Source: a virus. Taken from it: DNA of 58,320 bases. The stretch is taken from the IMG/VR virus record IMGVR_UViG_3300033149_003373, positions 1 through 58,320 of that record; one strand, written 5' to 3'. Below the pieces are notes generated by a model, which was not told the DNA's origin, ran no database searches, and saw only the letters and a program-made list of their open reading frames with translations. Both the position numbers and the translations under genes were made by a program. How positions within the stretch are numbered: position 1 is the first letter of the stretch; each line of letters starts with the position of its first letter. Positions 1 to 58,320 of this stretch are shown here, in pieces.

Positions 1-114
1 TAAGACTATGTTTAATAAGACATAATTTTTATTTGGAAAAAGTTGTTGAAGAACTTCAAGAAATAGAAGCTTAATTTTTTTATTTTCTTATTTTATAATT
101 ATATATTAAAGGCG
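1..114. repeat. Terminal direct repeat, left copy (circular-genome overlap)
   Basis: Bases 1-114 are identical to bases 58207-58320. The left copy holds the last codons and stop (72-74) of the gene that is complete at 57993-58280. The plainest reading is a circular or circularly permuted virus genome whose assembly overlaps itself; a true 114-bp terminal redundancy is the alternative. Confidence 0.95.
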
Positions 115-119
115 ATTTA
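75..119 (+). promoter_or_regulatory. T-tract terminator followed by TATA-like promoter
   Basis: After the stop at 72-74 comes a T-rich tract (archaeal intrinsic terminators are T-runs), then a TATA-like stretch at about 92-107 and AGGCGA at 110-115 ahead of the ATG at 120. It separates the operon ending at 58280 from the one starting at 120. Similar tracts follow the stops at 14176 and 56780. The same site is repeated at the right end of the window. Confidence 0.45.
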
Positions 120-230
120 ATGACAGAAAGAGATAAATTACTTAAAAAATATAATAAGATATGTGATAAATTAGAGCAATTAAATGAAGAAGCCTTTAAT
201 TTAGAAAAAGCAATAGCAAGATGTGATTAA
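120..230 (+). CDS. Small coiled-coil protein, 36 aa
   Basis: Unrecognised. The product is one charged amphipathic helix (Leu and Ile at heptad-like spacing) ending in Cys-Asp. The start has AGGCGA four bases upstream and follows a T-tract and TATA-like element, so it looks like the first gene of an operon. The next ATG follows the stop directly. The final codons form the TGTGAT ribosome-binding sequence of the next gene, a pattern used throughout this genome. Confidence 0.6.
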   Translation: MTERDKLLKKYNKICDKLEQLNEEAFNLEKAIARCD

Positions 231-446
231 ATGGAAGAATCTAAATTAGATAGAAAATTAAACGATGAATTATGTAGATGTCTTGAATGTGGTGAATTTT
301 TTTACCAAGAAAGAGATTTAGAAATTTGTGATAATTGTATAGATAAATTTGACACGGATAAACTCTTTAAATTACATGATAAAAACGAATTAGATGCTTT
401 AGATTTTAATGAATCTAAATCATTTAGAGAAAGATTCAGGTTGTGA
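231..446 (+). CDS. Small zinc-ribbon protein, 71 aa
   Basis: Function unknown. CLEC (about residues 17-20) and CDNC (about 33-36) form a treble-clef or zinc-ribbon knuckle pair, followed by an acidic tail. GTGATTAA precedes the ATG. It lies in a run of tiny, mostly metal-binding or helical genes separated by 0-5 bases. DNA or RNA binding is possible but not shown. Confidence 0.75.
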   Translation: MEESKLDRKLNDELCRCLECGEFFYQERDLEICDNCIDKFDTDKLFKLHDKNELDALDFNESKSFRERFRL

Positions 447-450
447 TTAA

Positions 451-564
451 ATGAAATGTAGAGAATGTAATAAAGAACTATCTACTTATGATTATGGTTA
501 TTATTGTTCTAATGTGAAATGTAAAAACTATGATATAAATTTTGAAGCTGTTGAGTGTGATTAA
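451..564 (+). CDS. Zinc-ribbon microprotein, 37 aa
   Basis: The reading frame encodes CREC near the N-terminus and a Cys pair spaced five apart (CSNVKC) in the middle, matching a single zinc ribbon. It starts four bases after the upstream stop behind TGTGATTAA and ends in Cys-Asp, again supplying the TGTGAT ribosome site for its follower. No function can be assigned. Confidence 0.65.
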   Translation: MKCRECNKELSTYDYGYYCSNVKCKNYDINFEAVECD

Positions 565-723
565 ATGAAAATAACTTTAGAAGAAATGGAAGAACAACTT
601 ATTGATTTATGTGAAGATAATGAAATAATGATAAAAGCTATTAAACGATATTTTATGGCAATTAATGACAAAGAAACAGAAACTATTGAGCTTGATATGA
701 ATTATTTAATTAAAGGTGAGTAA
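565..723 (+). CDS. Hypothetical acidic helical protein, 52 aa
   Basis: Unrecognised. Acidic and helical, no Cys pairs beyond a single Cys. ATG abuts the previous stop and is preceded by TGTGATTAA. The end encodes Gly-Glu from the GGTGAG ribosome site of the next gene. Regular spacing and clean junctions support it as a real gene. Confidence 0.6.
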   Translation: MKITLEEMEEQLIDLCEDNEIMIKAIKRYFMAINDKETETIELDMNYLIKGE

Positions 724-843
724 ATGACAACAATAAAGATATTCAGTAAAGAAACTAATAAATGGCTTGATAGTAGAGAAATTGAGAAATTACTTGAAAG
801 TAGTTTATTGGATTATGAATTTGAAGTAAGAATAGGTGATTAG
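724..843 (+). CDS. Hypothetical protein, 39 aa
   Basis: Unrecognised. Begins behind GGTGAGTAA and ends Gly-Asp, with TAG before the next ATG. A beta-strand followed by a helix and a second strand is a plausible reading. Kept because its junctions match the genome's stop-SD-start pattern on both sides. Confidence 0.55.
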   Translation: MTTIKIFSKETNKWLDSREIEKLLESSLLDYEFEVRIGD

Positions 844-1071
844 ATGAAAATATTAAATGTAATAGCAAATGATAACCATACAGAAATAGAAGTAGAATTT
901 ATAAAAAATGGAAAAAAAGCTATGTTTAGCTATGATTTAGTTAATTCAGAAATAATGGAATGTAGCTATGATGAAGATGATAAAGACGATATATATGAAG
1001 AAATACATAATTGGAGAGATAAACATATAAATTTTGAAACTTCTATTAAATTTGATGGTAAAGAATTATAG
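844..1071 (+). CDS. Hypothetical protein, 75 aa
   Basis: Unrecognised. An N-terminal beta-rich half (alternating hydrophobics, about residues 1-30) precedes an acidic stretch of Asp/Glu and a helical C-terminus. GGTGATTAG precedes the ATG. Its stop codon overlaps the ribosome site of the next gene. Confidence 0.65.
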   Translation: MKILNVIANDNHTEIEVEFIKNGKKAMFSYDLVNSEIMECSYDEDDKDDIYEEIHNWRDKHINFETSIKFDGKEL

Positions 1072-1080
1072 GTGATATAT

Positions 1081-1257
1081 ATGGAAAGTATTGAAACAAA
1101 ATTAAAGATAGAATTTGAAACCACTATAATGGACACATTTTCTAGTGAGTTCAAATTAAATGAAAAACATAAAGAAATAGCTATTGAACAGCACATTCAA
1201 GATTGGTGTGAAGAACATGGAATAGATAGGAATGATGTTGAAATAATAGGTGATTAA
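1081..1257 (+). CDS. Hypothetical protein, 58 aa
   Basis: Unrecognised charged, helical protein. The ATG at 1081 is preferred because GGTGAT lies at 1071-1076 with the usual four-base gap; a GTG at 1072 sits inside that ribosome site. Ends Gly-Asp, giving the ribosome site of the following zinc ribbon. Confidence 0.6.
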   Translation: MESIETKLKIEFETTIMDTFSSEFKLNEKHKEIAIEQHIQDWCEEHGIDRNDVEIIGD

Positions 1258-1350
1258 ATGATATGTCCAAAATGTAAATCAGAATTTGACTTTGAAGTAA
1301 TTGGTAAAAGAAAATATTGTCCAAGCTGTAATTTACAAATTAGAAACTAA
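1258..1350 (+). CDS. Zinc-ribbon microprotein, 30 aa
   Basis: A minimal zinc ribbon: CPKC near residue 3 and CPSC near residue 22, with a short beta hairpin between them. GGTGATTAA precedes the ATG. Such bare ribbons recur all over this genome (1258, 15275, 53813 and others) and may be transcription or translation modulators, though nothing here proves that. Confidence 0.7.
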   Translation: MICPKCKSEFDFEVIGKRKYCPSCNLQIRN

Positions 1351-1360
1351 TAAAAAGGTG

Positions 1361-1531
1361 ATGAAATGGAAGAATTACAGCAATTTATTAAAAATATGTG
1401 ATAAAGTGAAATGTAAAATATGTAATAAGAAAGCTATTTGTTTTAGACTTATTTATTTAGATGGAAAAGAAACTATTATTCATTTATGTAAAAAGTGTAA
1501 GAGTTTAGATGATAATGAAGTGATTAAATGA
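1361..1531 (+). CDS. Zinc-ribbon protein, 56 aa; start uncertain
   Basis: CKIC and CKKC about 30 residues apart make a zinc ribbon. The start is ambiguous: GGTG at 1357-1360 is directly followed by the in-frame ATG at 1361, while the well-spaced ATG at 1366 is in another frame and stops after 11 codons. An in-frame GTG at 1406 behind GTGAT is a third choice. The last codons overlap the next gene by four bases (ATGA). Confidence 0.55.
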   Translation: MKWKNYSNLLKICDKVKCKICNKKAICFRLIYLDGKETIIHLCKKCKSLDDNEVIK

Positions 1532-1722
1532 GACTAATTAAAAAGCTATGTTTAAGTATGTTTTGGAGTTTTCTTTTTGTCTTAACTATATTTCTTGTAT
1601 ATTCATTAATTGTATGGATTAATCCACTTACACTTTTAACATTAAGAAATTTCATTTTGTTAAGAGTTTATACTTTATTTTGGATATTTTTTGTTATATT
1701 TTTCTATATGGGGTATGATTAA
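1528..1722 (+). CDS. Small two-helix membrane protein, 64 aa
   Basis: Almost entirely hydrophobic with two predicted membrane spans (about residues 8-30 and 42-62) and a basic N-terminus. It overlaps the upstream gene by ATGA. Size and shape suit a holin-like or superinfection-type membrane protein, but there is no diagnostic motif. Confidence 0.65.
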   Translation: MRLIKKLCLSMFWSFLFVLTIFLVYSLIVWINPLTLLTLRNFILLRVYTLFWIFFVIFFYMGYD

Positions 1723-1965
1723 ATGACTAAATTTTGTAAAGATTGTAAATATGCAAAAAAGCCATTATTGGATAAAATATTCTTTTCTGGTAATGAATTT
1801 CTTAAATGTAAACACGAAAAAGCAATTAGACCTAATAATACAGAAAGTGATGATTATAGTTTTTTAGTCGATGGTAAAAGAAATAAGAAGAAAGAATACT
1901 ATTATTGTAGCAGTCAAAGAATGTTTGGTTGTGGAAAAGAAGGTAAGTATTTTGAAAAGAAGTGA
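1723..1965 (+). CDS. Cys-rich protein of the CKDCKYA type, 80 aa
   Basis: Begins with CKDC, followed by single Cys residues near positions 29, 62 and 70, enough for one or two zinc sites. The N-terminal CxxCxx(A/F) pattern is common in small phage proteins of unknown role. ATG follows the upstream stop directly behind a GATTAA sequence. Confidence 0.7.
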   Translation: MTKFCKDCKYAKKPLLDKIFFSGNEFLKCKHEKAIRPNNTESDDYSFLVDGKRNKKKEYYYCSSQRMFGCGKEGKYFEKK

Positions 1966-1969
1966 TTAA

Positions 1970-2107
1970 ATGAAAATAGAAGATTTTGAATTAATGATAA
2001 ATAAAGCAAAAGCTAATACACTAAGTAAAATTAGTGGAGAAAGAGAATTAACTGATAAAGAATTAAAGCAAATGAAAGAGTATATATCTCAAATGACAGG
2101 TGAGTAA
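1970..2107 (+). CDS. Helical small protein, 45 aa
   Basis: Unrecognised; two charged helices. AGTGATTAA precedes ATG, and the Gly-Glu end (GGTGAG) supplies the ribosome site of the next gene. Confidence 0.55.
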   Translation: MKIEDFELMINKAKANTLSKISGERELTDKELKQMKEYISQMTGE

Positions 2108-2242
2108 ATGGATTGGGAAAAAATACAAGAAAAACAACAAATGTTAATAGAAGAATTGTTTAAAGACGCTACTTTAAAAGAAGTTGAAAAGTTAAATAAA
2201 ATATTAGAATATGAAAGAGAATTAACATTATTAGAGGGGTAA
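2108..2242 (+). CDS. Coiled-coil small protein, 44 aa
   Basis: Unrecognised; a continuous amphipathic helix rich in Glu, Lys and Leu. ATG abuts the previous stop (GGTGAGTAA upstream). Likely an adaptor or oligomerising helix, but this is only structural guessing. Confidence 0.55.
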   Translation: MDWEKIQEKQQMLIEELFKDATLKEVEKLNKILEYERELTLLEG

Positions 2243-2245
2243 AAT

Positions 2246-2488
2246 ATGAATTTAGAAGAATATACAGAACTAATTAAGGAAATTAAATCTAAAGTTAAAT
2301 CCAATCCTTTAACTATCTGTATTCTTGATAATATGTCAAAAGATAGAAGAATGCAAGAAATAAATGAATCAAAGAATATGCCATCTAAAAAACAAATAGA
2401 TTTTATAGAAGCTTTAGGCATAAAAACTAAAGAAGAAGCAAGTAAATTAATTGGAGAGAAATTAAAAGAGAATGGTAAAAATGGCTAA
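2246..2488 (+). CDS. Protein with C-terminal KQ-FI-LG-EAS helix module, 80 aa
   Basis: The C-terminal half (about residues 46-75) reads PSKKQIDFIEALGIKTKEEA followed by a Leu-Ile helix. A similar KQ..FI..LG....EAS..LI helical hairpin is found at the ends of many phage recombination and DNA-metabolism proteins; here it stands almost alone behind a helical N-terminus. It overlaps the next gene. Confidence 0.6.
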   Translation: MNLEEYTELIKEIKSKVKSNPLTICILDNMSKDRRMQEINESKNMPSKKQIDFIEALGIKTKEEASKLIGEKLKENGKNG

Positions 2489-2840
2489 AAGAAATAAAAA
2501 CCCTAAAATAACTACATTTGATTTTCCTAAAGATAAATGGAAAATGGATATTGGTTGTGTTTTAGCTCTTAAAACTAAATTAAATACAAATATTAGAGGA
2601 GGATTAGAATTTCAAGAAGAAATAGATGGAGAAAACTTAAAAATAATATTAAATAAGCATGTAAAAGGAGAAAAAGTGTTTATTGGAACTGATTATTTGA
2701 GTTATTTAGTTAAATTCCTAAAGAAAAATAAGATTGAAAGTATAAGTATGAGTGTAATTAGAGATTATCCAATCATGTTTACAGGAAATAAAGAAGGTAA
2801 AGAATTTAAAATGATTGTATCTCCAAGATATGAGGAATAA
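2481..2840 (+). CDS. PCNA C-terminus-like protein, 119 aa
   Basis: The last 50 or so residues match the end of archaeal/eukaryotic sliding clamps: a YL..LV..L helix, a beta strand with (D)YPI-type turn, a G-containing turn and the closing strand ending SPRYEE, where archaeal PCNA ends LAPRVEE. The protein is half the length of a PCNA and the N-terminal half is not clearly alignable, so it may be a single clamp domain, a mimic, or a PCNA-binding decoy. The ATG at 2481 (GGTAAAA upstream) is chosen over ATG 2472. No viral polymerase is present, so the partner would be the host replisome. Confidence 0.5.
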   Translation: MAKRNKNPKITTFDFPKDKWKMDIGCVLALKTKLNTNIRGGLEFQEEIDGENLKIILNKHVKGEKVFIGTDYLSYLVKFLKKNKIESISMSVIRDYPIMFTGNKEGKEFKMIVSPRYEE

Positions 2841-2851
2841 AAGGTGATTAA

Positions 2852-3151
2852 ATGTTTGAGAATTTGAAAAAAGAAGCAAGAAAAGAATTAAACCCAATAA
2901 ATGAGAAATTAGACCAGATAATAAAGCAGAATGAAGAAATATTAAAGAAGTTTAAAGGAAAATATACAGAAAATGAATTAATTGAATTAAGACAGAAAGT
3001 ATTGAAAAAATTAAAAGATAATTTAATAGAAGGAAAATACTTTGGTCAAAAATATACAGAAAAACAAACAGATGAAATAATACATAAGCCAAGCTGGGTT
3101 ATACTAAATAAAGTAATAGAAATAACAGCAGAAATAAAGCAGTTAAGATGA
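2852..3151 (+). CDS. Coiled-coil protein, 99 aa
   Basis: Unrecognised. Highly charged, with heptad-like Leu/Ile along most of its length, so an extended coiled coil is likely. A classical GGTGATTAA precedes the ATG. No catalytic or metal motif. Confidence 0.7.
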   Translation: MFENLKKEARKELNPINEKLDQIIKQNEEILKKFKGKYTENELIELRQKVLKKLKDNLIEGKYFGQKYTEKQTDEIIHKPSWVILNKVIEITAEIKQLR

Positions 3152-3155
3152 TTAA

Positions 3156-3338
3156 ATGCATGAAGTAGATAAACATGGGAGTATCATATTCTATTGTGAT
3201 AAATGCACAACAAAAATAGAAAGATTTCACCCATGTCAGCTTAACGTTCCAATTAAAGAAACAAAAAGAGTAGTATGGACTTATGATTTATGTGATGAAT
3301 GTGCTACTAAATTAGAAAAAATAATTAAAGGTGAATAA
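3156..3338 (+). CDS. Zinc-ribbon protein, 60 aa
   Basis: CDKC (about residues 14-17) and CDEC (about 47-50) frame a beta-rich centre containing an HPC triplet; a typical treble-clef zinc ribbon ending in a charged helix and Gly-Glu. The ribosome site (GATGATTAA) is weaker than usual. Confidence 0.7.
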   Translation: MHEVDKHGSIIFYCDKCTTKIERFHPCQLNVPIKETKRVVWTYDLCDECATKLEKIIKGE

Positions 3339-3372
3339 ATTATTATAAAAAACATAAAAGATAAGTGATTAA

Positions 3373-3588
3373 ATGAAACAAATACAAAATAAAGTCCTTT
3401 TTATTTTACATAGTATTGTATTAATTTTATTAATTTTTGCTTTATTTTTATCTGTTAAAATGTATTATTTAGCAATTAAGCTAAATTATAATTTAATTTA
3501 TGATATTATTATAATATTTTTAATTATTTGTAGCTTTATTATTAGTTTCTTGTGGTTTATATTTAATTTTAAAAGGAGAATAAGATAA
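3373..3588 (+). CDS. Two-span membrane protein, 71 aa
   Basis: Two long hydrophobic helices (about residues 7-32 and 41-64) and a basic C-terminus. AGTGATTAA precedes the ATG. Forms a pair with the membrane protein that starts two bases after its stop. Function unknown. Confidence 0.65.
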   Translation: MKQIQNKVLFILHSIVLILLIFALFLSVKMYYLAIKLNYNLIYDIIIIFLIICSFIISFLWFIFNFKRRIR

Positions 3589-3589
3589 A

Positions 3590-3829
3590 ATGAAGATTAA
3601 GAAAGAGAATATCTTGTATTTAATCATTGGAATTTTTCTTTTTATTCAATTTATTTTATTTTTTAATTGGATAGGATGTTTTAATGGGGTTGTGGAATAT
3701 TTGGGTTTAGGAACTTTTTTGGTATCAATTTTATCATCTACAATAGGATTTTTTATAGGAGTTTATATAATTGGTGAAACAATAAGTGATATATATGATA
3801 TTAGATTTTTTAAGACCAAAACTAGATAA
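3590..3829 (+). CDS. Two-span membrane protein, 79 aa
   Basis: Hydrophobic helices at about residues 10-28 and 37-63. It follows another small membrane protein almost without a gap and overlaps the next gene by 35 bases. Together they could form a membrane complex; no family is recognised. Confidence 0.65.
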   Translation: MKIKKENILYLIIGIFLFIQFILFFNWIGCFNGVVEYLGLGTFLVSILSSTIGFFIGVYIIGETISDIYDIRFFKTKTR

Positions 3830-4040
3830 ATCATATGTTATAGAAATTGTATTTAACGATGGAAGAAAAATTGAATATGGTTTTTATGATGAAAAAACAG
3901 CAAAATCAGTAATAAAAGAAATACTCTCTCAAATGAAGAAAAAAACTGTATGTATTAAAAAAGATTATCAATCATTCCATTTTTTGTATTTTAAAACAAA
4001 AGATATACGAAGTATTAGAACTAGACTATATTTTTGGTGA
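3795..4040 (+). CDS. Hypothetical protein, 81 aa
   Basis: Unrecognised alpha/beta protein: a strand pair with FNDGRKIEYGF, then a helix, as in small NTF2- or ubiquitin-like folds. The ATG at 3795 is chosen since GTGAT lies just upstream, inside the end of the preceding membrane-protein gene. Ends just before GGTGATTAT of the next gene. Confidence 0.55.
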   Translation: MILDFLRPKLDKSYVIEIVFNDGRKIEYGFYDEKTAKSVIKEILSQMKKKTVCIKKDYQSFHFLYFKTKDIRSIRTRLYFW

Positions 4041-4044
4041 TTAT

Positions 4045-4254
4045 ATGAATTGTAGAAGATGTGGCTCTGATACGGAGTTAAAGAAATATCATAAGACAAA
4101 GAAATCAATATGGGAAAAGAGACAAATAATAACATTAGGTGGTAGTGGAAAACCACAAACAAAAGTAATTAATATAAAAAGAAAAATAAAATCTGCTATT
4201 CCTAAGTTTAGATATGTATGTAAAGATTGTAAGAGAAGGAGAAGATGGCGATAA
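4045..4254 (+). CDS. Basic zinc-ribbon protein, 69 aa
   Basis: CRRC at residues 3-6 and CKDC near 61-64, with a very basic spacer and RRRRW tail. Strong net positive charge suggests nucleic-acid binding. GGTGATTAT precedes the ATG. Confidence 0.7.
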   Translation: MNCRRCGSDTELKKYHKTKKSIWEKRQIITLGGSGKPQTKVINIKRKIKSAIPKFRYVCKDCKRRRRWR

Positions 4255-4255
4255 A

Positions 4256-4558
4256 ATGGATAAATACCAGAAGAAAGCTAATGAAATAATAGAATTAGTA
4301 GAAGATACAATAATGGCTTCTAATCCAAGACTACATAAAATGAAATTTAAGGGAGATACACTTTTATACGGAGAGCCATATTATGATTTAGAAGATGAAA
4401 TTGCAGAGATGTTAAAGAAAGAAGAAATGTGTAAAATGATATGGACTAAAGAATATGGAAGTATTAGATTGTTAAAATGTATAACACATGACCAAATAAT
4501 AACTGATGAGAATGGGACTATGTTTGATAATAGATGTGTTAAGAAGTTGATTGAATGA
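4256..4558 (+). CDS. Hypothetical protein, 100 aa
   Basis: Unrecognised. Start at 4256 is preferred because GGCGATAAA lies immediately upstream, at the end of the preceding zinc ribbon; an upstream ATG at 4214 would overlap that gene. Helical N-terminus, beta-rich C-terminus with two Cys. The stop overlaps the next start (ATGA). Confidence 0.6.
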   Translation: MDKYQKKANEIIELVEDTIMASNPRLHKMKFKGDTLLYGEPYYDLEDEIAEMLKKEEMCKMIWTKEYGSIRLLKCITHDQIITDENGTMFDNRCVKKLIE

Positions 4559-4728
4559 TATGCCAGATATGTGAAGAAAATACATCAGTATTAACCAGAC
4601 AAATAGAAGTAGATGTAGTAGGAAACATATATACTATACATTTATGTGAAGATTGCGACCATTTAACTAATAATGAAATACTAGGAGGAATAATAAATAA
4701 AGAAGGTATATTGCATGATTATTTCTAA
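4555..4728 (+). CDS. Zinc-ribbon protein, 57 aa
   Basis: CQIC at residues 3-6 and CEDC near 31-34, with a beta hairpin between. Starts inside the stop of the upstream gene (ATGA) and overlaps the next gene by 14 bases. Unknown function. Confidence 0.65.
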   Translation: MICQICEENTSVLTRQIEVDVVGNIYTIHLCEDCDHLTNNEILGGIINKEGILHDYF

Positions 4729-4879
4729 AGCAAAAGAGAAAAGAGATATTACTCTATGCAGATGTGATAGACTATTTACAAAACCTATTTTTGGGAAGAA
4801 AACTAGAGATAAAATAACCAGAATTGAAGCTTTTTGCTCTAAACATTGTAGAAAAAGATATGGATATAAACCAATTTAA
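4715..4879 (+). CDS. Cys/His metal-binding small protein, 54 aa
   Basis: CRC near residues 15-17 and CSKHC near 41-45 suggest a zinc site in a basic protein, with an aromatic C-terminus. It overlaps the end of the preceding zinc ribbon. Translational coupling is likely because no independent ribosome site is evident. Confidence 0.55.
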   Translation: MIISKAKEKRDITLCRCDRLFTKPIFGKKTRDKITRIEAFCSKHCRKRYGYKPI

Positions 4880-4888
4880 GTGATAAAA

Positions 4889-5461
4889 ATGTTAGAAAAA
4901 TTGACAAAAAAACAAGAGAAAATAATGGAACAAACAAGGAATGAATGGCTTAAAATGTTGTTCTCTGGAAAAACAAAATTTAATGAAACAGAAGCTAAAA
5001 AAGGAATTAAATGGCTATATGAATTTTCAAATCTTAAATCTCCAAAAATAGTAATAGTAGATTCACCATTTTCAGCACAGAAAAAAGCTAATGAATTAAA
5101 TAAAACAAAGAAAAAACATTACGAATTCAGCGTATATGGAAATATAGGAGATTATGGATGGGTTAGTTTCTATGACTTTTTCACAAAAATAGGCATACTA
5201 AAAGACAATAATTTTGAGAAATTTAAGAAACTATTAAAATCAGGAATATATGACATGATACAGTTTGATGAAGTATGTATAGTATGCAAACTTCCATCTA
5301 AAATAAGATACATAAAAGAAAATGGAAAATATGTAGTTCATTCATATAAAAAACATGCAATAGAATGGGAAGATGGATTCTTTCTAAATGGACTAAAAGG
5401 GGAATTATCAACAGAAAACTTAAAAGATTTCATAAATCGTAAAGTTGTTGATAATTTATGA
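4889..5461 (+). CDS. DUF6745-like protein lacking its internal repeats, 190 aa
   Basis: Residues about 1-60 (EWL helix; IVIVDSP strand), 83-98 (YG..DYGWVSFYDFF), 124-133 (FDEVCIVCKL) and 155-170 (DGFFLNG) follow the order seen in DUF6745 proteins (VDSP, YG-H-D-WL-FYDYF, FE-V-CVVSE-P, DGF-LY-WHG). As I recall the family, bacterial members carry long four-residue repeats (xASV, xSQV) between the DSP strand and the YG block; here that gap (residues 61-82) is short, and similar repeats appear in the neighbouring small genes. The ATG at 4889 follows AGTGATAAA. The stop overlaps the next start. Biochemical role unknown. Confidence 0.65.
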   Translation: MLEKLTKKQEKIMEQTRNEWLKMLFSGKTKFNETEAKKGIKWLYEFSNLKSPKIVIVDSPFSAQKKANELNKTKKKHYEFSVYGNIGDYGWVSFYDFFTKIGILKDNNFEKFKKLLKSGIYDMIQFDEVCIVCKLPSKIRYIKENGKYVVHSYKKHAIEWEDGFFLNGLKGELSTENLKDFINRKVVDNL

Positions 5462-5659
5462 AGCAAGTTAATGGAAAAATAGATACTAAAGTCTTTGACA
5501 AAATCTTTAAAAAAGTCAATCATCAAGCTATTTTTGAAGTCAATGCTATATGCTATAATAGATTCTAACATCCATTCTAAAGTATGGTTTAAACTAAAGT
5601 CTCAAGTAAATCATAACATTTATAGAAAAGTAAAAGAAATAGTTAGAGGATGGGTATGA
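5458..5659 (+). CDS. Tetrad-repeat protein, frameshifted (about 67 aa if corrected)
   Basis: Starts MKQV inside the stop of the DUF6745-like gene and shows a hydrophobic residue every fourth position (NGKI, DTKV, FDKI, FKKV). This frame stops at 5566-5568, but the same four-residue periodicity goes on in the +1 frame from about 5543 (DSNI, HSKV, WFKL, KSQV, NHNI, YRKV) to a stop at 5657-5659 that overlaps the next MKQV start as ATGA. One extra base around 5540-5560 would explain it: mutation, assembly error or recoding. Same family as the genes at 5656, 6941, 7132 and 9589. Confidence 0.6.
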
Positions 5660-5832
5660 AACAAGTCTTTAGTGAAATAAATATCCAAATTTCTTCTAAA
5701 ATTAGAGCTGAACTATTTACTAAAATAGATTTAATTACAATTTATGATGTCAGATTACAAATCTGGAAGGTAATTAATTATAAAACATATAATAAATTAT
5801 CGAGAGAAGTAAGAAGAAATATAAGAAGGTGA
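5656..5832 (+). CDS. Tetrad-repeat protein, diverged, 58 aa
   Basis: Begins MKQV, then Ile/Leu/Val at every fourth position (FSEI, NIQI, SSKI, RAEL, FTKI) to a basic end. ATG 5656 is preferred over ATG 5650 because it restores the MKQV start of its paralogues and overlaps the upstream shifted frame as ATGA. Its last codons carry the GGTGAT ribosome site of the MoxR gene. The period-four pattern suggests a narrow repeating helix or solenoid, not a heptad coil. Confidence 0.6.
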   Translation: MKQVFSEINIQISSKIRAELFTKIDLITIYDVRLQIWKVINYKTYNKLSREVRRNIRR

Positions 5833-6938
5833 TAAATATAACTATACAAATTAATCATAAGCAGTTAGAAAATCTAATTGTAACATATTATCAGAAAAAT
5901 ATGCCACTTTTTGTTCATGGAACATTTGGTATTGGTAAATCACAATCTTTTTTAGAATCATCTAAAAGATTAGCTAAAGAACTTAATTTAGAGTTTTCAG
6001 ACAATATAAAAGATATAAATGACGAATCTAAATTTATTTTGATTGATATAAGATGCTCGGAGATGGACAGTGTTGATATTAGAGGATTGCCACACTTTGA
6101 AGGAGAAGGTAATGGTAAAAAAACTAAATGGTTTACTCCAAATTGGCTTCCAATAAAAGGACAAGGTATTATATTCTTAGATGAGTTTAATTTAGCCCCA
6201 CCATTAGTTCAAAAATCAATGTATGAATTAATATATGATAAAAGATTAATCGGTGGTCAATATATGCTTCCAAAAGGATATTCTATTTTCTGTGCTGGAA
6301 ATTTAGACTCGGATAAATCAGACATCTTTAACATGGCTTATCCATTACTAAACAGGTTAGCTCATGTAGAATTGTCAATACCATCAATAGAAGAATTCAC
6401 ATCATGGTCTATTGAAAATGAATTAGACTCCAGATTAATAGCATTTCTACAAGACAGACCATCATTATTACATAGATTTGAAACTAACTTAAAAGATAAA
6501 GCCATGCCTACTCCAAGAACATACGAGTTTTGTTCAAATCTGATTAAAGGTGTAAAAGATATAGATGAAATAAGGTTAATGGCTTCTTCTGTTATAGGTG
6601 AAGGAACAGCAACAGAACTTCATGGATTTCTAAAATTACAGAGAAATGTAGATATAAAAGAAATAATAGCAAATCCAGAATCAATAAATGATATAACAGA
6701 AATAGATTTGAAATATGCAGTAGTTTCACGCTTGTCAGATGAATTTAGGAAAGAAAAGAAGATATTTGAGCCACTAATGAAAGTATGCAAATATATGCAA
6801 CCAGAATTTTCAGTATTATTACTAAAGTTCATGGTTAAACAATGTGGAAAATCTGATTTTCTAAAAAGAATGAAGAAATCTAAAGCATGGAATGAAATAA
6901 GTGCAAAATATACAAACTTGGTATATCCAGAAGGATAA
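5829..6938 (+). CDS. MoxR-type AAA+ ATPase
   Basis: Walker A GTFGIGKS (residues 31-38), Walker B IIFLDEF with the MoxR-typical N-LAPP (114-125), sensor 1 Asn in the CAGNLD block (156-160) and a C-terminal lid. MoxR ATPases remodel client proteins, usually with a VWA partner, and such a partner lies at 7503. Two tetrad-repeat genes sit between them and one before. Start is unclear: GTG 5829 lies inside the ribosome site GGTGAT, while at the normal spacing the codon is ATA (5838). Annotated here from GTG. Confidence 0.85.
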   Translation: MINITIQINHKQLENLIVTYYQKNMPLFVHGTFGIGKSQSFLESSKRLAKELNLEFSDNIKDINDESKFILIDIRCSEMDSVDIRGLPHFEGEGNGKKTKWFTPNWLPIKGQGIIFLDEFNLAPPLVQKSMYELIYDKRLIGGQYMLPKGYSIFCAGNLDSDKSDIFNMAYPLLNRLAHVELSIPSIEEFTSWSIENELDSRLIAFLQDRPSLLHRFETNLKDKAMPTPRTYEFCSNLIKGVKDIDEIRLMASSVIGEGTATELHGFLKLQRNVDIKEIIANPESINDITEIDLKYAVVSRLSDEFRKEKKIFEPLMKVCKYMQPEFSVLLLKFMVKQCGKSDFLKRMKKSKAWNEISAKYTNLVYPEG

Positions 6939-6940
6939 AT

Positions 6941-8687
<1,747 letters not shown>

Positions 8688-8692
8688 TTTCT

Positions 8693-8938
8693 ATGTATGC
8701 TGTTGGTGAGTGTGTTTGTAATGATGGAAAAACAAAAATACTAATGCTAGAATCAAAAATTGGAAAATGTAAAGGTTGTGATGAAGAAAAAATAGTTTTC
8801 AGAGGAATTGATTATAAAAAAACTAAACGTTTTTGTGTATGGTTTTGTAAAAAATGTAGAAAAGATATGTATAAAAATTTTAAAACCTTCAAGACTAAAA
8901 AAGAAGCAGAGGGTTATATATTTGTTGAAAGTTTATAA
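8693..8938 (+). CDS. Cys-rich zinc-binding protein, 81 aa (paralogue of 8941)
   Basis: CKGC and CKKC pairs about 27 residues apart form a zinc ribbon; the C-terminus is a charged helix (KTKKEAEGYI) ending ESL. ATG 8693 is preferred since GTGAT at 8684-8688, overlapping the VWA stop, lies at the right distance. The next gene has the same plan and a similar end, so the two are tandem paralogues. Confidence 0.65.
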   Translation: MYAVGECVCNDGKTKILMLESKIGKCKGCDEEKIVFRGIDYKKTKRFCVWFCKKCRKDMYKNFKTFKTKKEAEGYIFVESL

Positions 8939-8940
8939 TT

Positions 8941-9198
8941 ATGTATTCAATTCTAAATTGTTATGGTTATTATCATATAGAAAAACACGATATTGGTATT
9001 TGTGGTTTTTGCTTTAAGAAAAAGAAAGTATGGAAAAGTATGTATTATACAACAGATGGAAAGAAATATTTTAAAAATGGAACTTATGCATGTAAAAAAT
9101 GTATAGATGCTAGAGAATGGGAAAGATTAGGAAAAGTTAAAACAATAAAAGAAGCAAAAGAAGTTATAAAAAGAGCATTATTTGTTGATTCATTATGA
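8941..9198 (+). CDS. Cys-rich zinc-binding protein, 85 aa (paralogue of 8693)
   Basis: CGFC and CKKC pairs with a beta hairpin between and a charged KTIKEAKEVI helix near the end, as in the upstream gene. The stop overlaps the next ATG. Part of the MoxR/VWA island by position; function unknown. Confidence 0.65.
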   Translation: MYSILNCYGYYHIEKHDIGICGFCFKKKKVWKSMYYTTDGKKYFKNGTYACKKCIDAREWERLGKVKTIKEAKEVIKRALFVDSL

Positions 9199-9578
9199 AA
9201 CCTATATTTGAGAAAACATTTGATAAATTAGCAGTAACGAAAGAAGATAAAACAGAAGAAAGAAAGGAAATAGAGTTTGGGTTGGGGTTAGTAGATAAAT
9301 TTAAAGATTCAAATTTTCCTACAAAAGCACATCTTAAACCATCTATGATATACTCTAAAAAATGGATATTTAAAAACGATTTTGGGATATCAGTTGTAAG
9401 AGGATTCGGCACTTATGGTTCTGAAAAGAAACTATTTGAAATAGCAGTATTATATAAAGGAGAGTTACATTTTAACAATCCAATAGCTAATGGAGATGTA
9501 AAAGGATATTTAACAGAAAAAGATGTGTTGAAAATAGGAAAAAAGATAGCAAACTTATCAATATTAGATTTTTTATGA
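9195..9578 (+). CDS. Conserved phage-type hypothetical protein, 127 aa
   Basis: Reads as a beta-rich domain: a [11 protein letters not shown] block, a strand [10 protein letters not shown] and the closing [18 protein letters not shown] helix. A similar G-YLTE-DV---I-KI ending occurs, from memory, in many phage hypotheticals of this size. Overlaps the preceding stop by ATGA. Function unknown. Confidence 0.6.
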
Positions 9579-9588
9579 GTTGATATAT

Positions 9589-9804
9589 ATGAAACAAGTA
9601 AATTCTCAAGTCAGTTCTCAAGTCGGGTCTCAAGTCTGGTCTCAAGTCAGGTCTCAAGTCAGGTCTCAAGTCAGGTCTCAAGTAGATTCTAAAATCGTGA
9701 ATAGTATAGATTATAAAGTCTATAATAATATCTGGGTTAATCTATTGCATCAAGTCAAGCATCAAATATTAAGACAATTAAAAATAATACTTGAGATGAA
9801 ATAA
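9589..9804 (+). CDS. Tetrad-repeat array protein, second copy, 71 aa
   Basis: MKQV plus seven clean x-S-Q-V units, then DSKI and eight diverged units ([24 protein letters not shown]). The first half is a 12-bp DNA array like that at 7132, the second half is AT-rich and drifted, so the gene is a junction of new and old repeats. ATG 9589 has GTTGATATAT upstream. Five such genes flank the MoxR and VWA genes. Confidence 0.75.
9628..9693 (+). repeat. 66-bp exact copy of 7399-7464
   Basis: Five and a half 12-bp units, including a shared Val codon change (GTA before GATTCTAAA), are identical in the two array genes; flanking bases differ. Shared idiosyncratic variants mean this is copying by recombination or gene conversion rather than independent slippage. 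Confidence 0.9.
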
Positions 9805-9828
9805 AAGAAGTTAAAGATGTGTGAATAA

Positions 9829-10107
9829 ATGGATATTCCAGACAGATTTAAAATAACTAAAGATGATATAATTATAGTGAGTATAGGAGATGAAAATCAC
9901 CCTCCAACAGATGACCAATTAAAACGAGCAATTAGAGATTTTTCAAAGGAATTTAAGAAATCAGGTATAAGATTCAAAGAATTATTCATTCTTCCGTATT
10001 ATATAAAAATATCAGCCATATTTGAAAAGAAGAAATGTAAATGTGGTCAAGAATTTATAGTTCTATCAGAAGATTTCATAAACAAAAATATTGTAGATAA
10101 TTTATAA
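9829..10107 (+). CDS. Small protein resembling a portal-protein segment, 92 aa
   Basis: Residues 16-34 read IVSIGDENHPPTDDQLKRA, close to IVSMGDE-H-PT--QLK of this virus's own portal (VVSMGDETHQPTEEQLKKG, about residues 246-264); the similarity continues into a helix and a following I-IS strand. The rest has a CKCG zinc-type motif and ends VDNL like the DUF6745-like gene. It may be a portal fragment reused as a decoy, assembly factor or adaptor. It follows the second repeat array. Confidence 0.55.
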   Translation: MDIPDRFKITKDDIIIVSIGDENHPPTDDQLKRAIRDFSKEFKKSGIRFKELFILPYYIKISAIFEKKKCKCGQEFIVLSEDFINKNIVDNL

Positions 10108-10117
10108 GCTGATTCTA

Positions 10118-11032
10118 ATGGAATATAAAGAAACAAGTGATATAAATAGCATTAAGGGTAGAGAATCGGCTTGTGATAGTGAACACTCTAAATCTTTATA
10201 TAAAATAAAGAAAATGGTTAATGAAAATATAGAAAAGAAATTTACAAAATTAGAAGATTATTTGAAAGTATTAAGAACATCTAAAAAGATTAACTCCTTA
10301 TTTATTGTAAGTAAAGCAGGATATGGCAAAACGACCTATGTTATATATTTTCTAATGAAAGCAGGTCTAAAACCAAATAAAGATTTTGTATTAATAAATA
10401 CTCACACATCTCCTTTATCATTATATTCAACACTAATGAATAATTCTGAAAAAGTTCTTATTTTTGACGATATGCCTAAACTATTCAGAGATGAAATGTC
10501 TAAAAATCTATTCTTATCAGCTTTATGGTCTCCAACAGATAAAAGAATAGTTAATTGGAATTCTATAATAACTATGAAAAATATGGATTTACCTAAGAAA
10601 TTTATATTTAATGGAAAAGTAATAGCTTTGCTTAATAAGATACCAAAAGATATGGAAGCAATAATGTCAAGATGTATGACTTATGAAATGAATATACCAA
10701 GAAAACAAATAATAGAATTAATACAGGAGATAAGTAAAGTATCAAATATACCAGAAGAAGTAGTTAAATTTATAAAAAATAATACAGACTTATCACATGA
10801 ATTAAGCATAAGAACTTTAATTAAAACATTTGAAATATATAAAACATCAGATAATTGGAAAGAAATAGCATTAGAACAATTAGAATCATCTAATGAAATA
10901 AGAGTAATAATGAAATATATAAATCTGTCTGTAAAAGAACAGATACAAAAGTTTGCAGAAGAAACAGGATTAAAACGTGCTTCTTATTACCTTTACCGAG
11001 CAGAATTAAGAAAACGAGAAAAAGGATTATGA
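10118..11032 (+). CDS. AAA-type ATPase, possible initiator or helicase-loader-like
   Basis: Walker A SKAGYGKT (residues 65-72), Walker B VLIFDDM (113-119), a sensor-like Asn after a hydrophobic strand (VIALLNK) and a nearby Arg in AIMSRC that could be the finger. The C-terminal 100 residues are helical, ending in a basic HTH-like segment. Phages use similar small ATPases for replication initiation, helicase loading or transposition-like roles; with no other replication enzyme here, initiation is the best guess. Last gene before a convergent terminator. Confidence 0.7.
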   Translation: MEYKETSDINSIKGRESACDSEHSKSLYKIKKMVNENIEKKFTKLEDYLKVLRTSKKINSLFIVSKAGYGKTTYVIYFLMKAGLKPNKDFVLINTHTSPLSLYSTLMNNSEKVLIFDDMPKLFRDEMSKNLFLSALWSPTDKRIVNWNSIITMKNMDLPKKFIFNGKVIALLNKIPKDMEAIMSRCMTYEMNIPRKQIIELIQEISKVSNIPEEVVKFIKNNTDLSHELSIRTLIKTFEIYKTSDNWKEIALEQLESSNEIRVIMKYINLSVKEQIQKFAEETGLKRASYYLYRAELRKREKGL

Positions 11033-11085
11033 ATGTAAATATTAACTTAACATTTAAATTTATCATTTTCTATAGTAAAACCTCT

Positions 11086-11116
11086 CTTTTATTTAAACTT
11101 TACATTTAAATAAAAG
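11086..11116. terminator. Bidirectional hairpin terminator between convergent genes
   Basis: Perfect 12-bp stem, CTTTTATTTAAA (11086-11097) and its complement (11105-11116), with a 7-base loop. It lies between the plus gene ending at 11032 and the minus gene ending at 11162 and has T- or A-rich flanks on both strands. Confidence 0.65.
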
Positions 11117-11161
11117 AAGAAAAGACCTAATAAATATATAATTTAAACTTAAACTTAAGAT

Positions 11162-11437
11162 TTATGTTTTGAAAATACGAGAACCATTCATTCCTCTTTG
11201 ATTTTTAAATTTTATATTATCTACCTCTTTAGACACCTTTCCCATCCATTTTAAGGCAGTTACTCTTGAAATATCATATCTCATTTCTACTTCTCTTGTA
11301 GTAATAATTGTTTTTTTATCATTTATAAAATCATTTTTAAATTGCTCATATTTTTCAGAGAACTTAAACCCCCTATTTAAATTCTTTAATTCTTTTAAAA
11401 TATCTTCAAGAAGGTGTATTATCTTTTCATCACTCAT
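11162..11437 (-). CDS. Helix-turn-helix DNA-binding protein with coiled coil, 91 aa
   Basis: Residues about 1-25 form a coiled coil and about 46-80 an HTH-like segment (TTREVEMRYDISRVTALKWM). A short basic end follows. It is the second gene of a two-gene minus unit that faces the plus operon starting at 11769, the place expected for a switch repressor. Overlaps the upstream gene by eight bases. Confidence 0.65.
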   Translation of the reverse strand: MSDEKIIHLLEDILKELKNLNRGFKFSEKYEQFKNDFINDKKTIITTREVEMRYDISRVTALKWMGKVSKEVDNIKFKNQRGMNGSRIFKT

Positions 11438-11627
11438 CTTTCATCTCCCTCACTAGCTTAATAACATCTATATCCACAAGCAATAATCCATGTTGTTTGC
11501 TGTTTATAACTGCTGTATTGTCTTTTAATTCTTCTAAAATTCCAACACTAAATAAATCTTTTCCATTTTCAATTCTAGAGAAACCAATTTTCTTATTAAC
11601 TAATCTTTCTAATAATTCTTTATTCAT
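11430..11627 (-). CDS. Small beta-barrel-like protein, 65 aa
   Basis: After an N-terminal helix, a series of short strands with Gly and Asn turns (NKKIGFSRIENG, SVGILEELKDN, AVINS, LLLVDID) suggests an SH3- or Sm-like barrel. Co-transcribed with the HTH protein. A partner or nucleic-acid-binding role is inference. Confidence 0.55.
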   Translation of the reverse strand: MNKELLERLVNKKIGFSRIENGKDLFSVGILEELKDNTAVINSKQHGLLLVDIDVIKLVREMKDE

Positions 11628-11639
11628 TATATCTACCTA

Positions 11640-11768
11640 AATAATGATATATCTTTTGATGTGATAATATTTAAACTTAATTTAAAGGCAAATTTAAGGC
11701 AATTATATTTTGTATAATACATAACTTTATATATAGTTAAGTATAATAAATATATATAAGGCGAATAT
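11640..11768. promoter_or_regulatory. Divergent promoter/operator region
   Basis: Between the minus regulator pair (start 11627) and the plus gene (start 11769). It holds TTTAAACTTAA, then a near-tandem repeat TTTAAAGGCAAATTTAAGGC at about 11679-11701, and for the plus side a TATA box at 11726-11735 and AGGCGA at 11759-11764. TTTAAACTTAA also occurs near 11143, by the convergent terminator. These repeats are natural operator candidates for the 11162 HTH protein. Confidence 0.5.
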
Positions 11769-12161
11769 ATGAATTATCAACAAGCTGTAAAGATGTTAAG
11801 AGATGCAGGATTAATAAACATAAACAAACCAGCATATTCTTTAAGGAATTTTAATAAAGTAGCTTTTCATGGAAGATTTAACGAAACACCAAGAACATTT
11901 CTTATAAAAGCTATGGTATGTAAGGAAATACATGACAGAGGAGACCATTTTATTTCTGAATTTGAATTAAGAAACAGAAAAATAGATGTGTTTCGTATTA
12001 TGAATGGAGATTTTGCAAAATATGAAGTAGCTACAAATCCTATTAAAGAACTGTCTAAAAAAGAAGCATTAATTCCTGGAATGGAATTTACAATAGATTT
12101 GAATAAACTACCTTCAACAAAGAAATTAGAAAAAGCAGTTAAGAAGATGATATTATGTTAA
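11769..12161 (+). CDS. Hypothetical protein, 130 aa, weakly nuclease-like
   Basis: First gene of the plus operon after the divergent promoter. The centre reads HFISEFELRNRKIDVFRIMN, then YEVATN, resembling the E-x-D...E pattern of PD-(D/E)XK folds (CoiA-like), but the expected Lys is missing. An HTH-like N-terminus (QQAVKMLRDAGL) is possible. Treat as unknown. Confidence 0.5.
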   Translation: MNYQQAVKMLRDAGLININKPAYSLRNFNKVAFHGRFNETPRTFLIKAMVCKEIHDRGDHFISEFELRNRKIDVFRIMNGDFAKYEVATNPIKELSKKEALIPGMEFTIDLNKLPSTKKLEKAVKKMILC

Positions 12162-12307
12162 AATGTAAAGAATGTGATAAAAAAGCAGAGTATATATTTG
12201 ATGGATATTCTTACTGCAAAAAATGTCATGATAAATTGAAAAAGGGTTGGAATAGAATAGCAGATGAAAATATAAAAGAATTAATTAAAGAAAAAAATAA
12301 GAGATGA
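12155..12307 (+). CDS. Zinc-ribbon protein, 50 aa
   Basis: CKEC (residues 4-7) and CKKC (about 22-25) with a beta hairpin between, then a charged helix. Starts inside the preceding gene's end. A ten-codon open frame (12312-12344) follows before the next gene and may just be a leader. Confidence 0.65.
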   Translation: MLKCKECDKKAEYIFDGYSYCKKCHDKLKKGWNRIADENIKELIKEKNKR

Positions 12308-12348
12308 TATTATGAGAAAAAGAATAGAAATAGAGGTGTGGTGATTAA

Positions 12349-12609
12349 ATGACTGAATTAAAAACAATGAAGGATTTTAAAGAAGGATTTGACGAATTAG
12401 ACAGATTACAAACAACAAACAAGGCACATGCTGATTATTTGTTCAGAGAAATCAGACAAGAAGCTATCAAACAAATAAAAGATTTATTTGAAAAAAATAA
12501 AACAGCAAAAACAATGCAAGATAGACAAGAAGCAATATGGAATGAAGCAGTAATAAGATGGATTAAACACTTTTTTAACATAAAAGATGAAGAGGTTTCT
12601 AATGACTGA
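12349..12609 (+). CDS. Helical protein, 86 aa (paralogue of 12602)
   Basis: Begins MTELKTMKDFKEG and ends with a WIKHFFNIKDEEV helix; the next gene begins MTEELKTLKDIE and ends LKWFFNITEEEL. Shared ends with different middles mark a tandem duplication. TGGTGATTAA precedes the ATG. Function unknown. Confidence 0.65.
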   Translation: MTELKTMKDFKEGFDELDRLQTTNKAHADYLFREIRQEAIKQIKDLFEKNKTAKTMQDRQEAIWNEAVIRWIKHFFNIKDEEVSND

Positions 12610-12898
12610 AGAATTGAAAACTTTGAAGGATATTGAAATAGAATTAAAATTTACAGGTAAAGAAGTTAAAGAATTAGGAATTACGTTTTCAGATATGAAA
12701 AAAATGGATTATATAATGGGACAAAGAGATAATCAAATTAAAGAAGAAGTTATTAAATTAATTAAAAATGAAGTATTTTGGGATGAAGAACAAATGCCAA
12801 GAGAAATAAAAAATACAATGGAAGATTGTTCACCATGTCAAGTTGCAGAAGACGTATTAAAGTGGTTTTTCAACATTACAGAAGAGGAATTGAAATGA
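12602..12898 (+). CDS. Helical protein, 98 aa (paralogue of 12349)
   Basis: The start at 12602 gives the MTEELKTLKD N-terminus shared with its neighbour and is preferred over an upstream ATG at 12587. Contains CSPC near the C-terminal helix. Overlaps the upstream gene by eight bases and the next by four. Confidence 0.65.
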   Translation: MTEELKTLKDIEIELKFTGKEVKELGITFSDMKKMDYIMGQRDNQIKEEVIKLIKNEVFWDEEQMPREIKNTMEDCSPCQVAEDVLKWFFNITEEELK

Positions 12899-13020
12899 AA
12901 AAGAAAGAAGCAAAAACATTACTAGATTATATAAAGAGTTGTGAAACTGAAACAACAGCATGGCTATGTTACAATGAAACACGACATCTAAAACAAATGA
13001 TTAAAGATATGGTGAATTAA
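12895..13020 (+). CDS. Helical small protein, 41 aa
   Basis: Unrecognised; two Cys and a basic helical build. Start chosen at 12895, overlapping the preceding stop as ATGA. The MVN end is followed one base later by the next gene. Confidence 0.5.
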   Translation: MKKKEAKTLLDYIKSCETETTAWLCYNETRHLKQMIKDMVN

Positions 13021-13021
13021 A

Positions 13022-13267
13022 ATGACTAAATTGATAAATACCATGATTGTTGAGAAAGCAGATGGAAACCTATGGATGAAGCAGGTGTATTGCTCAACTT
13101 GTGGCACTTATAGAGACAGAAAACCTATACCAATTAAGGATAAACCACCAAGATGCAGGTATTGTAAAAGAATAATGGAAATTAAATGGGAAAATATAGG
13201 AGATAAATTAGACCATAGTGAATATTTTAGTGATAGTAATGCAAGAAGAATGAGGAGAAAACGATGA
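13022..13267 (+). CDS. Zinc-ribbon protein, 81 aa
   Basis: CSTC (about residues 24-27) and CRYC (about 42-45) define a zinc ribbon; the C-terminus is very basic (RRMRRKR), favouring nucleic-acid binding. The stop overlaps the next start. Confidence 0.65.
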   Translation: MTKLINTMIVEKADGNLWMKQVYCSTCGTYRDRKPIPIKDKPPRCRYCKRIMEIKWENIGDKLDHSEYFSDSNARRMRRKR

Positions 13268-13533
13268 TAGTAATTTCAATTAAAAACCATCTTAATTTAA
13301 TAAGAAATAATACGGATTTACTTACAATACCAGTTATATGTAATAACTGTAAATTTAAAACTCTATTAGATTCTGTTTTGAAGATACATGAAAGTATTAC
13401 ATATACAGGTGATAGAAGTAGTGGACCAGAAATAAAATGTCCAAAATGTCAAAGTTCATTTATAGCAGTTCATAAAGGATTTGAAAAAGAATGGAATTCA
13501 ATTATAACAGTTAATGAATTATCAAAAGAGTAA
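13264..13533 (+). CDS. Zinc-ribbon protein, 89 aa
   Basis: CNNC (about residues 26-29) and CPKC (about 59-62) enclose a GDRSSGPEI loop, a rubredoxin/ribbon-like arrangement. Second of two adjacent zinc proteins. Unknown function. Confidence 0.65.
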   Translation: MIVISIKNHLNLIRNNTDLLTIPVICNNCKFKTLLDSVLKIHESITYTGDRSSGPEIKCPKCQSSFIAVHKGFEKEWNSIITVNELSKE

Positions 13534-13548
13534 TTTATAGGTGAAATA

Positions 13549-13608
13549 ATGTCTAAAAATAAGAGAAGAAAAAAGAGAGGTGAGAGAAATGGTAAAAGGA
13601 GTTCCTAA
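13549..13608 (+). CDS. Very basic 19-aa peptide
   Basis: AGGTGAAATA precedes the ATG at optimal distance. The product is mostly Lys, Arg, Ser and Asn; its codons include the GAGGTGAG ribosome site of the next gene. It may be a real basic peptide or a leader for coupled translation. Confidence 0.4.
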   Translation: MSKNKRRKKRGERNGKRSS

Positions 13609-13690
13609 GAGAGATTCAAGTGGCAAAGGAGTTGGAGCTAACAGAGGAAGAGGAGGATGTAATCCTATAAGAAGAAAAGGAAAAAGGTGA
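13589..13690 (+). CDS. Basic Gly-rich 33-aa protein, DUF5320-like motif
   Basis: VPKRDSSGKGVGANRGRGGC resembles the PRGDGTGP-G-G--TGRG-G-C motif of DUF5320 and similar tiny phage proteins. GAGGTGAG lies upstream. Overlaps the preceding basic peptide. Role unknown; a nucleic-acid or Fe/S-linked function has not been shown for such proteins. Confidence 0.55.
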   Translation: MVKGVPKRDSSGKGVGANRGRGGCNPIRRKGKR

Positions 13691-13695
13691 GATAA

Positions 13696-13833
13696 CTGAA
13701 ATTTAAGTTAGGAAAGGATGAAATATATAGATGTGAAAAGTGTAATTGTTGGATAACAACTAAGAAAGTGTTTGAAAAGCATGGAAAACATAAAATTAAA
13801 AAATACAATTTAAAAGATATAAATAAAAGGTGA
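13696..13833 (+). CDS. C2H2 zinc-finger protein, 45 aa, apparent CTG start
   Basis: YRCEKC, 12 residues, then HGKH gives the classical C-x2-C-x12-H-x2-H finger, followed by a basic tail. The frame has TAA just before codon CTG at 13696 and no ATG, GTG or TTG until after the Cys pair. CTG sits exactly where ATG should be behind GGTGAGATAA, so initiation at CTG is the simplest reading. The Gly/Arg end leads into GGTGATTAG of the next gene. Confidence 0.55.
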   Translation: MKFKLGKDEIYRCEKCNCWITTKKVFEKHGKHKIKKYNLKDINKR

Positions 13834-13837
13834 TTAG

Positions 13838-14176
13838 ATGGAAGATAAAAAAATAAATGAATTTGAGGAAGCTAAAGCAGAAGAAGGCGATTGGAAAGAA
13901 GCAACAGGAGACGGAGGAGGATTCTGGTTTCCTGAAAAAGATGGAGAAACTCTGGTAGGAGAACTGAAGGCAATAAAAGAAGGAAAGTATGGAGATATAT
14001 ATGATGTATATATTTCAGAAACTAAGAAAATAATGACAGTTCCTACTTCAAAATACCTTCAAATGAGAATACATAAGGACAATATTGGAATGGAAATAAA
14101 GATATTGTTTGAAGGATGGGGAGAAGCAGAAGGAGGTAAAAACGCTCCTAGAAAGTTTAAAGTTTGGTTCAAGTAA
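13838..14176 (+). CDS. OB-fold-like, possible ssDNA-binding protein, 112 aa
   Basis: Acidic N-terminus, then five predicted strands with G turns: FWFPEKDGETLVGELKAIKE, YGDIYDVYI, IMTVPTS, GMEIKILFEGWGEA and RKFKVWF. The order W-P--GE-V-G-L--I--GKYG, ---P-S--L, G--V-I-Y-G, KFKV is typical of small phage OB-fold single-strand-binding proteins. GGTGATTAG precedes it and a T-tract terminator follows, so it probably ends a transcript. Confidence 0.55.
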   Translation: MEDKKINEFEEAKAEEGDWKEATGDGGGFWFPEKDGETLVGELKAIKEGKYGDIYDVYISETKKIMTVPTSKYLQMRIHKDNIGMEIKILFEGWGEAEGGKNAPRKFKVWFK

Positions 14177-14200
14177 TTTTATTTTTATTTTTTTTCATAT
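14174..14200 (+). terminator. T-tract terminator
   Basis: TAATTTTATTTTTATTTT followed by more T residues directly after the stop of the OB-like gene. Near-identical tracts follow the stops at 56780 and 58280. Confidence 0.5.
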
Positions 14201-14214
14201 TTATAGGTGAGTAA

Positions 14215-14460
14215 ATGAAACAAACAGTTAATTGGCAGATAGATATTGGAAAAATATTAGCAGTTGTTTTAGCTGGATTATTAGCATGGAATGGATTAGC
14301 TTATATGGATGTTCAAGAAACACAAGCAAGAATAGAAGATAAGCTAGATAAAATACCAATAGAAAAAGAATGTATTTGTGACGAATCTGGAAAAATGTAT
14401 GAGATTAATTGGTCAGAATGGGAAATTATAACAATACCATTAGTTATTGGTGGGAAATAA
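14215..14460 (+). CDS. Single-span membrane protein, 81 aa
   Basis: One membrane helix (about residues 12-30), then a coiled segment (QARIEDKLDKI) and CIC. GGTGAGTAA precedes ATG. Its stop overlaps the next start (TAATG). Could be a small spanin- or holin-like factor; no firm family. Confidence 0.6.
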   Translation: MKQTVNWQIDIGKILAVVLAGLLAWNGLAYMDVQETQARIEDKLDKIPIEKECICDESGKMYEINWSEWEIITIPLVIGGK

Positions 14461-14762
14461 TGTACCCAAAAAGTATGTATAAGAAAATAATAGATGCAGG
14501 AGAATTTAAACAAGGATATACACAAGATATTGAAATGTATATTTTAGAAGCTGCTGAAGGATATCCAATAAAGTTTTGCATATCTATGAGGTCAGATACA
14601 AATAAAGTATCTTTCAGGCAAAATGATTTAAGCAAATTAAGAGAAATTATATTTCATTTATCTAAAATGTATTATAACATAGTATCAAGAAAAGGAAGTA
14701 AAGAATCAATGGTAGATTTTACTGATATGTTTATAGAAGACTTAAAGAAGAAAATGAGTTGA
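14460..14762 (+). CDS. Hypothetical protein, 100 aa
   Basis: Unrecognised soluble alpha/beta protein. The ATG at 14460 overlaps the upstream stop. Sits between two membrane-protein genes, so a role at the envelope is possible. Confidence 0.55.
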   Translation: MYPKSMYKKIIDAGEFKQGYTQDIEMYILEAAEGYPIKFCISMRSDTNKVSFRQNDLSKLREIIFHLSKMYYNIVSRKGSKESMVDFTDMFIEDLKKKMS

Positions 14763-14766
14763 ATAA

Positions 14767-15270
14767 ATGATAAAAGATTATTTAATAATTCTATTTTTTA
14801 TTTTAACTATAGTGTTATCACTACAATACTACACAGACAATTATAATAAAATTATACTGATAAACGATACATTTGAGAACATGACAGGAGAAATATATAG
14901 ATATGAATCTTGGGAAGTTTCTGGTTTTGTTATTAATATAACCGATAACATAACACTTTTAAGGAAGAGATGTAATTGTGGAAATGAAACAATAGGATGT
15001 CATAAATGGTGGAATAACAACCCAATAGGAGAGATGTGGTTATATGCTCAGAATGATTCAAGATATGCACCTCAGTTATACAGCACATGCAACCACGAAT
15101 CATATCATGTAATTCTGGATTATCCTACAGAAGAAGAAGTATGGGGAACAAGTGTAGAACATCAATATATCCTCAACCTTACTCCAAACACACATTTTCC
15201 TCATTGCAGATGGATTGTTGAAACCAGATACAACATAACCTTCGAGCCTCATTATACATATCAAGGGTGA
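14767..15270 (+). CDS. Membrane-anchored HExxH protein, 167 aa
   Basis: An N-terminal signal anchor (about residues 5-21) precedes a Cys- and Asn-glycosylation-rich outside domain. HESYH at residues 110-114, flanked by a Cys and followed by EEE at about 122-124, is a zinc-metalloprotease signature; small phage proteins with a C-x-HE--H---D--EEE arrangement exist, from memory. A surface protease for entry, exit or superinfection exclusion is plausible. Overlaps the following zinc ribbon's ribosome site. Confidence 0.6.
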   Translation: MIKDYLIILFFILTIVLSLQYYTDNYNKIILINDTFENMTGEIYRYESWEVSGFVINITDNITLLRKRCNCGNETIGCHKWWNNNPIGEMWLYAQNDSRYAPQLYSTCNHESYHVILDYPTEEEVWGTSVEHQYILNLTPNTHFPHCRWIVETRYNITFEPHYTYQG

Positions 15271-15274
15271 TTAG

Positions 15275-15370
15275 ATTAGAAAATGCCCAGCATGTAATTC
15301 AACTCGCCTTAAGAAAAATGGAAACATTACTTGTTGTTCTAGATGTGGATATACTCATAAGAAATATTGA
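15275..15370 (+). CDS. Zinc-ribbon microprotein, 31 aa, apparent ATT start
   Basis: RKCPACNSTRLKKNG then CCSRCGYTHKKY is a textbook zinc ribbon. The frame opens right after an in-frame TAG (15272-15274) and contains no ATG, GTG or TTG; codon ATT at 15275 stands where ATG is expected behind GGTGATTAG. The frame with a normal start here (from 15267) gives a sequence with no recognisable features. Either ATT initiates or an earlier base change broke the start. Confidence 0.5.
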   Translation: MRKCPACNSTRLKKNGNITCCSRCGYTHKKY

Positions 15371-15384
15371 ATTGAAGTATCGAA

Positions 15385-15402
15385 ATCTATATATACTAAT
15401 GA
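15385..15402 (+). promoter_or_regulatory. Leaderless promoter (TATA box)
   Basis: CGAAA then TCTATATATAC at about 15380-15397 lies roughly 25 bases ahead of the ATG at 15418, which has no ribosome site. This is the layout of an archaeal leaderless promoter. Confidence 0.5.
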
Positions 15403-15417
15403 AAACGATATATAAGT

Positions 15418-15732
15418 ATGAAAAGAAAAGTAAAATCAAAGAAGAAAAATACAAAAAGAAAAATAACTAAACCAACAACCAGTAATATTAAATTAGATTT
15501 TTCAAAAAAGAAAAAAGTTGATTATTCAGATAAAAGAGATGAAACATTTAATACAAATCCAGATTTTCAAATAGTATGCTGGATGAGAAAGACTGCTTCT
15601 GGAAATATAATTCTTTCAGAGCCAGAATCGTATGAAGTATTAGGACATACATCATTTAATATGTTTAGAAGATTTGCAGGAGGACAGATAAAAGCATGTC
15701 CTTTTAGTTTAAGAGTAAATAAAGAGGGTTAA
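15418..15732 (+). CDS. Basic hypothetical protein, 104 aa
   Basis: The first 35 residues are very Lys-rich, followed by a compact alpha/beta part with a RFAGGQIKACPF segment. No ribosome site but a TATA box at leaderless distance. Strong positive charge suggests nucleic-acid binding. Unrecognised. Confidence 0.6.
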   Translation: MKRKVKSKKKNTKRKITKPTTSNIKLDFSKKKKVDYSDKRDETFNTNPDFQIVCWMRKTASGNIILSEPESYEVLGHTSFNMFRRFAGGQIKACPFSLRVNKEG

Positions 15733-15733
15733 T

Positions 15734-15967
15734 ATGATAAAGACAAATGCAAGAAAAGTTCTTAATATAATAAATAAATCAGAAGGAATTAACGTATATG
15801 CTTTAGCTAAAGAATTAGACCTTAGTTATGTTACAACAAGAAAATGGGTAGGTTATTTAGTAGAAAATAAATATATAGAAACAATATCAAAAAAGGTTAA
15901 AAATAGAAAAACATGGGCATTAGAAATAACTGATAAAGGTAAGAAATTACTTGAGGTTACAGAATAA
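15734..15967 (+). CDS. Winged-helix transcription regulator, 77 aa
   Basis: Classic winged-helix plan: ARKVLNIINKSEG, the HTH VYALAKELDLSYVTTRKWVG, wing strands KYIETISKKVKNRKTWALEI and a closing DKGKKLLEV helix. MarR/ArsR-like archaeal regulator; targets unknown. It follows the leaderless promoter gene and precedes an MTEQKEC-family gene. Confidence 0.8.
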   Translation: MIKTNARKVLNIINKSEGINVYALAKELDLSYVTTRKWVGYLVENKYIETISKKVKNRKTWALEITDKGKKLLEVTE

Positions 15968-15978
15968 AGGTGAGCTAG

Positions 15979-16251
15979 ATGGGATGGGCTAAGGAAATGA
16001 TGAAAGGAGGAAAGAAAGATATGACTGAACAAAAAGAATGTGATTGGGAAGAGTTTTTAACAGCTGATGAATATTCCAAAGAGCAGATTAAACAAGTTAT
16101 CTCCTCTCTAAAGAAAGAGCTTGATAAATTTGAAAGCAAATGGAGAAAGAAACACATGAAAGATAAATACGTTTCAATTCCTGAGAATTTATGGGATGAT
16201 TTAGAATTAATATTCAAAAAGTTCGGAGTTGTTGAAAATGAGAAAAAGTAA
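15979..16251 (+). CDS. MTEQKEC-family helical protein, 90 aa (two possible starts)
   Basis: From internal Met 15 it reads MTEQKEC, the same start as the minus-strand genes at 51937 and 52511, and like them it has an ISSLKKELD helix. Two starts are supported: 15979 behind GGTGAGCTAG, and 16021 behind GGAGG, the one used by the homologues. The Phe-Lys-Lys end also resembles theirs. Unknown function. Confidence 0.65.
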   Translation: MGWAKEMMKGGKKDMTEQKECDWEEFLTADEYSKEQIKQVISSLKKELDKFESKWRKKHMKDKYVSIPENLWDDLELIFKKFGVVENEKK

Positions 16252-16324
16252 ATGTAATCATAAAGAAAAAATGAATGATGGATATTGTCCAAAATGTCAT
16301 GAAGAATTTTATCCATCATTTTAA
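16238..16324 (+). CDS. Cys/His zinc microprotein, 28 aa
   Basis: CNH near residues 6-8 and CPKCH near 18-22 can hold one zinc ion. Starts inside the end of the MTEQKEC gene; followed by GGAGTTGAATG, the junction also used between the minus-strand genes at 51.4-52 kb. Confidence 0.55.
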   Translation: MRKSKCNHKEKMNDGYCPKCHEEFYPSF

Positions 16325-16345
16325 TTAAAAAAGGAGTTGAATGAA

Positions 16346-16516
16346 ATGAAAGATAAGAAAAATAAATTAGGAAGAAGTATGGCTTCTTTATTGACATTAG
16401 TAGGTATTTTCTCGTCAATATTTGGAAGTTTTCTAAATGATAAATTATTAGATGTAGGACTTACTATGTTAGTATTAGCAGTAGTATTTTATTTATTTAG
16501 TATATATGAGAGGTAG
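16346..16516 (+). CDS. Two-span membrane protein, 56 aa
   Basis: Basic N-terminus, helices at about residues 12-30 and 36-52, short charged end. GGAGTTGAATGAA lies upstream. Holin-like in size. Its stop overlaps the next reading frame. Confidence 0.6.
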   Translation: MKDKKNKLGRSMASLLTLVGIFSSIFGSFLNDKLLDVGLTMLVLAVVFYLFSIYER

Positions 16517-16520
16517 TTTA

Positions 16521-16712
16521 ATGGGTTATGAGTTTGTTAAAGTAAAAAGAAAATTCAATACATATAAATGCAAAGAATGTAAAAATATAACCTTTTTTAA
16601 AATGCTTAAATGCCACTTCTGTAATTCAGAAGTAGAAAGGATGAAAAGAAATTATATTGGAAAAACAAGAAAAAGTAACTTAAAACATCATCCTACTTGG
16701 GAAGTGATATAA
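16521..16712 (+). CDS. Basic zinc-ribbon protein, 63 aa
   Basis: CKEC and CHFC about 12 residues apart form a short zinc knuckle in a Lys-rich protein. ATG 16521 (GGTAG upstream) is preferred; ATG 16506 would overlap the membrane protein gene more deeply. Confidence 0.6.
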   Translation: MGYEFVKVKRKFNTYKCKECKNITFFKMLKCHFCNSEVERMKRNYIGKTRKSNLKHHPTWEVI

Positions 16713-16970
16713 ATGTTTGGATTTGGAAAAAAAGAAGAAATTAAATATAAGGAAGAACTATTTTATAGTATATTTTTTACTTTGAATGAAAATGATTATA
16801 CCCAATCAAAAGAGTTTAAACAGAAAGCAGATGCAGAAAATTACAAGACTAGATTAAGAAACGAGATAGCAAAAAATAACTGGGTTAATATAAATGGAGT
16901 AGATGTTCGTTCAAGTGCAATTATTAAAATAGAATTATGTGAAGGTATGAGGAGAATAAGGATTGATTAA
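16713..16970 (+). CDS. Hypothetical protein, 85 aa
   Basis: Unrecognised alpha/beta protein; starts FGFGKKEE, contains the strand YSIFFTLNEND, a helix, then SAIIKIELCEG. GTGATATAA precedes the ATG. A small fold resembling viral beta-clip or SH3 types cannot be excluded. Confidence 0.6.
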   Translation: MFGFGKKEEIKYKEELFYSIFFTLNENDYTQSKEFKQKADAENYKTRLRNEIAKNNWVNINGVDVRSSAIIKIELCEGMRRIRID

Positions 16971-16971
16971 T

Positions 16972-17106
16972 ATGAAATGTAGTTCATGTGGTAAAGAATT
17001 CAGAGAAGATGAATTAGATGAAAATTGCTTATGTAATGATTGTTCTTTTGGTGCAGGAATGCTTATTGGAGTAAGTGATTTTGGTCTTGAAGGTGCTATA
17101 TTTTAG
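16972..17106 (+). CDS. Zinc-ribbon protein, 44 aa
   Basis: CSSC at residues 3-6 and CLCNDC near 19-24, then a Gly-rich hydrophobic tail. Its start follows the upstream stop by one base. Function unknown. Confidence 0.65.
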   Translation: MKCSSCGKEFREDELDENCLCNDCSFGAGMLIGVSDFGLEGAIF

Positions 17107-17114
17107 GTGGTTAA

Positions 17115-17387
17115 ATGACAGATTTTACTGCTTTTGAAATGGGAGAATCTTCTAGGTTCTTTCCAACTGAATTAACTCTCTCATACAAAGATGGGAAAGA
17201 AGTAACCTATATTTTAGAACCACATATTTTAGTTCCTGAAGAAAATGAAATACCACAAGTTGAAGACTATTTTTTACTCAAATATTTATCTATACAAAAG
17301 ATAGTAGAAAATCAGATGAATGAACCAACTGAAGAGGAAGAATATGAAACTAGAAGAGAAGGCGAGGAAGCTAATAAGAGAAAATGA
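17115..17387 (+). CDS. Acidic hypothetical protein, 90 aa
   Basis: Unrecognised. N-terminal beta-rich half, then an acidic EEEEYETRR tail that overlaps the start of the SWIM protein by 44 bases in another frame. GGTGGTTAA precedes ATG. Confidence 0.6.
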   Translation: MTDFTAFEMGESSRFFPTELTLSYKDGKEVTYILEPHILVPEENEIPQVEDYFLLKYLSIQKIVENQMNEPTEEEEYETRREGEEANKRK

Positions 17388-17598
17388 GGTTAAACTTGAT
17401 TTGAATAATTTCAAAAACTCAAAAATATACTTTACAGTAAAAGGAAAATATTCAGTAATAAAAAACCATAAAGGATATTCATGTACTTGCTTTTATTCTT
17501 CTGTTAAGAGTAAAATGTGTTCGCATATACTTGCTGTGAAAATGATAATAGAAAATAAATATAAGATGGAGAATATATGGGAGCATCTAAAGAATTAG
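17344..17598 (+). CDS. SWIM-type zinc-finger protein, 84 aa
   Basis: YSCTCFYSSVKSKMCSHILA matches the SWIM pattern C-x-C-x(n)-C-x-H. SWIM fingers bind DNA or protein partners. ATG 17344 has GAGGAAG upstream and lies inside the end of the preceding gene; the stop overlaps the next gene by 22 bases. A stand-alone SWIM finger in a virus is uncommon. Confidence 0.75.
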   Translation: MKLEEKARKLIRENEVKLDLNNFKNSKIYFTVKGKYSVIKNHKGYSCTCFYSSVKSKMCSHILAVKMIIENKYKMENIWEHLKN

Positions 17599-17810
17599 AT
17601 TTAACAGATGAATTTTCAATATATAAAATAAAGTTTAGATTTATTGGTTGTTTCATAACTAACGTAAAGATAAAAAGAAAAAAAGAAGATAATTGGGAAA
17701 ATGTAAATATAAAAGATTTTGTTATGTTTTTAATGACACATCTAAATGAAAAGGATAAGGCAGATATAATATCAGAAACATCTGCTGAAATAGTAGTAAA
17801 TAATTTATAG
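17577..17810 (+). CDS. Hypothetical protein, 77 aa
   Basis: Unrecognised. Starts MGASKELDLTDE with beta strands FRFIGCFITNVKIKR, then a helical C-terminus ending NNL. Overlaps the SWIM protein by 22 bases. Confidence 0.55.
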   Translation: MGASKELDLTDEFSIYKIKFRFIGCFITNVKIKRKKEDNWENVNIKDFVMFLMTHLNEKDKADIISETSAEIVVNNL

Positions 17811-17818
17811 GTGATTAA

Positions 17819-18376
17819 ATGGGAGCATTAAGTTTCAACGCAGTAGAAATTCTGCCAAGCCTGTTAGACAAGAGCAAGACGCAGACTATTAGACCTCTAT
17901 TTGAAACAAAACCAATAAAAGTCAGACAAATAGGAGATGAAATCGGAAAACCTGTTGGAATTCTTTACAAAGACAAAAAACCACGCTTCAAAGTAGGAGA
18001 CAAAGTAAAGCTCTATTGGAAGATGAGAGATAAACACAAATGGTGGCTTTATGAAAATAGAAAAGGTTTGATTAAAATTACAGGATGTATTGACGAAGAA
18101 TCTGCTTGGAAAGGTTATCAAGGAGTTATGCCATTTTGTACAAAAACAATTGTATTCAATAAACTTCTCGGAGAAGTAGAAATAACAGAGGTTTTTTCAG
18201 ATGAATTTGTTATAGAACAAGATGGTGGATTAAATATGATACATACTTCTTTTGGTTCAGAACTATGGGAAAGAGATGGATTTAAAACAATAGATGATTT
18301 AGGTAATTGGCTTGACAAAAATTATGATTTATCAGAACCTAAGAGATTCTGTGTTTATATGTGGAGATGGTTATAA
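17819..18376 (+). CDS. ASCH-domain protein, 185 aa
   Basis: LSFNAVEILPSLLDKSKTQT then IRP opens as ASCH domains do (a strand, a helix, then G/S-K-T-T-R), followed by the barrel strand PRFKVGDKVKLYW and LGEVEITEVFSDEF. The insert with VMPFC and a C-terminal GFKTIDDLGNWLDKNY helix completes it. ASCH folds bind RNA or modified nucleosides (YTH/PUA-like). GGTGATTAA precedes ATG. Confidence 0.75.
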   Translation: MGALSFNAVEILPSLLDKSKTQTIRPLFETKPIKVRQIGDEIGKPVGILYKDKKPRFKVGDKVKLYWKMRDKHKWWLYENRKGLIKITGCIDEESAWKGYQGVMPFCTKTIVFNKLLGEVEITEVFSDEFVIEQDGGLNMIHTSFGSELWERDGFKTIDDLGNWLDKNYDLSEPKRFCVYMWRWL

Positions 18377-18603
18377 TGGAAAAGGAATATGAGTTTTGGA
18401 TTGTTTTGAACCATAAAAATGGAAGAGTTAGAACAACTAGCAGAAAACCTAAAAGGACATCTCCATGGGAATTAGTCATTAAAACAAATATAAAAGTTGA
18501 TGCTCCAAAAGACCAGGAATTTCAGGCAAAAGGAAGCATAACAATACCTCCTGCTAAACTTAATGAAATGTTTATTGAAGCAATAGAGGATAAAGATGAA
18601 TAA
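18376..18603 (+). CDS. Hypothetical beta-rich protein, 75 aa
   Basis: Unrecognised. Alternating hydrophobics (EFWIVLNHKNGRVRT, WELVIKTNIKVDAP, FQAKGSITIPP) suggest a small beta sandwich or OB-like barrel with a helical end. ATG overlaps the ASCH stop (TAATG). Confidence 0.6.
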   Translation: MEKEYEFWIVLNHKNGRVRTTSRKPKRTSPWELVIKTNIKVDAPKDQEFQAKGSITIPPAKLNEMFIEAIEDKDE

Positions 18604-18841
18604 TATAGACTGGAAGTATTCTAAAAGAGGTAAACCTAAGAAGAGAATTATAGAAACACTTGAAAAAGAAACATTATCGAAAACTAAATACCAGATGAAA
18701 AATATTATATTTCCTGAATCTAAAGCAAAAAATGCATTCTTTTTAGTTTCTAATATAAAGACACTTCTGGATGAAAAAAAGATAGAAAAAACAAGACTTG
18801 GAAAATTTCTTTTCTATAGACTTAAACGCCAGAATAAATAG
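18596..18841 (+). CDS. Basic hypothetical protein, 81 aa
   Basis: Unrecognised, Lys-rich, helical. It is the last gene of the plus-strand run; its final 20 bases overlap the end of the minus-strand gene at 18822, so the two transcription programmes converge here without a spacer. Confidence 0.6.
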   Translation: MNNIDWKYSKRGKPKKRIIETLEKETLSKTKYQMKNIIFPESKAKNAFFLVSNIKTLLDEKKIEKTRLGKFLFYRLKRQNK

Positions 18842-19502
18842 TAATTTCTCCTTCTTTTTCAAGTTGTTTGATAGCATCTTTAGCTTTTGTAGATTTAGGC
18901 ATAATCATCATATATCCCATTTTCTCTATATTGACAATATTCTGGTTTACCATATAGCTTATATCTAATTTATTTATTTTAACATCAGATGTTTTTGACA
19001 CTTCTACGAGCTTATAATATAGCTCAAGCATTTTCCTGTATTCCTCTACATCTCCCTTTATCATATTTTTAGTCTTTTCAAGAGCATTTTGAATCTGAGT
19101 TATTTTATTTATAGAAGGAATAGAACCACTTTTTTTTATTTCAACATAATTTGCTTCTAAATCACTTTCTAATTTATCAAGCCACTGCATTATTTTTTCT
19201 TCATAATCCCTCATATTATCCATAACTTTGAATAAATGGTCAAGAATAGATTTCATTTTTTCTGTTTTTTCCTTTAATAAATTTTGAACAACTTCATTAG
19301 AATCTATAGTAGGAACTATATCTGATTCAGCAGCATATACAGGCAGTCTTGTAAATTCCTTATTTACAACCTTATTTAATGTGGTTGGGTCTATTTTTCT
19401 TCCAAATTCTTTTTCTATTAATTCAGAAATTTCTTTAAATGAACTACCTTTCAACCTTTCTTCTACTAGCCGTTTCACTATTTCTGGAGGTATCATACTC
19501 AT
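18822..19502 (-). CDS. HTH plus coiled-coil protein, small-terminase candidate
   Basis: Residues about 6-45 form an HTH-like region (IVKRLVEERLKGSSFKEISE, EFGRKIDPTTL), followed by 130 residues of coiled coil and a mixed C-terminal domain. That is the architecture of many small terminase subunits (DNA-binding HTH, oligomerising helices), but the gene lies at the far end of the virion operon, away from the large terminase, so a regulator or packaging role is tentative. ATG at 19502 follows GTGATAAAC. Confidence 0.5.
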   Translation of the reverse strand: MSMIPPEIVKRLVEERLKGSSFKEISELIEKEFGRKIDPTTLNKVVNKEFTRLPVYAAESDIVPTIDSNEVVQNLLKEKTEKMKSILDHLFKVMDNMRDYEEKIMQWLDKLESDLEANYVEIKKSGSIPSINKITQIQNALEKTKNMIKGDVEEYRKMLELYYKLVEVSKTSDVKINKLDISYMVNQNIVNIEKMGYMMIMPKSTKAKDAIKQLEKEGEITIYSGV

Positions 19503-19507
19503 GTTTA

Positions 19508-19687
19508 TCACTTATTTTTATTCTTTATTAAGTTTTTCAGGAAGTAAAGCAAAAATCCAATCGGAATAGTATATTTTACTGTTACTTCTTCTGGAAGTTG
19601 TGCAATGAATGATATAATGCTTGGAGCAAGCACAATAACACCATTTAGTAACGTTTTCCAGATTCCTGTTTTTAGACTATATGACAT
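19508..19687 (-). CDS. Holin-like two-span membrane protein, 59 aa
   Basis: Two hydrophobic helices (about residues 9-29 and 37-53) joined by LPEEVT, with a Lys/Asn-rich C-terminus, the shape of a class II holin. GGTGAAAAT precedes the ATG at 19687. It lies after the tail genes in the virion operon, a normal position for exit functions. No lysin is recognisable nearby. Confidence 0.55.
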   Translation of the reverse strand: MSYSLKTGIWKTLLNGVIVLAPSIISFIAQLPEEVTVKYTIPIGFLLYFLKNLIKNKNK

Positions 19688-19744
19688 ATTTTCACCTATA
19701 AATGAATTACCTTCCTTGTTTATATAAGCATCAAAACATCTAAT

Positions 19745-19852
19745 TTATTGTATAATCTTACAGTTTCCTACTTTAAGTTTGTTTGCTTCTTCAGGAGATA
19801 CTGTTATAAATACATCTTTTCCTTCCTTCATTACAATTCCATTAACTTCCAT
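19745..19852 (-). CDS. Small beta-rich protein, 35 aa
   Basis: VNGIVMKEGKDVFITVSPEE then a short strand: a tiny beta hairpin domain. GTGATAAAA precedes the ATG. Unknown; probably co-expressed with the tail genes. Confidence 0.5.
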   Translation of the reverse strand: MEVNGIVMKEGKDVFITVSPEEANKLKVGNCKIIQ

Positions 19853-19872
19853 TTTTATCACTCTCATTTAAA

Positions 19873-20049
19873 CTATTCGTCATCATCATCACCTTTATAA
19901 AACTCTTGCATAAATTTTATTTCATATATTTTACAAGAATCTAGTCTAAATTCATGTGCATTTTCTTCTAAATCAGTTGGATAATTGCACATATGACACC
20001 AATTCCTAAATAAGTTACATTCTTCTTTATATGGACACAATTCTCTCAT
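19873..20049 (-). CDS. Cys-rich small protein, 58 aa
   Basis: Begins MRELCPYKEEC and continues WCHMC, with one more Cys near 43: five or six metal ligands. It ends in an acidic Asp run. ATG at 20049 follows GTGATTAAC. Similar CP-K--C---W-HMC microproteins occur in phage tail regions, but no role is known. Confidence 0.6.
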   Translation of the reverse strand: MRELCPYKEECNLFRNWCHMCNYPTDLEENAHEFRLDSCKIYEIKFMQEFYKGDDDDE

Positions 20050-20054
20050 GTTAA

Positions 20055-21503
20055 TCACTTGTACAATATACATAAACTATCTAACTGAGTAGTTGCTGAA
20101 TTTATTTTAATTTTTATTTTTAATTGTTTTCCTGTAGATGAAAATGTTAATAATTCATTTTTGTCAATAGATTCATAACTAATTCCATTATCATTAGACA
20201 GCCAATACTCTGTTCCTTCTAAACCACTTCCAGTAACTATTATTTGTGCCTGTGTTATATCAGCAGTAGCTATTCTTGATGCACTTGTAAATGTTCCGCT
20301 TCCACCAGATGATATTAAAAATCCTTCTGATACAGATGTTCCATCATGAGAATCAGTATTGCCGTCATCATTGAAATCTAAATTATATGAATATCTCATC
20401 TCATATTGATTTACAATATCAGACTGTTCCTGTGCTGAAACATATCTGGATTTCATAACACTTGACAAATCAACTCTTTCTTTTTCTATAGTTACTATAG
20501 ACTGAGGAAAGCCGTCATATTTATGTTCCACTTTTATGACTTTATAAGCAGATGGAGCTACTGTATTTGCTGGGTCGCTTATTCTTAATAATTCTCCTGC
20601 TTCAATACTTGGCAGCATAAATGAAGTTAAGTCTCCAATAATAGGAGGATTAATTCCAATTGTCAGTTCTGCTTCTGCTCTTTCTTTTACCTGTTCATAT
20701 GTTGTTAAGTTAGTATCACTTACAATCATTTCTTTTAACCCATGAGTATCTTGGCTGTCTGTATCTTCTGCTGTATGCATAAGAGTTGTATTTTCTAAAG
20801 GCTGACCATATACTATTATCCTGTTTCTTACCTGAGATATATCTTCTCCGAAATCACTTGTTTCAAATAAATTGTCATTATGCACAACAGCTTCTTCTGT
20901 ATTCATTACACTTTTAGCTTCAAAGAAATGAAAATCTAAATCTGCATCTGCAAAAAAATCAAATCCAGCTCTGTCACATAAGTCTTTAAAACAATCCATA
21001 AGTGGTTTCTGAGACCATTTAATTGTTACATTTGTAGTAGATGTAGCTACATTAGTATAGGTAAAACCAGATAAATAGGTGTCAATTAAATCCTTAAAAA
21101 TAACAGAAGCTTCTATATTTGAATAATCTTTAGTAACAGTAACTTCAAGTATCTCACCAGCTTTGTGTCTTCCTTTTAATACAATATTATTATGCTGACC
21201 AGATATTTTATCTATTTTACCTGTAAATCTTTTGCTTGTAGGTGTGCCATAATCAATATACAAATAAACAGTATTTCCATTATCCCATACATAAGAATAT
21301 TCTTCATTTCCATTATCTATAGTAACTGTAAAATCTCCTACACCTGATGTAGCTTGTTTTATAAATGAAAAATCTGTTACATTATCTGTTACATTATCTG
21401 TAGTGCTGTCTGTTCTAATCACTTCTATTTTATAATCTGGGTGCTCCTGTGGTGGGATAAAAACATGAATTGGAATTCTTCTAACATTTACTGCTACTGG
21501 CAT
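20055..21503 (-). CDS. Tail baseplate/hub-like protein
   Basis: 482 residues. The first two thirds (DFTVTIDNGN..., FTGKIDKISGQHNNIVLKGR, KDLIDTYLSG, later AEAEL and a strand-rich domain) have the order of gp27/Dit-Tal-like hub proteins: jelly-roll, insertion, OB-like barrel. A Ca-loop-like DFNDDGNTDSHDG occurs near residue 380, followed by a small beta domain. It follows the giant surface protein. Name by position and fold pattern; not a sequence match. Confidence 0.6.
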   Translation of the reverse strand: MPVAVNVRRIPIHVFIPPQEHPDYKIEVIRTDSTTDNVTDNVTDFSFIKQATSGVGDFTVTIDNGNEEYSYVWDNGNTVYLYIDYGTPTSKRFTGKIDKISGQHNNIVLKGRHKAGEILEVTVTKDYSNIEASVIFKDLIDTYLSGFTYTNVATSTTNVTIKWSQKPLMDCFKDLCDRAGFDFFADADLDFHFFEAKSVMNTEEAVVHNDNLFETSDFGEDISQVRNRIIVYGQPLENTTLMHTAEDTDSQDTHGLKEMIVSDTNLTTYEQVKERAEAELTIGINPPIIGDLTSFMLPSIEAGELLRISDPANTVAPSAYKVIKVEHKYDGFPQSIVTIEKERVDLSSVMKSRYVSAQEQSDIVNQYEMRYSYNLDFNDDGNTDSHDGTSVSEGFLISSGGSGTFTSASRIATADITQAQIIVTGSGLEGTEYWLSNDNGISYESIDKNELLTFSSTGKQLKIKIKINSATTQLDSLCILYK

Positions 21504-21512
21504 TTAATCACC

Positions 21513-24500
21513 TCACGTTACATCTGCACTGCATATTGTTCCTACTCCACATGCTCTTAATGACAGATAAGGCTGCCATAGATACCATTGAGTAGTTCCT
21601 GAACAATAATAATCAGACCAGAACCATAAACCAAATGTAGGAGAAGTTTCAGTTTGATTCCATTTATGCTCACTCCATGAATTTTTAGTTACAATACTTC
21701 CATTGGCTTTTGAATTATCTGTGCTTACAGTTAAGTTTACACAATTATATGAATCATTGAGATAAATTGAGAAATTAAATAAATTATCCCACGCCTGCGG
21801 AGTAATATTTAGAATAGGGTCATCTGATGTCTGACCATATGGAGTTACATTCTTACTTGTAGGTGTATTAGGTATAAATTCAAAATATTGTGTAGCATTT
21901 GGAAATGAATAATTCCATTTGCTCCATACAACATCTAAATTTAAGTCAATAGATTTGTTTGATTGTGTTGATGCAAATACTGTATGGTTTGCTGTTCCTT
22001 TATATTTCAAAAACATATTATTGATATTTATAGTTGTATTTGTTTCTGATGTTATTTCAATAGGTATTTTGCATCTATTTGTTTCATATGGACTTGAAAA
22101 TGCATCAAACTTTATTTCATGTGAAGTTAATGTTCTATTAAATATTTTAAGTTCACCTATTGTTCCATTAAGGAATTCATATTCGAGTACATAGGATAAG
22201 AAATAACTTCCAATTGTTATATTTTCAATATTCAATGGTGACATTTCTTTGACATAAGACGTATCTATAGCAATTCCATTATAATATCCTGTAAAGTCTT
22301 GATGTGTGTTATTAACTTTTTCTATTGTAAGAGCAAAGTGCCTAAAAACATCTTCTTCGTGACTTGTAGAAGTATTTAAAAAACGCACTTTTCTATCATC
22401 TGATACATTTCCATAGGTTGCTTTGAATCCTACATTTTTGCCTTTTTCACTAATACCAATTAAAACACCATTAGAAGTTTCATTATTAATAATAAACAGA
22501 TTCATTGATTCACTAAATTCAACATATGATTTCATGCTTAACTGCATTGTTATTGTACAATTTTCTTTACATAATGATGAACCAGAATAATTCATTGAAG
22601 AATTTATTCCATTAAATTCTGCTGTTTTGTTAAACAAACCATTTGGAATATTAATTGAATTATTTGATAAATTAAAACCGTGATATATGTCTGCAAATCC
22701 ATTTTCAAAATTCCATTCATAATCTCCTTTATTTTTCCAACAGCTATTTTTACTAAAGTTAATAAATGGTGTAGATGACACATTTATTTTATTATATGTA
22801 TAATTAACTTCAAACCATGTAATATTTATTCCACCAGCACTTTGTGAACCAATTCTTATAGGAATAGCACAATCTAATGATGAAGTAGGACATAATGTTT
22901 CATTATCTAAATACGACTGAATATCACTAATTCCTAAATCTATTGTAACAGGAGCTACGTTAGTTGAGTTAAATATTCCTGTATAATTATAATTTATATT
23001 TCTGTCATCTCCTGTATCAATAGTTAAATTACTTACAGTATTTGAATAAGTAACTCTTACACTAGAAACATTTACAACTCCATTTCCAGTTGCAAATAAT
23101 TGGAATGGAACATAACATAGGTCATCTGTACAACTATCAATATAAGTTTGTATCTGTGAAATATTTAATGTAACGTTCTGTGTGTAATCAAGTGAACCAC
23201 TCATATTGTATGTATCTGGAGATTTTTTATCAATAGTTATTCTAATATCATCTGGATATTCAGTATAATTAAATGTCAGCCATGCTTCTGCTATATTTCG
23301 ACAATTTTGGTCTCCAGTATCAAAGAATCGAATACTACCATCTTTTCCATGACTTGTGTCTAAACTATACCATACAGGAGCAGTATTTGGACTTGAAGTT
23401 TTTGACACTCCATCCCATGTATTTGTGATTGCACAAGTTATATGAAGAGCAGCAACCATTATTGATGTAGCATTTGGTAATTTTGTATTATTAAAATCTG
23501 CATATAGATTCTCACCAGCTAAATGATTCACAGAAGTATATGTACTGGTGTCATTATCAAAAACATATTCTGGATTTTGAAGTGTGCCTTCCTTCCAATA
23601 AGATGTTGGATTTCCTCTCATATCTACAAAATAATTTCCTTCTTGACTTCCTGTTAAATTAAGTGAAGCAGATAAAATTGTAGAACCTTTTGGAATAAGT
23701 AATTTAAATGTTAAATTATTTTCTTCGTTTTCTTTTCCTGTGAAATTCAATATATATGAAGTTAAATAAGATGCCATTATTTTATTAGTTGTCATTGTTC
23801 CACTATCAAGAGAATCTATTGTCATATTTGCTTCTGTAACTGTAACATTTCTAGGCAAAGTAAATGTTATTATTTCAATTCCAGAATAGTTAAATGTGAC
23901 ATTTTTCATTGTTGTATTTATATCGAAATAATCTAAATTAATAGTAGAATCATCCATATTTCCTAATAACTTATAATCTGTTATTCCATCCAAACCAACA
24001 TCTATTCCTACATTCTTTGAGTTATTAACAAGACTTATAATATTAAATTGACCTGTAGAAAATTCACTTCTGTTATCAATATCAAAAAAGAAGACAGAAG
24101 GAACATTTGTATTGATAGTATGGTTTTTACTGTTGTATGAATTATTTAATATCCAAAATGTATTTTCTGAAGATATTGTAGTAAAATTATATTCCACTAT
24201 TTGATTAGCACAAGTAAAGTTTTCACCAAATCCAAAAGCATCTAAAGATAAACATACTTCAACATCAGTATTAGATATATTTGCTCTTATTGTAGATACT
24301 GTTCCTAATTCATATGTTGTATTTGATTTAACACCATTAAGATATATATCTGGCAGTGTAACATAAGAAGCTACAACAGAATTCTTATATTCAGTTCCAG
24401 AACTGTCATTAACATATACTGTAATGTTATTTGCTCCTAATCCAAGTAATATTGTTGTATTGTCTGTGAAAATTACTTTACTTGAAACATTCCAATACAT

Positions 24501-27083
24501 TGCTTCTTCATAAAATCTATTACTATCTGAAGTCCTGCTTCTTATAGTTTCATATTCTGTTCCATTATAACACGACCATTGTATTTCATTACTGGTTGCT
24601 ATTGGACATCCTGCTCCGTTGAGTTTCACTCTAAATTGTAAAGGATTTTGACTCCAGCAATTCGGAAGCATTGACAAATTTATTGTTGCATCTACATCTT
24701 TTATTTGCCACTTACTTGAACTTAATGCTGTTTGTGGTTTTGTATAATTTATGTAAAAATAAGAAATATTATAACATGCTGGTGCTGTTGCAGTAGACCA
24801 ATTACCATCTATTGCATTATTAGGATTTGTCCAGTTAGCTGTGTCATTAAATGTCCATCCATAAACACCTGTGCTTAATCCACCACAGCTTGTTGATACA
24901 TTTGCAAATTCCTGATAACAATATTCAGTTAATCCTCTGTCATTAGTATACCATCTTGTATCTTCAGTAGCACTTGTAGTTACATCTAATGACTGGTTTG
25001 CTTTACTATAAGTTGTATTTGTTGGTTTAAGTATGGTAACTATTATTGGGTCTGATGGTTTTGTTTGTGTAGGATTAACAAGTATTTCATCTTGGTTTGC
25101 AATATACAATCCCCAATAATTTGTCAGATTGTCTATTTTAGATTGTGATGTTGAACCTGTTACATAAGCTCTCGTTATAAAACTCATGTTTCCATAAATA
25201 TCGCTACCTGCTTGATTTGCACTCATTGGCTGGCATCCAACAAAACTATTCGCTGAATATCTTATTACAGTCTGATTTCTTGTTGTATTATAGACTATTC
25301 CATAAGCTATATTTGAAGCATCTAAAAATGCACCACACTGTCCTCTTGTTAATGGGTCATAATAACCTTCTGATGTTGTCGTCGTATTAAACGGGGCAGC
25401 TGTAGAAGCACCTGCTGTGTTGTTTGGTGTTCCGAAGTTGTAAAGAGATATTGTACTCCATGGTGTCCTTATCTGCATTTGCTTCATAGGTGAGTAAGCT
25501 GGATAATAGTGTAGCATTTCAGTATAGACACCGCCTTCGGTTACTGAACAATTCATTACAACAAGCATAGAAAAGTTGTATTTCACTATACAAGTACCTA
25601 CACTTGATACAAGAACATTAGCTCCTGTCCTGTGCAACCCTTCTATGCCATTACCTCCGGCATTGTTTCCATTGTCGGAATTTGAAATATATTGAGATGT
25701 TGTTATTAAACCACCTGTGAAAAAGTCAGAAACATGCGTGTTTGTTATGTTGTTTGCCTTTACCTTTAGGTCTGTCGTATAATCAAACCTATCAACTTTT
25801 GTGTAATTATAGTAAATACAATAGGATATATCCGAGTTTACTGTGCCGTTTGGTATTATAACAGCTCTTGCAAGAGTAACATGACCTGATGCATTTTGTG
25901 TCCATGGAACAAATGCTGATGGTAATTCAACACCACCTTCATTACATCTACCACTTGCAACTCTCATAGACTCGTTATATGGTATGACATCCAAAGAAGA
26001 AAAATCTATCCATCTTGTTATTGGTGTTTGATTTTCAGCATAAGTAAATCCATCTACACTTATATTTATTTCAGTAGCATAATCAAGTTCAAATGCCCAA
26101 CTTCCCCATTCTGAATGTTTAAAACTTTTTCCAGAAATATTTACAACAGGAATCCATTCTTTGTCATTTGAAAATCCTATTGCCCATTTTCCTCGTACTT
26201 CCACATCAAATTTTGAATTTTTTGGAAGAATAATTGTTTTTCCATTCATAATTTCAATATCTTCATATACAATTCTATCAAAATCTTTACCATCTTTTGT
26301 TTCACATATAGTAGTTGATGGTACATTTAATATTTTTATAGATGTTATTGTTCCATCTTTTCCTTTACGATTTTCTAATGTAGCATAGAAAGTATCTTTA
26401 TTGATTTCCATGTCCCAAGATTGAGTCTGAAATGTAAACAGTGCATATCCTGACCCGATACTTCCTTGTGTTTTAATTAGTTTGACAAAAAAATCATCAG
26501 ATGAATAATCATTTAATTGTATTCCATGCCATGTAGGGTCAATAGATTCAAATCCCCATTTTATATCACCAAATATATCATTTCTTAATGTTTCAAATTT
26601 AATCTGATAATCTTTTCCTTTTCTAAAAGCTACTGAATATTTTACATTTCCAGTATTATCAGGAGCACCACACCATGTACCTGTACAAGGTTTAGTCATG
26701 TTTATATATCTCCAACCAGAACCCCAGCTCCTATACATTTTTATTTCTTGAATTGGAACATCAGTATAAAATTCCCATGACTCATTTGCATATAAAAATA
26801 TATCTGTATTAGCAGAAAAATTAATGTATGCATAACACCTTTCAGACATATTGACAAATGTTCCATCTTTCATTTTTATTTCAAATATATCATTAGTATC
26901 ACCATCATTATTCCAATCCGTTCCAAAACAATACGAATCTCCAGAATAAGATGTTATAGTAATTGCTCCAATAGCTGATAAGTAAAGAAATATTCCAATT
27001 ATAGTAGGTACAGTAATTCCAGTTACAGCTAAATATTTTACAATTCTTTTATGATAAATTCTTTTACTTCCTTTAGTAGCCAT
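21513..27083 (-). CDS. Giant secreted/virion surface protein, 1856 aa
   Basis: A membrane anchor at about residues 17-40 precedes a Cys- and Asn-X-Ser/Thr-rich extracellular chain. A DUF2341-like stretch is suggested near 360-440, several Ig-like beta domains follow, and a LamG/concanavalin-like domain (GYYNGIAIDTS, GTIGELKIFNR) lies in the last 400 residues. This make-up is like DPANN surface proteins. Position between tail genes suggests a tail fibre or spike, or a protein placed on the infected cell. Confidence 0.7.
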   Translation of the reverse strand: MATKGSKRIYHKRIVKYLAVTGITVPTIIGIFLYLSAIGAITITSYSGDSYCFGTDWNNDGDTNDIFEIKMKDGTFVNMSERCYAYINFSANTDIFLYANESWEFYTDVPIQEIKMYRSWGSGWRYINMTKPCTGTWCGAPDNTGNVKYSVAFRKGKDYQIKFETLRNDIFGDIKWGFESIDPTWHGIQLNDYSSDDFFVKLIKTQGSIGSGYALFTFQTQSWDMEINKDTFYATLENRKGKDGTITSIKILNVPSTTICETKDGKDFDRIVYEDIEIMNGKTIILPKNSKFDVEVRGKWAIGFSNDKEWIPVVNISGKSFKHSEWGSWAFELDYATEINISVDGFTYAENQTPITRWIDFSSLDVIPYNESMRVASGRCNEGGVELPSAFVPWTQNASGHVTLARAVIIPNGTVNSDISYCIYYNYTKVDRFDYTTDLKVKANNITNTHVSDFFTGGLITTSQYISNSDNGNNAGGNGIEGLHRTGANVLVSSVGTCIVKYNFSMLVVMNCSVTEGGVYTEMLHYYPAYSPMKQMQIRTPWSTISLYNFGTPNNTAGASTAAPFNTTTTSEGYYDPLTRGQCGAFLDASNIAYGIVYNTTRNQTVIRYSANSFVGCQPMSANQAGSDIYGNMSFITRAYVTGSTSQSKIDNLTNYWGLYIANQDEILVNPTQTKPSDPIIVTILKPTNTTYSKANQSLDVTTSATEDTRWYTNDRGLTEYCYQEFANVSTSCGGLSTGVYGWTFNDTANWTNPNNAIDGNWSTATAPACYNISYFYINYTKPQTALSSSKWQIKDVDATINLSMLPNCWSQNPLQFRVKLNGAGCPIATSNEIQWSCYNGTEYETIRSRTSDSNRFYEEAMYWNVSSKVIFTDNTTILLGLGANNITVYVNDSSGTEYKNSVVASYVTLPDIYLNGVKSNTTYELGTVSTIRANISNTDVEVCLSLDAFGFGENFTCANQIVEYNFTTISSENTFWILNNSYNSKNHTINTNVPSVFFFDIDNRSEFSTGQFNIISLVNNSKNVGIDVGLDGITDYKLLGNMDDSTINLDYFDINTTMKNVTFNYSGIEIITFTLPRNVTVTEANMTIDSLDSGTMTTNKIMASYLTSYILNFTGKENEENNLTFKLLIPKGSTILSASLNLTGSQEGNYFVDMRGNPTSYWKEGTLQNPEYVFDNDTSTYTSVNHLAGENLYADFNNTKLPNATSIMVAALHITCAITNTWDGVSKTSSPNTAPVWYSLDTSHGKDGSIRFFDTGDQNCRNIAEAWLTFNYTEYPDDIRITIDKKSPDTYNMSGSLDYTQNVTLNISQIQTYIDSCTDDLCYVPFQLFATGNGVVNVSSVRVTYSNTVSNLTIDTGDDRNINYNYTGIFNSTNVAPVTIDLGISDIQSYLDNETLCPTSSLDCAIPIRIGSQSAGGINITWFEVNYTYNKINVSSTPFINFSKNSCWKNKGDYEWNFENGFADIYHGFNLSNNSINIPNGLFNKTAEFNGINSSMNYSGSSLCKENCTITMQLSMKSYVEFSESMNLFIINNETSNGVLIGISEKGKNVGFKATYGNVSDDRKVRFLNTSTSHEEDVFRHFALTIEKVNNTHQDFTGYYNGIAIDTSYVKEMSPLNIENITIGSYFLSYVLEYEFLNGTIGELKIFNRTLTSHEIKFDAFSSPYETNRCKIPIEITSETNTTININNMFLKYKGTANHTVFASTQSNKSIDLNLDVVWSKWNYSFPNATQYFEFIPNTPTSKNVTPYGQTSDDPILNITPQAWDNLFNFSIYLNDSYNCVNLTVSTDNSKANGSIVTKNSWSEHKWNQTETSPTFGLWFWSDYYCSGTTQWYLWQPYLSLRACGVGTICSADVT

Positions 27084-27088
27084 TTTAA

Positions 27089-27556
27089 TTACCTGTCTGT
27101 ACCTATTCTTAATGTCATAATAACATCATAAACTTTGTTAGTATCAGAAGGATTCTCTTGTCTATTTTCAGTTATTTGAACTTTATCAAAATTAACTTCA
27201 TATGTATCTCCAGCATATGTTAAAGTGACAGTTCCTCCATATGTAGTAATATATCTAAAATTGTCTTTATGCTGTTTTGCAGTAATAGAAGTAGCTCCTT
27301 GTTTTCCATTAGTTATATGACCAGTTATAATAAATGTATCTTCATATTTTCCAATATCAACTATTTTTCCCGGACTTGGAGATTCTGTGCCTCTTTTAGT
27401 TCTTGTTGTTATATTTGGTATTCTTTTCAAATCTTTTGTTATAGCTTCTTCTACTTTAATATCCTGAATAGTAATTACAATAGCAGTAGCTCCAACTGGA
27501 GTAGGTGGTGCTGATGCCTGTGCTGTTATAGTTTTTGATAATGTTATATCTGCCAT
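27089..27556 (-). CDS. Tail protein, 155 aa, probable distal or baseplate component
   Basis: All-beta: TITAQASAPPTPVGATAIVI, TFIITGHITNG, GGTVTLTYAGDTYEVNFDKV and VIMTLRIGT, as in small tail-end proteins that sit between tape measure and hub. GTGATTAAT precedes the ATG at 27556, and the stop is followed by the giant surface protein. Exact role inferred from gene order. Confidence 0.6.
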   Translation of the reverse strand: MADITLSKTITAQASAPPTPVGATAIVITIQDIKVEEAITKDLKRIPNITTRTKRGTESPSPGKIVDIGKYEDTFIITGHITNGKQGATSITAKQHKDNFRYITTYGGTVTLTYAGDTYEVNFDKVQITENRQENPSDTNKVYDVIMTLRIGTDR

Positions 27557-27561
27557 ATTAA

Positions 27562-29004
27562 TCACGCTGCTACTAACCTCTTTATATCTGAAACTACTCT
27601 GTCATTATTATCTCTAAGCATTCTTTCTAATTCTGTTTTATCTCCTGCACCTGATATATTATAAGTTGCATAAAAATTTACAACATTTTCAGTTCCCCTA
27701 CCATGGATTCCTTCAAATCTTTCTCCACCATGTCCAATCATTGGAACAGGTTCTCCAAACCTTCCTGGAACTACACCACCATGTTGAAGAGTTACGCCTC
27801 CACCTCCACCTCCACCTCCATACATTGCACCTCCTGTAATACTACTCATAGCATCAGCAATATTTTTAAAGAAGACTCCACCAACACCAATAGCACCACC
27901 AAGTAATGCAGCAGCACCACCTGCTACTGCACCAATACCACCAGCAATAGCACCACCAATTCTAGGTAAAAGTTGAACAACTAGTCTAATTACAGGTAAC
28001 CCTGCTAACCATTTTAAAAAATTAGGAATAACTAACATTATAGTTGTTTTAACACTTTTTAATTTCCATGCACCAGCAGTTGAAAAGAAATTAACAAAGA
28101 TAGAACCTAAAGATGCAATAAGACGTGCTGTTGTCTTTACACTTCCTTTTAACCATTTACCAGCAGTTGAAAAGAAATTTTTAAAAGTGCTTCCGAGTGA
28201 TGTTGATAAACCAGCTTTTGTATTTACACTTCCTTTTAACCATTTTCCTGATGTTGCACCAAAAAATTTAGCTGCTAAAGCACTGTATGCTATATCAAGA
28301 CCAACAGTTGTTACAACTCCTGCTACTGCACCACCTACAGGACCAAGTTCTCCTATCGCCTTAAAAACATCTCCAATTGCTTTTCCAGCAGGACCAGCAA
28401 TTCCAAGAACTTCACCTATAGCTCCTCCAAATTCTCCAAGTAAAGCACCTACAGCACCAGCTATAGGAATTCTCATAGAAGGAAATACCATTGCTAATGA
28501 TGAAAGACCAAGTATAAGTTGTCCAACTGTTTGCATTACTAAACCAGAAGCTTGACCAAATAACATCAGTTGTCCCAAAGATTCTTTTGTTGAATCTGAT
28601 AAATCAAAAAGACCGTCTATAACTTTATAGATTCCATCAGCCATTGGTTCAAGTGCTTCAAAGGCTATAAGATTTAATGATAGATTTAACATTTCTCCAA
28701 TTCCAAGCCATTCAACTGCTTGACTTGTCATTTGACCAAACATTCGTGTTACAGCCATTCCCATAAACATTATTCCAAGTTGTTCCATTCTAAATCTTCT
28801 TGCATTCTTTTCCATTCTTCCAAGGACATCTCTCATTTTCAATCCTCGTTTAGAAACACTATCCATTATTTTACCTGTTTCATCTACAGTAATACCTAAT
28901 TTTCTTAATTTTCTTTCACTCATATCTATTTTTGCAACATCTGCTAATGCTTTTATAATTATTTTTACTTCATGTGCAGAACCTATTCTCTGACCAGCCG
29001 CCAT
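27562..29004 (-). CDS. Tape-measure protein, 480 aa
   Basis: Helical N-terminus, long hydrophobic Ala/Gly-rich middle, then a Gly run and a C-terminal domain (LQHGGVVPGRFGEP, IHGRGTENVVNFYA) as in many phage tape measures. Three copies of a roughly 33-residue unit (AGKWLKGSVKTTARL-IASLGS-F--FFST) occur at about 255-345. At about 1.5 angstrom per residue this predicts a short tail of some 70 nm. It follows the overlapping chaperone pair, the conserved order. Confidence 0.8.
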   Translation of the reverse strand: MAAGQRIGSAHEVKIIIKALADVAKIDMSERKLRKLGITVDETGKIMDSVSKRGLKMRDVLGRMEKNARRFRMEQLGIMFMGMAVTRMFGQMTSQAVEWLGIGEMLNLSLNLIAFEALEPMADGIYKVIDGLFDLSDSTKESLGQLMLFGQASGLVMQTVGQLILGLSSLAMVFPSMRIPIAGAVGALLGEFGGAIGEVLGIAGPAGKAIGDVFKAIGELGPVGGAVAGVVTTVGLDIAYSALAAKFFGATSGKWLKGSVNTKAGLSTSLGSTFKNFFSTAGKWLKGSVKTTARLIASLGSIFVNFFSTAGAWKLKSVKTTIMLVIPNFLKWLAGLPVIRLVVQLLPRIGGAIAGGIGAVAGGAAALLGGAIGVGGVFFKNIADAMSSITGGAMYGGGGGGGGVTLQHGGVVPGRFGEPVPMIGHGGERFEGIHGRGTENVVNFYATYNISGAGDKTELERMLRDNNDRVVSDIKRLVAA

Positions 29005-29225
29005 TATCTTCTCCCTCCTTTTTTAGATTTTTCATATTCTTTTCTATTAGAGTCACTTTCTTCATTTAATCTATTCATTAAATTAACAAATGCGGGAATT
29101 TTCATCTTCCCAAATTCTTCAGGAGAAATATAGCCAAATCTCCTGCAAAAAGAATAATGACAATCAATTAAATCAACATCTTGATTTTCTTGTTTAATCT
29201 CCTGTAGTTGACTTGGCATTGTCAT
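29004..29225 (-). CDS. Tail assembly chaperone, second (T-like) part
   Basis: DCHYSFCRRFGYISPEEFGK then a helical, basic end: the pattern of the downstream half of gpG/gpT-like chaperones. It overlaps the first part by 32 bases in the frame reached by a +1 or -2 shift. Own ATG at 29225 with GGTG 11 to 8 bases upstream, so separate initiation is possible. Its stop overlaps the tape-measure ATG. Confidence 0.6.
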   Translation of the reverse strand: MTMPSQLQEIKQENQDVDLIDCHYSFCRRFGYISPEEFGKMKIPAFVNLMNRLNEESDSNRKEYEKSKKGGRR

Positions 29226-29610
29226 TTTTAGCCACCTTTTCTTTTATATTTTTTATAGATTCTACTTTCTTCTTGACTTCTATATCTTTTGTTTCTTCTG
29301 GTATATTTGCTTCAAACATTCCATTCATGCAAAATGAAAAATTAGATGATATAAATTTTTTCAGAGTATCTTCATCTGCATCTGTTCCTTGTTTCATAGA
29401 TTCTAAAACCAATTTATTTATTACGTTTATTTCTTCTTTATTCAATATATCTAATAACTCTTCTGGTTTTTTGCCTGTAAATTTTTTAACTAATTCGAAA
29501 TACTCTCCATAGTATTCTACAGGTAATGAATGAAATTCAAATTCATCATCACATATTTTCTTAATTACAGGTTTCCCTATATATCTTTCAAATGCTTCCT
29601 TGTTTGTCAT
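29194..29610 (-). CDS. Tail assembly chaperone, first (G-like) part
   Basis: 138 residues; FHSLPVEYYGEYFELVKKFT, then acidic helices and a Lys-rich end, as in gpG-like chaperones placed just before a tape measure. Start at 29610 is set by AAGGAGGAG upstream. The GCTAAAAATGA sequence near the end is the place where ribosomes would have to change frame to make the long product. Confidence 0.65.
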   Translation of the reverse strand: MTNKEAFERYIGKPVIKKICDDEFEFHSLPVEYYGEYFELVKKFTGKKPEELLDILNKEEINVINKLVLESMKQGTDADEDTLKKFISSNFSFCMNGMFEANIPEETKDIEVKKKVESIKNIKEKVAKNDNAKSTTGD

Positions 29611-29989
29611 TCTCATCTCCTCCTTCATATCCAATTAAAATCTTTCTTCCGTCAAGCATTGTTTTGTATATGGGTTTCTTTTCTTTTTCCCCAAACAATG
29701 CTTTTTTTATCATATCAATTTCTTTCAGTATTTCTTCTATTATGCTTAATATCTCGTCATACTTTGCATCAAATTGACCATAAGTGTCTATTAAATGAGT
29801 TAGCAATAAACCATAATCTCCTTCATAATCTCTATTAGCCCAATCAATAAACATTTTCTTATGCTTTCTTCCAACTCTTCCAATATATAACGCTTTCTGA
29901 TTATCTTTCAAACATTTCACTACAACATCTCTCGGATTTGTTTCTTTCAGTATTTTATTAAAATCATATTGTGTATTTGCATCATTCAT
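29588..29989 (-). CDS. Tail-module hypothetical protein, 133 aa
   Basis: Unrecognised. YDFNKILKETNPRDVVVKCL, a WANRDYEGDYG segment and a coiled-coil C-terminus with a final YEGGDEND. It lies between the tail tube and chaperone genes. GAGTGAT precedes the ATG; the stop overlaps the G-like chaperone start region. Confidence 0.55.
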   Translation of the reverse strand: MNDANTQYDFNKILKETNPRDVVVKCLKDNQKALYIGRVGRKHKKMFIDWANRDYEGDYGLLLTHLIDTYGQFDAKYDEILSIIEEILKEIDMIKKALFGEKEKKPIYKTMLDGRKILIGYEGGDENDKQGSI

Positions 29990-30402
29990 AATACATCACT
30001 CCCTGTATTATCTTTAGGGTCTTTTAGCTTTCCCATTACTTGTAGATATACAAAACCACCTATTTCTGGCTGTTCTTTTTCAGGTCTTTTTTCTATTTTT
30101 TTCATGTCAACATATTCTAATGGAGTAACTTCGCTGATAGTTTTCTTTATATCATCCATTTTTTCTACATTTTTTTCATTTGTATCAACATGCCCGATAC
30201 AGTCAAGATGTTTTATATCTCTTAGGAATTCATCAGCTACTTCTGACTTTATTCTAATATCATATAGTTTAATTTCACATGGAAAAGGTCTGGTTGTGCC
30301 ATCACGGAGTATACCTTTTAGTGGATATTCTCTTTTTCTCATCCAATCCACAAACTTTTGATGCGTCTCAGGCATTGTATCGACCATTAAAATTAAATGC
30401 AT
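29986..30402 (-). CDS. Tail-module hypothetical protein, 138 aa
   Basis: Alpha/beta N-terminus (LILMVDTMPETHQKFVDWMR, FPCEIKLYDIRI, HLDCIGHVDT) and an acidic C-terminal linker. Behind GGTGAAAAGAA. Directly downstream of the tail-tube gene; a tail completion or tube-associated role is likely from order only. Confidence 0.5.
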   Translation of the reverse strand: MHLILMVDTMPETHQKFVDWMRKREYPLKGILRDGTTRPFPCEIKLYDIRIKSEVADEFLRDIKHLDCIGHVDTNEKNVEKMDDIKKTISEVTPLEYVDMKKIEKRPEKEQPEIGGFVYLQVMGKLKDPKDNTGSDVL

Positions 30403-30413
30403 TTCTTTTCACC

Positions 30414-31031
30414 TTAACTCCATAGTTGACCTAGAGATGTTACACCCAATGATGCAAGACTTAATGTTGTTGTACCATCACTTGATTGCCATTTTATGTT
30501 TGGATTCCCATCTTTTGTGTATGGTGCTACTATAAATTTTGCTGTACATTTTAGTAGTCCATCTGTAAATGAAACCTTTGAAGATGTCAATCTGGCATTA
30601 AGTACAATTAATCTCCTTGCTGTACTTCCTATACTTACTGCACCATTGCCAGCAGTTACACTTGCTTCATCAGTCCACATTATAGCTAATCCATATTTTT
30701 CCCTGTTTCTGCTTACATCAGATTCAAGAGGTTCTGTACTGTCCCAATTAGTATCTGTTGTGTTAAATAATTGTTCCATGCCAAATGCTTTGTCTGAACC
30801 AACTACTGTATCAATACTTGTTGGATAAAGTTCTACTGTAATTGTTGTTACTTCTTCTGGACCTAATTTTTCAACTCTTCCACCTGACAGTGTAGCTACA
30901 TATTCTACTGGTTTGTCTCCTTGGTCAATATCAATAGTCTCAGTTGAACTAACAAAGTCTATACTTGCACCGCCTACTGGTGCTACTGAAACCAAAGCTA
31001 ATCTTGTCCATGAACTTGGAAAATCTGCCAT
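30414..31031 (-). CDS. Major tail tube protein
   Basis: 205 residues, beta-rich, with SIDFVSSTETIDIDQGDKPV near the start, EVTTITVELYP in the middle and a C-terminal LKCTAKFIVAPYTKDGNPNI. Size, beta-sandwich pattern and place between the connector/terminator genes and the chaperones fit a tail tube subunit. ATG 31031 follows GTGATAGGA. Confidence 0.65.
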   Translation of the reverse strand: MADFPSSWTRLALVSVAPVGGASIDFVSSTETIDIDQGDKPVEYVATLSGGRVEKLGPEEVTTITVELYPTSIDTVVGSDKAFGMEQLFNTTDTNWDSTEPLESDVSRNREKYGLAIMWTDEASVTAGNGAVSIGSTARRLIVLNARLTSSKVSFTDGLLKCTAKFIVAPYTKDGNPNIKWQSSDGTTTLSLASLGVTSLGQLWS

Positions 31032-31062
31032 TCCTATCACCTTTTATTTACAAGGAACATTA

Positions 31063-31155
31063 TCAGTCAGTTCCAGTTCGTGCCACTGTCTTAGGACTTT
31101 TCTTGACTTCTTTCTTTGGTTCTTCAATAATTCTTCCATCTATTGTTTTTCTCAT
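31063..31155 (-). CDS. Lys-rich small protein, 30 aa
   Basis: MRKTIDGRIIEEPKKEVKKS and a Thr-rich end. It fills the space between the HK97-gp10-like and tail-tube genes; ACGATAAAT precedes its ATG. Unknown; could be an assembly peptide. Confidence 0.45.
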   Translation of the reverse strand: MRKTIDGRIIEEPKKEVKKSPKTVARTGTD

Positions 31156-31157
31156 AT

Positions 31158-31646
31158 TTATCGTCTCACAATTCTATCAGCTAATCTGTTTACTTCTTGG
31201 TTTATTTTTGATTCCATACCCCTTATAGAAGGCTCTATAAACGGGGTATATTTTTTTACCCAAACTGTTCTTGATTTTCTTGTCATTAGATGACCATAAA
31301 GCGGAGTTCCTGCTCTTCCTTGTTTTCTTAACATTTTTGCTGTTACTGCATGAGGTTTAAATCCATATTCCTGATAAAGGTGATATGGTCTTTTTAGTCT
31401 TCCGCCTACTGAAACTTCCCATCCTTTAGTATTTCCTTTTTTGAATCTTTTGACAACTATTGACTTCTTTAAAGCTCCTCTTCCACTTTTCATATGTGAT
31501 GTTCTTATTCGCATTCTTCTTGCTAATTCTTTTGCCAATTTATGTGTAGTTTTAACACCTTCTGGTGATATTCTTTTTTCAACTTTTCTTAAATATTTTT
31601 GAGTTTCTTTTAATCCTGTAATATTTACTCTAAATCCTGCTGGCAT
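31158..31646 (-). CDS. HK97 gp10-like head-tail/neck protein
   Basis: 162 residues with GLKETQKYLRKVEKRIS at the N-terminus, a TSHMKSGRGALKKSIVVKRF block, YHLYQEYGFKPHAV and a C-terminal FIEPSIRG helix, the pattern of the HK97-gp10 (tail completion) family: helix, T-S-G-L--S, Y--Y-E-GT, P-PF--PA. Lies between the presumed tail terminator and tail tube genes. Confidence 0.75.
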   Translation of the reverse strand: MPAGFRVNITGLKETQKYLRKVEKRISPEGVKTTHKLAKELARRMRIRTSHMKSGRGALKKSIVVKRFKKGNTKGWEVSVGGRLKRPYHLYQEYGFKPHAVTAKMLRKQGRAGTPLYGHLMTRKSRTVWVKKYTPFIEPSIRGMESKINQEVNRLADRIVRR

Positions 31647-31648
31647 AT

Positions 31649-32113
31649 TTAAGTCCCCAGATTATGCACAAAAAACCCGCCAAATGTAATTATGGTTTCA
31701 TGTGTCTTTATTCCTTCTATTGTTAAAACATCAGTATCTTCTGTTACTATTTCTGAATCATGAAGCTGTTTATCGTTTCTTAAATTAGATGTTACTGCAC
31801 CATTAAATATTTCATATATTTCATCTGTAAGAGTATTATTCTTTTCAGCAGCTTTATCTCCAGCAGTATAAACAATAATATCCATATTCCAATTTACTTT
31901 AACTTTTCCATAAGTAAATGGTTCTGTATCAATTGTTGGCTTGTCATAAACAATTATTGGGAAATCAGTCTTACTTAAATTTACTATTTGTGGAAATGCT
32001 GAATGATTCCAGACAGTTATAGTTCTTACAGGGTCTTGAGAATCAGTAATAGAACCAGTGATAAGGCTATACATTGCTCTATAAATGTCACGCCTAATAC
32101 TTTCCTTTAACAC
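31649..32113 (-). CDS. Tail terminator-like protein
   Basis: About 154 residues: helix ESIRRDIYRAMYSLI, strand TVWNHSAF, DFPIIVYDKPTID, then KVKVNWNMDIIVYTAGDKA and a late TIEGIKTHETIITFGG; like tail-terminator proteins (alpha/beta with Y--I-YT-). Start uncertain: GTG 32113 is used here. GGTGAT at 32132-32127 lies four bases before an ATA codon (32122), so this may be another gene with a non-standard start. Confidence 0.55.
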   Translation of the reverse strand: MLKESIRRDIYRAMYSLITGSITDSQDPVRTITVWNHSAFPQIVNLSKTDFPIIVYDKPTIDTEPFTYGKVKVNWNMDIIVYTAGDKAAEKNNTLTDEIYEIFNGAVTSNLRNDKQLHDSEIVTEDTDVLTIEGIKTHETIITFGGFFVHNLGT

Positions 32114-32217
32114 AGCAGTTATGTAAATCACCGATACACGAGATATTCTAAACTGAAAAGATACACAATTCAGTTCTGCTATAAGTATATTGTTTTCATT
32201 TGTTAATAAATGTACTA

Positions 32218-32868
32218 TTAGCTTTCTCTTCTGCAAAATACTTCATAATGAGACCATCTTGCACCAGAATTAGGACTTCTTGTTTTTATTACTTCATTTA
32301 TTTTATATGTTAAGCTGTCATAAACAACTCGATTTCCTATTTTAGCATATTTTTTATTATAGTCATTTGTGCTTATTAATAAGATTAAATCTCCTAATTG
32401 AAGACCACCTAATTCTCTTGTTTCTCCTACTTCACTAATTATTTCAGCTATTGTATAAATTAAATAATCAACTGAAGAAGTTGAAGTATGCCCATAATCA
32501 TCTGTACTTACAGTTACATTTTTTATAACAACATTTTCTCCTCTTTGCTCAAGTAAATTTTCCATATCAGAAGCATTATCAACAATTAAATCAGATTCAA
32601 AAGTTCCCTGACCAGAAGCTATTATAAATCTTACTATTCCAAATCTGCCATCAGTAGAAAACGCTTTTATATGAACTTCATCATCTTCTTCCCATTGAGT
32701 ATCTAAATTGCCCAAATCAAGCATATATTCTCCAGCAGTGTTTATATCACAGCTTGTAGATTCACCCTTTGTTGTGTTAAATACATATGCTGTTCCTCCT
32801 GTCAAAAGAGTAGATTCATCACTAAAATATATGTGTCCACTACAAGGAAAAGGAGTCAGCGGTGCCAT
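32218..32868 (-). CDS. Neck protein with carboxypeptidase-regulatory-like Ig domain
   Basis: 216 residues. The first 95 (PCSGHIYFSDESTLLTGGTA, YVFNTTKGEST, AGEYMLDLGNL) match the N-terminal domain of the 33810 gene almost position by position: a CarboxypepD_reg-like beta sandwich. The remainder (GGLQLGDLILLIST, ARWSHYEVFCR) looks like a head-tail connector/stopper. GGTGATTAA precedes ATG. Confidence 0.6.
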   Translation of the reverse strand: MAPLTPFPCSGHIYFSDESTLLTGGTAYVFNTTKGESTSCDINTAGEYMLDLGNLDTQWEEDDEVHIKAFSTDGRFGIVRFIIASGQGTFESDLIVDNASDMENLLEQRGENVVIKNVTVSTDDYGHTSTSSVDYLIYTIAEIISEVGETRELGGLQLGDLILLISTNDYNKKYAKIGNRVVYDSLTYKINEVIKTRSPNSGARWSHYEVFCRRES

Positions 32869-32872
32869 TTAA

Positions 32873-33571
32873 TCACCTACCATAGTATCCACCTATCATT
32901 GGTGCAACATCAAATCCTGGTATGACTAATCTTGTAAGTACATCTGTTTTTGTGTGATGCAGAGGATTACTTTTAATTTCATTTATAGTTTCAAGATATT
33001 TGTCATAAAATACAGTATAAGCTTCAGACTGTCTTGAAACCCTCATTTTTCCTGCTGCAAACTGTTGAACCTTTTTGACATCTATTCTAAGAAATCCAAG
33101 AGAAGCAGCCATATAAGATGTGGCTAATACAACCAAAGGATGTGGTGTTGACATATCTACTGGAGAATAATGATATGTAATATAGAGTCTGTTTCCGCTT
33201 GATGGTGCAGATGAAAGAGTTATTTTCCCGTTATTAGCATCTATACTTGATACAGTAAGTTCAGTTTCTACTCCTCCTGGAGCTACCTGATAAACAGTTA
33301 CATCTGATGTGTCTACATCTCCATCATCATCTGCATCTCCTATAAAATACTTTTCCCATGTTTGAACATAATATTCTGTATTAGAACCATTTATTTCATT
33401 CTCTCTAGTAGAATCAATATATTTTACTTCTTCACGAACTTCTTTTACTTGTATATCAGAATTAATTTTTCTTGTTGCGTGAGTTATTAATATAGCTAAA
33501 TCTACATCAGTTATTTCACTTGTTGTTAAGCCTGAAACAGACCTCGTGTTTGTTGTTGTGCAATATGCCAT
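32873..33571 (-). CDS. Head-tail connector (adaptor), 232 aa
   Basis: Helical ends (TSEITDVDLAILITHATRKI; ASYMAASLGFLRID) around a beta insert, the layout of HK97 gp6-like connectors. The insert carries GDADDDGDVDTSDVTVY, a dockerin/EF-hand-like calcium loop. It follows a small THYCE-type protein and precedes the neck genes. Confidence 0.7.
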   Translation of the reverse strand: MAYCTTTNTRSVSGLTTSEITDVDLAILITHATRKINSDIQVKEVREEVKYIDSTRENEINGSNTEYYVQTWEKYFIGDADDDGDVDTSDVTVYQVAPGGVETELTVSSIDANNGKITLSSAPSSGNRLYITYHYSPVDMSTPHPLVVLATSYMAASLGFLRIDVKKVQQFAAGKMRVSRQSEAYTVFYDKYLETINEIKSNPLHHTKTDVLTRLVIPGFDVAPMIGGYYGR

Positions 33572-33589
33572 AATAATCGCCCATAGTAA

Positions 33590-33805
33590 TTACCTTCTTC
33601 TGCTTTTATTAATATTCATATTAGGTATTTTTGCTTTAGTTTTTGGAACTGCTTTTTTAACTTCTATTTTCTCCCATCCTGATTTACAGTAATCATATCT
33701 TGTTTTATCTTTATTAATATAGCATCTTTTAGCAGTTTTATTTACGTCATAACAAAACAATTTCTTGTCTTCATCTTCACAATAATGTGTTGCTTCTTTA
33801 GCCAT
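33590..33805 (-). CDS. THYCE-type Cys protein, 71 aa (paralogue of 41910)
   Basis: THYCEDEDKKLFCYDV, RCYINKDKTRYDYCKSGWEK: the same Cys framework (THYCE, FC, RCY-N--KT--DYCK-GW) as the N-terminal half of the 41910 gene. Ends basic (NKSRRR). GGTGATTAA precedes ATG. Perhaps a small virion decoration or disulphide-stabilised domain. Confidence 0.65.
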   Translation of the reverse strand: MAKEATHYCEDEDKKLFCYDVNKTAKRCYINKDKTRYDYCKSGWEKIEVKKAVPKTKAKIPNMNINKSRRR

Positions 33806-33809
33806 TTAA

Positions 33810-34424
33810 TCACCTTTCACTATAAGAATAATTACCAACATCATATATAGTAGTAACTGTTATATCACCATTTGAATCAACATCTCCTAAATTATTTGAA
33901 GCACCTGTTGACATTTCTTGAACTGTTGAATTTGCTGCACCTCTTATTAAATAAAATCCACCTCTGAATAATACTCCTTTTCCTAAATTAATAGGTTGTG
34001 TTACACTTGCTGCTACATTTACCTGAAGTTTCATTAGATTTGTATCTCTTTCTATAAAGCAGAATGTTCTTGCAGTTGCATTTGTAGTGCATATTGCTCT
34101 TTTCAAAACACAGGTACTAAGTGGCATATCTCCTGGCATGAAAAATAAATCAACTTCCCATGATGACTGAGATGTAGCTAATTTACATACTGCAACAGCA
34201 TGTTTATGGTCTTTGTATGCAGTTATATAAACGAAATCATTTGCAGCCCATTGTGTCGTGAATCCACCTAAATCTATTGTAAACTGTCCACTTACATCTG
34301 TAGTAGCAGTTTCTTGTTCTCCTTTAGTGTAATTTCTAACTACAACTGTAGCTGATGCTACTGCTGTACTACCATCACAATCATATAAAGTTCCGCTCAC
34401 GGGACAAGGTGTATTTCCTGCCAT
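33810..34424 (-). CDS. Ig-like (CarboxypepD_reg-like) virion protein, 204 aa
   Basis: N-terminal beta sandwich (CPVSGTLYDCDGSTAVASAT, NYTKGEQETATTDVSGQF, TIDLGGFTTQWAANDFV) shared with the 32218 gene, then a second beta domain ending with VDSNGDITVTTIYDVGNYSY. Head-decoration or neck protein by position. GTGATTAA precedes the ATG. Confidence 0.6.
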   Translation of the reverse strand: MAGNTPCPVSGTLYDCDGSTAVASATVVVRNYTKGEQETATTDVSGQFTIDLGGFTTQWAANDFVYITAYKDHKHAVAVCKLATSQSSWEVDLFFMPGDMPLSTCVLKRAICTTNATARTFCFIERDTNLMKLQVNVAASVTQPINLGKGVLFRGGFYLIRGAANSTVQEMSTGASNNLGDVDSNGDITVTTIYDVGNYSYSER

Positions 34425-34484
34425 TTAATCACATCTTAATTTTTCATAATAATTCCATAATTGATTTCCTTTCTGAAATGACAT
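34425..34484 (-). CDS. 19-aa peptide
   Basis: A short frame starting behind GGTTGATTATT and ending Cys-Asp, the standard junction to the next gene. Sequence MSFQKGNQLWNYYEKLRCD is composed like a real peptide, but so short a gene can be chance. Confidence 0.3.
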   Translation of the reverse strand: MSFQKGNQLWNYYEKLRCD

Positions 34485-34489
34485 AATAA

Positions 34490-35221
34490 TCAACCTATAT
34501 ATTTCCATTCTCCTCTATAATCTTTTTTATATTTTGGAGTTAATTTGCCTTTTGGGTGCCTTATTTTTGGGTTTCTGTGTTGTATATCAATATCATGGTA
34601 TCCACGAATTGAAGGATGTTTGTGTTGTCTTGCTATTTCCCCACTTCTTTTTTGATAGAATTTTACTCCTGTTCCTGCTGCTGCACCACCAATTAACAAT
34701 GAAGCCAATACTGTAATTATCAATGTTTCTAATCCTTGTTCTGGACATTCACCATCTGGACAAACATCACAAACATCACAAACATCACAATCTTCACATA
34801 TAGGCTTTTCTGGAGCAGTTACATCTATATTACATTTATCATCTTTTATTATTAATCTTTCTCCATAATCAAGTGTTTTTAGAACACTACATGGAATATC
34901 AAAAGAAAAATACTGAACTGGTGGAGGAGCACCTAAATATGTAAATTCTTTAATAAAATCTTGTGATGTAACTCTAAAAGTATCTCCTTCTGAATATTTA
35001 GATATAGTGTTTGCCCAGTCTACATTATATTCACATCCATCATTTGTTAATCCTGATAATGTTTCTCCTGTTCTTGTATTTGTAATAGATACTACTACAC
35101 CTGAACATGGTTCAGATACTATTTTAGCTACTATAGGTAATGGGGTCATTAAAGCAAAAGATATCGAACCCATTGCTAAAACTAACATAAACATTGTTAA
35201 TATCTTGTATCCATTTTTCAT
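34490..35221 (-). CDS. Secreted membrane protein with Ig-like domain and CDVC repeats, 243 aa
   Basis: Signal peptide (about residues 5-24), Ig-like domain (SGVVVSITNTRTGETLSGLT), then CEDCDVCDVCDVC with a 9-bp DNA repeat, a membrane span (about 168-190) and a basic cytoplasmic tail rich in His and Lys. The Cys ladder could bind metal or form disulphides. It sits next to another secreted protein in the virion operon. Confidence 0.65.
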   Translation of the reverse strand: MKNGYKILTMFMLVLAMGSISFALMTPLPIVAKIVSEPCSGVVVSITNTRTGETLSGLTNDGCEYNVDWANTISKYSEGDTFRVTSQDFIKEFTYLGAPPPVQYFSFDIPCSVLKTLDYGERLIIKDDKCNIDVTAPEKPICEDCDVCDVCDVCPDGECPEQGLETLIITVLASLLIGGAAAGTGVKFYQKRSGEIARQHKHPSIRGYHDIDIQHRNPKIRHPKGKLTPKYKKDYRGEWKYIG

Positions 35222-35231
35222 CTAATCACCA

Positions 35232-37379
35232 TTAATCTCCTACAGGTTTTGTTATTTCATAATTTGCTGTTATATTCATCATATTTACCCATACTGCTCT
35301 TCCTTTTGGAACTGATGTTTCATTCCAATATGTAAATCCACATCTATGACTGTAATATTTTGATTCATTAGCTGCTGGGAATGTCCAATATTTATCTCCT
35401 GTTTTTTCATTACAAAAGTCCATTAAACGTATAGTATTATTGAAAAATCCTACTTGATTCCATCCACCATTTGTTATATTTGAAAGATTATATGATACTG
35501 TTGTGTCACCAAGACCAACATATCTAATTAAATTTGCTGTACTGTTTACATATACATATATTGCATCCCCTTCTCTTACTTTTGTTGCCTGACCTGTTGC
35601 AGTTCCTTTAATCCATGATGTATAATTTCCTGCTGTGTTATTATATATTGATACATGAGTTATATAATAACTGTAATTTCCAATTCCCCCAAGAGTTGTA
35701 TTATGTTGAGCCATTATTAGATTCCATGAGTTTGCTACAAGAGTTACTTTAGTCCAGTTTGAATAATTTAATGCACTTGAAACACTATTTGCAGAGTCAT
35801 TTACTCTTGTTTCTACTTTAAATGCACCTTCTCCATGAACCATGTCTGATGTAATGTCAAATGAACAAGTCCTATTTGCACTTGCAGTCTCGTTGAATGT
35901 AGCACTGCTTGAATTGTAAACTCTTGTTCCCTGAGTTCCGTATATTGTTATTGAACATCCATCTACAAATGAAAGTGCGTCTGAATATACTATGCTTATA
36001 TTTCCAGTCATGTCTGTACCATTCCAATTAGTATAATTCAAACTTGCAACATTATTATATGTTGGTCCTGTTCCATCAACAAGAAGATTTACTATTGTCA
36101 TATTTCTTCTAATATCAGCACCATTACTGAACTCAATTGTTATGTTATGTCTTGCATTATTTGTTAATGTTATATTGAAAAGGGTTTTAGTATTGTTCAA
36201 GATAGTTGTATTTAGGGTAACTATTCTTGTAGTTCCACTGTCAGAAAAGACTTGAATAGTTATATTTCCATATTGACTACTATTTGCCTGAACAACAATT
36301 TCTGGAGTAGTGTCAGATGTATTTGTTCCATTTAATGGAGATATTAATGTATAAGTAAAACTGCTTATGTTTATAAGAACTGTACTCGAATTTGTACTTT
36401 GTGGTACAAAAACATCATCAACTACTTCTGCTGTTACATACCAAGTTCCATGCCTTAAATCGGTTCCAGATAAATTGAAATGTGTCTCTGTTCCATTTAG
36501 TATAGTTGTATTATGGCTTAAAATTACTTCAGATGTATTTCCTCTTCTTACATATATTGTTAATGTTAGATTTGTATCTTCTGTATCATTAGCAGATATT
36601 CTAATTTCTGGTGTTTGGTCTGTAGTGTTTGTGTTATTTACAGGATAAGTTATAGATACTACTGGTGGGTCTGTATCTATATTTAACCTTCGTGCTGATG
36701 CATTAAATAACAAATCTGCACTATCACCAAATTCAACTATAATATCATATGTTCCATTACCTAGTGCTGTCATGTTAAAACTCGTTTCAGTTCCATTTAG
36801 TATTGATGTATCAATTATGGCTTGAACAGTTCCACCTTTATTTGTATAGAATGTAAGAGAAATATTAGTCAAAAATGTACTATTTGCACTTACTTTGATT
36901 TCAGGAGTGAAATCAGTTGTATTTGTATTATTTACAGGATTTGATATGATATAATCATATATTTGTCCAAGTGTTACTGTATAATTACCAAGTGTTTGAT
37001 TAGCTCCTAAAGAAGATGTATTTATTCCTGTAACAACCCATTCAAATGTGCCATTTCCTAAACCAGTTACATTAAAAGAAGCATAATGTGCTGTTGCATC
37101 TGTACCATTTACAACCATTGGAAAATCTCCAGAATTTCCATCTCCAGAAATATTATAAACTTTAAGAATAGGAATAGAAATCAATGATTCATTTGATGTG
37201 AAATTTACATTAAAATAACCGTCATTTCCATCTGTTGAATAATTGCTTAAATTCGCAGGACTAGGAGAAACTGCTGCTAGAGTAATTCCAGCACCAGCAA
37301 ATGATAAACTTACAAAGAAAGCTAAAACTACTACAGTAATACCGAACATTAAATAAGCGGGGACGATTTTTCCTTTCAT
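35232..37379 (-). CDS. Secreted Ig-repeat surface protein, 715 aa
   Basis: Signal peptide (about residues 7-35), then Ig-like repeats of roughly 97 residues opening with NPVNNTNTTDFTPEI, YPVNNTNTTDQTPEI and SPLNGTNTSDTTPEI; very many Asn-X-Ser/Thr sites. A distinct C-terminal domain (NSWNLIMAQHNTTLG, GNYTSWIKGTATG, GWNQVGFFNN) follows. Such N-N-TNTTD-TPE repeats are usual in DPANN and other archaeal cell-surface proteins. Possible virion glycoprotein or host-surface modifier. GGAGG precedes the ATG. Confidence 0.7.
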   Translation of the reverse strand: MKGKIVPAYLMFGITVVVLAFFVSLSFAGAGITLAAVSPSPANLSNYSTDGNDGYFNVNFTSNESLISIPILKVYNISGDGNSGDFPMVVNGTDATAHYASFNVTGLGNGTFEWVVTGINTSSLGANQTLGNYTVTLGQIYDYIISNPVNNTNTTDFTPEIKVSANSTFLTNISLTFYTNKGGTVQAIIDTSILNGTETSFNMTALGNGTYDIIVEFGDSADLLFNASARRLNIDTDPPVVSITYPVNNTNTTDQTPEIRISANDTEDTNLTLTIYVRRGNTSEVILSHNTTILNGTETHFNLSGTDLRHGTWYVTAEVVDDVFVPQSTNSSTVLINISSFTYTLISPLNGTNTSDTTPEIVVQANSSQYGNITIQVFSDSGTTRIVTLNTTILNNTKTLFNITLTNNARHNITIEFSNGADIRRNMTIVNLLVDGTGPTYNNVASLNYTNWNGTDMTGNISIVYSDALSFVDGCSITIYGTQGTRVYNSSSATFNETASANRTCSFDITSDMVHGEGAFKVETRVNDSANSVSSALNYSNWTKVTLVANSWNLIMAQHNTTLGGIGNYSYYITHVSIYNNTAGNYTSWIKGTATGQATKVREGDAIYVYVNSTANLIRYVGLGDTTVSYNLSNITNGGWNQVGFFNNTIRLMDFCNEKTGDKYWTFPAANESKYYSHRCGFTYWNETSVPKGRAVWVNMMNITANYEITKPVGD

Positions 37380-37391
37380 CTATATCCCTCC

Positions 37392-37808
37392 TTATCGGTG
37401 TTTAACGTATTCTATATATGCTACGACCCCTGGCATGTTTGCACCTGAATTGTTCTCAAATTTTTCAAACGTAAGTGTATCGCCTGCATTTAACTTGTTA
37501 TTGCTTACAGAACCGAAGTCTATGAAGTCAAATTGTGACGCATCTACTCCACTTGAGAAAGTCTTTGTCACAATTACTGCAGTTCCACTTCCGTCTGGAC
37601 CTTTGTTTTTGAATCTTAGTCCAAAGTTGTCGGTTGCTGCTCCTGTTACATCGTCATCAAAAATGACGCCACATCTTACTATTTTGCAGGCAAATGGTGC
37701 TGCCCAAAAAGCATATTCATCTTTATTTGTTGCTGTTAGAGCTGAAAAACCTTGAGTTGTTGTTCTGGCAAATCCATACCAAAATCTTCCTTTGTTTTTT
37801 ACTGCCAT
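37392..37808 (-). CDS. Capsid decoration-like protein, 138 aa
   Basis: Beta-rich: WYGFARTTTQGFSALT, FACKIVRCGVIFDDDVTG, GDTLTFEKFENNSGA, VVAYIEYV. Its position directly after the capsid gene and its size match head decoration or stabilisation proteins. A T-rich hairpin region separates it from the capsid gene. AGAGGTAAAATAA precedes ATG. Confidence 0.55.
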   Translation of the reverse strand: MAVKNKGRFWYGFARTTTQGFSALTATNKDEYAFWAAPFACKIVRCGVIFDDDVTGAATDNFGLRFKNKGPDGSGTAVIVTKTFSSGVDASQFDFIDFGSVSNNKLNAGDTLTFEKFENNSGANMPGVVAYIEYVKHR

Positions 37809-37832
37809 TTATTTTACCTCTTGTATATTCTA

Positions 37833-37872
37833 AAGACTAAAAAGTCTTATTGGGATTAAAAAAATATATCCC
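37833..37872 (-). terminator. Hairpins and T-tracts after the capsid gene
   Basis: Two stems, GGGAT/ATCCC (37852-37856 with 37868-37872, T-rich loop on the minus strand) and AAGACT/AGTCTT (37833-37848), with T-runs on the minus strand just past the capsid stop. Likely a partial terminator or mRNA 3'-end stabiliser that lets the capsid mRNA dominate while some transcription goes on. Confidence 0.5.
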
Positions 37873-37916
37873 GAAACAAAAAACATTACTTTTTTCGTTA
37901 TTCTATTTTTTCCAAT

Positions 37917-40088
37917 TTATTCATCTGAAACTACCATTCTAGCGATTGCATCAGCATGTATTGCAGATGATGCATATGCCATAGACAATTTCATTCGGAC
38001 TTGGTCAGTTGATGGGAAGTCAAATACAGTTATCTGAGGTTTCAAGCCAAAGACTTGAGCACTGCAAACTCCTGCTTTTACCATTCCACAAAGATGTCCT
38101 GTGACATCCATTGTTACATTGCTTCCAGCAACATCAATATATGTATTTGTTGTTGCGTCAAATCCAGGAACCTTAGTTGTGCTTACAACTTTTACGTCAA
38201 GGTATTTGCCAATTTCTCCGTTCAGAACTACTTCATTACTTCCGTATTCTGCTGCGTTTGTAAATTGTGTTTCGTTCTGAAGTGCTTCTTCCTGCTCTGG
38301 TGCCATGAAGAAGACGAATGGCTCTCCTGGTGTTGGTTCCCATGCATTCTTTGCTGTTCCAGACAGTGTCCATGTGTTTGAGTTCCAGTAATAACCTCTT
38401 GTTGACATCAAAAGTCTTCTTGCTTTCTTGAACATCTCTGTTGTTAGGATGTCTCCTGAGTCAAGGCTACTGTTTGCATTTGTTGCATCTCCACCAAATA
38501 TTGTTTGTGCACCTCTTACAGTGTTTGTCATTGCTGTAGGTTCGGTGGCTGTTCCAGACGTTGCTGTTCCAAGAACTGCATCTCTTATGTTTGAATCTAT
38601 TGAGTTTTCGTGTTTGTATGCTAATTCTTCTCTCATATACTGGATTTGGTTAAGGGCACTTGTTCTTATTGCATGGTTGGATATTGCAATACCATAGTTC
38701 AGTCTTGTTGGAGTTATTTTCTTGCCGTCTGCTGTATCTGGGTCTGTCCAATCTATCTCGCTTCCAGCAGCAAATTCTGCTGTTGAAGATTCCCAGCTTG
38801 AGTCATCCAGATATGTTGTCCTATAAGGAACTACTATTTCGTTATTTCCAGTAGGAATTGTATACTGAGTGGCTACTTGTGCAAATCTCATCCTTTCTTT
38901 TGCTGCATCAATTGCCTTTCTTAGGAATTGAATTGGCTGTAATGGATAAGTTGCTGCAGAAAACTGAGTACCTCTTACAGTTGATGTTGTAGTTGCTGTA
39001 GCAGATAGTTCAAAGTTTCTTAGTCCGAGTGGGTTTGTCTTAGGTTGCATACTGAGTTCAAGAACAATAGGAGAACTAAGTCCTCCGCCTTGTAGATACT
39101 CTAACATTCCAACATCTACATCTTCATATCCTGTTGCATTTACTTTTGTTGGAGGAGTTGCTTCTGGATTCATGGAAACTTTGTTTCCTTTTTCTCTTGC
39201 AGCAAGTTTTTGTTCTACAATTTTCTCGATATTTTTCTCATTCTGCATTAGATTCCACGCCTTAAGAACTTCTTTGAATGAAGCATCTGGGTGTGCCTTT
39301 AAGAAGGAATTAGCAAAAGAAGAATAATCAGAACTTAACATGCCGTTTTCTTCAAACTTTTTTATCATTTCAGCGTGTTTTATTCTATTTTCTTCTGCAT
39401 CGTAATCTCTTTTAGATTTGCTGCTAACAACTTCAACTTTAGGTTGAAGTGCCTCTTTAGTTTCCTCAGTTTTTGGTTCCTCAGCCTTTGGTTCTTCAGG
39501 TTTTGGTTCTGGCTTTGGTTCCTCTTTTGGTTCTTCAGGTGTGGTTTCTGGTGTTTCGCTAGGCTGTTCGTCTAATTTTTCTGTGTTCATTATATCACCT
39601 ATATTTTGCCTAAGTATGAAAAAAGTGTTTGGAATTAAATCTACTCCTTTTTGTACTTTTGATGAATTTAGAAATGTTGTCTGACATGCTGGTTCAACAA
39701 CAAGAGACCAATTTTCAATACTAAAATTCTTTACACTTCCATTACTTCCTTTTCCAAGTATCTTCGGGCTTATTCCAAATTTTGCTCCAAGAAGAAGTGC
39801 TTTTTGTGCTTCTGAATTTGAAATTAATAAATCACCAATAATTGAATTTTCATCTAAACGAGGATTTTCTACTTTTCCTATGAAGTTTTTAGCTAATGTA
39901 TCCTGATGGTCAAAATAAAGATACCTTGTTTTTTCATTATCCCAGTCAGTTCTTTTGAAAGCTTCTGAAAGTTCATAATCATCATAAAACCAATCATTCC
40001 ATACTCCGCTTGACATTATTGGATGATTCTTTATTTTAAGAACTTGAATTCCATTTATATTTTCCAAACTAAATTTTCTATTATTCAT
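37917..40088 (-). CDS. Prohead protease-scaffold-major capsid polyprotein, 723 aa
   Basis: Residues 1-165: S78-like prohead protease, with YFDHQDT (His61), GISPK (Ser107) and an ENWSLVVEPA acidic/strand block (about 124-134). Residues about 167-330: Pro/Glu-Lys linker and helical scaffold-like region. Residues about 340-723: HK97-fold capsid protein with QVATQYTIPTGNNEIVVPY, a DWTDPDTADGKK strip and late PGEPFVFFMAPEQ. An in-frame ATG at codon 167 has its own GGTGATATA, so a shorter scaffold-capsid product is likely too. Confidence 0.8.
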   Translation of the reverse strand: MNNRKFSLENINGIQVLKIKNHPIMSSGVWNDWFYDDYELSEAFKRTDWDNEKTRYLYFDHQDTLAKNFIGKVENPRLDENSIIGDLLISNSEAQKALLLGAKFGISPKILGKGSNGSVKNFSIENWSLVVEPACQTTFLNSSKVQKGVDLIPNTFFILRQNIGDIMNTEKLDEQPSETPETTPEEPKEEPKPEPKPEEPKAEEPKTEETKEALQPKVEVVSSKSKRDYDAEENRIKHAEMIKKFEENGMLSSDYSSFANSFLKAHPDASFKEVLKAWNLMQNEKNIEKIVEQKLAAREKGNKVSMNPEATPPTKVNATGYEDVDVGMLEYLQGGGLSSPIVLELSMQPKTNPLGLRNFELSATATTTSTVRGTQFSAATYPLQPIQFLRKAIDAAKERMRFAQVATQYTIPTGNNEIVVPYRTTYLDDSSWESSTAEFAAGSEIDWTDPDTADGKKITPTRLNYGIAISNHAIRTSALNQIQYMREELAYKHENSIDSNIRDAVLGTATSGTATEPTAMTNTVRGAQTIFGGDATNANSSLDSGDILTTEMFKKARRLLMSTRGYYWNSNTWTLSGTAKNAWEPTPGEPFVFFMAPEQEEALQNETQFTNAAEYGSNEVVLNGEIGKYLDVKVVSTTKVPGFDATTNTYIDVAGSNVTMDVTGHLCGMVKAGVCSAQVFGLKPQITVFDFPSTDQVRMKLSMAYASSAIHADAIARMVVSDE
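39588..39599 (-). promoter_or_regulatory. Internal ribosome site and start within the capsid polyprotein
   Basis: On the minus strand GGTGATATAATG: the SD at 39599-39594, three bases, then ATG at 39590-39588, in frame with the whole gene (codon 167). This equals the start signal of separate genes here. It would yield a 557-residue protein beginning MNTEKLDEQPSETPE without the protease. Confidence 0.65.
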
Positions 40089-40154
40089 ATAAGAATATTA
40101 CCTTAAGTTGTTCTTATATGTAACATTATTCCTTTGTTTATTTAAAAAATATAA

Positions 40155-41081
40155 TTATACAGGATGATTAGAACTCATTTTCTCTAAATAGTTATAAACT
40201 GTTTTCATGCTTAGGTTTAGTTTTTTACTTATATGTTTTATAGAGCACGTTTTTCTTAAATTATATATTTCTTCCATTTGCTCTATATTTAATTTTGGCA
40301 TTGCACCTGGTCTTAAGAATTTTACAAATTTCCATTTATTATTAGAATCTTTATAAAGTCTGAAATATCCTTCTATTGAAAAATTTCTAGATGATTTTAA
40401 AACAAGTATAATTCTATTTTCTCCAAATGAAGATACTGAGTAAATTCCATTTGATAATATTTTATATTCTCCATCTTTGTTTAATCCTTCAAAAAACATC
40501 CATTCTTTTGACTGAGGATGTTTAAACATGATATTATCATTTTCTTCGGATATTGCTATTCCTTCAACCATTCCGTCAAGATTATTATTTTCAAATATTT
40601 CTCTTGCGTTTTCATAACTCATTATTTTTTTAGAAAAGTCTTTTGGTATGAATAATCTCAAATCTTTATGAGTAGTATTATCTTTTTTATGTTCTTGAAT
40701 AACAAAAGGCATCCATAATTTATGCTTATGTATTTCTCTTATTTTGTTAAATAAGTTTTTTGAAACATCTATAGAATCTGTTTCATTTCCTTCTCGTTTT
40801 AAATTGAATATTCTTATTTCAGTAAAAACGACAGAATCAGAAGAATCTAAATTTTTAATTATGCATGAATTTATGTTATTAAGTTCAAATATAGATGAAA
40901 AGGTTTTTTTAAGTTCTTCTTTTTTAAATACCAGACTATATGGTGCTGGAAGTATATTTTCGTCATATTTTAATTTATTAAGAAAAACAACATCATCTTT
41001 CTTTAGAAAGTTTCTTTTTTTGAGTTCAAGATTACAAACAATTCTTTTTTTGAGTTCAAGATTTATTGTATCATTCAGCAT
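40155..41081 (-). CDS. LigD phosphoesterase-like domain plus HTH, head-module protein
   Basis: 308 residues. FVIQEHKKDNTTHKDLRLFI (126-145) matches the F-V-Q-H------H-DLRL signature of DNA-ligase-D 3'-phosphoesterase domains; GEYKILSNGIYSV, RIILVLKSSR and IEGYFRLYK continue as in that fold. The last 40 residues are a resolvase-like HTH (QMEEIYNLRKTCSIKHISKK). Phage head genes are known, from memory, to carry such LigD-like domains. Whether it cuts, binds or only builds is unknown. ATG 41081 follows GTGATAAAA. Confidence 0.6.
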   Translation of the reverse strand: MLNDTINLELKKRIVCNLELKKRNFLKKDDVVFLNKLKYDENILPAPYSLVFKKEELKKTFSSIFELNNINSCIIKNLDSSDSVVFTEIRIFNLKREGNETDSIDVSKNLFNKIREIHKHKLWMPFVIQEHKKDNTTHKDLRLFIPKDFSKKIMSYENAREIFENNNLDGMVEGIAISEENDNIMFKHPQSKEWMFFEGLNKDGEYKILSNGIYSVSSFGENRIILVLKSSRNFSIEGYFRLYKDSNNKWKFVKFLRPGAMPKLNIEQMEEIYNLRKTCSIKHISKKLNLSMKTVYNYLEKMSSNHPV

Positions 41082-41913
41082 TTTTATCACCTATAGATTC
41101 TAATGTAGTTGTATCAGCCTGTTTTATTACAATTTGAGATAATTCATTTAGAAGGGTTTCTAGTTTTTCTATTTTTTCATTTGTCTTTTCAAATATGGTA
41201 TTGAAAGTATTGTTTTTAGAAATATTCATTAATTTAATTTCATCTAATTTCTCTTTAAGGAGAGTTTTCTGCTCAGTTGATATTTTACCAGATAATGAAA
41301 ATATTTCTTTATTTATTTCATTTATATTTTCATTTACCTTTTCTTTCATATCTGTAATTTCATTAGTATATTTCTGCATCTGATTAGGTCTTTCTTCCAT
41401 TAATACTTTCATCATTAAAACATCCTTCTTTATTTTACCTGTCATTGAAGACAAATCATTAATTGTTCCAATATTTTCAATTGATATAGAATCTATTTTA
41501 GTTTTAAGATTTGATATTGCATCTATTATATTTTTCTTTTCATCAGTTGTCCATATATCCTTTATTATTGTTTTTCCACTTACAACAGGTCCTCCTGAAG
41601 CTGCTCTTTTAAAGAAATTCATTCTTACTACCTGAAATGATTCAGAACCAACAGCACTTGTTCCATCAGAATATGATGCAGAAAATTTGGCAATATAATT
41701 TGTTTCATCTGAATTAGCAGCTACAAAATGTTCATAATAATAAAGAGTTCCAGAAACTTGAGTCATATTTTCACTAGATACATCATTAATTACAGAATTA
41801 TTGAAATGATAAATATCTATAGTCGGAGTTCCAGATATAGTTGCTTCTTCCCCATTTTGTGCAAGAAAATGTGCATACAAAACTATTTTTGAATTTCGTT
41901 CAACTATTGTCAT
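41071..41913 (-). CDS. Ig-like plus coiled-coil virion protein, 280 aa
   Basis: N-terminal beta sandwich (IVLYAHFLAQNGEEATISGT, TIDIYHFNNSVI, SGTLYYYEHFVAA) of the kind seen in fibre or baseplate proteins, a short linker, then a coiled coil from about residue 125 to the end. The layout suits a trimeric fibre shaft or whisker. Overlaps the next gene and is coupled to the previous one (ATGA). Confidence 0.6.
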   Translation of the reverse strand: MTIVERNSKIVLYAHFLAQNGEEATISGTPTIDIYHFNNSVINDVSSENMTQVSGTLYYYEHFVAANSDETNYIAKFSASYSDGTSAVGSESFQVVRMNFFKRAASGGPVVSGKTIIKDIWTTDEKKNIIDAISNLKTKIDSISIENIGTINDLSSMTGKIKKDVLMMKVLMEERPNQMQKYTNEITDMKEKVNENINEINKEIFSLSGKISTEQKTLLKEKLDEIKLMNISKNNTFNTIFEKTNEKIEKLETLLNELSQIVIKQADTTTLESIGDKNAE

Positions 41914-42269
41914 ATTAATTCACCATAAGTTGACATCCTGCTTCCAAATCTGCAAACTGAATCATGTAGTTTTCCTTCGCATACCCAATCCCTGCCATCT
42001 TTAATTATCACATTGTCTGGTATGAATGGCTTGTCATCTTTCACATACACTAATTCCTTCCATCCTGTCTTGCAGTAATCCCAGCTTGTCTTTTCCTGAT
42101 TCAGATAACATCTCGTACCTGCTCCATCGCTTAATTCAAAGCAGAATCGTTTTGTTTCTTCTGCTTCACAATAATGCGTCATGTCTGGTTGCATCCCTCC
42201 AAATACTGACACAACCAATGCTATTGATAATGGAATGAATGCATATTTCTGAATCTTTTCTCTATCCAT
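41910..42269 (-). CDS. Signal-anchored THYCE-type protein, 119 aa
   Basis: A hydrophobic anchor (about residues 8-25) leads into THYCEAEETKRFCFEL, RCYLNQEKTSWDYCKTGWKE, the same Cys framework as the 33590 gene, then a second Cys part (WVCEGKLHDSVCRFG). Probably disulphide-bonded outside the cell or in the virion. Both ends overlap neighbours, so it is tightly coupled to the fibre gene. Confidence 0.6.
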   Translation of the reverse strand: MDREKIQKYAFIPLSIALVVSVFGGMQPDMTHYCEAEETKRFCFELSDGAGTRCYLNQEKTSWDYCKTGWKELVYVKDDKPFIPDNVIIKDGRDWVCEGKLHDSVCRFGSRMSTYGELI

Positions 42270-45004
42270 TATACAACACCACCGCTTGAATATAATTTTT
42301 TGTAGATTGGCATTCTGCTTGTTTCTATTGACTTATTAACTGTTTGATTTCCTTCCATGACTTCCGTTGTTTTGTACGTTACGTTATAAGATGTCAATAC
42401 TTTTTTGTCTAAACATTCTTTTGCATTTTCCTTAAATTTCCATTCATAACCTAATCCATTAAAATGAAGATATGAGAGAACTACTTTGCCATTATCTGCT
42501 TCTATACAAATTTGAGTTTCATTCTTGTCTGATGCCAAGAAAGCATGAGGAGAATTTGCCTGTAATGCTCCGTAATAAACTGTACCTGAAACGTTTGCAT
42601 TTCCTACGACTTGTAGTTTTTGATTTGGAGTAGATGTGCCGATACCAACACTTCCTGTTGGTTGTAAAATAATGTCTCCTGTACCTGTTATTATTGACCT
42701 ATCATCAGTAAACTCGTGATACATATTAAGATATTTATCAACAGCAGAAGCTGAACGTGGATAAACGAAAATCCCACCTCCTCCTGAATTGTATGCTTTG
42801 ACATACAAAGAAGGATAGTCACCTGCTTCTGAACTATCGCCAATATAAACATCACTGGCAACATCACCAGCGTCAATAATGAGATTTCCTCCATCCCCTA
42901 AATAATAACCATCTCGTGTCAAAATCTTTCCACCAACATCAAGTGCTACTGATGGGTTATTTGTCAAAATGCCTACAGTACTGGTTGAACCTTTTAATCT
43001 TAATAAATTCAAACCTGAATCATGTCCTTGTTCTACTGTAAATACAGACTTATCTGTAGAAAAATCATATATTTCAAAATCCATTCCTGTTCCTGCATTG
43101 CCAAATGCCCAATCCTGTGTGTTATTGGTTTTGAACAAGAATGTATATGCGTTGTTACTCGTAAGCCGATTAAATTCAATTAAACTTCCAAGTGTAGTAC
43201 TTTCTAATTTAATAGTAACAGTACCAGCTTTTTTGAGATGTAATAATTCAGTTGGAGTTGTTGTTCCGATGCCGACGTTACCTGCTGAAACAATGAGACC
43301 ACCTGCTGTTACATTAAGTCCGTTCTGGAATGTTCCGAATGTTCCTATTAATGCACCAGAAAGAGTTCCACCTGTCAAGTTTAGTTTTTGACCAGATAAT
43401 GCAAGAAATGTGTTGTTGTTTCCTGTTATCAGTGTTGTCACTGTTGTGTTATCCGCTCCTTGTTTTGTTTCTAAAGCTTCTATCTGTTCTTTTTGTGTTA
43501 CGTTGTCTGATATGACTCTTCCTGTGATATTTATGTTGTCAATAAATAAACTTCCCCATAGCCTCATCAGTCCGTTTACAAATACGTTTGTCACATTAAT
43601 GAATCCAGTTACGTTTACATTTCCTAATACTGTAAGCTTTTCCACTCCTGTCTTAGTTCCTATTGATACAGTTACTCCTGATGTGTCATTATAATTTACT
43701 GTGCCTGTTTTAGCCCACAGATTAAGAGCTGTCTGTGTTGTATTTTCAGATAGCCATGCTGCGTTTGTCATAAATATTGAAGTGTCTATACTTGCACCAT
43801 AACCGAATACTCCTGTTCTCAAGTCAATGAAACCATCCTGCCATGCTGAATCGTCTCTTCTTCCACAATAGGCATGGTGAATAACTGCAACATTATCTTC
43901 TTCTGATGGAAGCGTGAAGCTCAATGGATTGGTTTCTATGTTCATGCATCTTGCAAGTGTTGTGTATGTCTCGCTGTCAAGTGGTGCTAACTCATGCATT
44001 CTTGTGTGAACTCCCCATCCAATAGAGTAAATCAGATACCTTCTGTATTTATTGTCAGAACATAGTGTCGTATCAATACCATCTGAACAGTCTGTCAGGT
44101 TTAGTCCTGTCTGGTTTGAGTGAGTCCAATCTCCACCAGATTGGTAAACGAAATGAAGCCCATCAAACTCTGTGTTCCTTGCCTGTGATGTAACTATCGC
44201 ATTTATATATAAGTAATTTCCTGATGTCTGATTTATGCTTGGAAACGTATTCTTTTTTACATCTAATCCATTTGTAATTTTCAGATTATTAAAATTCATA
44301 ACCACTTTTGTTCTTTGTGTATCTTTCAAATTCAATAATGCATTTCCTTTTAAAACTTCTATTTCTCCGTCATGTGTATAAACATCGAATATCCTGACAT
44401 GGTCTGGTGGGTTGATTGGCAAATCATAGTATGCACTGAATGTTGTGTTAAGAAAACTGCATGAGCTGTCCATATAATAGAGTTTATGTTTGTTGTCCTC
44501 AACAGTAACCGTGCCTTCTGTCAGGTTGCAGTATGTCGTGTTTCCGTCTATATTTACTATTCTCACTATCAGGTTTGGGTATCCTACTGAAAGACCTCCA
44601 CCGTTTGTTACGTTTACGCACCCACAGTTAAGTTTGTTTGACGAGCTGTATATGATTCCAGAACCTATACTTCCGTTTATTGGCTGTCCTGACAAGTAAC
44701 CATCAACTGTTAAATTTCCTGATATTCTTCCACCTGTTAGATTGAATTTTGTTCCGTCAACAGCATAAAGTGTTATGTTGTTTGAAGTGATTAAATTATT
44801 CTGGGTGGTATTATCTGACTCCTGTCTTTGAGTTATGTTTATTCCTTCTACCAGAAGTGTGCCTGACATTGACAAATTAGTAATTCCATATACGCTGTAA
44901 ATGTTCCTCAGCCACATATCTCCTTGTGGTGTAAATAACGATGCTGAAGCTGTTCCAGATGCCAATACAAACATCAGAATAAATGCTATTATTATTAATC
45001 TCAT
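42269..45004 (-). CDS. Tail-fibre-like secreted protein, 911 aa
   Basis: Signal peptide (about residues 3-21), then beta-rich fibre repeats; VGIGTTTPTELLHLKK and VGIGTSTPNQKLQVVGNANV are the 'VGIGTTTP' turns typical of phage fibres and endosialidase-tail-like proteins, and NLTGGTLSGAL-type turns recur. Many Asn-glycosylation sites. The C-terminus has no clear autocleaving chaperone. Likely receptor-binding fibre; the signal peptide is odd for a cytoplasmically assembled virion part. Confidence 0.7.
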   Translation of the reverse strand: MRLIIIAFILMFVLASGTASASLFTPQGDMWLRNIYSVYGITNLSMSGTLLVEGINITQRQESDNTTQNNLITSNNITLYAVDGTKFNLTGGRISGNLTVDGYLSGQPINGSIGSGIIYSSSNKLNCGCVNVTNGGGLSVGYPNLIVRIVNIDGNTTYCNLTEGTVTVEDNKHKLYYMDSSCSFLNTTFSAYYDLPINPPDHVRIFDVYTHDGEIEVLKGNALLNLKDTQRTKVVMNFNNLKITNGLDVKKNTFPSINQTSGNYLYINAIVTSQARNTEFDGLHFVYQSGGDWTHSNQTGLNLTDCSDGIDTTLCSDNKYRRYLIYSIGWGVHTRMHELAPLDSETYTTLARCMNIETNPLSFTLPSEEDNVAVIHHAYCGRRDDSAWQDGFIDLRTGVFGYGASIDTSIFMTNAAWLSENTTQTALNLWAKTGTVNYNDTSGVTVSIGTKTGVEKLTVLGNVNVTGFINVTNVFVNGLMRLWGSLFIDNINITGRVISDNVTQKEQIEALETKQGADNTTVTTLITGNNNTFLALSGQKLNLTGGTLSGALIGTFGTFQNGLNVTAGGLIVSAGNVGIGTTTPTELLHLKKAGTVTIKLESTTLGSLIEFNRLTSNNAYTFLFKTNNTQDWAFGNAGTGMDFEIYDFSTDKSVFTVEQGHDSGLNLLRLKGSTSTVGILTNNPSVALDVGGKILTRDGYYLGDGGNLIIDAGDVASDVYIGDSSEAGDYPSLYVKAYNSGGGGIFVYPRSASAVDKYLNMYHEFTDDRSIITGTGDIILQPTGSVGIGTSTPNQKLQVVGNANVSGTVYYGALQANSPHAFLASDKNETQICIEADNGKVVLSYLHFNGLGYEWKFKENAKECLDKKVLTSYNVTYKTTEVMEGNQTVNKSIETSRMPIYKKLYSSGGVV

Positions 45005-45267
45005 ATGAAATATACCACCTTTATTTTCATGTCATCATATAAAGCATTCAAAAATGTTATTGTTGAACTAGCTGAAAGATGACTTATAGTATAATCTCCT
45101 GAATGTAATAAAAGACCGCTTACAAATACTTGTTCTTTTTTAGATGTTGAAGTATTAGCAAGAGTTAATACTCTATTTTTTGCACCACTAACTCCTGTTG
45201 CATCTGCTCCTGTAAAGTTTTCAGGGTCTTGTATAGTTGTCAAACTTCCTGCTTTTATCATGACCAT
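45001..45267 (-). CDS. Small virion-module protein, 88 aa
   Basis: Beta-rich: SLTTIQDPENFTGADATG, NRVLTLANTSTSKKEQVFVS, LLLHSGDYTIS, KIKVVYFI. Resembles small fibre-attached or decoration domains. GGTGATTAA precedes ATG; its stop overlaps the fibre start. Confidence 0.55.
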   Translation of the reverse strand: MVMIKAGSLTTIQDPENFTGADATGVSGAKNRVLTLANTSTSKKEQVFVSGLLLHSGDYTISHLSASSTITFLNALYDDMKIKVVYFI

Positions 45268-46050
45268 TTAATCACCCACATAATTTGCATTATAAACAAC
45301 AAATTTGCTTCTTCCTCCTGGAATTACTTTATTATTTATTTTATTTTTCAAATCTTCAGTATCTGTATTTAAATCTCCAGTTTCAAAATCATAGAAAATT
45401 AATTTTCCGCTTAATATGAATTCTTCTGAATCAGATATTTTCGATGCAGATTCTATTATATGAGGAAACATTTCTGAAATATTATTGTCTTTATGCATAA
45501 GCTTTATGAAATTCTTGGATTTTAATAAAAATGTTTCAATACCTTCATAATTTGGCTGTATAGAATATAACATATTATCACTAAATTCTGACATAACTCT
45601 TTCAAGTCTGCTTAATGTCTTTTTTTGCTCATTTATAATTTCTATTTTATTTTTAAAGTCATCACCTTCAAGAGTTTTCCATCTATTTATAGTCTCGAAT
45701 TTCTTTATCCATTGATAAGGATATTCAAATAAAGAAGTTGTATCCATTTCTGCTATTTCGTCTTCAGTGCATAAATGGAGATTCTTCCTATGATTAAATT
45801 CTTTAAAAGATAATTTTCTAGGAGGAAGAATCCTTAATGTGCCATAACACCATTCATTATCAATTAGATAGAGTTCTTTATTTACTTTATCAGACAAATC
45901 TTCATCTAATACCATAAGTGGCTGGTTTCCAAGAAACATCAATTTTGCATGATTTCCTGGAATTAGCAATGCATTATTTTTTATCATTTCTTTTTCCTTT
46001 GTCTGGTTTTTCATTTCCGCCTGGTTCTTTTTTGTCTTTTTCTGTTTCAT
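45268..46050 (-). CDS. Portal-adjacent protein with phage LigD-associated domain, 260 aa
   Basis: After a Lys-rich start, residues about 30-105 (LLIPGNHAKLMFLGNQPLMV, CYGTLRILPPRKLSFKEFNH, LCTEDEIAEM) resemble the L-Y-LI----CYG---L--PREI---EF--L---H-ITEEE segment that, from memory, accompanies LigD-like and XkdF-type domains in phage head genes. The rest is helical and acidic. Several in-frame ATGs follow GGTGAT; 46050 fits the usual spacing. It overlaps the portal end. Confidence 0.5.
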   Translation of the reverse strand: MKQKKTKKNQAEMKNQTKEKEMIKNNALLIPGNHAKLMFLGNQPLMVLDEDLSDKVNKELYLIDNEWCYGTLRILPPRKLSFKEFNHRKNLHLCTEDEIAEMDTTSLFEYPYQWIKKFETINRWKTLEGDDFKNKIEIINEQKKTLSRLERVMSEFSDNMLYSIQPNYEGIETFLLKSKNFIKLMHKDNNISEMFPHIIESASKISDSEEFILSGKLIFYDFETGDLNTDTEDLKNKINNKVIPGGRSKFVVYNANYVGD

Positions 46051-47368
46051 CATCATCACCAATTTCTTTATTTTGTAAAGGTTTAATCCATAGACCTTTT
46101 CTTTTTGGTAAATTTTCAGTCTTTCTTATCCATTCATCTAAATCTTCAGATGGGTGAAGAAGACCAAATCTTGCATATTTTGAAATTCTTTCTGATTTTG
46201 AATCTAACTCTTGTAAAGCAATTTCATTGAATACAATTTTAGGAGGAATTAATTTTTTACCACTAGAATTTTTATTTTCAAGTTCTGCTATTCTTTCAAA
46301 TATTTTAGTTTCTATAACTCTTGATACTCCTGACATCATTTCTTTTAATGTAAGCTTTAGGAAATATTCTTGTTTTGAAAGAGTGTCTCTGTTTACTTCT
46401 CCGCCTGCTCCTGTTGCAAATGCTGAAGGAATTCCTAATCCAGTTATTTCCATATCAACCCAATAATCAAGAAATGTTCTCAAATCCTTGCTTATTTTTG
46501 GTTCTAAAAATGTGATTTTATCGTGATATTTATGTGAAAACGAGCTTCGTGCATTCATTTCTTTTAGCTCTTCTACACCTTTTTTTAACTGTTCTTCTGT
46601 TGGTTGATGCGTCTCATCTCCCATTGATACAACTGGAACAGGATTTCCAATTCTATAAGAAGCAAGAGCAAAACCTTCTTCACTTGATTTGTGCCTGATA
46701 TATGTATTATAAATAGGTTCTACAATTCCAAGTGGGAAAAAACCACTTGAATCAGAATACATCTTGAATAGAGCTATTCTTTCTGCTGGAATATATATCT
46801 GTGTTCCTAAAAGATGAACACCTTCTGGAGGTTCTATTTTTTGTTCAAGAGAAAACATATTGATAAGAGTTTGTGTATATCCTATTGGATTCTGGCTTGA
46901 ATCAAGAGCGATATTCATAGTTGAACTTCTTGCATAATCAAAAGTTTTTGCATCTATAGTATCTAAATCAACTATTTTGTTTCCATCTTTATTATGAATA
47001 AGTTCTACTGGCTGGATTCCAAACATAAAAAGAAATTTGAATATATTTTTTCTGACTTCTTCCCATGTTCTTTCTCCACCTTTTCTTCCAATATTTTCTA
47101 AAAAGTCAGTAAAAAACTTTACAGAATATTCATCTCCTTTTAATGTATAATCAACACTCATAAGAAGTTGCACCAGCTTATTTACTGAATTGAAAATTAA
47201 AGGAGATTCCATATAAACTCCTTCAAGATTTTGTCTTGGAACCCTCGAGAGAAATGGAGTTTCTCTTTTAGAAATAGGGTCTGGATTCTCAGTAGAATAT
47301 ATAGGACTTTTTAATTCAAACGTTTTCTTTGGGAAGAAAATATTGCCTAATCTAGACGTTATTGACAT
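45974..47368 (-). CDS. Portal protein, 464 aa
   Basis: RTWEEVRKNIFKFLFMFGIQ, PVELI, a FDYARSSTM strand, VVSMGDETHQPTEEQLKKG (246-264), ITFLEPKIS, and ITGLGIPSAFATGAGGEVNR are landmarks of phage portals (stem, wing, crown order). The Lys/Asp/Glu-rich C-terminal 40 residues look disordered. It follows the large terminase, as usual. The 246-264 motif recurs in the small gene at 9829. Confidence 0.8.
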   Translation of the reverse strand: MSITSRLGNIFFPKKTFELKSPIYSTENPDPISKRETPFLSRVPRQNLEGVYMESPLIFNSVNKLVQLLMSVDYTLKGDEYSVKFFTDFLENIGRKGGERTWEEVRKNIFKFLFMFGIQPVELIHNKDGNKIVDLDTIDAKTFDYARSSTMNIALDSSQNPIGYTQTLINMFSLEQKIEPPEGVHLLGTQIYIPAERIALFKMYSDSSGFFPLGIVEPIYNTYIRHKSSEEGFALASYRIGNPVPVVSMGDETHQPTEEQLKKGVEELKEMNARSSFSHKYHDKITFLEPKISKDLRTFLDYWVDMEITGLGIPSAFATGAGGEVNRDTLSKQEYFLKLTLKEMMSGVSRVIETKIFERIAELENKNSSGKKLIPPKIVFNEIALQELDSKSERISKYARFGLLHPSEDLDEWIRKTENLPKRKGLWIKPLQNKEIGDDDETEKDKKEPGGNEKPDKGKRNDKK

Positions 47369-47399
47369 GAATAAATATACCTCTTGTGATTTAAATACA

Positions 47400-48839
47400 T
47401 CACGTATAGAACACTTTTCCAGTATATCCCTTATTTACGGTTGCTCCATTAAGTGCCATTCCCAAACTGAAAATCATGTCATCATGTGAAGCATTACATA
47501 CAAATGTTTCAAGACCTGTCATTGTTTTCTTAGGAACTATTGATGTTAATTCAACAAATAACTGGTCTGTAAGTATTGTGCAATTGCTGTTAGGTTTTCT
47601 TGGAATTATAATAGTTGGAACTCTTTTTCCATCAAGCATTTTTCCTTCAAATATTCTTCTTAAATTTAATAACAATCCACGCCTTGAAGTATGGTCAAAT
47701 TTCTGTCCAACTACAGGAACCTGATTCTGTCTCAATTCCTGAACAACATCTACTCCATAATTTGTTTCATCAAGCCTCATGGCAACTGGTTTGAAAATAT
47801 TATTCAATTCTAACAGCCGTTTTTTCTGGGCTGATATTGGCATTCCTTTATGACGTTCTATATGCTTTATATAAAACTTATCTCCATTACTTTCAATAAC
47901 TGTAATTACAAAATAGTCTGCATCTTTTCCACTGCTTACTGCAAAATCTACTCCAATATATACATTTTCTCCTTCACTATTGTAGCTGAATTCAAGGTCT
48001 TCATCCCATGCATCTATAACCATTTCAGGAGTAATTAGTGCATCTTCTGAACTATGCGTATTACATAAATATTCTCGGTCAAACGCAAGTGAACCTATAG
48101 ATTCTTTTATTTGTTTTAACTTTTCTATAGGATATAATTCTGGAAATATAGCTTTTCCTTTAAATATATCATCTGGCGGTGCATTTATTATTGCAGGATA
48201 TACTTTTGTAACAAACAATGGATTTGACTTTAATTTCATGGATAAATCTGCTCCATGAACTACTGTAGTAATCCCAACTAATTTCCCTTTTTTAGCAGTT
48301 ACTCTTGTCATAACATATCTTTCAAAAACTGTTCCCTGAGCAAGATTGTCTTTGTATTTAGCCACTTCATCTGAAATTAAATAATCAACATGAAAAGATG
48401 CAATATTTTCATTATATGGTTTTGAGAAAACTTTACATTTATTTGAAAGCACCAGTTCAGTCTTGCTCCATGTTGTATCGCTTTTATTTTTAGGTTCTAG
48501 GAATTGAAGAAATTCATTATCTTCAATTAAATTTCTAATCCTTTCAAGTATTCCTTTTGCTTGTGGCTCTGTTTTTGAAACAACTAAGATTTCTTTTTTT
48601 CTATTATAGAAACAAATCCATAAAGGAAACCATATACCCAAAATTAAAGTTTTCCCGTGTCCTGTAGGAGCTATAATCATAGTTCTTTCATTTTTTCTAG
48701 CCATCTCTATCCATTCTATATGGAACGGTTTTATTATTTCTCCAGACATTCTTTCTATCCAGAATGCTGGGTCTCTGCTTCCTGTTATACTAAATGTTTC
48801 AAAATTCATGTCTCCTAGAATATCTTTTGCAGTTCTCAT
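47400..48839 (-). CDS. terL: Large terminase subunit
   Basis: Walker A APTGHGKT (residues 57-64), Walker B DYLISDEV (152-159), coupling motif near GITTVVHG, and an RNase H-like nuclease with GVDFAVSSGKDAD (296-308), LDETNYG and the closing HDDMIFSLGMA. Length (479) is normal for TerL. It packages the virus DNA into proheads. Behind GTGATTAA; overlaps the Hjc stop. Confidence 0.9.
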   Translation of the reverse strand: MRTAKDILGDMNFETFSITGSRDPAFWIERMSGEIIKPFHIEWIEMARKNERTMIIAPTGHGKTLILGIWFPLWICFYNRKKEILVVSKTEPQAKGILERIRNLIEDNEFLQFLEPKNKSDTTWSKTELVLSNKCKVFSKPYNENIASFHVDYLISDEVAKYKDNLAQGTVFERYVMTRVTAKKGKLVGITTVVHGADLSMKLKSNPLFVTKVYPAIINAPPDDIFKGKAIFPELYPIEKLKQIKESIGSLAFDREYLCNTHSSEDALITPEMVIDAWDEDLEFSYNSEGENVYIGVDFAVSSGKDADYFVITVIESNGDKFYIKHIERHKGMPISAQKKRLLELNNIFKPVAMRLDETNYGVDVVQELRQNQVPVVGQKFDHTSRRGLLLNLRRIFEGKMLDGKRVPTIIIPRKPNSNCTILTDQLFVELTSIVPKKTMTGLETFVCNASHDDMIFSLGMALNGATVNKGYTGKVFYT

Positions 48840-49144
48840 TTAATCACATTAAAATTCCATTTTCTTTTTTTAGGATAATGTATCCAAATCTCAAATCGTA
48901 TATTTCTTTTTTTGCACCAATTTTTTATTCTTTTAAACTGTTCTTTTTCTCTTTTAGATGGATAATATTTTTTAGCTTTGCATTCTTTAATTTCTACAAC
49001 TTTCATTACTTCAGGAGAATTATCAGAAAATATAATAAAATCTGCTCCAAAAGAACCTATTGCTACTTTTGAGACGGATTCAGGGTCTCGATTAAGTGAA
49101 AGCATTTTTTTTGCCAAATATTCACTTCTATATCCTTTTCGCAT
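48836..49144 (-). CDS. hjc: Archaeal Hjc-type Holliday junction resolvase
   Basis: RKGYRSEYLAKKML (Glu8), GSFGADFIIF (Asp35), VEIKEC (Glu51-x-Lys53) and the REKEQFKRIKNWCKKRNIRF helix give the Hjc PD-(D/E)XK core. 102 residues, slightly short for Hjc. It likely resolves branched replication intermediates before packaging, which fits its place next to the large terminase. GGTGTTGAA precedes the ATG. Confidence 0.85.
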   Translation of the reverse strand: MRKGYRSEYLAKKMLSLNRDPESVSKVAIGSFGADFIIFSDNSPEVMKVVEIKECKAKKYYPSKREKEQFKRIKNWCKKRNIRFEIWIHYPKKRKWNFNVIK

Positions 49145-49152
49145 TTCAACAC

Positions 49153-49311
49153 CTAATTAGGAGCAAGCATTATTCCTTGACCAGACATATATCCAATAAC
49201 ATATGCTTTTTTCTGATATACGTCTGTAAGGAAAACAAATGTTCCATCATCACGCACTGAAAACAAACTAGACTTATTTGCTGTATCTGAACTTGAAGTA
49301 ATCAAAGACAT
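49153..49311 (-). CDS. Hypothetical 52-aa protein
   Basis: MSLITSSSDTANKSSLFSVR, then DDGTFVFLTDVYQKKAYVIG and a hydrophobic end. Beta-rich, like a small decoration or DNA-binding barrel. Either of two adjacent ATGs may be used (49314 or 49311, GTGAT upstream). Overlaps the gene at 49274 by 38 bases. Confidence 0.5.
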   Translation of the reverse strand: MSLITSSSDTANKSSLFSVRDDGTFVFLTDVYQKKAYVIGYMSGQGIMLAPN

Positions 49312-49582
49312 CATTATCACTAAAGTTTATATTGCATCTCCTTCCTATATATTTGCTTGGAAATGTAACACAGCTTACTGTTCCGCCATTTATTACATTC
49401 ATGTTTCGTGTTTCTGCTTCAAAATGTTCTTCATCTATTGTTTCATCTTGAAAAGAAACTGAAATTGTTTTTCCAAGAAAAAATTTTGGAAACCTTATAA
49501 TACCTAGTTTGTTAATTACCAAGCCTCTTTTCCTGTTGAATTTCAGTGTTATATATTTTACAGTCTTGTATATTTCTACCAT
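49274..49582 (-). CDS. Hypothetical 102-aa protein, leaderless start
   Basis: Strand-rich protein with a FPKFFLGKTISVSFQDETID block and a single Cys pair late. The ATG at 49582 is preferred over the upstream one at 49639 because it lies about 25 bases after a good TATA box and lacks a ribosome site; the longer form would put the promoter inside the gene. First gene of the virion operon. Confidence 0.55.
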   Translation of the reverse strand: MVEIYKTVKYITLKFNRKRGLVINKLGIIRFPKFFLGKTISVSFQDETIDEEHFEAETRNMNVINGGTVSCVTFPSKYIGRRCNINFSDNDVFDYFKFRYSK

Positions 49583-49599
49583 ATGTATTATACACATAA

Positions 49600-49613
49600 C
49601 TAATATATAAAGC
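49600..49613 (-). promoter_or_regulatory. Leaderless promoter of the virion operon
   Basis: Minus strand AAGCTTTATATATTAG with ATG about 25 bases on. It lies at the boundary between the upstream small-gene operon and the virion genes. A related TATATAAAGC box precedes the leaderless gene at 54126, so the two may share control. Confidence 0.6.
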
Positions 49614-49631
49614 TTTATATAAAAAAGATAT

Positions 49632-49811
49632 TTACTCATTTTCTATTTCTTCAAAATCAGAAAGAATATTATTTATTTGTGCTAACTCATGCTTCTCTTT
49701 ATGTCTTTTCTCTATAAGACCACATATCCCACTTGCTTGTTTTTTATTATAACCTTTTTTCATCTGGTCTTTAATACACGATGCGAAATTAGGATATTTT
49801 CCCATTGGCAT
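49632..49811 (-). CDS. Small conserved phage-type protein, 59 aa
   Basis: MGKYPNFASCIKDQMKKGYN then KKQASGICGLIEKRH: the F--C----K--G---E-A--IC--I pattern of small phage proteins near terminase or structural genes. GGTGGTACAA precedes ATG 49811. Helical C-terminus. Confidence 0.6.
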   Translation of the reverse strand: MPMGKYPNFASCIKDQMKKGYNKKQASGICGLIEKRHKEKHELAQINNILSDFEEIENE

Positions 49812-50115
49812 TTGTACCACCTTTAGCAATTTTCTGTGCTTTTATAAAATGTCTGTCAATATGTATATAGACTCCTAATCCAGTAAATATGCTGATTATA
49901 AGATAAACAAAAAGTATGTCATTTGCACTTATTATATTTAAAAATACATTTGCAAAAAGCGAGAGCCATCCTGCTATGTTAAACAAACTAAGAGCAAATA
50001 AGCCATTATGGTTATACTTTTTGATTTTGAAAAATATTCCTATCCAGAACAATGCCAATATTCCAAATACTATCATTTCCATTTGTGGATGAACTATTGC
50101 TGTTTCAAATACCAT
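49789..50115 (-). CDS. Three-span membrane protein, 108 aa
   Basis: Hydrophobic helices at about residues 12-31, 39-61 and 67-85, then a basic tail. Just before another small membrane protein, so the pair may act together (holin/antiholin-like or exclusion). Unknown family. Confidence 0.6.
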   Translation of the reverse strand: MVFETAIVHPQMEMIVFGILALFWIGIFFKIKKYNHNGLFALSLFNIAGWLSLFANVFLNIISANDILFVYLIISIFTGLGVYIHIDRHFIKAQKIAKGGTNANGKIS

Positions 50116-50119
50116 ATCA

Positions 50120-50383
50120 TCATCTTTTTATTTTATCAACAAAGCTTACACCTGCTGACGCTATCATAGCAGTGATAAAATCATGATTAACTAAAAGAGA
50201 TACTGCTATTCCAATAATCACAGACCCTAGAAATCCCAGTCGGATTAATTTCTTTTTTTCCAATTTCTCTATTCTTGGAATTATAAGAGCTGCATCCTGT
50301 ATGCTCGAATCTAGTATTAGTTTTATTGAAGCACCCATTAAACCCGCTAGTACAAATACTATTGGGGTAAATACTGCATCCAT
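50120..50383 (-). CDS. Two-span membrane protein, 87 aa
   Basis: MDAVFTPIVFVLAGLMGASI and FLGSVIIGIAVSLLVNHDF are two spans separated by a charged helix. ATG 50383 is preferred; a longer form from 50446 would add an odd polar N-terminus. Resembles small phage holin-like proteins of this type (short, N-terminal span, coil, span). Confidence 0.6.
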   Translation of the reverse strand: MDAVFTPIVFVLAGLMGASIKLILDSSIQDAALIIPRIEKLEKKKLIRLGFLGSVIIGIAVSLLVNHDFITAMIASAGVSFVDKIKR

Positions 50384-50442
50384 ATGACATAACCTAGACC
50401 CATTAGTAATTACATTAGTAGAATATAAATGTACTATTAATT

Positions 50443-50541
50443 TCAATATTCTAAATCATCTATATATTGTACTTTTTCGCATAAGTATTTTGCTCTTTTA
50501 ATTACCTTTAATTGTACTGCTTCTGGAATATTATTACTCAT
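50443..50541 (-). CDS. Small helical protein, 32 aa
   Basis: MSNNIPEAVQLKVIKRAKYL followed by CEKVQYIDDLEY; an amphipathic helix with an acidic end. Overlaps the next upstream gene as ATGA. Unknown. Confidence 0.5.
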   Translation of the reverse strand: MSNNIPEAVQLKVIKRAKYLCEKVQYIDDLEY

Positions 50542-50759
50542 TTCTTCATCTCCTTTTCTATTCTCTTTGGTTGTCTTCCTTTGTCATCTATTGTAGGATA
50601 TTTTTTCCAATCTTTTGGTGACGATAATTCCTTGTATTTTATTTTTAAAGATTCTTCTTTTCTCTTCATAGCTTCAAGCATGAGTTCTTCTACTGTCCAA
50701 TTCTTTCCTGAATTTAGTTTCTGTTCAAGTATCTCACTTATTATTTCTTTGTCTTTCAT
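50538..50759 (-). CDS. Helical hypothetical protein, 73 aa
   Basis: Charged helices with a WTVEELMLEAMKRKEE core and a PTIDDKGRQPKR turn. ATG overlaps neighbouring stop. Unrecognised. Confidence 0.55.
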   Translation of the reverse strand: MKDKEIISEILEQKLNSGKNWTVEELMLEAMKRKEESLKIKYKELSSPKDWKKYPTIDDKGRQPKRIEKEMKK

Positions 50760-51073
50760 TTATCCAACTCTTCCATAAGTTTCCTTTCTTCTTCTTTTGA
50801 AAGCAGGACTTCTTGTTTCATGTTCTTTCTTCCAATAAACCTTATTCTTGTTTTCCCATTTTCCTCATTAACTACTATTTCCATTTCACTCAACTCCAAA
50901 CTTTTTGATTTTGAAACATCTTCTTCTGTCGCAAGAGCTAAAAAGAGTATGCCAAAAAATGTAATGAACAATCCAAATATACCTAAATTACCTTTTGGAA
51001 AAAATTTAATTAATAAACAAGGTATAACAAGTCCACCAAAAATCATTCCATATTCTACTTTGTGTTTTATCAT
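50756..51073 (-). CDS. Two-span membrane protein with cytoplasmic domain, 105 aa
   Basis: Spans at about residues 9-25 and 30-48, then a beta/helix domain (EIVVNEENGKTRIRFIGRKN and a Glu-rich helix). Paired with the next membrane gene by overlaps at both ends. Unknown. Confidence 0.6.
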   Translation of the reverse strand: MIKHKVEYGMIFGGLVIPCLLIKFFPKGNLGIFGLFITFFGILFLALATEEDVSKSKSLELSEMEIVVNEENGKTRIRFIGRKNMKQEVLLSKEEERKLMEELDK

Positions 51074-51282
51074 TGTCTACACCCATAATATTTATTATAA
51101 CCCAAAGCATCACGAACAATCTCTCTTAAAATCATCAAAGCTAGACTCGCAACAAACAAAATCACTCCTGAAATTAGTACATATAATAGCATGTTCAAGC
51201 CTAAAAAAGTAAGAACCGCAAAAAGTGTAATTAAACACAATCCGCCAATTATCATCTTTTCTGGTAAAAGTCTAATCTTCAT
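51070..51282 (-). CDS. Two-span membrane protein, 70 aa
   Basis: Basic N-terminus, helices at about 10-28 and 31-52, then a basic end with a single Cys. ATGA overlap with the following gene. Unknown. Confidence 0.6.
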   Translation of the reverse strand: MKIRLLPEKMIIGGLCLITLFAVLTFLGLNMLLYVLISGVILFVASLALMILREIVRDALGYNKYYGCRQ

Positions 51283-51284
51283 TT

Positions 51285-51437
51285 TTACTCAACTTTCTCT
51301 TTTATGGTTGTTGCTAAATGAGTTTCTTCTTTCATTGTTTCTTTCATTAACCTGAATGTAGGAGTGAAGAGATAAATTGTAGCAATAATTAATACAACAA
51401 GTATCAGGATTATAAGACCTATCAGTTCTGTTGTCAT
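51285..51437 (-). CDS. Single-span membrane protein, 50 aa
   Basis: MTTELIGLIILILVVLIIAT is the span; a charged tail follows. GGAGTTGAGTGA precedes ATG, the junction shared by several genes here. Third small membrane protein in a row. Confidence 0.6.
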   Translation of the reverse strand: MTTELIGLIILILVVLIIATIYLFTPTFRLMKETMKEETHLATTIKEKVE

Positions 51438-51854
51438 TCACTCAACTCCTTTTTGAATATCCACATCTTCATGTTTTCTAATTATCAAACTGTTGAAATT
51501 ACCTTTAGAACATTCTTCACAATGTGTGTGTTCATAACGAACATTTCCTTTAAGATAAGATGTTGTTTCAAAATGTTTTCCACAACCATCGCAAATAGTA
51601 TTTACTAATCCTATTTCTTTTAATGGCTCTTCTGGTTTTACTGGGTCATATATATAATATTTTGACTTTTTTACTATTGTTCCTGTTAACGACTTTAATG
51701 CTCCTTTTACACTTTTTACTGGTATCTTAACTTCTTCTGATATTTCCTCTGCTGTGAAAGCCTTGTCTGAATTCTTCTCTAAAAATTCTTTTACTGATTT
51801 ATTATTCACTCCCATTGCAGTCATTTTATTAAATTCTTCTTTGCTTATACTCAT
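51438..51854 (-). CDS. Winged-helix plus zinc-ribbon regulator, 138 aa
   Basis: Residues about 28-70: winged helix (FTAEEISEEVKIPVKSVKGA, wing KSKYYIYDP); then CDGC and CEEC about 25 apart form a zinc ribbon. It fits an archaeal transcription regulator. Flanked by GGAGTTGAGTGA junctions on both sides, in the operon upstream of the virion promoter, so control of early/late switching is possible. Confidence 0.7.
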   Translation of the reverse strand: MSISKEEFNKMTAMGVNNKSVKEFLEKNSDKAFTAEEISEEVKIPVKSVKGALKSLTGTIVKKSKYYIYDPVKPEEPLKEIGLVNTICDGCGKHFETTSYLKGNVRYEHTHCEECSKGNFNSLIIRKHEDVDIQKGVE

Positions 51855-51858
51855 TCAC

Positions 51859-51936
51859 TCAACTCCTTTTCTTAAACTCACTATAATTATGAGCTATCAT
51901 TAATAGATACACTTCTCTTATTGTTTCAATCGTCAT
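51859..51936 (-). CDS. Small helical peptide, 25 aa
   Basis: MTIETIREVYLLMIAHNYSE and a basic end. GGAGTTGAGTGA precedes the ATG, as for its neighbours. Possibly a coupling leader or real microprotein. Confidence 0.4.
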   Translation of the reverse strand: MTIETIREVYLLMIAHNYSEFKKRS

Positions 51937-52410
51937 TCACTCAACTCCTCTCTTTTTGAATATGGTATTTAAAACATCTTCATAAATTACTAATCTATTT
52001 TTTCCTAACGCAACATCATGATACATTACTTCATCAAGCTCTTGCTTTAGAGAGGAGATGGCTTGTTTCTTTGCTGTCATTTTAATAGCTTCCATAATTT
52101 CACCATCAGGACATATATGAAGTTTTGGTTGACCACAAACACAAATTTCAAAAGTTTCTCTTTTTTCTTTAGTTACTATATGCCATAAAATTTTCTTTTT
52201 TTCTCCTTTTTTTTGTGCAACTAAACCATCATTATAAAGTAATTTTAAAGCAGTTGTAACATAAGATATTGCTGAACTTCTATACCTTAATTTTTTTACA
52301 ATATCAGAAACTTCTGTCCAAGTATTCCCCTCTCTAAGTATTTTCAATATGTCATGTTTCAAAACATCAACACTTCTCTCTTTGTCTTTGCATTCTTTTT
52401 GTTCAGTCAT
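51937..52410 (-). CDS. MTEQKEC-family winged-helix regulator, 157 aa
   Basis: Starts MTEQKEC, then a winged helix (VLKHDILKILREGNTWTEVS, VTTALKLLYNDGLVAQKKGE), CVCGQPKLHIC (zinc-like) and the AISSLKQELD helix shared at DNA level with the 52511 gene. The 3' end reads FKKRGVE. It is probably a regulator; the shared ends show recent duplication between these cassettes. Confidence 0.65.
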   Translation of the reverse strand: MTEQKECKDKERSVDVLKHDILKILREGNTWTEVSDIVKKLRYRSSAISYVTTALKLLYNDGLVAQKKGEKKKILWHIVTKEKRETFEICVCGQPKLHICPDGEIMEAIKMTAKKQAISSLKQELDEVMYHDVALGKNRLVIYEDVLNTIFKKRGVE

Positions 52411-52500
52411 TCTTCAACAACTCCTTTTGGAATATCTCCGCCGACTTCACACACCGATACTTGCTGAGACTCTGTCCTTTTAGGATGAATCGACCATCAT
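52411..52500 (-). pseudogene. Remnant of a small zinc-ribbon gene
   Basis: On the minus strand one frame reads HDGRFILKGQSLSKYRCVK and a neighbouring frame goes on with GGDIPKGVVEE, which together would make a short zinc-type protein; no single frame links them and no start fits. This stretch is visibly richer in G+C than its neighbours. Likely a decayed or imported fragment. Confidence 0.3.
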
Positions 52501-52510
52501 GTGAAAACGT

Positions 52511-52816
52511 TTACGGAATTCTTCTCTTTTTAAATATGCGATTTTGTCTGTATTTAATTGCTTCTATAACATTCCTTCTGATTGCTCTTGTCATCTTTTC
52601 TTTCTCTCCTACTATTTGTTTAGTTTCATCGTAAGCATCATCTAAATCTTTTTCAAGCTCTTGCTTTAGAGAGGTGATGGCTTCTTTTCTACCTTTCCTA
52701 TAAGCTTTATCTTGTAGTAATTTCTGATAGTCTTTGTTCTTCTCTATTTCTTTCATCAACTTATCCAACTTGCTCTTTATTTTATTAAGATGTTTGCATT
52801 CTTTTTGTTCAGTCAT
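52511..52816 (-). CDS. MTEQKEC-family coiled-coil protein, 101 aa
   Basis: MTEQKECKHLNKIKSKLDKL, then a coiled coil with AITSLKQELEKD, and a basic end (RIFKKRRIP). Shares start and middle DNA with the 51937 gene; a third member lies on the other strand at 15979. GGTGAATTGA precedes ATG. Confidence 0.6.
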   Translation of the reverse strand: MTEQKECKHLNKIKSKLDKLMKEIEKNKDYQKLLQDKAYRKGRKEAITSLKQELEKDLDDAYDETKQIVGEKEKMTRAIRRNVIEAIKYRQNRIFKKRRIP

Positions 52817-53051
52817 TCAATTCACCTTTTTCTTCATATATTCTATCTGCCATTATTGTAATTGCAATCAAGTCAGGAAATTCTATCTTATGCTTTAGTA
52901 TTATTTCTGTTTCAGTTTTTGAGACTGAAGCTTCATATTTGTTTATTTCTCTGTTCAAATGCCTTATTTTATCTCTTATGAATCCTATTTGTTTCAACTT
53001 GTCAAATGTGTCTTTGTCTTCCAATATTTTCCTAATTTCTTTATGGTTCAT
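52809..53051 (-). CDS. Coiled-coil hypothetical protein, 80 aa
   Basis: MNHKEIRKILEDKDTFDKLK, a long charged coil (IRDKIRHLNREINKYEA) and EFPDLIAITIMADRIYEEKG. GGTGATTAA precedes ATG. Overlaps both neighbours. Unknown. Confidence 0.6.
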   Translation of the reverse strand: MNHKEIRKILEDKDTFDKLKQIGFIRDKIRHLNREINKYEASVSKTETEIILKHKIEFPDLIAITIMADRIYEEKGELND

Positions 53052-53215
53052 TTAATCACCAATTCTACTTTCAAATTATCCAGAAGCTCGTTGAATCTGC
53101 AATCTTTGTTTTCACATTGCATCCTTGCTCCTGTATTTGAATCATAAATTACTACATTTTCTACATGACACTTAGGACATTTAACTCCTTTTACTGCTTT
53201 CCAAGTTTCAATCAT
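53048..53215 (-). CDS. Zinc-ribbon protein, 55 aa
   Basis: CPKCHVENVVIYDSNTGARM then QCENKDC: a zinc ribbon (C-x2-C, C-x4-C) with a helical end. Its stop region carries the GGTGATTAAATG junction of the next gene. Unknown. Confidence 0.65.
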   Translation of the reverse strand: MIETWKAVKGVKCPKCHVENVVIYDSNTGARMQCENKDCRFNELLDNLKVELVIK

Positions 53216-53701
53216 CTATTCAACACCTTCTTCTTTTTTGAAACGTTCAAATTCTGATGTAAATGATTTCCAAAATAAAATCTTATTTTTTCTTGAGTCA
53301 CTAACCACAAGTGTTTCTAATTTCCTTTCAACCTTATCAGCAAATGATTTTATGACTTGTTTTCTGTGGTCTTCCATTGAAATGCATGTTTTATCTTTCC
53401 AATCTATGACATGGGTAGGCATATTCTTCTTAGCATCTTTTTGTTTTTGTTCCCAGTATTTATTTGATAATCCAGCTTGTTCATTCTTTCCATGTTTCTT
53501 GCCTTGTTCATAACCTTTTCTAAAACACTCAGTAGTATTTATTTCAAATTCATTATTTACTAAACTTTTCTCAGCTTCCTGCCATGCTTTTCTGATAGAT
53601 TCTTGCATTACTTCATTTACCTGTGAAAACCAATATTTCTTTAGTTTTAATTTTTCTAAAACTTCTTTCTTAATCTTCTCCATTGTTTGTTTTGGTATCA
53701 T
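53216..53701 (-). CDS. Helical hypothetical protein, 161 aa
   Basis: Highly charged, mainly helical; ends FKKEEGVE like the MTEQKEC-family genes. A GYEQGKKHGKNEQAG linker sits in the middle. Near the start of the minus-strand operon. Function unknown. Confidence 0.6.
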   Translation of the reverse strand: MIPKQTMEKIKKEVLEKLKLKKYWFSQVNEVMQESIRKAWQEAEKSLVNNEFEINTTECFRKGYEQGKKHGKNEQAGLSNKYWEQKQKDAKKNMPTHVIDWKDKTCISMEDHRKQVIKSFADKVERKLETLVVSDSRKNKILFWKSFTSEFERFKKEEGVE

Positions 53702-53808
53702 ACAATCACCTTAGGTTCATATCCACAATAACCGCAGAATATAAGAGAATTATATCTTGGTTTAACTAAACGACCTGTTTTACATTTACCACATCTTTTA
53801 ATTTTCAT
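53698..53808 (-). CDS. Zinc-ribbon microprotein, 36 aa
   Basis: CGKC and CGYCGY (C-x2-C twice) in a basic 36-residue protein, like small transcription-factor-type ribbons. GGTGAGTGA precedes ATG; stop overlaps the next start. Confidence 0.65.
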   Translation of the reverse strand: MKIKRCGKCKTGRLVKPRYNSLIFCGYCGYEPKVIV

Positions 53809-53812
53809 TCAC

Positions 53813-53890
53813 TCACCTATATCCACATTTAGTGCAAACCCATCCATGCGGGTTTTGATACATCCTGTCTTTGCATTTAGGACACAACAT
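53813..53890 (-). CDS. Zinc-ribbon microprotein, 25 aa
   Basis: MLCPKCKDRMYQNPHGWVCT then KCGYR is about as small as a zinc ribbon can be. GTGATTTAT precedes the ATG and its end supplies GGTGA for the next gene. It is the first gene after the minus promoter. Confidence 0.65.
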   Translation of the reverse strand: MLCPKCKDRMYQNPHGWVCTKCGYR

Positions 53891-53932
53891 ATAAATCACG
53901 AAATATATTTTACGAATTCAATCTTAAAATGA

Positions 53933-53948
53933 AGATATGTATAAATAT
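53933..53948 (-). promoter_or_regulatory. Promoter of the minus-strand early operon
   Basis: Minus-strand ATTTATACATA at about 53937-53947 is a TATA candidate; initiation about 25 bases on gives a short leader with GTGAT before the ATG at 53890. A second AT-rich box at about 53900 is too near the start codon. Confidence 0.4.
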
Positions 53949-53992
53949 CATTCACGTTAAGATTGCAATACTCTTTTTGTTTGTGTATGATG

Positions 53993-54038
53993 GAAGAAGA
54001 ACAGGTTTCAAGTCCGAGGGGAATTGACCTGTTTCTTC
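53993..54038. other. Long imperfect hairpin at the divergent strand switch
   Basis: GAAGAAGAACAGGT (53993-54006) pairs with ACCTGTTTCTTC (54027-54038) with one bulge; the loop can pair further (TCAA/TTGA, TCC/GGA around GAGG). It lies between the minus operon promoter and the plus TATA box at 54101. It is less AT-rich than its surroundings. A small RNA, operator or replication hairpin are all possible. Confidence 0.45.
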
Positions 54039-54100
54039 TATTACGCTATATCTTAGTTCAATAAGATTAACAACCATCATTATTATATATACTTTCCTAG

Positions 54101-54110
54101 TATATAAAGC
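54101..54110 (+). promoter_or_regulatory. Leaderless TATA promoter
   Basis: TATATAAAGC with ATG of the zinc ribbon 25 bases downstream (54126) and no ribosome site. Related boxes: TTTATATAAAAGCTATG at 55859 and 56010, and the minus-strand virion promoter. Confidence 0.55.
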
Positions 54111-54125
54111 TTTTATTTAAATAAT

Positions 54126-54263
54126 ATGGGGAAGTTTCAAGAAACCGCCAGGTGTCTTATGTTATGTAATAAGTGTAAGAGTAAAGTATTTTATAGTAAA
54201 GAAGGCAACTGGTTAGTTTATTCCTGTTCTAAGTGCGGGTATAGAAGGTCAGTATTAATTTAA
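54126..54263 (+). CDS. Zinc-ribbon microprotein, 45 aa
   Basis: CNKC (residues 14-17) and CSKC (34-37) around a WLVYS strand, then a basic end: a transcription-factor-type zinc ribbon. Leaderless ATG, TATA box 25 bases upstream, hairpin terminator downstream (54305). A free-standing transcript on the edge of the non-coding region; a regulator is plausible. Confidence 0.65.
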   Translation: MGKFQETARCLMLCNKCKSKVFYSKEGNWLVYSCSKCGYRRSVLI

Positions 54264-54304
54264 AAGATGTTTTAACTATAGTTATCTGGAGCTTATATTT
54301 ATAA

Positions 54305-54326
54305 AAACTCCGAATATCTGGAGTTT
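54305..54326 (+). terminator. Hairpin terminator after the 54126 gene
   Basis: Perfect AAACTCC/GGAGTTT stem (54305-54311, 54320-54326) with an 8-base loop. A nearly identical TATCTGGAG-TTAT lies about 30 bases before, forming a direct repeat. Confidence 0.45.
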
Positions 54327-54494
54327 ATGTTATCATATATAATTATATAGATAGGTTTCCTTTAGATATTAAGAGATAGAAAACTATAATGTAGAATTTT
54401 TAAACAGTCTTAATGTATACCTTTAGAGATAAGTGAATGGTTTTTAAATAAAGAAGTAATGAGACTGAATTTCTATGATGTGGTGTGTAGTCGA

Positions 54495-54592
54495 TGTATA
54501 TAAATTAAGTAATAAGACTATATTGAAAAACTATAGAGTAATGGGTAATCGGTGCCTTATGTACTTTTCCAATATCTATTTTCGTGAATAGC
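54495..54592 (+). ncRNA. Candidate structured small RNA with TATA box
   Basis: TGTATATAAATT at about 54495-54506, then roughly 20 bases on a stem ATATTGAAAA (54520-54529) paired with TTTTCCAATAT (54565-54575, one bulge), enclosing a less AT-rich core, followed by a CTATT/AATAG hairpin. No gene overlaps it. Candidate only. Confidence 0.3.
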
Positions 54593-54886
54593 TTTTCTAT
54601 AAGATATATCATAGAATATACACATAGAATATATATAATACATATCATATCTCTTTCTCCTTTGTGGTGATAGAAACTATGTATATGTTTTATATAATTT
54701 ATATGTTATATTGTTTATCTATGTATGTATAGTATATACTCTATTATATATATTATATAAGAGTATATAACAATGTGATAAAAGTCTAAAAGTCTAATGG
54801 TTTTCTGTTTGTGTCTCTCTCTATATATTTATATTGTATAATATAGCATAGGTATTGTATAACAGTATGTATAGTAAGCATAGTAG

Positions 54887-54901
54887 TATAACAATGTTAT
54901 A
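54887..54901. repeat. 15-bp palindrome TATAACAATGTTATA, copy 1
   Basis: Perfect inverted repeat (7-1-7). An identical copy lies at 55075-55089; the two flank the small gene at 54935-55057. Operator or origin-binding site candidate. Confidence 0.6.
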
Positions 54902-54934
54902 ATTGTTGTAACACAGTATCTATATCTTTTTTAT

Positions 54935-55057
54935 ATGGTATATACAATTACTCTTATGACACTACAAGAACTAGAACAATATTGTATAGACAATAACTAT
55001 AATGTAAGTATCAAAAGATATGCTTCATGTGATGCAATAATGATACAACAGGAATAA
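54935..55057 (+). CDS. Small protein, 40 aa
   Basis: MVYTITLMTLQELEQYCIDN then NYNVSIKRYASCDAIMIQQE: helix plus strand with good composition. No ribosome site, so leaderless or weakly expressed; Met8 is an alternative start. Framed by two identical palindromes, suggesting autoregulation. Confidence 0.45.
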   Translation: MVYTITLMTLQELEQYCIDNNYNVSIKRYASCDAIMIQQE

Positions 55058-55074
55058 TTTTTTTTGTATATGGA

Positions 55075-55089
55075 TATAACAATGTTATA
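55075..55089. repeat. 15-bp palindrome TATAACAATGTTATA, copy 2
   Basis: Identical to 54887-54901. Nothing else convincing is seen between 55090 and 55345 except AT-rich sequence and short TATA-like motifs. Confidence 0.6.
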
Positions 55090-55345
55090 CTTATATATCA
55101 CATAACATATAATACAATACCATAGAATAACTATATACCACTATGCTTAATAACCATAATAACTCTATATATTCTCTTTATATACTTTTCCTATGTATAT
55201 GTCTTATATGAGAATGATAGAGTTGTGTGATGTATATGATAACAACACAGATAACAACAACATAAAATCACACATACAAAACAATCATAACACTATAATC
55301 AATACGTATATACGATATACTGATTATAGAACATAGGAGATAAAT

Positions 55346-55432
55346 ATGATAATAAAACTATGCAATAGTAATGACATCTATATAAAAAACACTAATAAAA
55401 AACACTTAATAATAGCTTATGATGGTGAATAA
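55346..55432 (+). CDS. Small protein, 28 aa
   Basis: MIIKLCNSNDIYIKNTNKKH and an acidic end; GGAGATAAAT precedes ATG. Its last codons hold GGTGAA for the next gene. Unrecognised; beta-hairpin-like. Confidence 0.45.
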   Translation: MIIKLCNSNDIYIKNTNKKHLIIAYDGE

Positions 55433-55433
55433 T

Positions 55434-55604
55434 ATGCTAACTGTAAATGATGTAACTAAATATAATCATAAAACTAATAAACGTATAATTACTAAAACAC
55501 TTTATATTGGTAATGTATTTTATTCTTCAAAAGGTATAGAAATAAGTAATATCAGATATGAAAAACTTAGTGAATTAATAAGAGAAGGAAAATTAACCAT
55601 TTGA
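55434..55604 (+). CDS. Small protein, 56 aa (paralogue of 57367)
   Basis: MLTVNDVTKYNHKTNKRIIT, then FYSSKGIEIS-IRYEKL. The 57367 protein has VNDIREVVYTNRR and LYSQKGIKISEERYETM at the same places, so they are paralogues. ATG 55434 has GGTGAATA upstream; the ATG at 55419 lies in the preceding gene. Function unknown. Confidence 0.6.
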   Translation: MLTVNDVTKYNHKTNKRIITKTLYIGNVFYSSKGIEISNIRYEKLSELIREGKLTI

Positions 55605-55670
55605 AAATAAAGTGAAATATCTTATAAAAACATGAAAAAGTATCAATATAATTAACTATAAAGCCTATTC

Positions 55671-55774
55671 TATCCGGATAATTCACACTATGTTAAAACA
55701 CCAAATAAACACACTATAAACACTATTATAAACACTGTAATTAGAAATGGATAATATGCTTGTAATGGCCATTA
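55671..55774. other. Iteron-like repeats between palindromes; origin candidate
   Basis: Three consecutive copies of ATAAACAC-based units (55705-55715, 55716-55727, 55728-55739), with a fourth at 55941-55952. Perfect palindromes TATCCGGATA (55671-55680) and TAATGGCCATTA (55763-55774) flank them. Iterons in an AT-rich non-coding region are usual for phage and plasmid origins. The likely binder could be the 10118 ATPase or a host initiator. Confidence 0.45.
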
Positions 55775-56009
55775 GAATCATTTACTAATAAAAAGATTAA
55801 TTACCCTATAGATAAAAAGATAAAACCTACTAATAAAATGATTTAGGTATAAAAACCTTTTATATAAAAGCTATGGAATAGATTGCACAATACCCTATAA
55901 TTAATATATATAATATGTATAGCTACTGTATAGTAAAGACATAAACACTCTATAATATCATATATATCCTGTTATATGTTTTACTTAAGCTGTTACTTTA
56001 TGATTATCG

Positions 56010-56193
56010 TTTATATAAAAGCTATGTTATCTTTATATACCCCATAAGTTAATTAATAATACCTTATGGTGAGATAAGAAAAATCTCATCAGGTAAACGC
56101 AATAAAAACACACATAAGACTTATACGATATATGTATTAATTTCATGGGATAACAGATATAAGTTATTTGGTCGCTATGCTAAAAGATAACTT
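56010..56193 (+). ncRNA. Duplicated TATA box followed by three hairpins
   Basis: TTTATATAAAAGCTATG at 56010-56026 repeats 55859-55875 exactly. After a second TATA box (about 56031) come stems CCATAAG/CTTATGG (56042-56069), TGAGAT/ATCTCA (56070-56088) and AAGTTAT/ATAACTT (56161-56193). No reading frame fits. A structured RNA or leader is possible. Confidence 0.3.
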
Positions 56194-56398
56194 GTAAATG
56201 ATGGTAAACCCACATATACACGATATTTCTTGTCTAAATAAAGACGATATTGCAAAAACAGGAAAAACATTAAAACTAAATAAATAATAGGCATAGATGT
56301 TATTTGTTTCTAAACTTTGTTATTAATCTTATATAAATTGTATGATAAGATAACCTTCAAAAGTTGTTTTATCACTCTTTTTCTATTTATCAGGTAAT

Positions 56399-56469
56399 AA
56401 AGGCATAAGCGAGGATTGATAATATACATTTTGTATATTATGGGAGTTCGGTTCTCCCTGCCCTTTCCA
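56399..56469 (+). ncRNA. tRNA-like element (acceptor and T arm, encoded CCA, no D arm)
   Basis: AAAGGCA (56399-56405) pairs with TGCCCTT (56459-56465) with one mismatch, followed by T and CCA; U8-A9 in place; a perfect T-type stem GGGAG/CTCCC with 7-base loop TTCGGTT. But no D stem forms, and the place of the anticodon arm holds a 9-bp hairpin ATAATATAC/GTATATTAT with a 5-base loop and no U33. So it is tRNA-like, a tRNA remnant, or an attP carrying a tRNA 3' end, not a working tRNA. Confidence 0.45.
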
Positions 56470-56493
56470 TTTATAAATTAAAAGGTGATTAAT

Positions 56494-56571
56494 ATGAAAG
56501 AAATAAAAATGTGGTCTAAAACTTGTCAGAAAGCTTATGATGAGTATAGAAAACAAAGAGATGAAGAATAA
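56494..56571 (+). CDS. Small basic protein, 25 aa
   Basis: MKEIKMWSKTCQKAYDEYRK and an acidic end. GGTGATTAAT precedes ATG and the stop overlaps the next start (TAATG). First gene of the operon that runs through the end of the window into position 74. Confidence 0.5.
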   Translation: MKEIKMWSKTCQKAYDEYRKQRDEE

Positions 56572-56780
56572 TGAAATGGGAAGAATTTAAGAAGAAAATG
56601 GATAAAGCAGACACTTTAGGAGATGCAGATAAACTTATAAGAAAATTAACAAAAGAACAGAAAAAAGATTTAATAAAAACATATAAGAAAATGAAAGAAA
56701 TGTCTGGTCTAACTATGCGAGATGTCTATGTTTTATCTTCAACAGAAACAGAATTAAAAATCCAAAAACTGAAAGAGTAA
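56571..56780 (+). CDS. Helical protein, 69 aa
   Basis: MKWEEFKKKMDKADTLGDAD and a SGLTMRDVYVLSSTETELKI end. All-helical, basic. Unrecognised. Confidence 0.6.
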   Translation: MKWEEFKKKMDKADTLGDADKLIRKLTKEQKKDLIKTYKKMKEMSGLTMRDVYVLSSTETELKIQKLKE

Positions 56781-56837
56781 TTTTATTTTTATTTTATATT
56801 ATATTTATAGTGATTATTCTTAATTAATGGTGATAAT
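56781..56837 (+). terminator. T-tract terminator and spacer
   Basis: After the stop: TTTTATTTTTATTTTATATT, then AT-rich sequence and GGTGATAAT before the next ATG. Same T-tract as at 14174-14200 and 58278. Confidence 0.45.
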
Positions 56838-56960
56838 ATGAAAGATATATGTTCAAATTGTGGAAATCCATACAATCATATAAAACATTATGTTGAGTGT
56901 TGTAATCAAATAAAAGATAATATAAAACCTATGTTTGATAATAATGGATTATTAAAGTGA
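56838..56960 (+). CDS. Cys/His zinc protein, 40 aa
   Basis: CSNCGNPYNHIKHYVECC: a C-x2-C...H-x(n)-C-C finger in a small protein with a hydrophobic end. GGTGATAAT precedes ATG. Confidence 0.6.
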   Translation: MKDICSNCGNPYNHIKHYVECCNQIKDNIKPMFDNNGLLK

Positions 56961-56965
56961 TAAAT

Positions 56966-57091
56966 ATGGAATTAACAAATAAACAAAAGACACATTATGA
57001 AAATTGCCCTTATGTTGAAACTTGTGAATTATGTAAATGGATAACAAAACAATTAAACTTAGGAAAAGAAATGGATGAAATTAAAATATAG
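56966..57091 (+). CDS. Cys-rich small protein, 41 aa
   Basis: NCPYVETCELCKWI provides three Cys in a short space, then a charged helix. AGTGATAAAT precedes ATG. Unknown. Confidence 0.55.
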   Translation: MELTNKQKTHYENCPYVETCELCKWITKQLNLGKEMDEIKI

Positions 57092-57098
57092 TGATTAT

Positions 57099-57200
57099 AT
57101 GAATTCTATAAACTGTTTAAAATGTAACATAAAAATGACATTTATGCCTAAGAATGATATAATCTATTGTAAATCATGTAATTATAGGATGAGGTTTTAA
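57099..57200 (+). CDS. Zinc-ribbon microprotein, 33 aa
   Basis: CLKCNIKMTFMPKNDIIYCK then SCNYRMRF: C-x2-C twice, a bare zinc ribbon. GTGATTAT precedes ATG. Confidence 0.65.
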   Translation: MNSINCLKCNIKMTFMPKNDIIYCKSCNYRMRF

Positions 57201-57202
57201 TT

Positions 57203-57370
57203 ATGAGTAAAAACACGATAGAAGATTTATTAGAAACACTTGAATCTAAAACAGAAAAACAAGAATATCTTAAAAAAATGTATTTAACAACACTTCGTTC
57301 TCTTTTAATTGATGCTAATAATAGATTTGAGAAATTAAATAAATCATGTAATTATTCGGTGAGAATATGA
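57203..57370 (+). CDS. Helical protein, 55 aa
   Basis: TIEDLLETLESKTEKQEYLK, then a second helix LRSLLIDANNRFEKL. Likely coiled coil. Overlaps the next gene as ATGA. Confidence 0.55.
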   Translation: MSKNTIEDLLETLESKTEKQEYLKKMYLTTLRSLLIDANNRFEKLNKSCNYSVRI

Positions 57371-57549
57371 AACAAGTAAATGATATAAGAGAAGTAGTTT
57401 ATACAAATAGAAGAATAGTAAAACCTTTAATGATAAACCATTCTGGTGGCGTTACTATACTTTATTCTCAAAAAGGAATTAAAATAAGTGAAGAAAGATA
57501 CGAAACAATGCAGGAATTGGTCTTAAAAGGCAGACTTTTTAAATTATAA
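57367..57549 (+). CDS. Small protein, 60 aa (paralogue of 55434)
   Basis: MKQVNDIREVVYTNRRIVKP and LYSQKGIKISEERYETMQEL correspond to VNDVTKY--KTNKRI and FYSSKGIEIS--RYEKL in the gene at 55434. Beta-hairpin plus helix. Unknown role. Confidence 0.65.
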   Translation: MKQVNDIREVVYTNRRIVKPLMINHSGGVTILYSQKGIKISEERYETMQELVLKGRLFKL

Positions 57550-57558
57550 GGTGATAAA

Positions 57559-57750
57559 ATGATAACAAAAGAAGAATTCTTATATAATACTAAAGATGAT
57601 GAAGTCTTTTGTTTAATACATGAAGCTCTGTCAAGACTAAATGAACTTTATGCAGAAGAAGATAAAAAACCAATTACTATTTTAGATAAGGATATAAAAG
57701 TTATTTCTGAACAAATGATTACAAATATAAAAAGTCAGGTCTGGTTATAA
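57559..57750 (+). CDS. Hypothetical protein, 63 aa
   Basis: MITKEEFLYNTKDDEVFCLI followed by a helix and VISEQMITNIKSQVWL. GGTGATAAA precedes ATG. Unrecognised. Confidence 0.6.
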   Translation: MITKEEFLYNTKDDEVFCLIHEALSRLNELYAEEDKKPITILDKDIKVISEQMITNIKSQVWL

Positions 57751-57992
57751 TGAATAAATTTTATTTTAATCTTTCAACAAAAGAGAAAAAGAAATTTAGA
57801 GAAATTGTAAATGATTTAATTAAAAACAGGAAAGCACAAAGAGATATATATAATAAAAATATAATTAAATGCCTTAATGACACTATTAAACGAATGGAAG
57901 AAGTTAAACAAAGTAAATATCCATTAAGTCATATTCAGAAAGTAAATGATTCATGTTCAAAATATATAAGCAATTTTGTTAGAGGTGATTAA
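57750..57992 (+). CDS. Helical protein, 80 aa
   Basis: Charged helices (STKEKKKFREIVNDLIKNRK) and an FVRGD end, whose final codons form the GGTGAT ribosome site of the next gene. Overlaps the preceding stop by one base (TAATG). Unrecognised. Confidence 0.6.
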   Translation: MNKFYFNLSTKEKKKFREIVNDLIKNRKAQRDIYNKNIIKCLNDTIKRMEEVKQSKYPLSHIQKVNDSCSKYISNFVRGD

Positions 57993-58280
57993 ATGATAAG
58001 ATTAGAGAATTTAGGAACAGTAAACAGAAATAAAGTTATTATTGGAAACTTAACCTTATGGTTTAGTTATGAAACAATAGTAGCTTTTCAAGATGAAACA
58101 GGTTTAAAATGCAGTGAAAATATATGGAGTAGAACAACAGGAAAATTATTAAACATGATATGCGATAAAAATGAAAGAATACCAAATAAAGATTTTGAAA
58201 GAGAATTAAGACTATGTTTAATAAGACATAATTTTTATTTGGAAAAAGTTGTTGAAGAACTTCAAGAAATAGAAGCTTAA
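57993..58280 (+). CDS. Conserved phage-type hypothetical protein, 95 aa
   Basis: VIIGNLTLWFSYETIVAFQD then SENIWSRTTGKLLNMI: a G-LTLWFSYETIVAF----G----S-N-WS-TTGKHLN pattern that I recall from several phage and archaeal-virus hypotheticals. Function unknown. Its last 74 bases lie in the terminal repeat and reappear at 1-74. Confidence 0.7.
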   Translation: MIRLENLGTVNRNKVIIGNLTLWFSYETIVAFQDETGLKCSENIWSRTTGKLLNMICDKNERIPNKDFERELRLCLIRHNFYLEKVVEELQEIEA

Positions 58281-58320
58281 TTTTTTTATTTTCTTATTTT
58301 ATAATTATATATTAAAGGCG
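58207..58320. repeat. Terminal direct repeat, right copy
   Basis: Identical to 1-114; closes the circle. Confidence 0.95.

Follow-up and report, generated by a model that had tools for sequence, protein, structure and literature searches.

How many proteins are made from a gene that carries a protease, a scaffold, and a capsid protein in one reading frame? The question is raised by a single open frame of 723 codons from its ATG (37917-40088, minus strand) in the window, by which we mean the whole 58,320-base virus record analyzed here, which also contains terminase, portal, and tail-like genes. An earlier note had described the frame as a protease, a scaffold-like linker, and a capsid protein, and the open reading frame, homology, and structural models all bear out this three-part anatomy. 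The explanation that we favor, and consider likely as a whole, is that two nested products would be made from the one gene and that the internal start behind the shorter of them would be older than the fusion.

The N-terminal part of the frame, residues 1 to ~146 (39651-40088, minus strand), aligns to the annotated prohead protease of the Altiarchaeum virus Altivir_8_HURL. His61 (39906-39908, minus) and Ser107 (39768-39770, minus) are invariant, being unchanged across 19 aligned sequences. The AlphaFold2 model of this part (pLDDT 89) has T4 gp21 as its best PDB match (probability 1.00, E 1.6e-3, TM 0.60-0.62), and the next structural matches are herpesvirus proteases. An HMM search of the protease part returned no match, and neither NCBIfam NF045541 nor the HK97 prohead protease model matched the window protein at an E of ≤1. 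Alignments and model together point to an assembly protease with its catalytic residues intact.

The remainder of the frame consists of two modules. The scaffold module, residues 167 to ~336 (39081-39590, minus strand), was delimited by alignment to the scaffold of the relative L038; it is charged and rich in Glu, Lys, and Pro, and its C-terminal EDVD..M..Q motif is common to the relatives. Repeated Lys-rich, KKKYPYPE-like motifs occur in the scaffolds of L038 (3420-3540), L065, and L039. Residues ~337 to 723 (37920-39080, minus strand) form an HK97-fold major capsid protein, as judged by a match to phrog_1357 (8.7e-12), 58% identity to the L038 capsid protein, and a model (pLDDT 69) whose Foldseek matches to phage capsids have E values of 1e-11 to 1e-8 at a probability of 1.00. 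By alignment with L038, a product that begins at Met167 is predicted to be an N-terminal scaffold domain fused to an HK97-fold capsid protein.

No close relatives emerged when single proteins or a two-sequence alignment served as the query. The family was instead reached through the capsid motif QFTNA.EYG, searched as a degenerate pattern, followed by a profile search and then a search for a window-like motif, and it comprises 51 distinct protease-scaffold frames, including that of the window, plus L098. Genome bins place L093 in Nanoarchaeia, L095 in Methanosarcinales, and L096 in Omnitrophota, and archaeal promoter features are present in many relatives; the hosts of many members are probably archaea. 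In all 50 of the other distinct relatives the capsid gene is separate from the protease-scaffold gene, often with an ATGA overlap, and the split always falls at the position matching fusion residue ~336. A search for a fusion among these 50 found none, leaving the window as the only one.

Twenty-odd codons past the protease domain, the stretch GGTGATATAATG (39588-39599, minus strand) sets GGTGAT (39594-39599) before the ATG of Met167 (39588-39590), with a predicted pairing to the 16S rRNA tail of -9.0 kcal/mol. The earlier note had recognized this as the signal that starts separate genes, and we agree: the window has 27 copies of GGTGANNNNATG, where shuffles predict 1.26, nearly all of these copies are at ORF starts, and the Met167 site is a near-perfect copy of this gene-start consensus. 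Only two GGTGANNNNATG sites lie deep within a frame, at 39590 (169 codons in) and at 52095 (106 codons in). Because roughly one match of this kind would arise by chance in each window, the Met167 site alone is modest evidence, and the RNA structure around it is not unusual. What makes it convincing, from the comparison of sequences, is its location at a domain border together with its recurrence in relatives.

Two further observations concern gene starts in the window. The second deep match, GGTGAAATTATG at 52095, lies 52 codons before the stop of the frame at 51937-52410 (minus strand) and is possibly another nested start or a chance match. In addition, ORFs called with a GTG start (40155-41090, 30414-31040, and others) often begin at the ribosome site's own GTG (e.g., GGTGATAAAAATG), when the ATG three codons downstream is probably the real start. 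The first of these, on the minus strand just upstream of the fusion, encodes 311 amino acids with a C-terminal helix-turn-helix (weak matches) and is an unusual neighbor for head genes.

For the family, frames were clustered at 70% identity, giving 39 clusters with the window included, and pairing to the 16S rRNA tail was scored before each in-frame ATG between protease and scaffold. Of the 39 clusters, 27 (window included) had at this border a site that reached at least -8.4 kcal/mol in strength ahead of an in-frame ATG, at a threshold that was picked after the data had been seen and with the window (-9.0) and L038 (-8.5) among the weaker sites. At a stricter line of -10, which both of these just miss, sites preceded 23 of 169 in-frame border ATGs. 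Other long ORFs on these contigs had them before 5 of 489 ATGs (Fisher 2e-10 against the border), and in the +1 frame of the border they preceded 3 of 166. The site is written in varied codon phases (AAG GAG GTT, AAA GGA GGT, and GGT GAT, read as the peptides KEV, KGG, and GD), so it is the nucleotides that recur. GGTGAgtctATG occupies the equivalent place in L038 and L098, the closest relatives, and in L020 and L019, where DUF6582 is inserted between protease and scaffold, the internal site comes after the insert, at the scaffold border. Such DUF6582 inserts precede the internal scaffold start in several relatives (L020:10657-12123; L019:6730-8103, minus), and L019 adds a zinc-ribbon-like stretch.

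Conservation of the site in relatives, which the earlier note had proposed as a check, held for these 27 clusters and failed in the other 12, which lack a strong site and include the second-closest relative, L039. The internal start thus appears to be common in the family and not universal. Synonymous-codon shuffling gave 15.5 clusters expected against the 27 seen (P about 0.08 for the window alone), in what is a weak test here, explaining much of the signal, since the choice of amino acids at the border helps to write the site and the shuffles therefore keep many of them. As a whole, the comparison of relatives is strong evidence that Met167 is a genuine second start.

If Met167 is a start, the other starts available to the gene become relevant. 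Among the remaining ATGs in the fusion, the best ribosome sites reach only -6.7 and -5.6, and none is a good start for the capsid alone. We considered an independent capsid start near Met306 and rejected it, as it has a weak site (-5.6) and the scaffold motif extends beyond it.

At the first start, the protease ATG has no ribosome site in most relatives, and usually a TATA-like box lies about 27 nucleotides upstream of it; the box falls 20 to 34 nucleotides upstream in 25 of 37, compared to between 0 and 9 for equally sized bins elsewhere. The window has the TATA-like TATAAG at 40113-40118 (minus strand), 25 to 30 nucleotides upstream of its first ATG, and the same hexamer is common to the window, L038, and L039 at about -25 to -33. 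With this spacing, transcription would begin at or near the ATG, and translation of the protease is probably leaderless or nearly so. A second TATA-like match lies further upstream in the window, and given this match a short leader on the window transcript is possible. We weighed AAGGTAA, which precedes the first ATG, as a candidate for a conventional ribosome site and set it aside; it is weak (-4.6) and, if TATAAG is the promoter, would probably lie upstream of or at the transcript start.

We propose, then, that this tailed virus, probably of an archaeal host, makes two nested proteins with a shared C-terminus from one gene. Initiation at Met1, on an mRNA that probably has little or no leader, would give the full protease-scaffold-capsid chain, and initiation at the strong internal ribosome site of Met167 would give a scaffold-capsid protein without the protease, equivalent to HK97 gp5. 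Since the capsid protein, the most abundant protein, has only two plausible starts, a poor or leaderless Met1 and a strong Met167, the full-length chain would be the minor product and the scaffold-capsid chain the major one. The earlier note's picture of a few protease-bearing copies and many protease-free capsid chains is thereby amended: comparison favors the second start at Met167, whereas the protease-free chain would be scaffold plus capsid and not capsid alone, and its few and many we infer from the strengths of the starts. Both chains could co-assemble through their shared scaffold and capsid parts, and the protease may be carried into the prohead in minor amounts and afterward cleave the scaffold away. 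The internal start would be inherited. It is present in relatives with separate capsid genes, where it would have to make free scaffold, and so appears to be older than the fusion; ancestors would have made free scaffold from a protease-scaffold gene, behind which the capsid gene was later fused.

The frame could instead encode a single polyprotein, translated from Met1 only, that places a protease on every capsid subunit and frees protease, scaffold, and capsid by self-cleavage. Protease-capsid fusions do exist in actinobacteriophages (PMC9671004) and have an NCBIfam model, NF045541; in one of them, L097, the internal site at Met166 is weak (-5.8), and the frame in the window is continuous. 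A polyprotein does not account, however, for an internal site that so closely copies the gene-start consensus, nor for the recurrence of the site at this border in most relatives, where the capsid is not even fused, and we regard this alternative as unlikely.

Two nested products that both end in a capsid protein presuppose that the fusion itself is genuine. In L038 the scaffold ends in ..EDVDEAMAQFIQKNFLGLPIG-stop and the capsid starts with GGTGATttaaATG GAAAATGG; the same stretch of the window reads ..EDVDVGMLEYLQGGGLSSPIVLELSMQP, with no stop, ribosome site, or ATG. With these elements gone, the nested product would become an HK97-like scaffold-capsid protein. The fusion is known from one metagenomic record, and it could be a sequencing or assembly artifact in a virus that really has separate protease-scaffold and capsid genes, as all 50 other distinct frames are split and in L065 just one in-frame stop parts the two. 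Against this, the sequence on either side of the junction stays in register with the relatives, with only ~6 divergent residues and no out-of-frame stretch, and one base error cannot explain the joint absence of stop, ribosome site, and ATG; we consider an artifact very unlikely. L065 itself had seemed to be a second fusion, because BLAST had run through its in-frame stop, and is split. A hairpin at the junction (GGAGGAC-TTA-GTTCTCC) was discarded, being no more stable than shuffles (z +0.8).

We give the least credence to the remaining alternative, in which GGTGAT-ATG at Met167 arose by chance or from amino acid or codon bias in a charged linker. It can draw on the match expected by chance in each window, the second deep match at 52095, and the many sites that survive synonymous shuffles. 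Against it stand the greater frequency of such sites at this border than in other ORFs or in the border's other reading frames, the varied codon phases, and the motif that L038 and L098 share at the equivalent position.

Parts of the nested arrangement that we favor have precedents. A scaffold start within the protease gene is known from Mu and has been reported for the Mu-like PaMx73 (PMC4378225), and lambda C and nu3 overlap (PMC11739229). In lambda C/Nu3 and in Mu, an in-frame ribosome site and start likewise follow the protease domain and yield a scaffold with the same C-terminus, a layout that the split relatives fit; as in those phages, the internal start of the window appears to be a scaffold start, and an old one. 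Unlike in lambda and Mu, the shared C-terminus of the window also holds the capsid, with no separate downstream capsid gene, the hosts of many family members are probably archaea, and the first start looks leaderless. At the sequence level, no similarity to proteins of lambda or Mu was detected.

HK97 gp5 and T5 pb8 have a scaffold fused to the capsid N-terminus (PMC10275583), like the predicted Met167 product, which gives a 1:1 ratio; the HK97 protease, however, is encoded by a separate gene, whereas that of the window is an N-terminal extension of the same frame. The actinobacteriophage fusions and NF045541 (L097) resemble the window in having protease and capsid in one frame, but in the window the scaffold is longer and the internal start strong, compared to a weak one in L097, the one case checked. 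The protease-scaffold and capsid proteins of Altivir_8_HURL (BK059162) are homologous to those of the window (26-28% identical). Its two genes are separate, however, and its equivalent internal ATG has no ribosome site. In herpesviruses, UL26/UL26.5 gives nested protease-scaffold and scaffold products with a shared C-terminus from nested transcripts, and the capsid protein is separate. The nested layout is similar and the protease fold similarity weak, but the window would use an internal ribosome site and has its capsid fused. In a limited search of open papers, we found no published description of this combination or of such a device in archaeal viruses.

Our fullest reading is that two kinds of start would set the dose, with a leaderless start giving the protease chain and an internal ribosome site giving the abundant scaffold-capsid chain, and that a capsid was fused onto an older nested protease/scaffold gene in poorly known archaeal viruses; we hold this combined statement to be evenly poised between right and wrong. 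A scaffold start of the lambda/Mu type within the protease gene appears to be widespread in a little-studied group of tailed viruses, several of them probably archaeal, and the fusion shows how an HK97-like scaffold-capsid protein could plausibly evolve from separate genes. As gene callers give only the long frame, the main structural protein of the window virus would be misannotated. A leaderless first start combined with an internal ribosome site would be a simple and testable rule for dosing an assembly protease.
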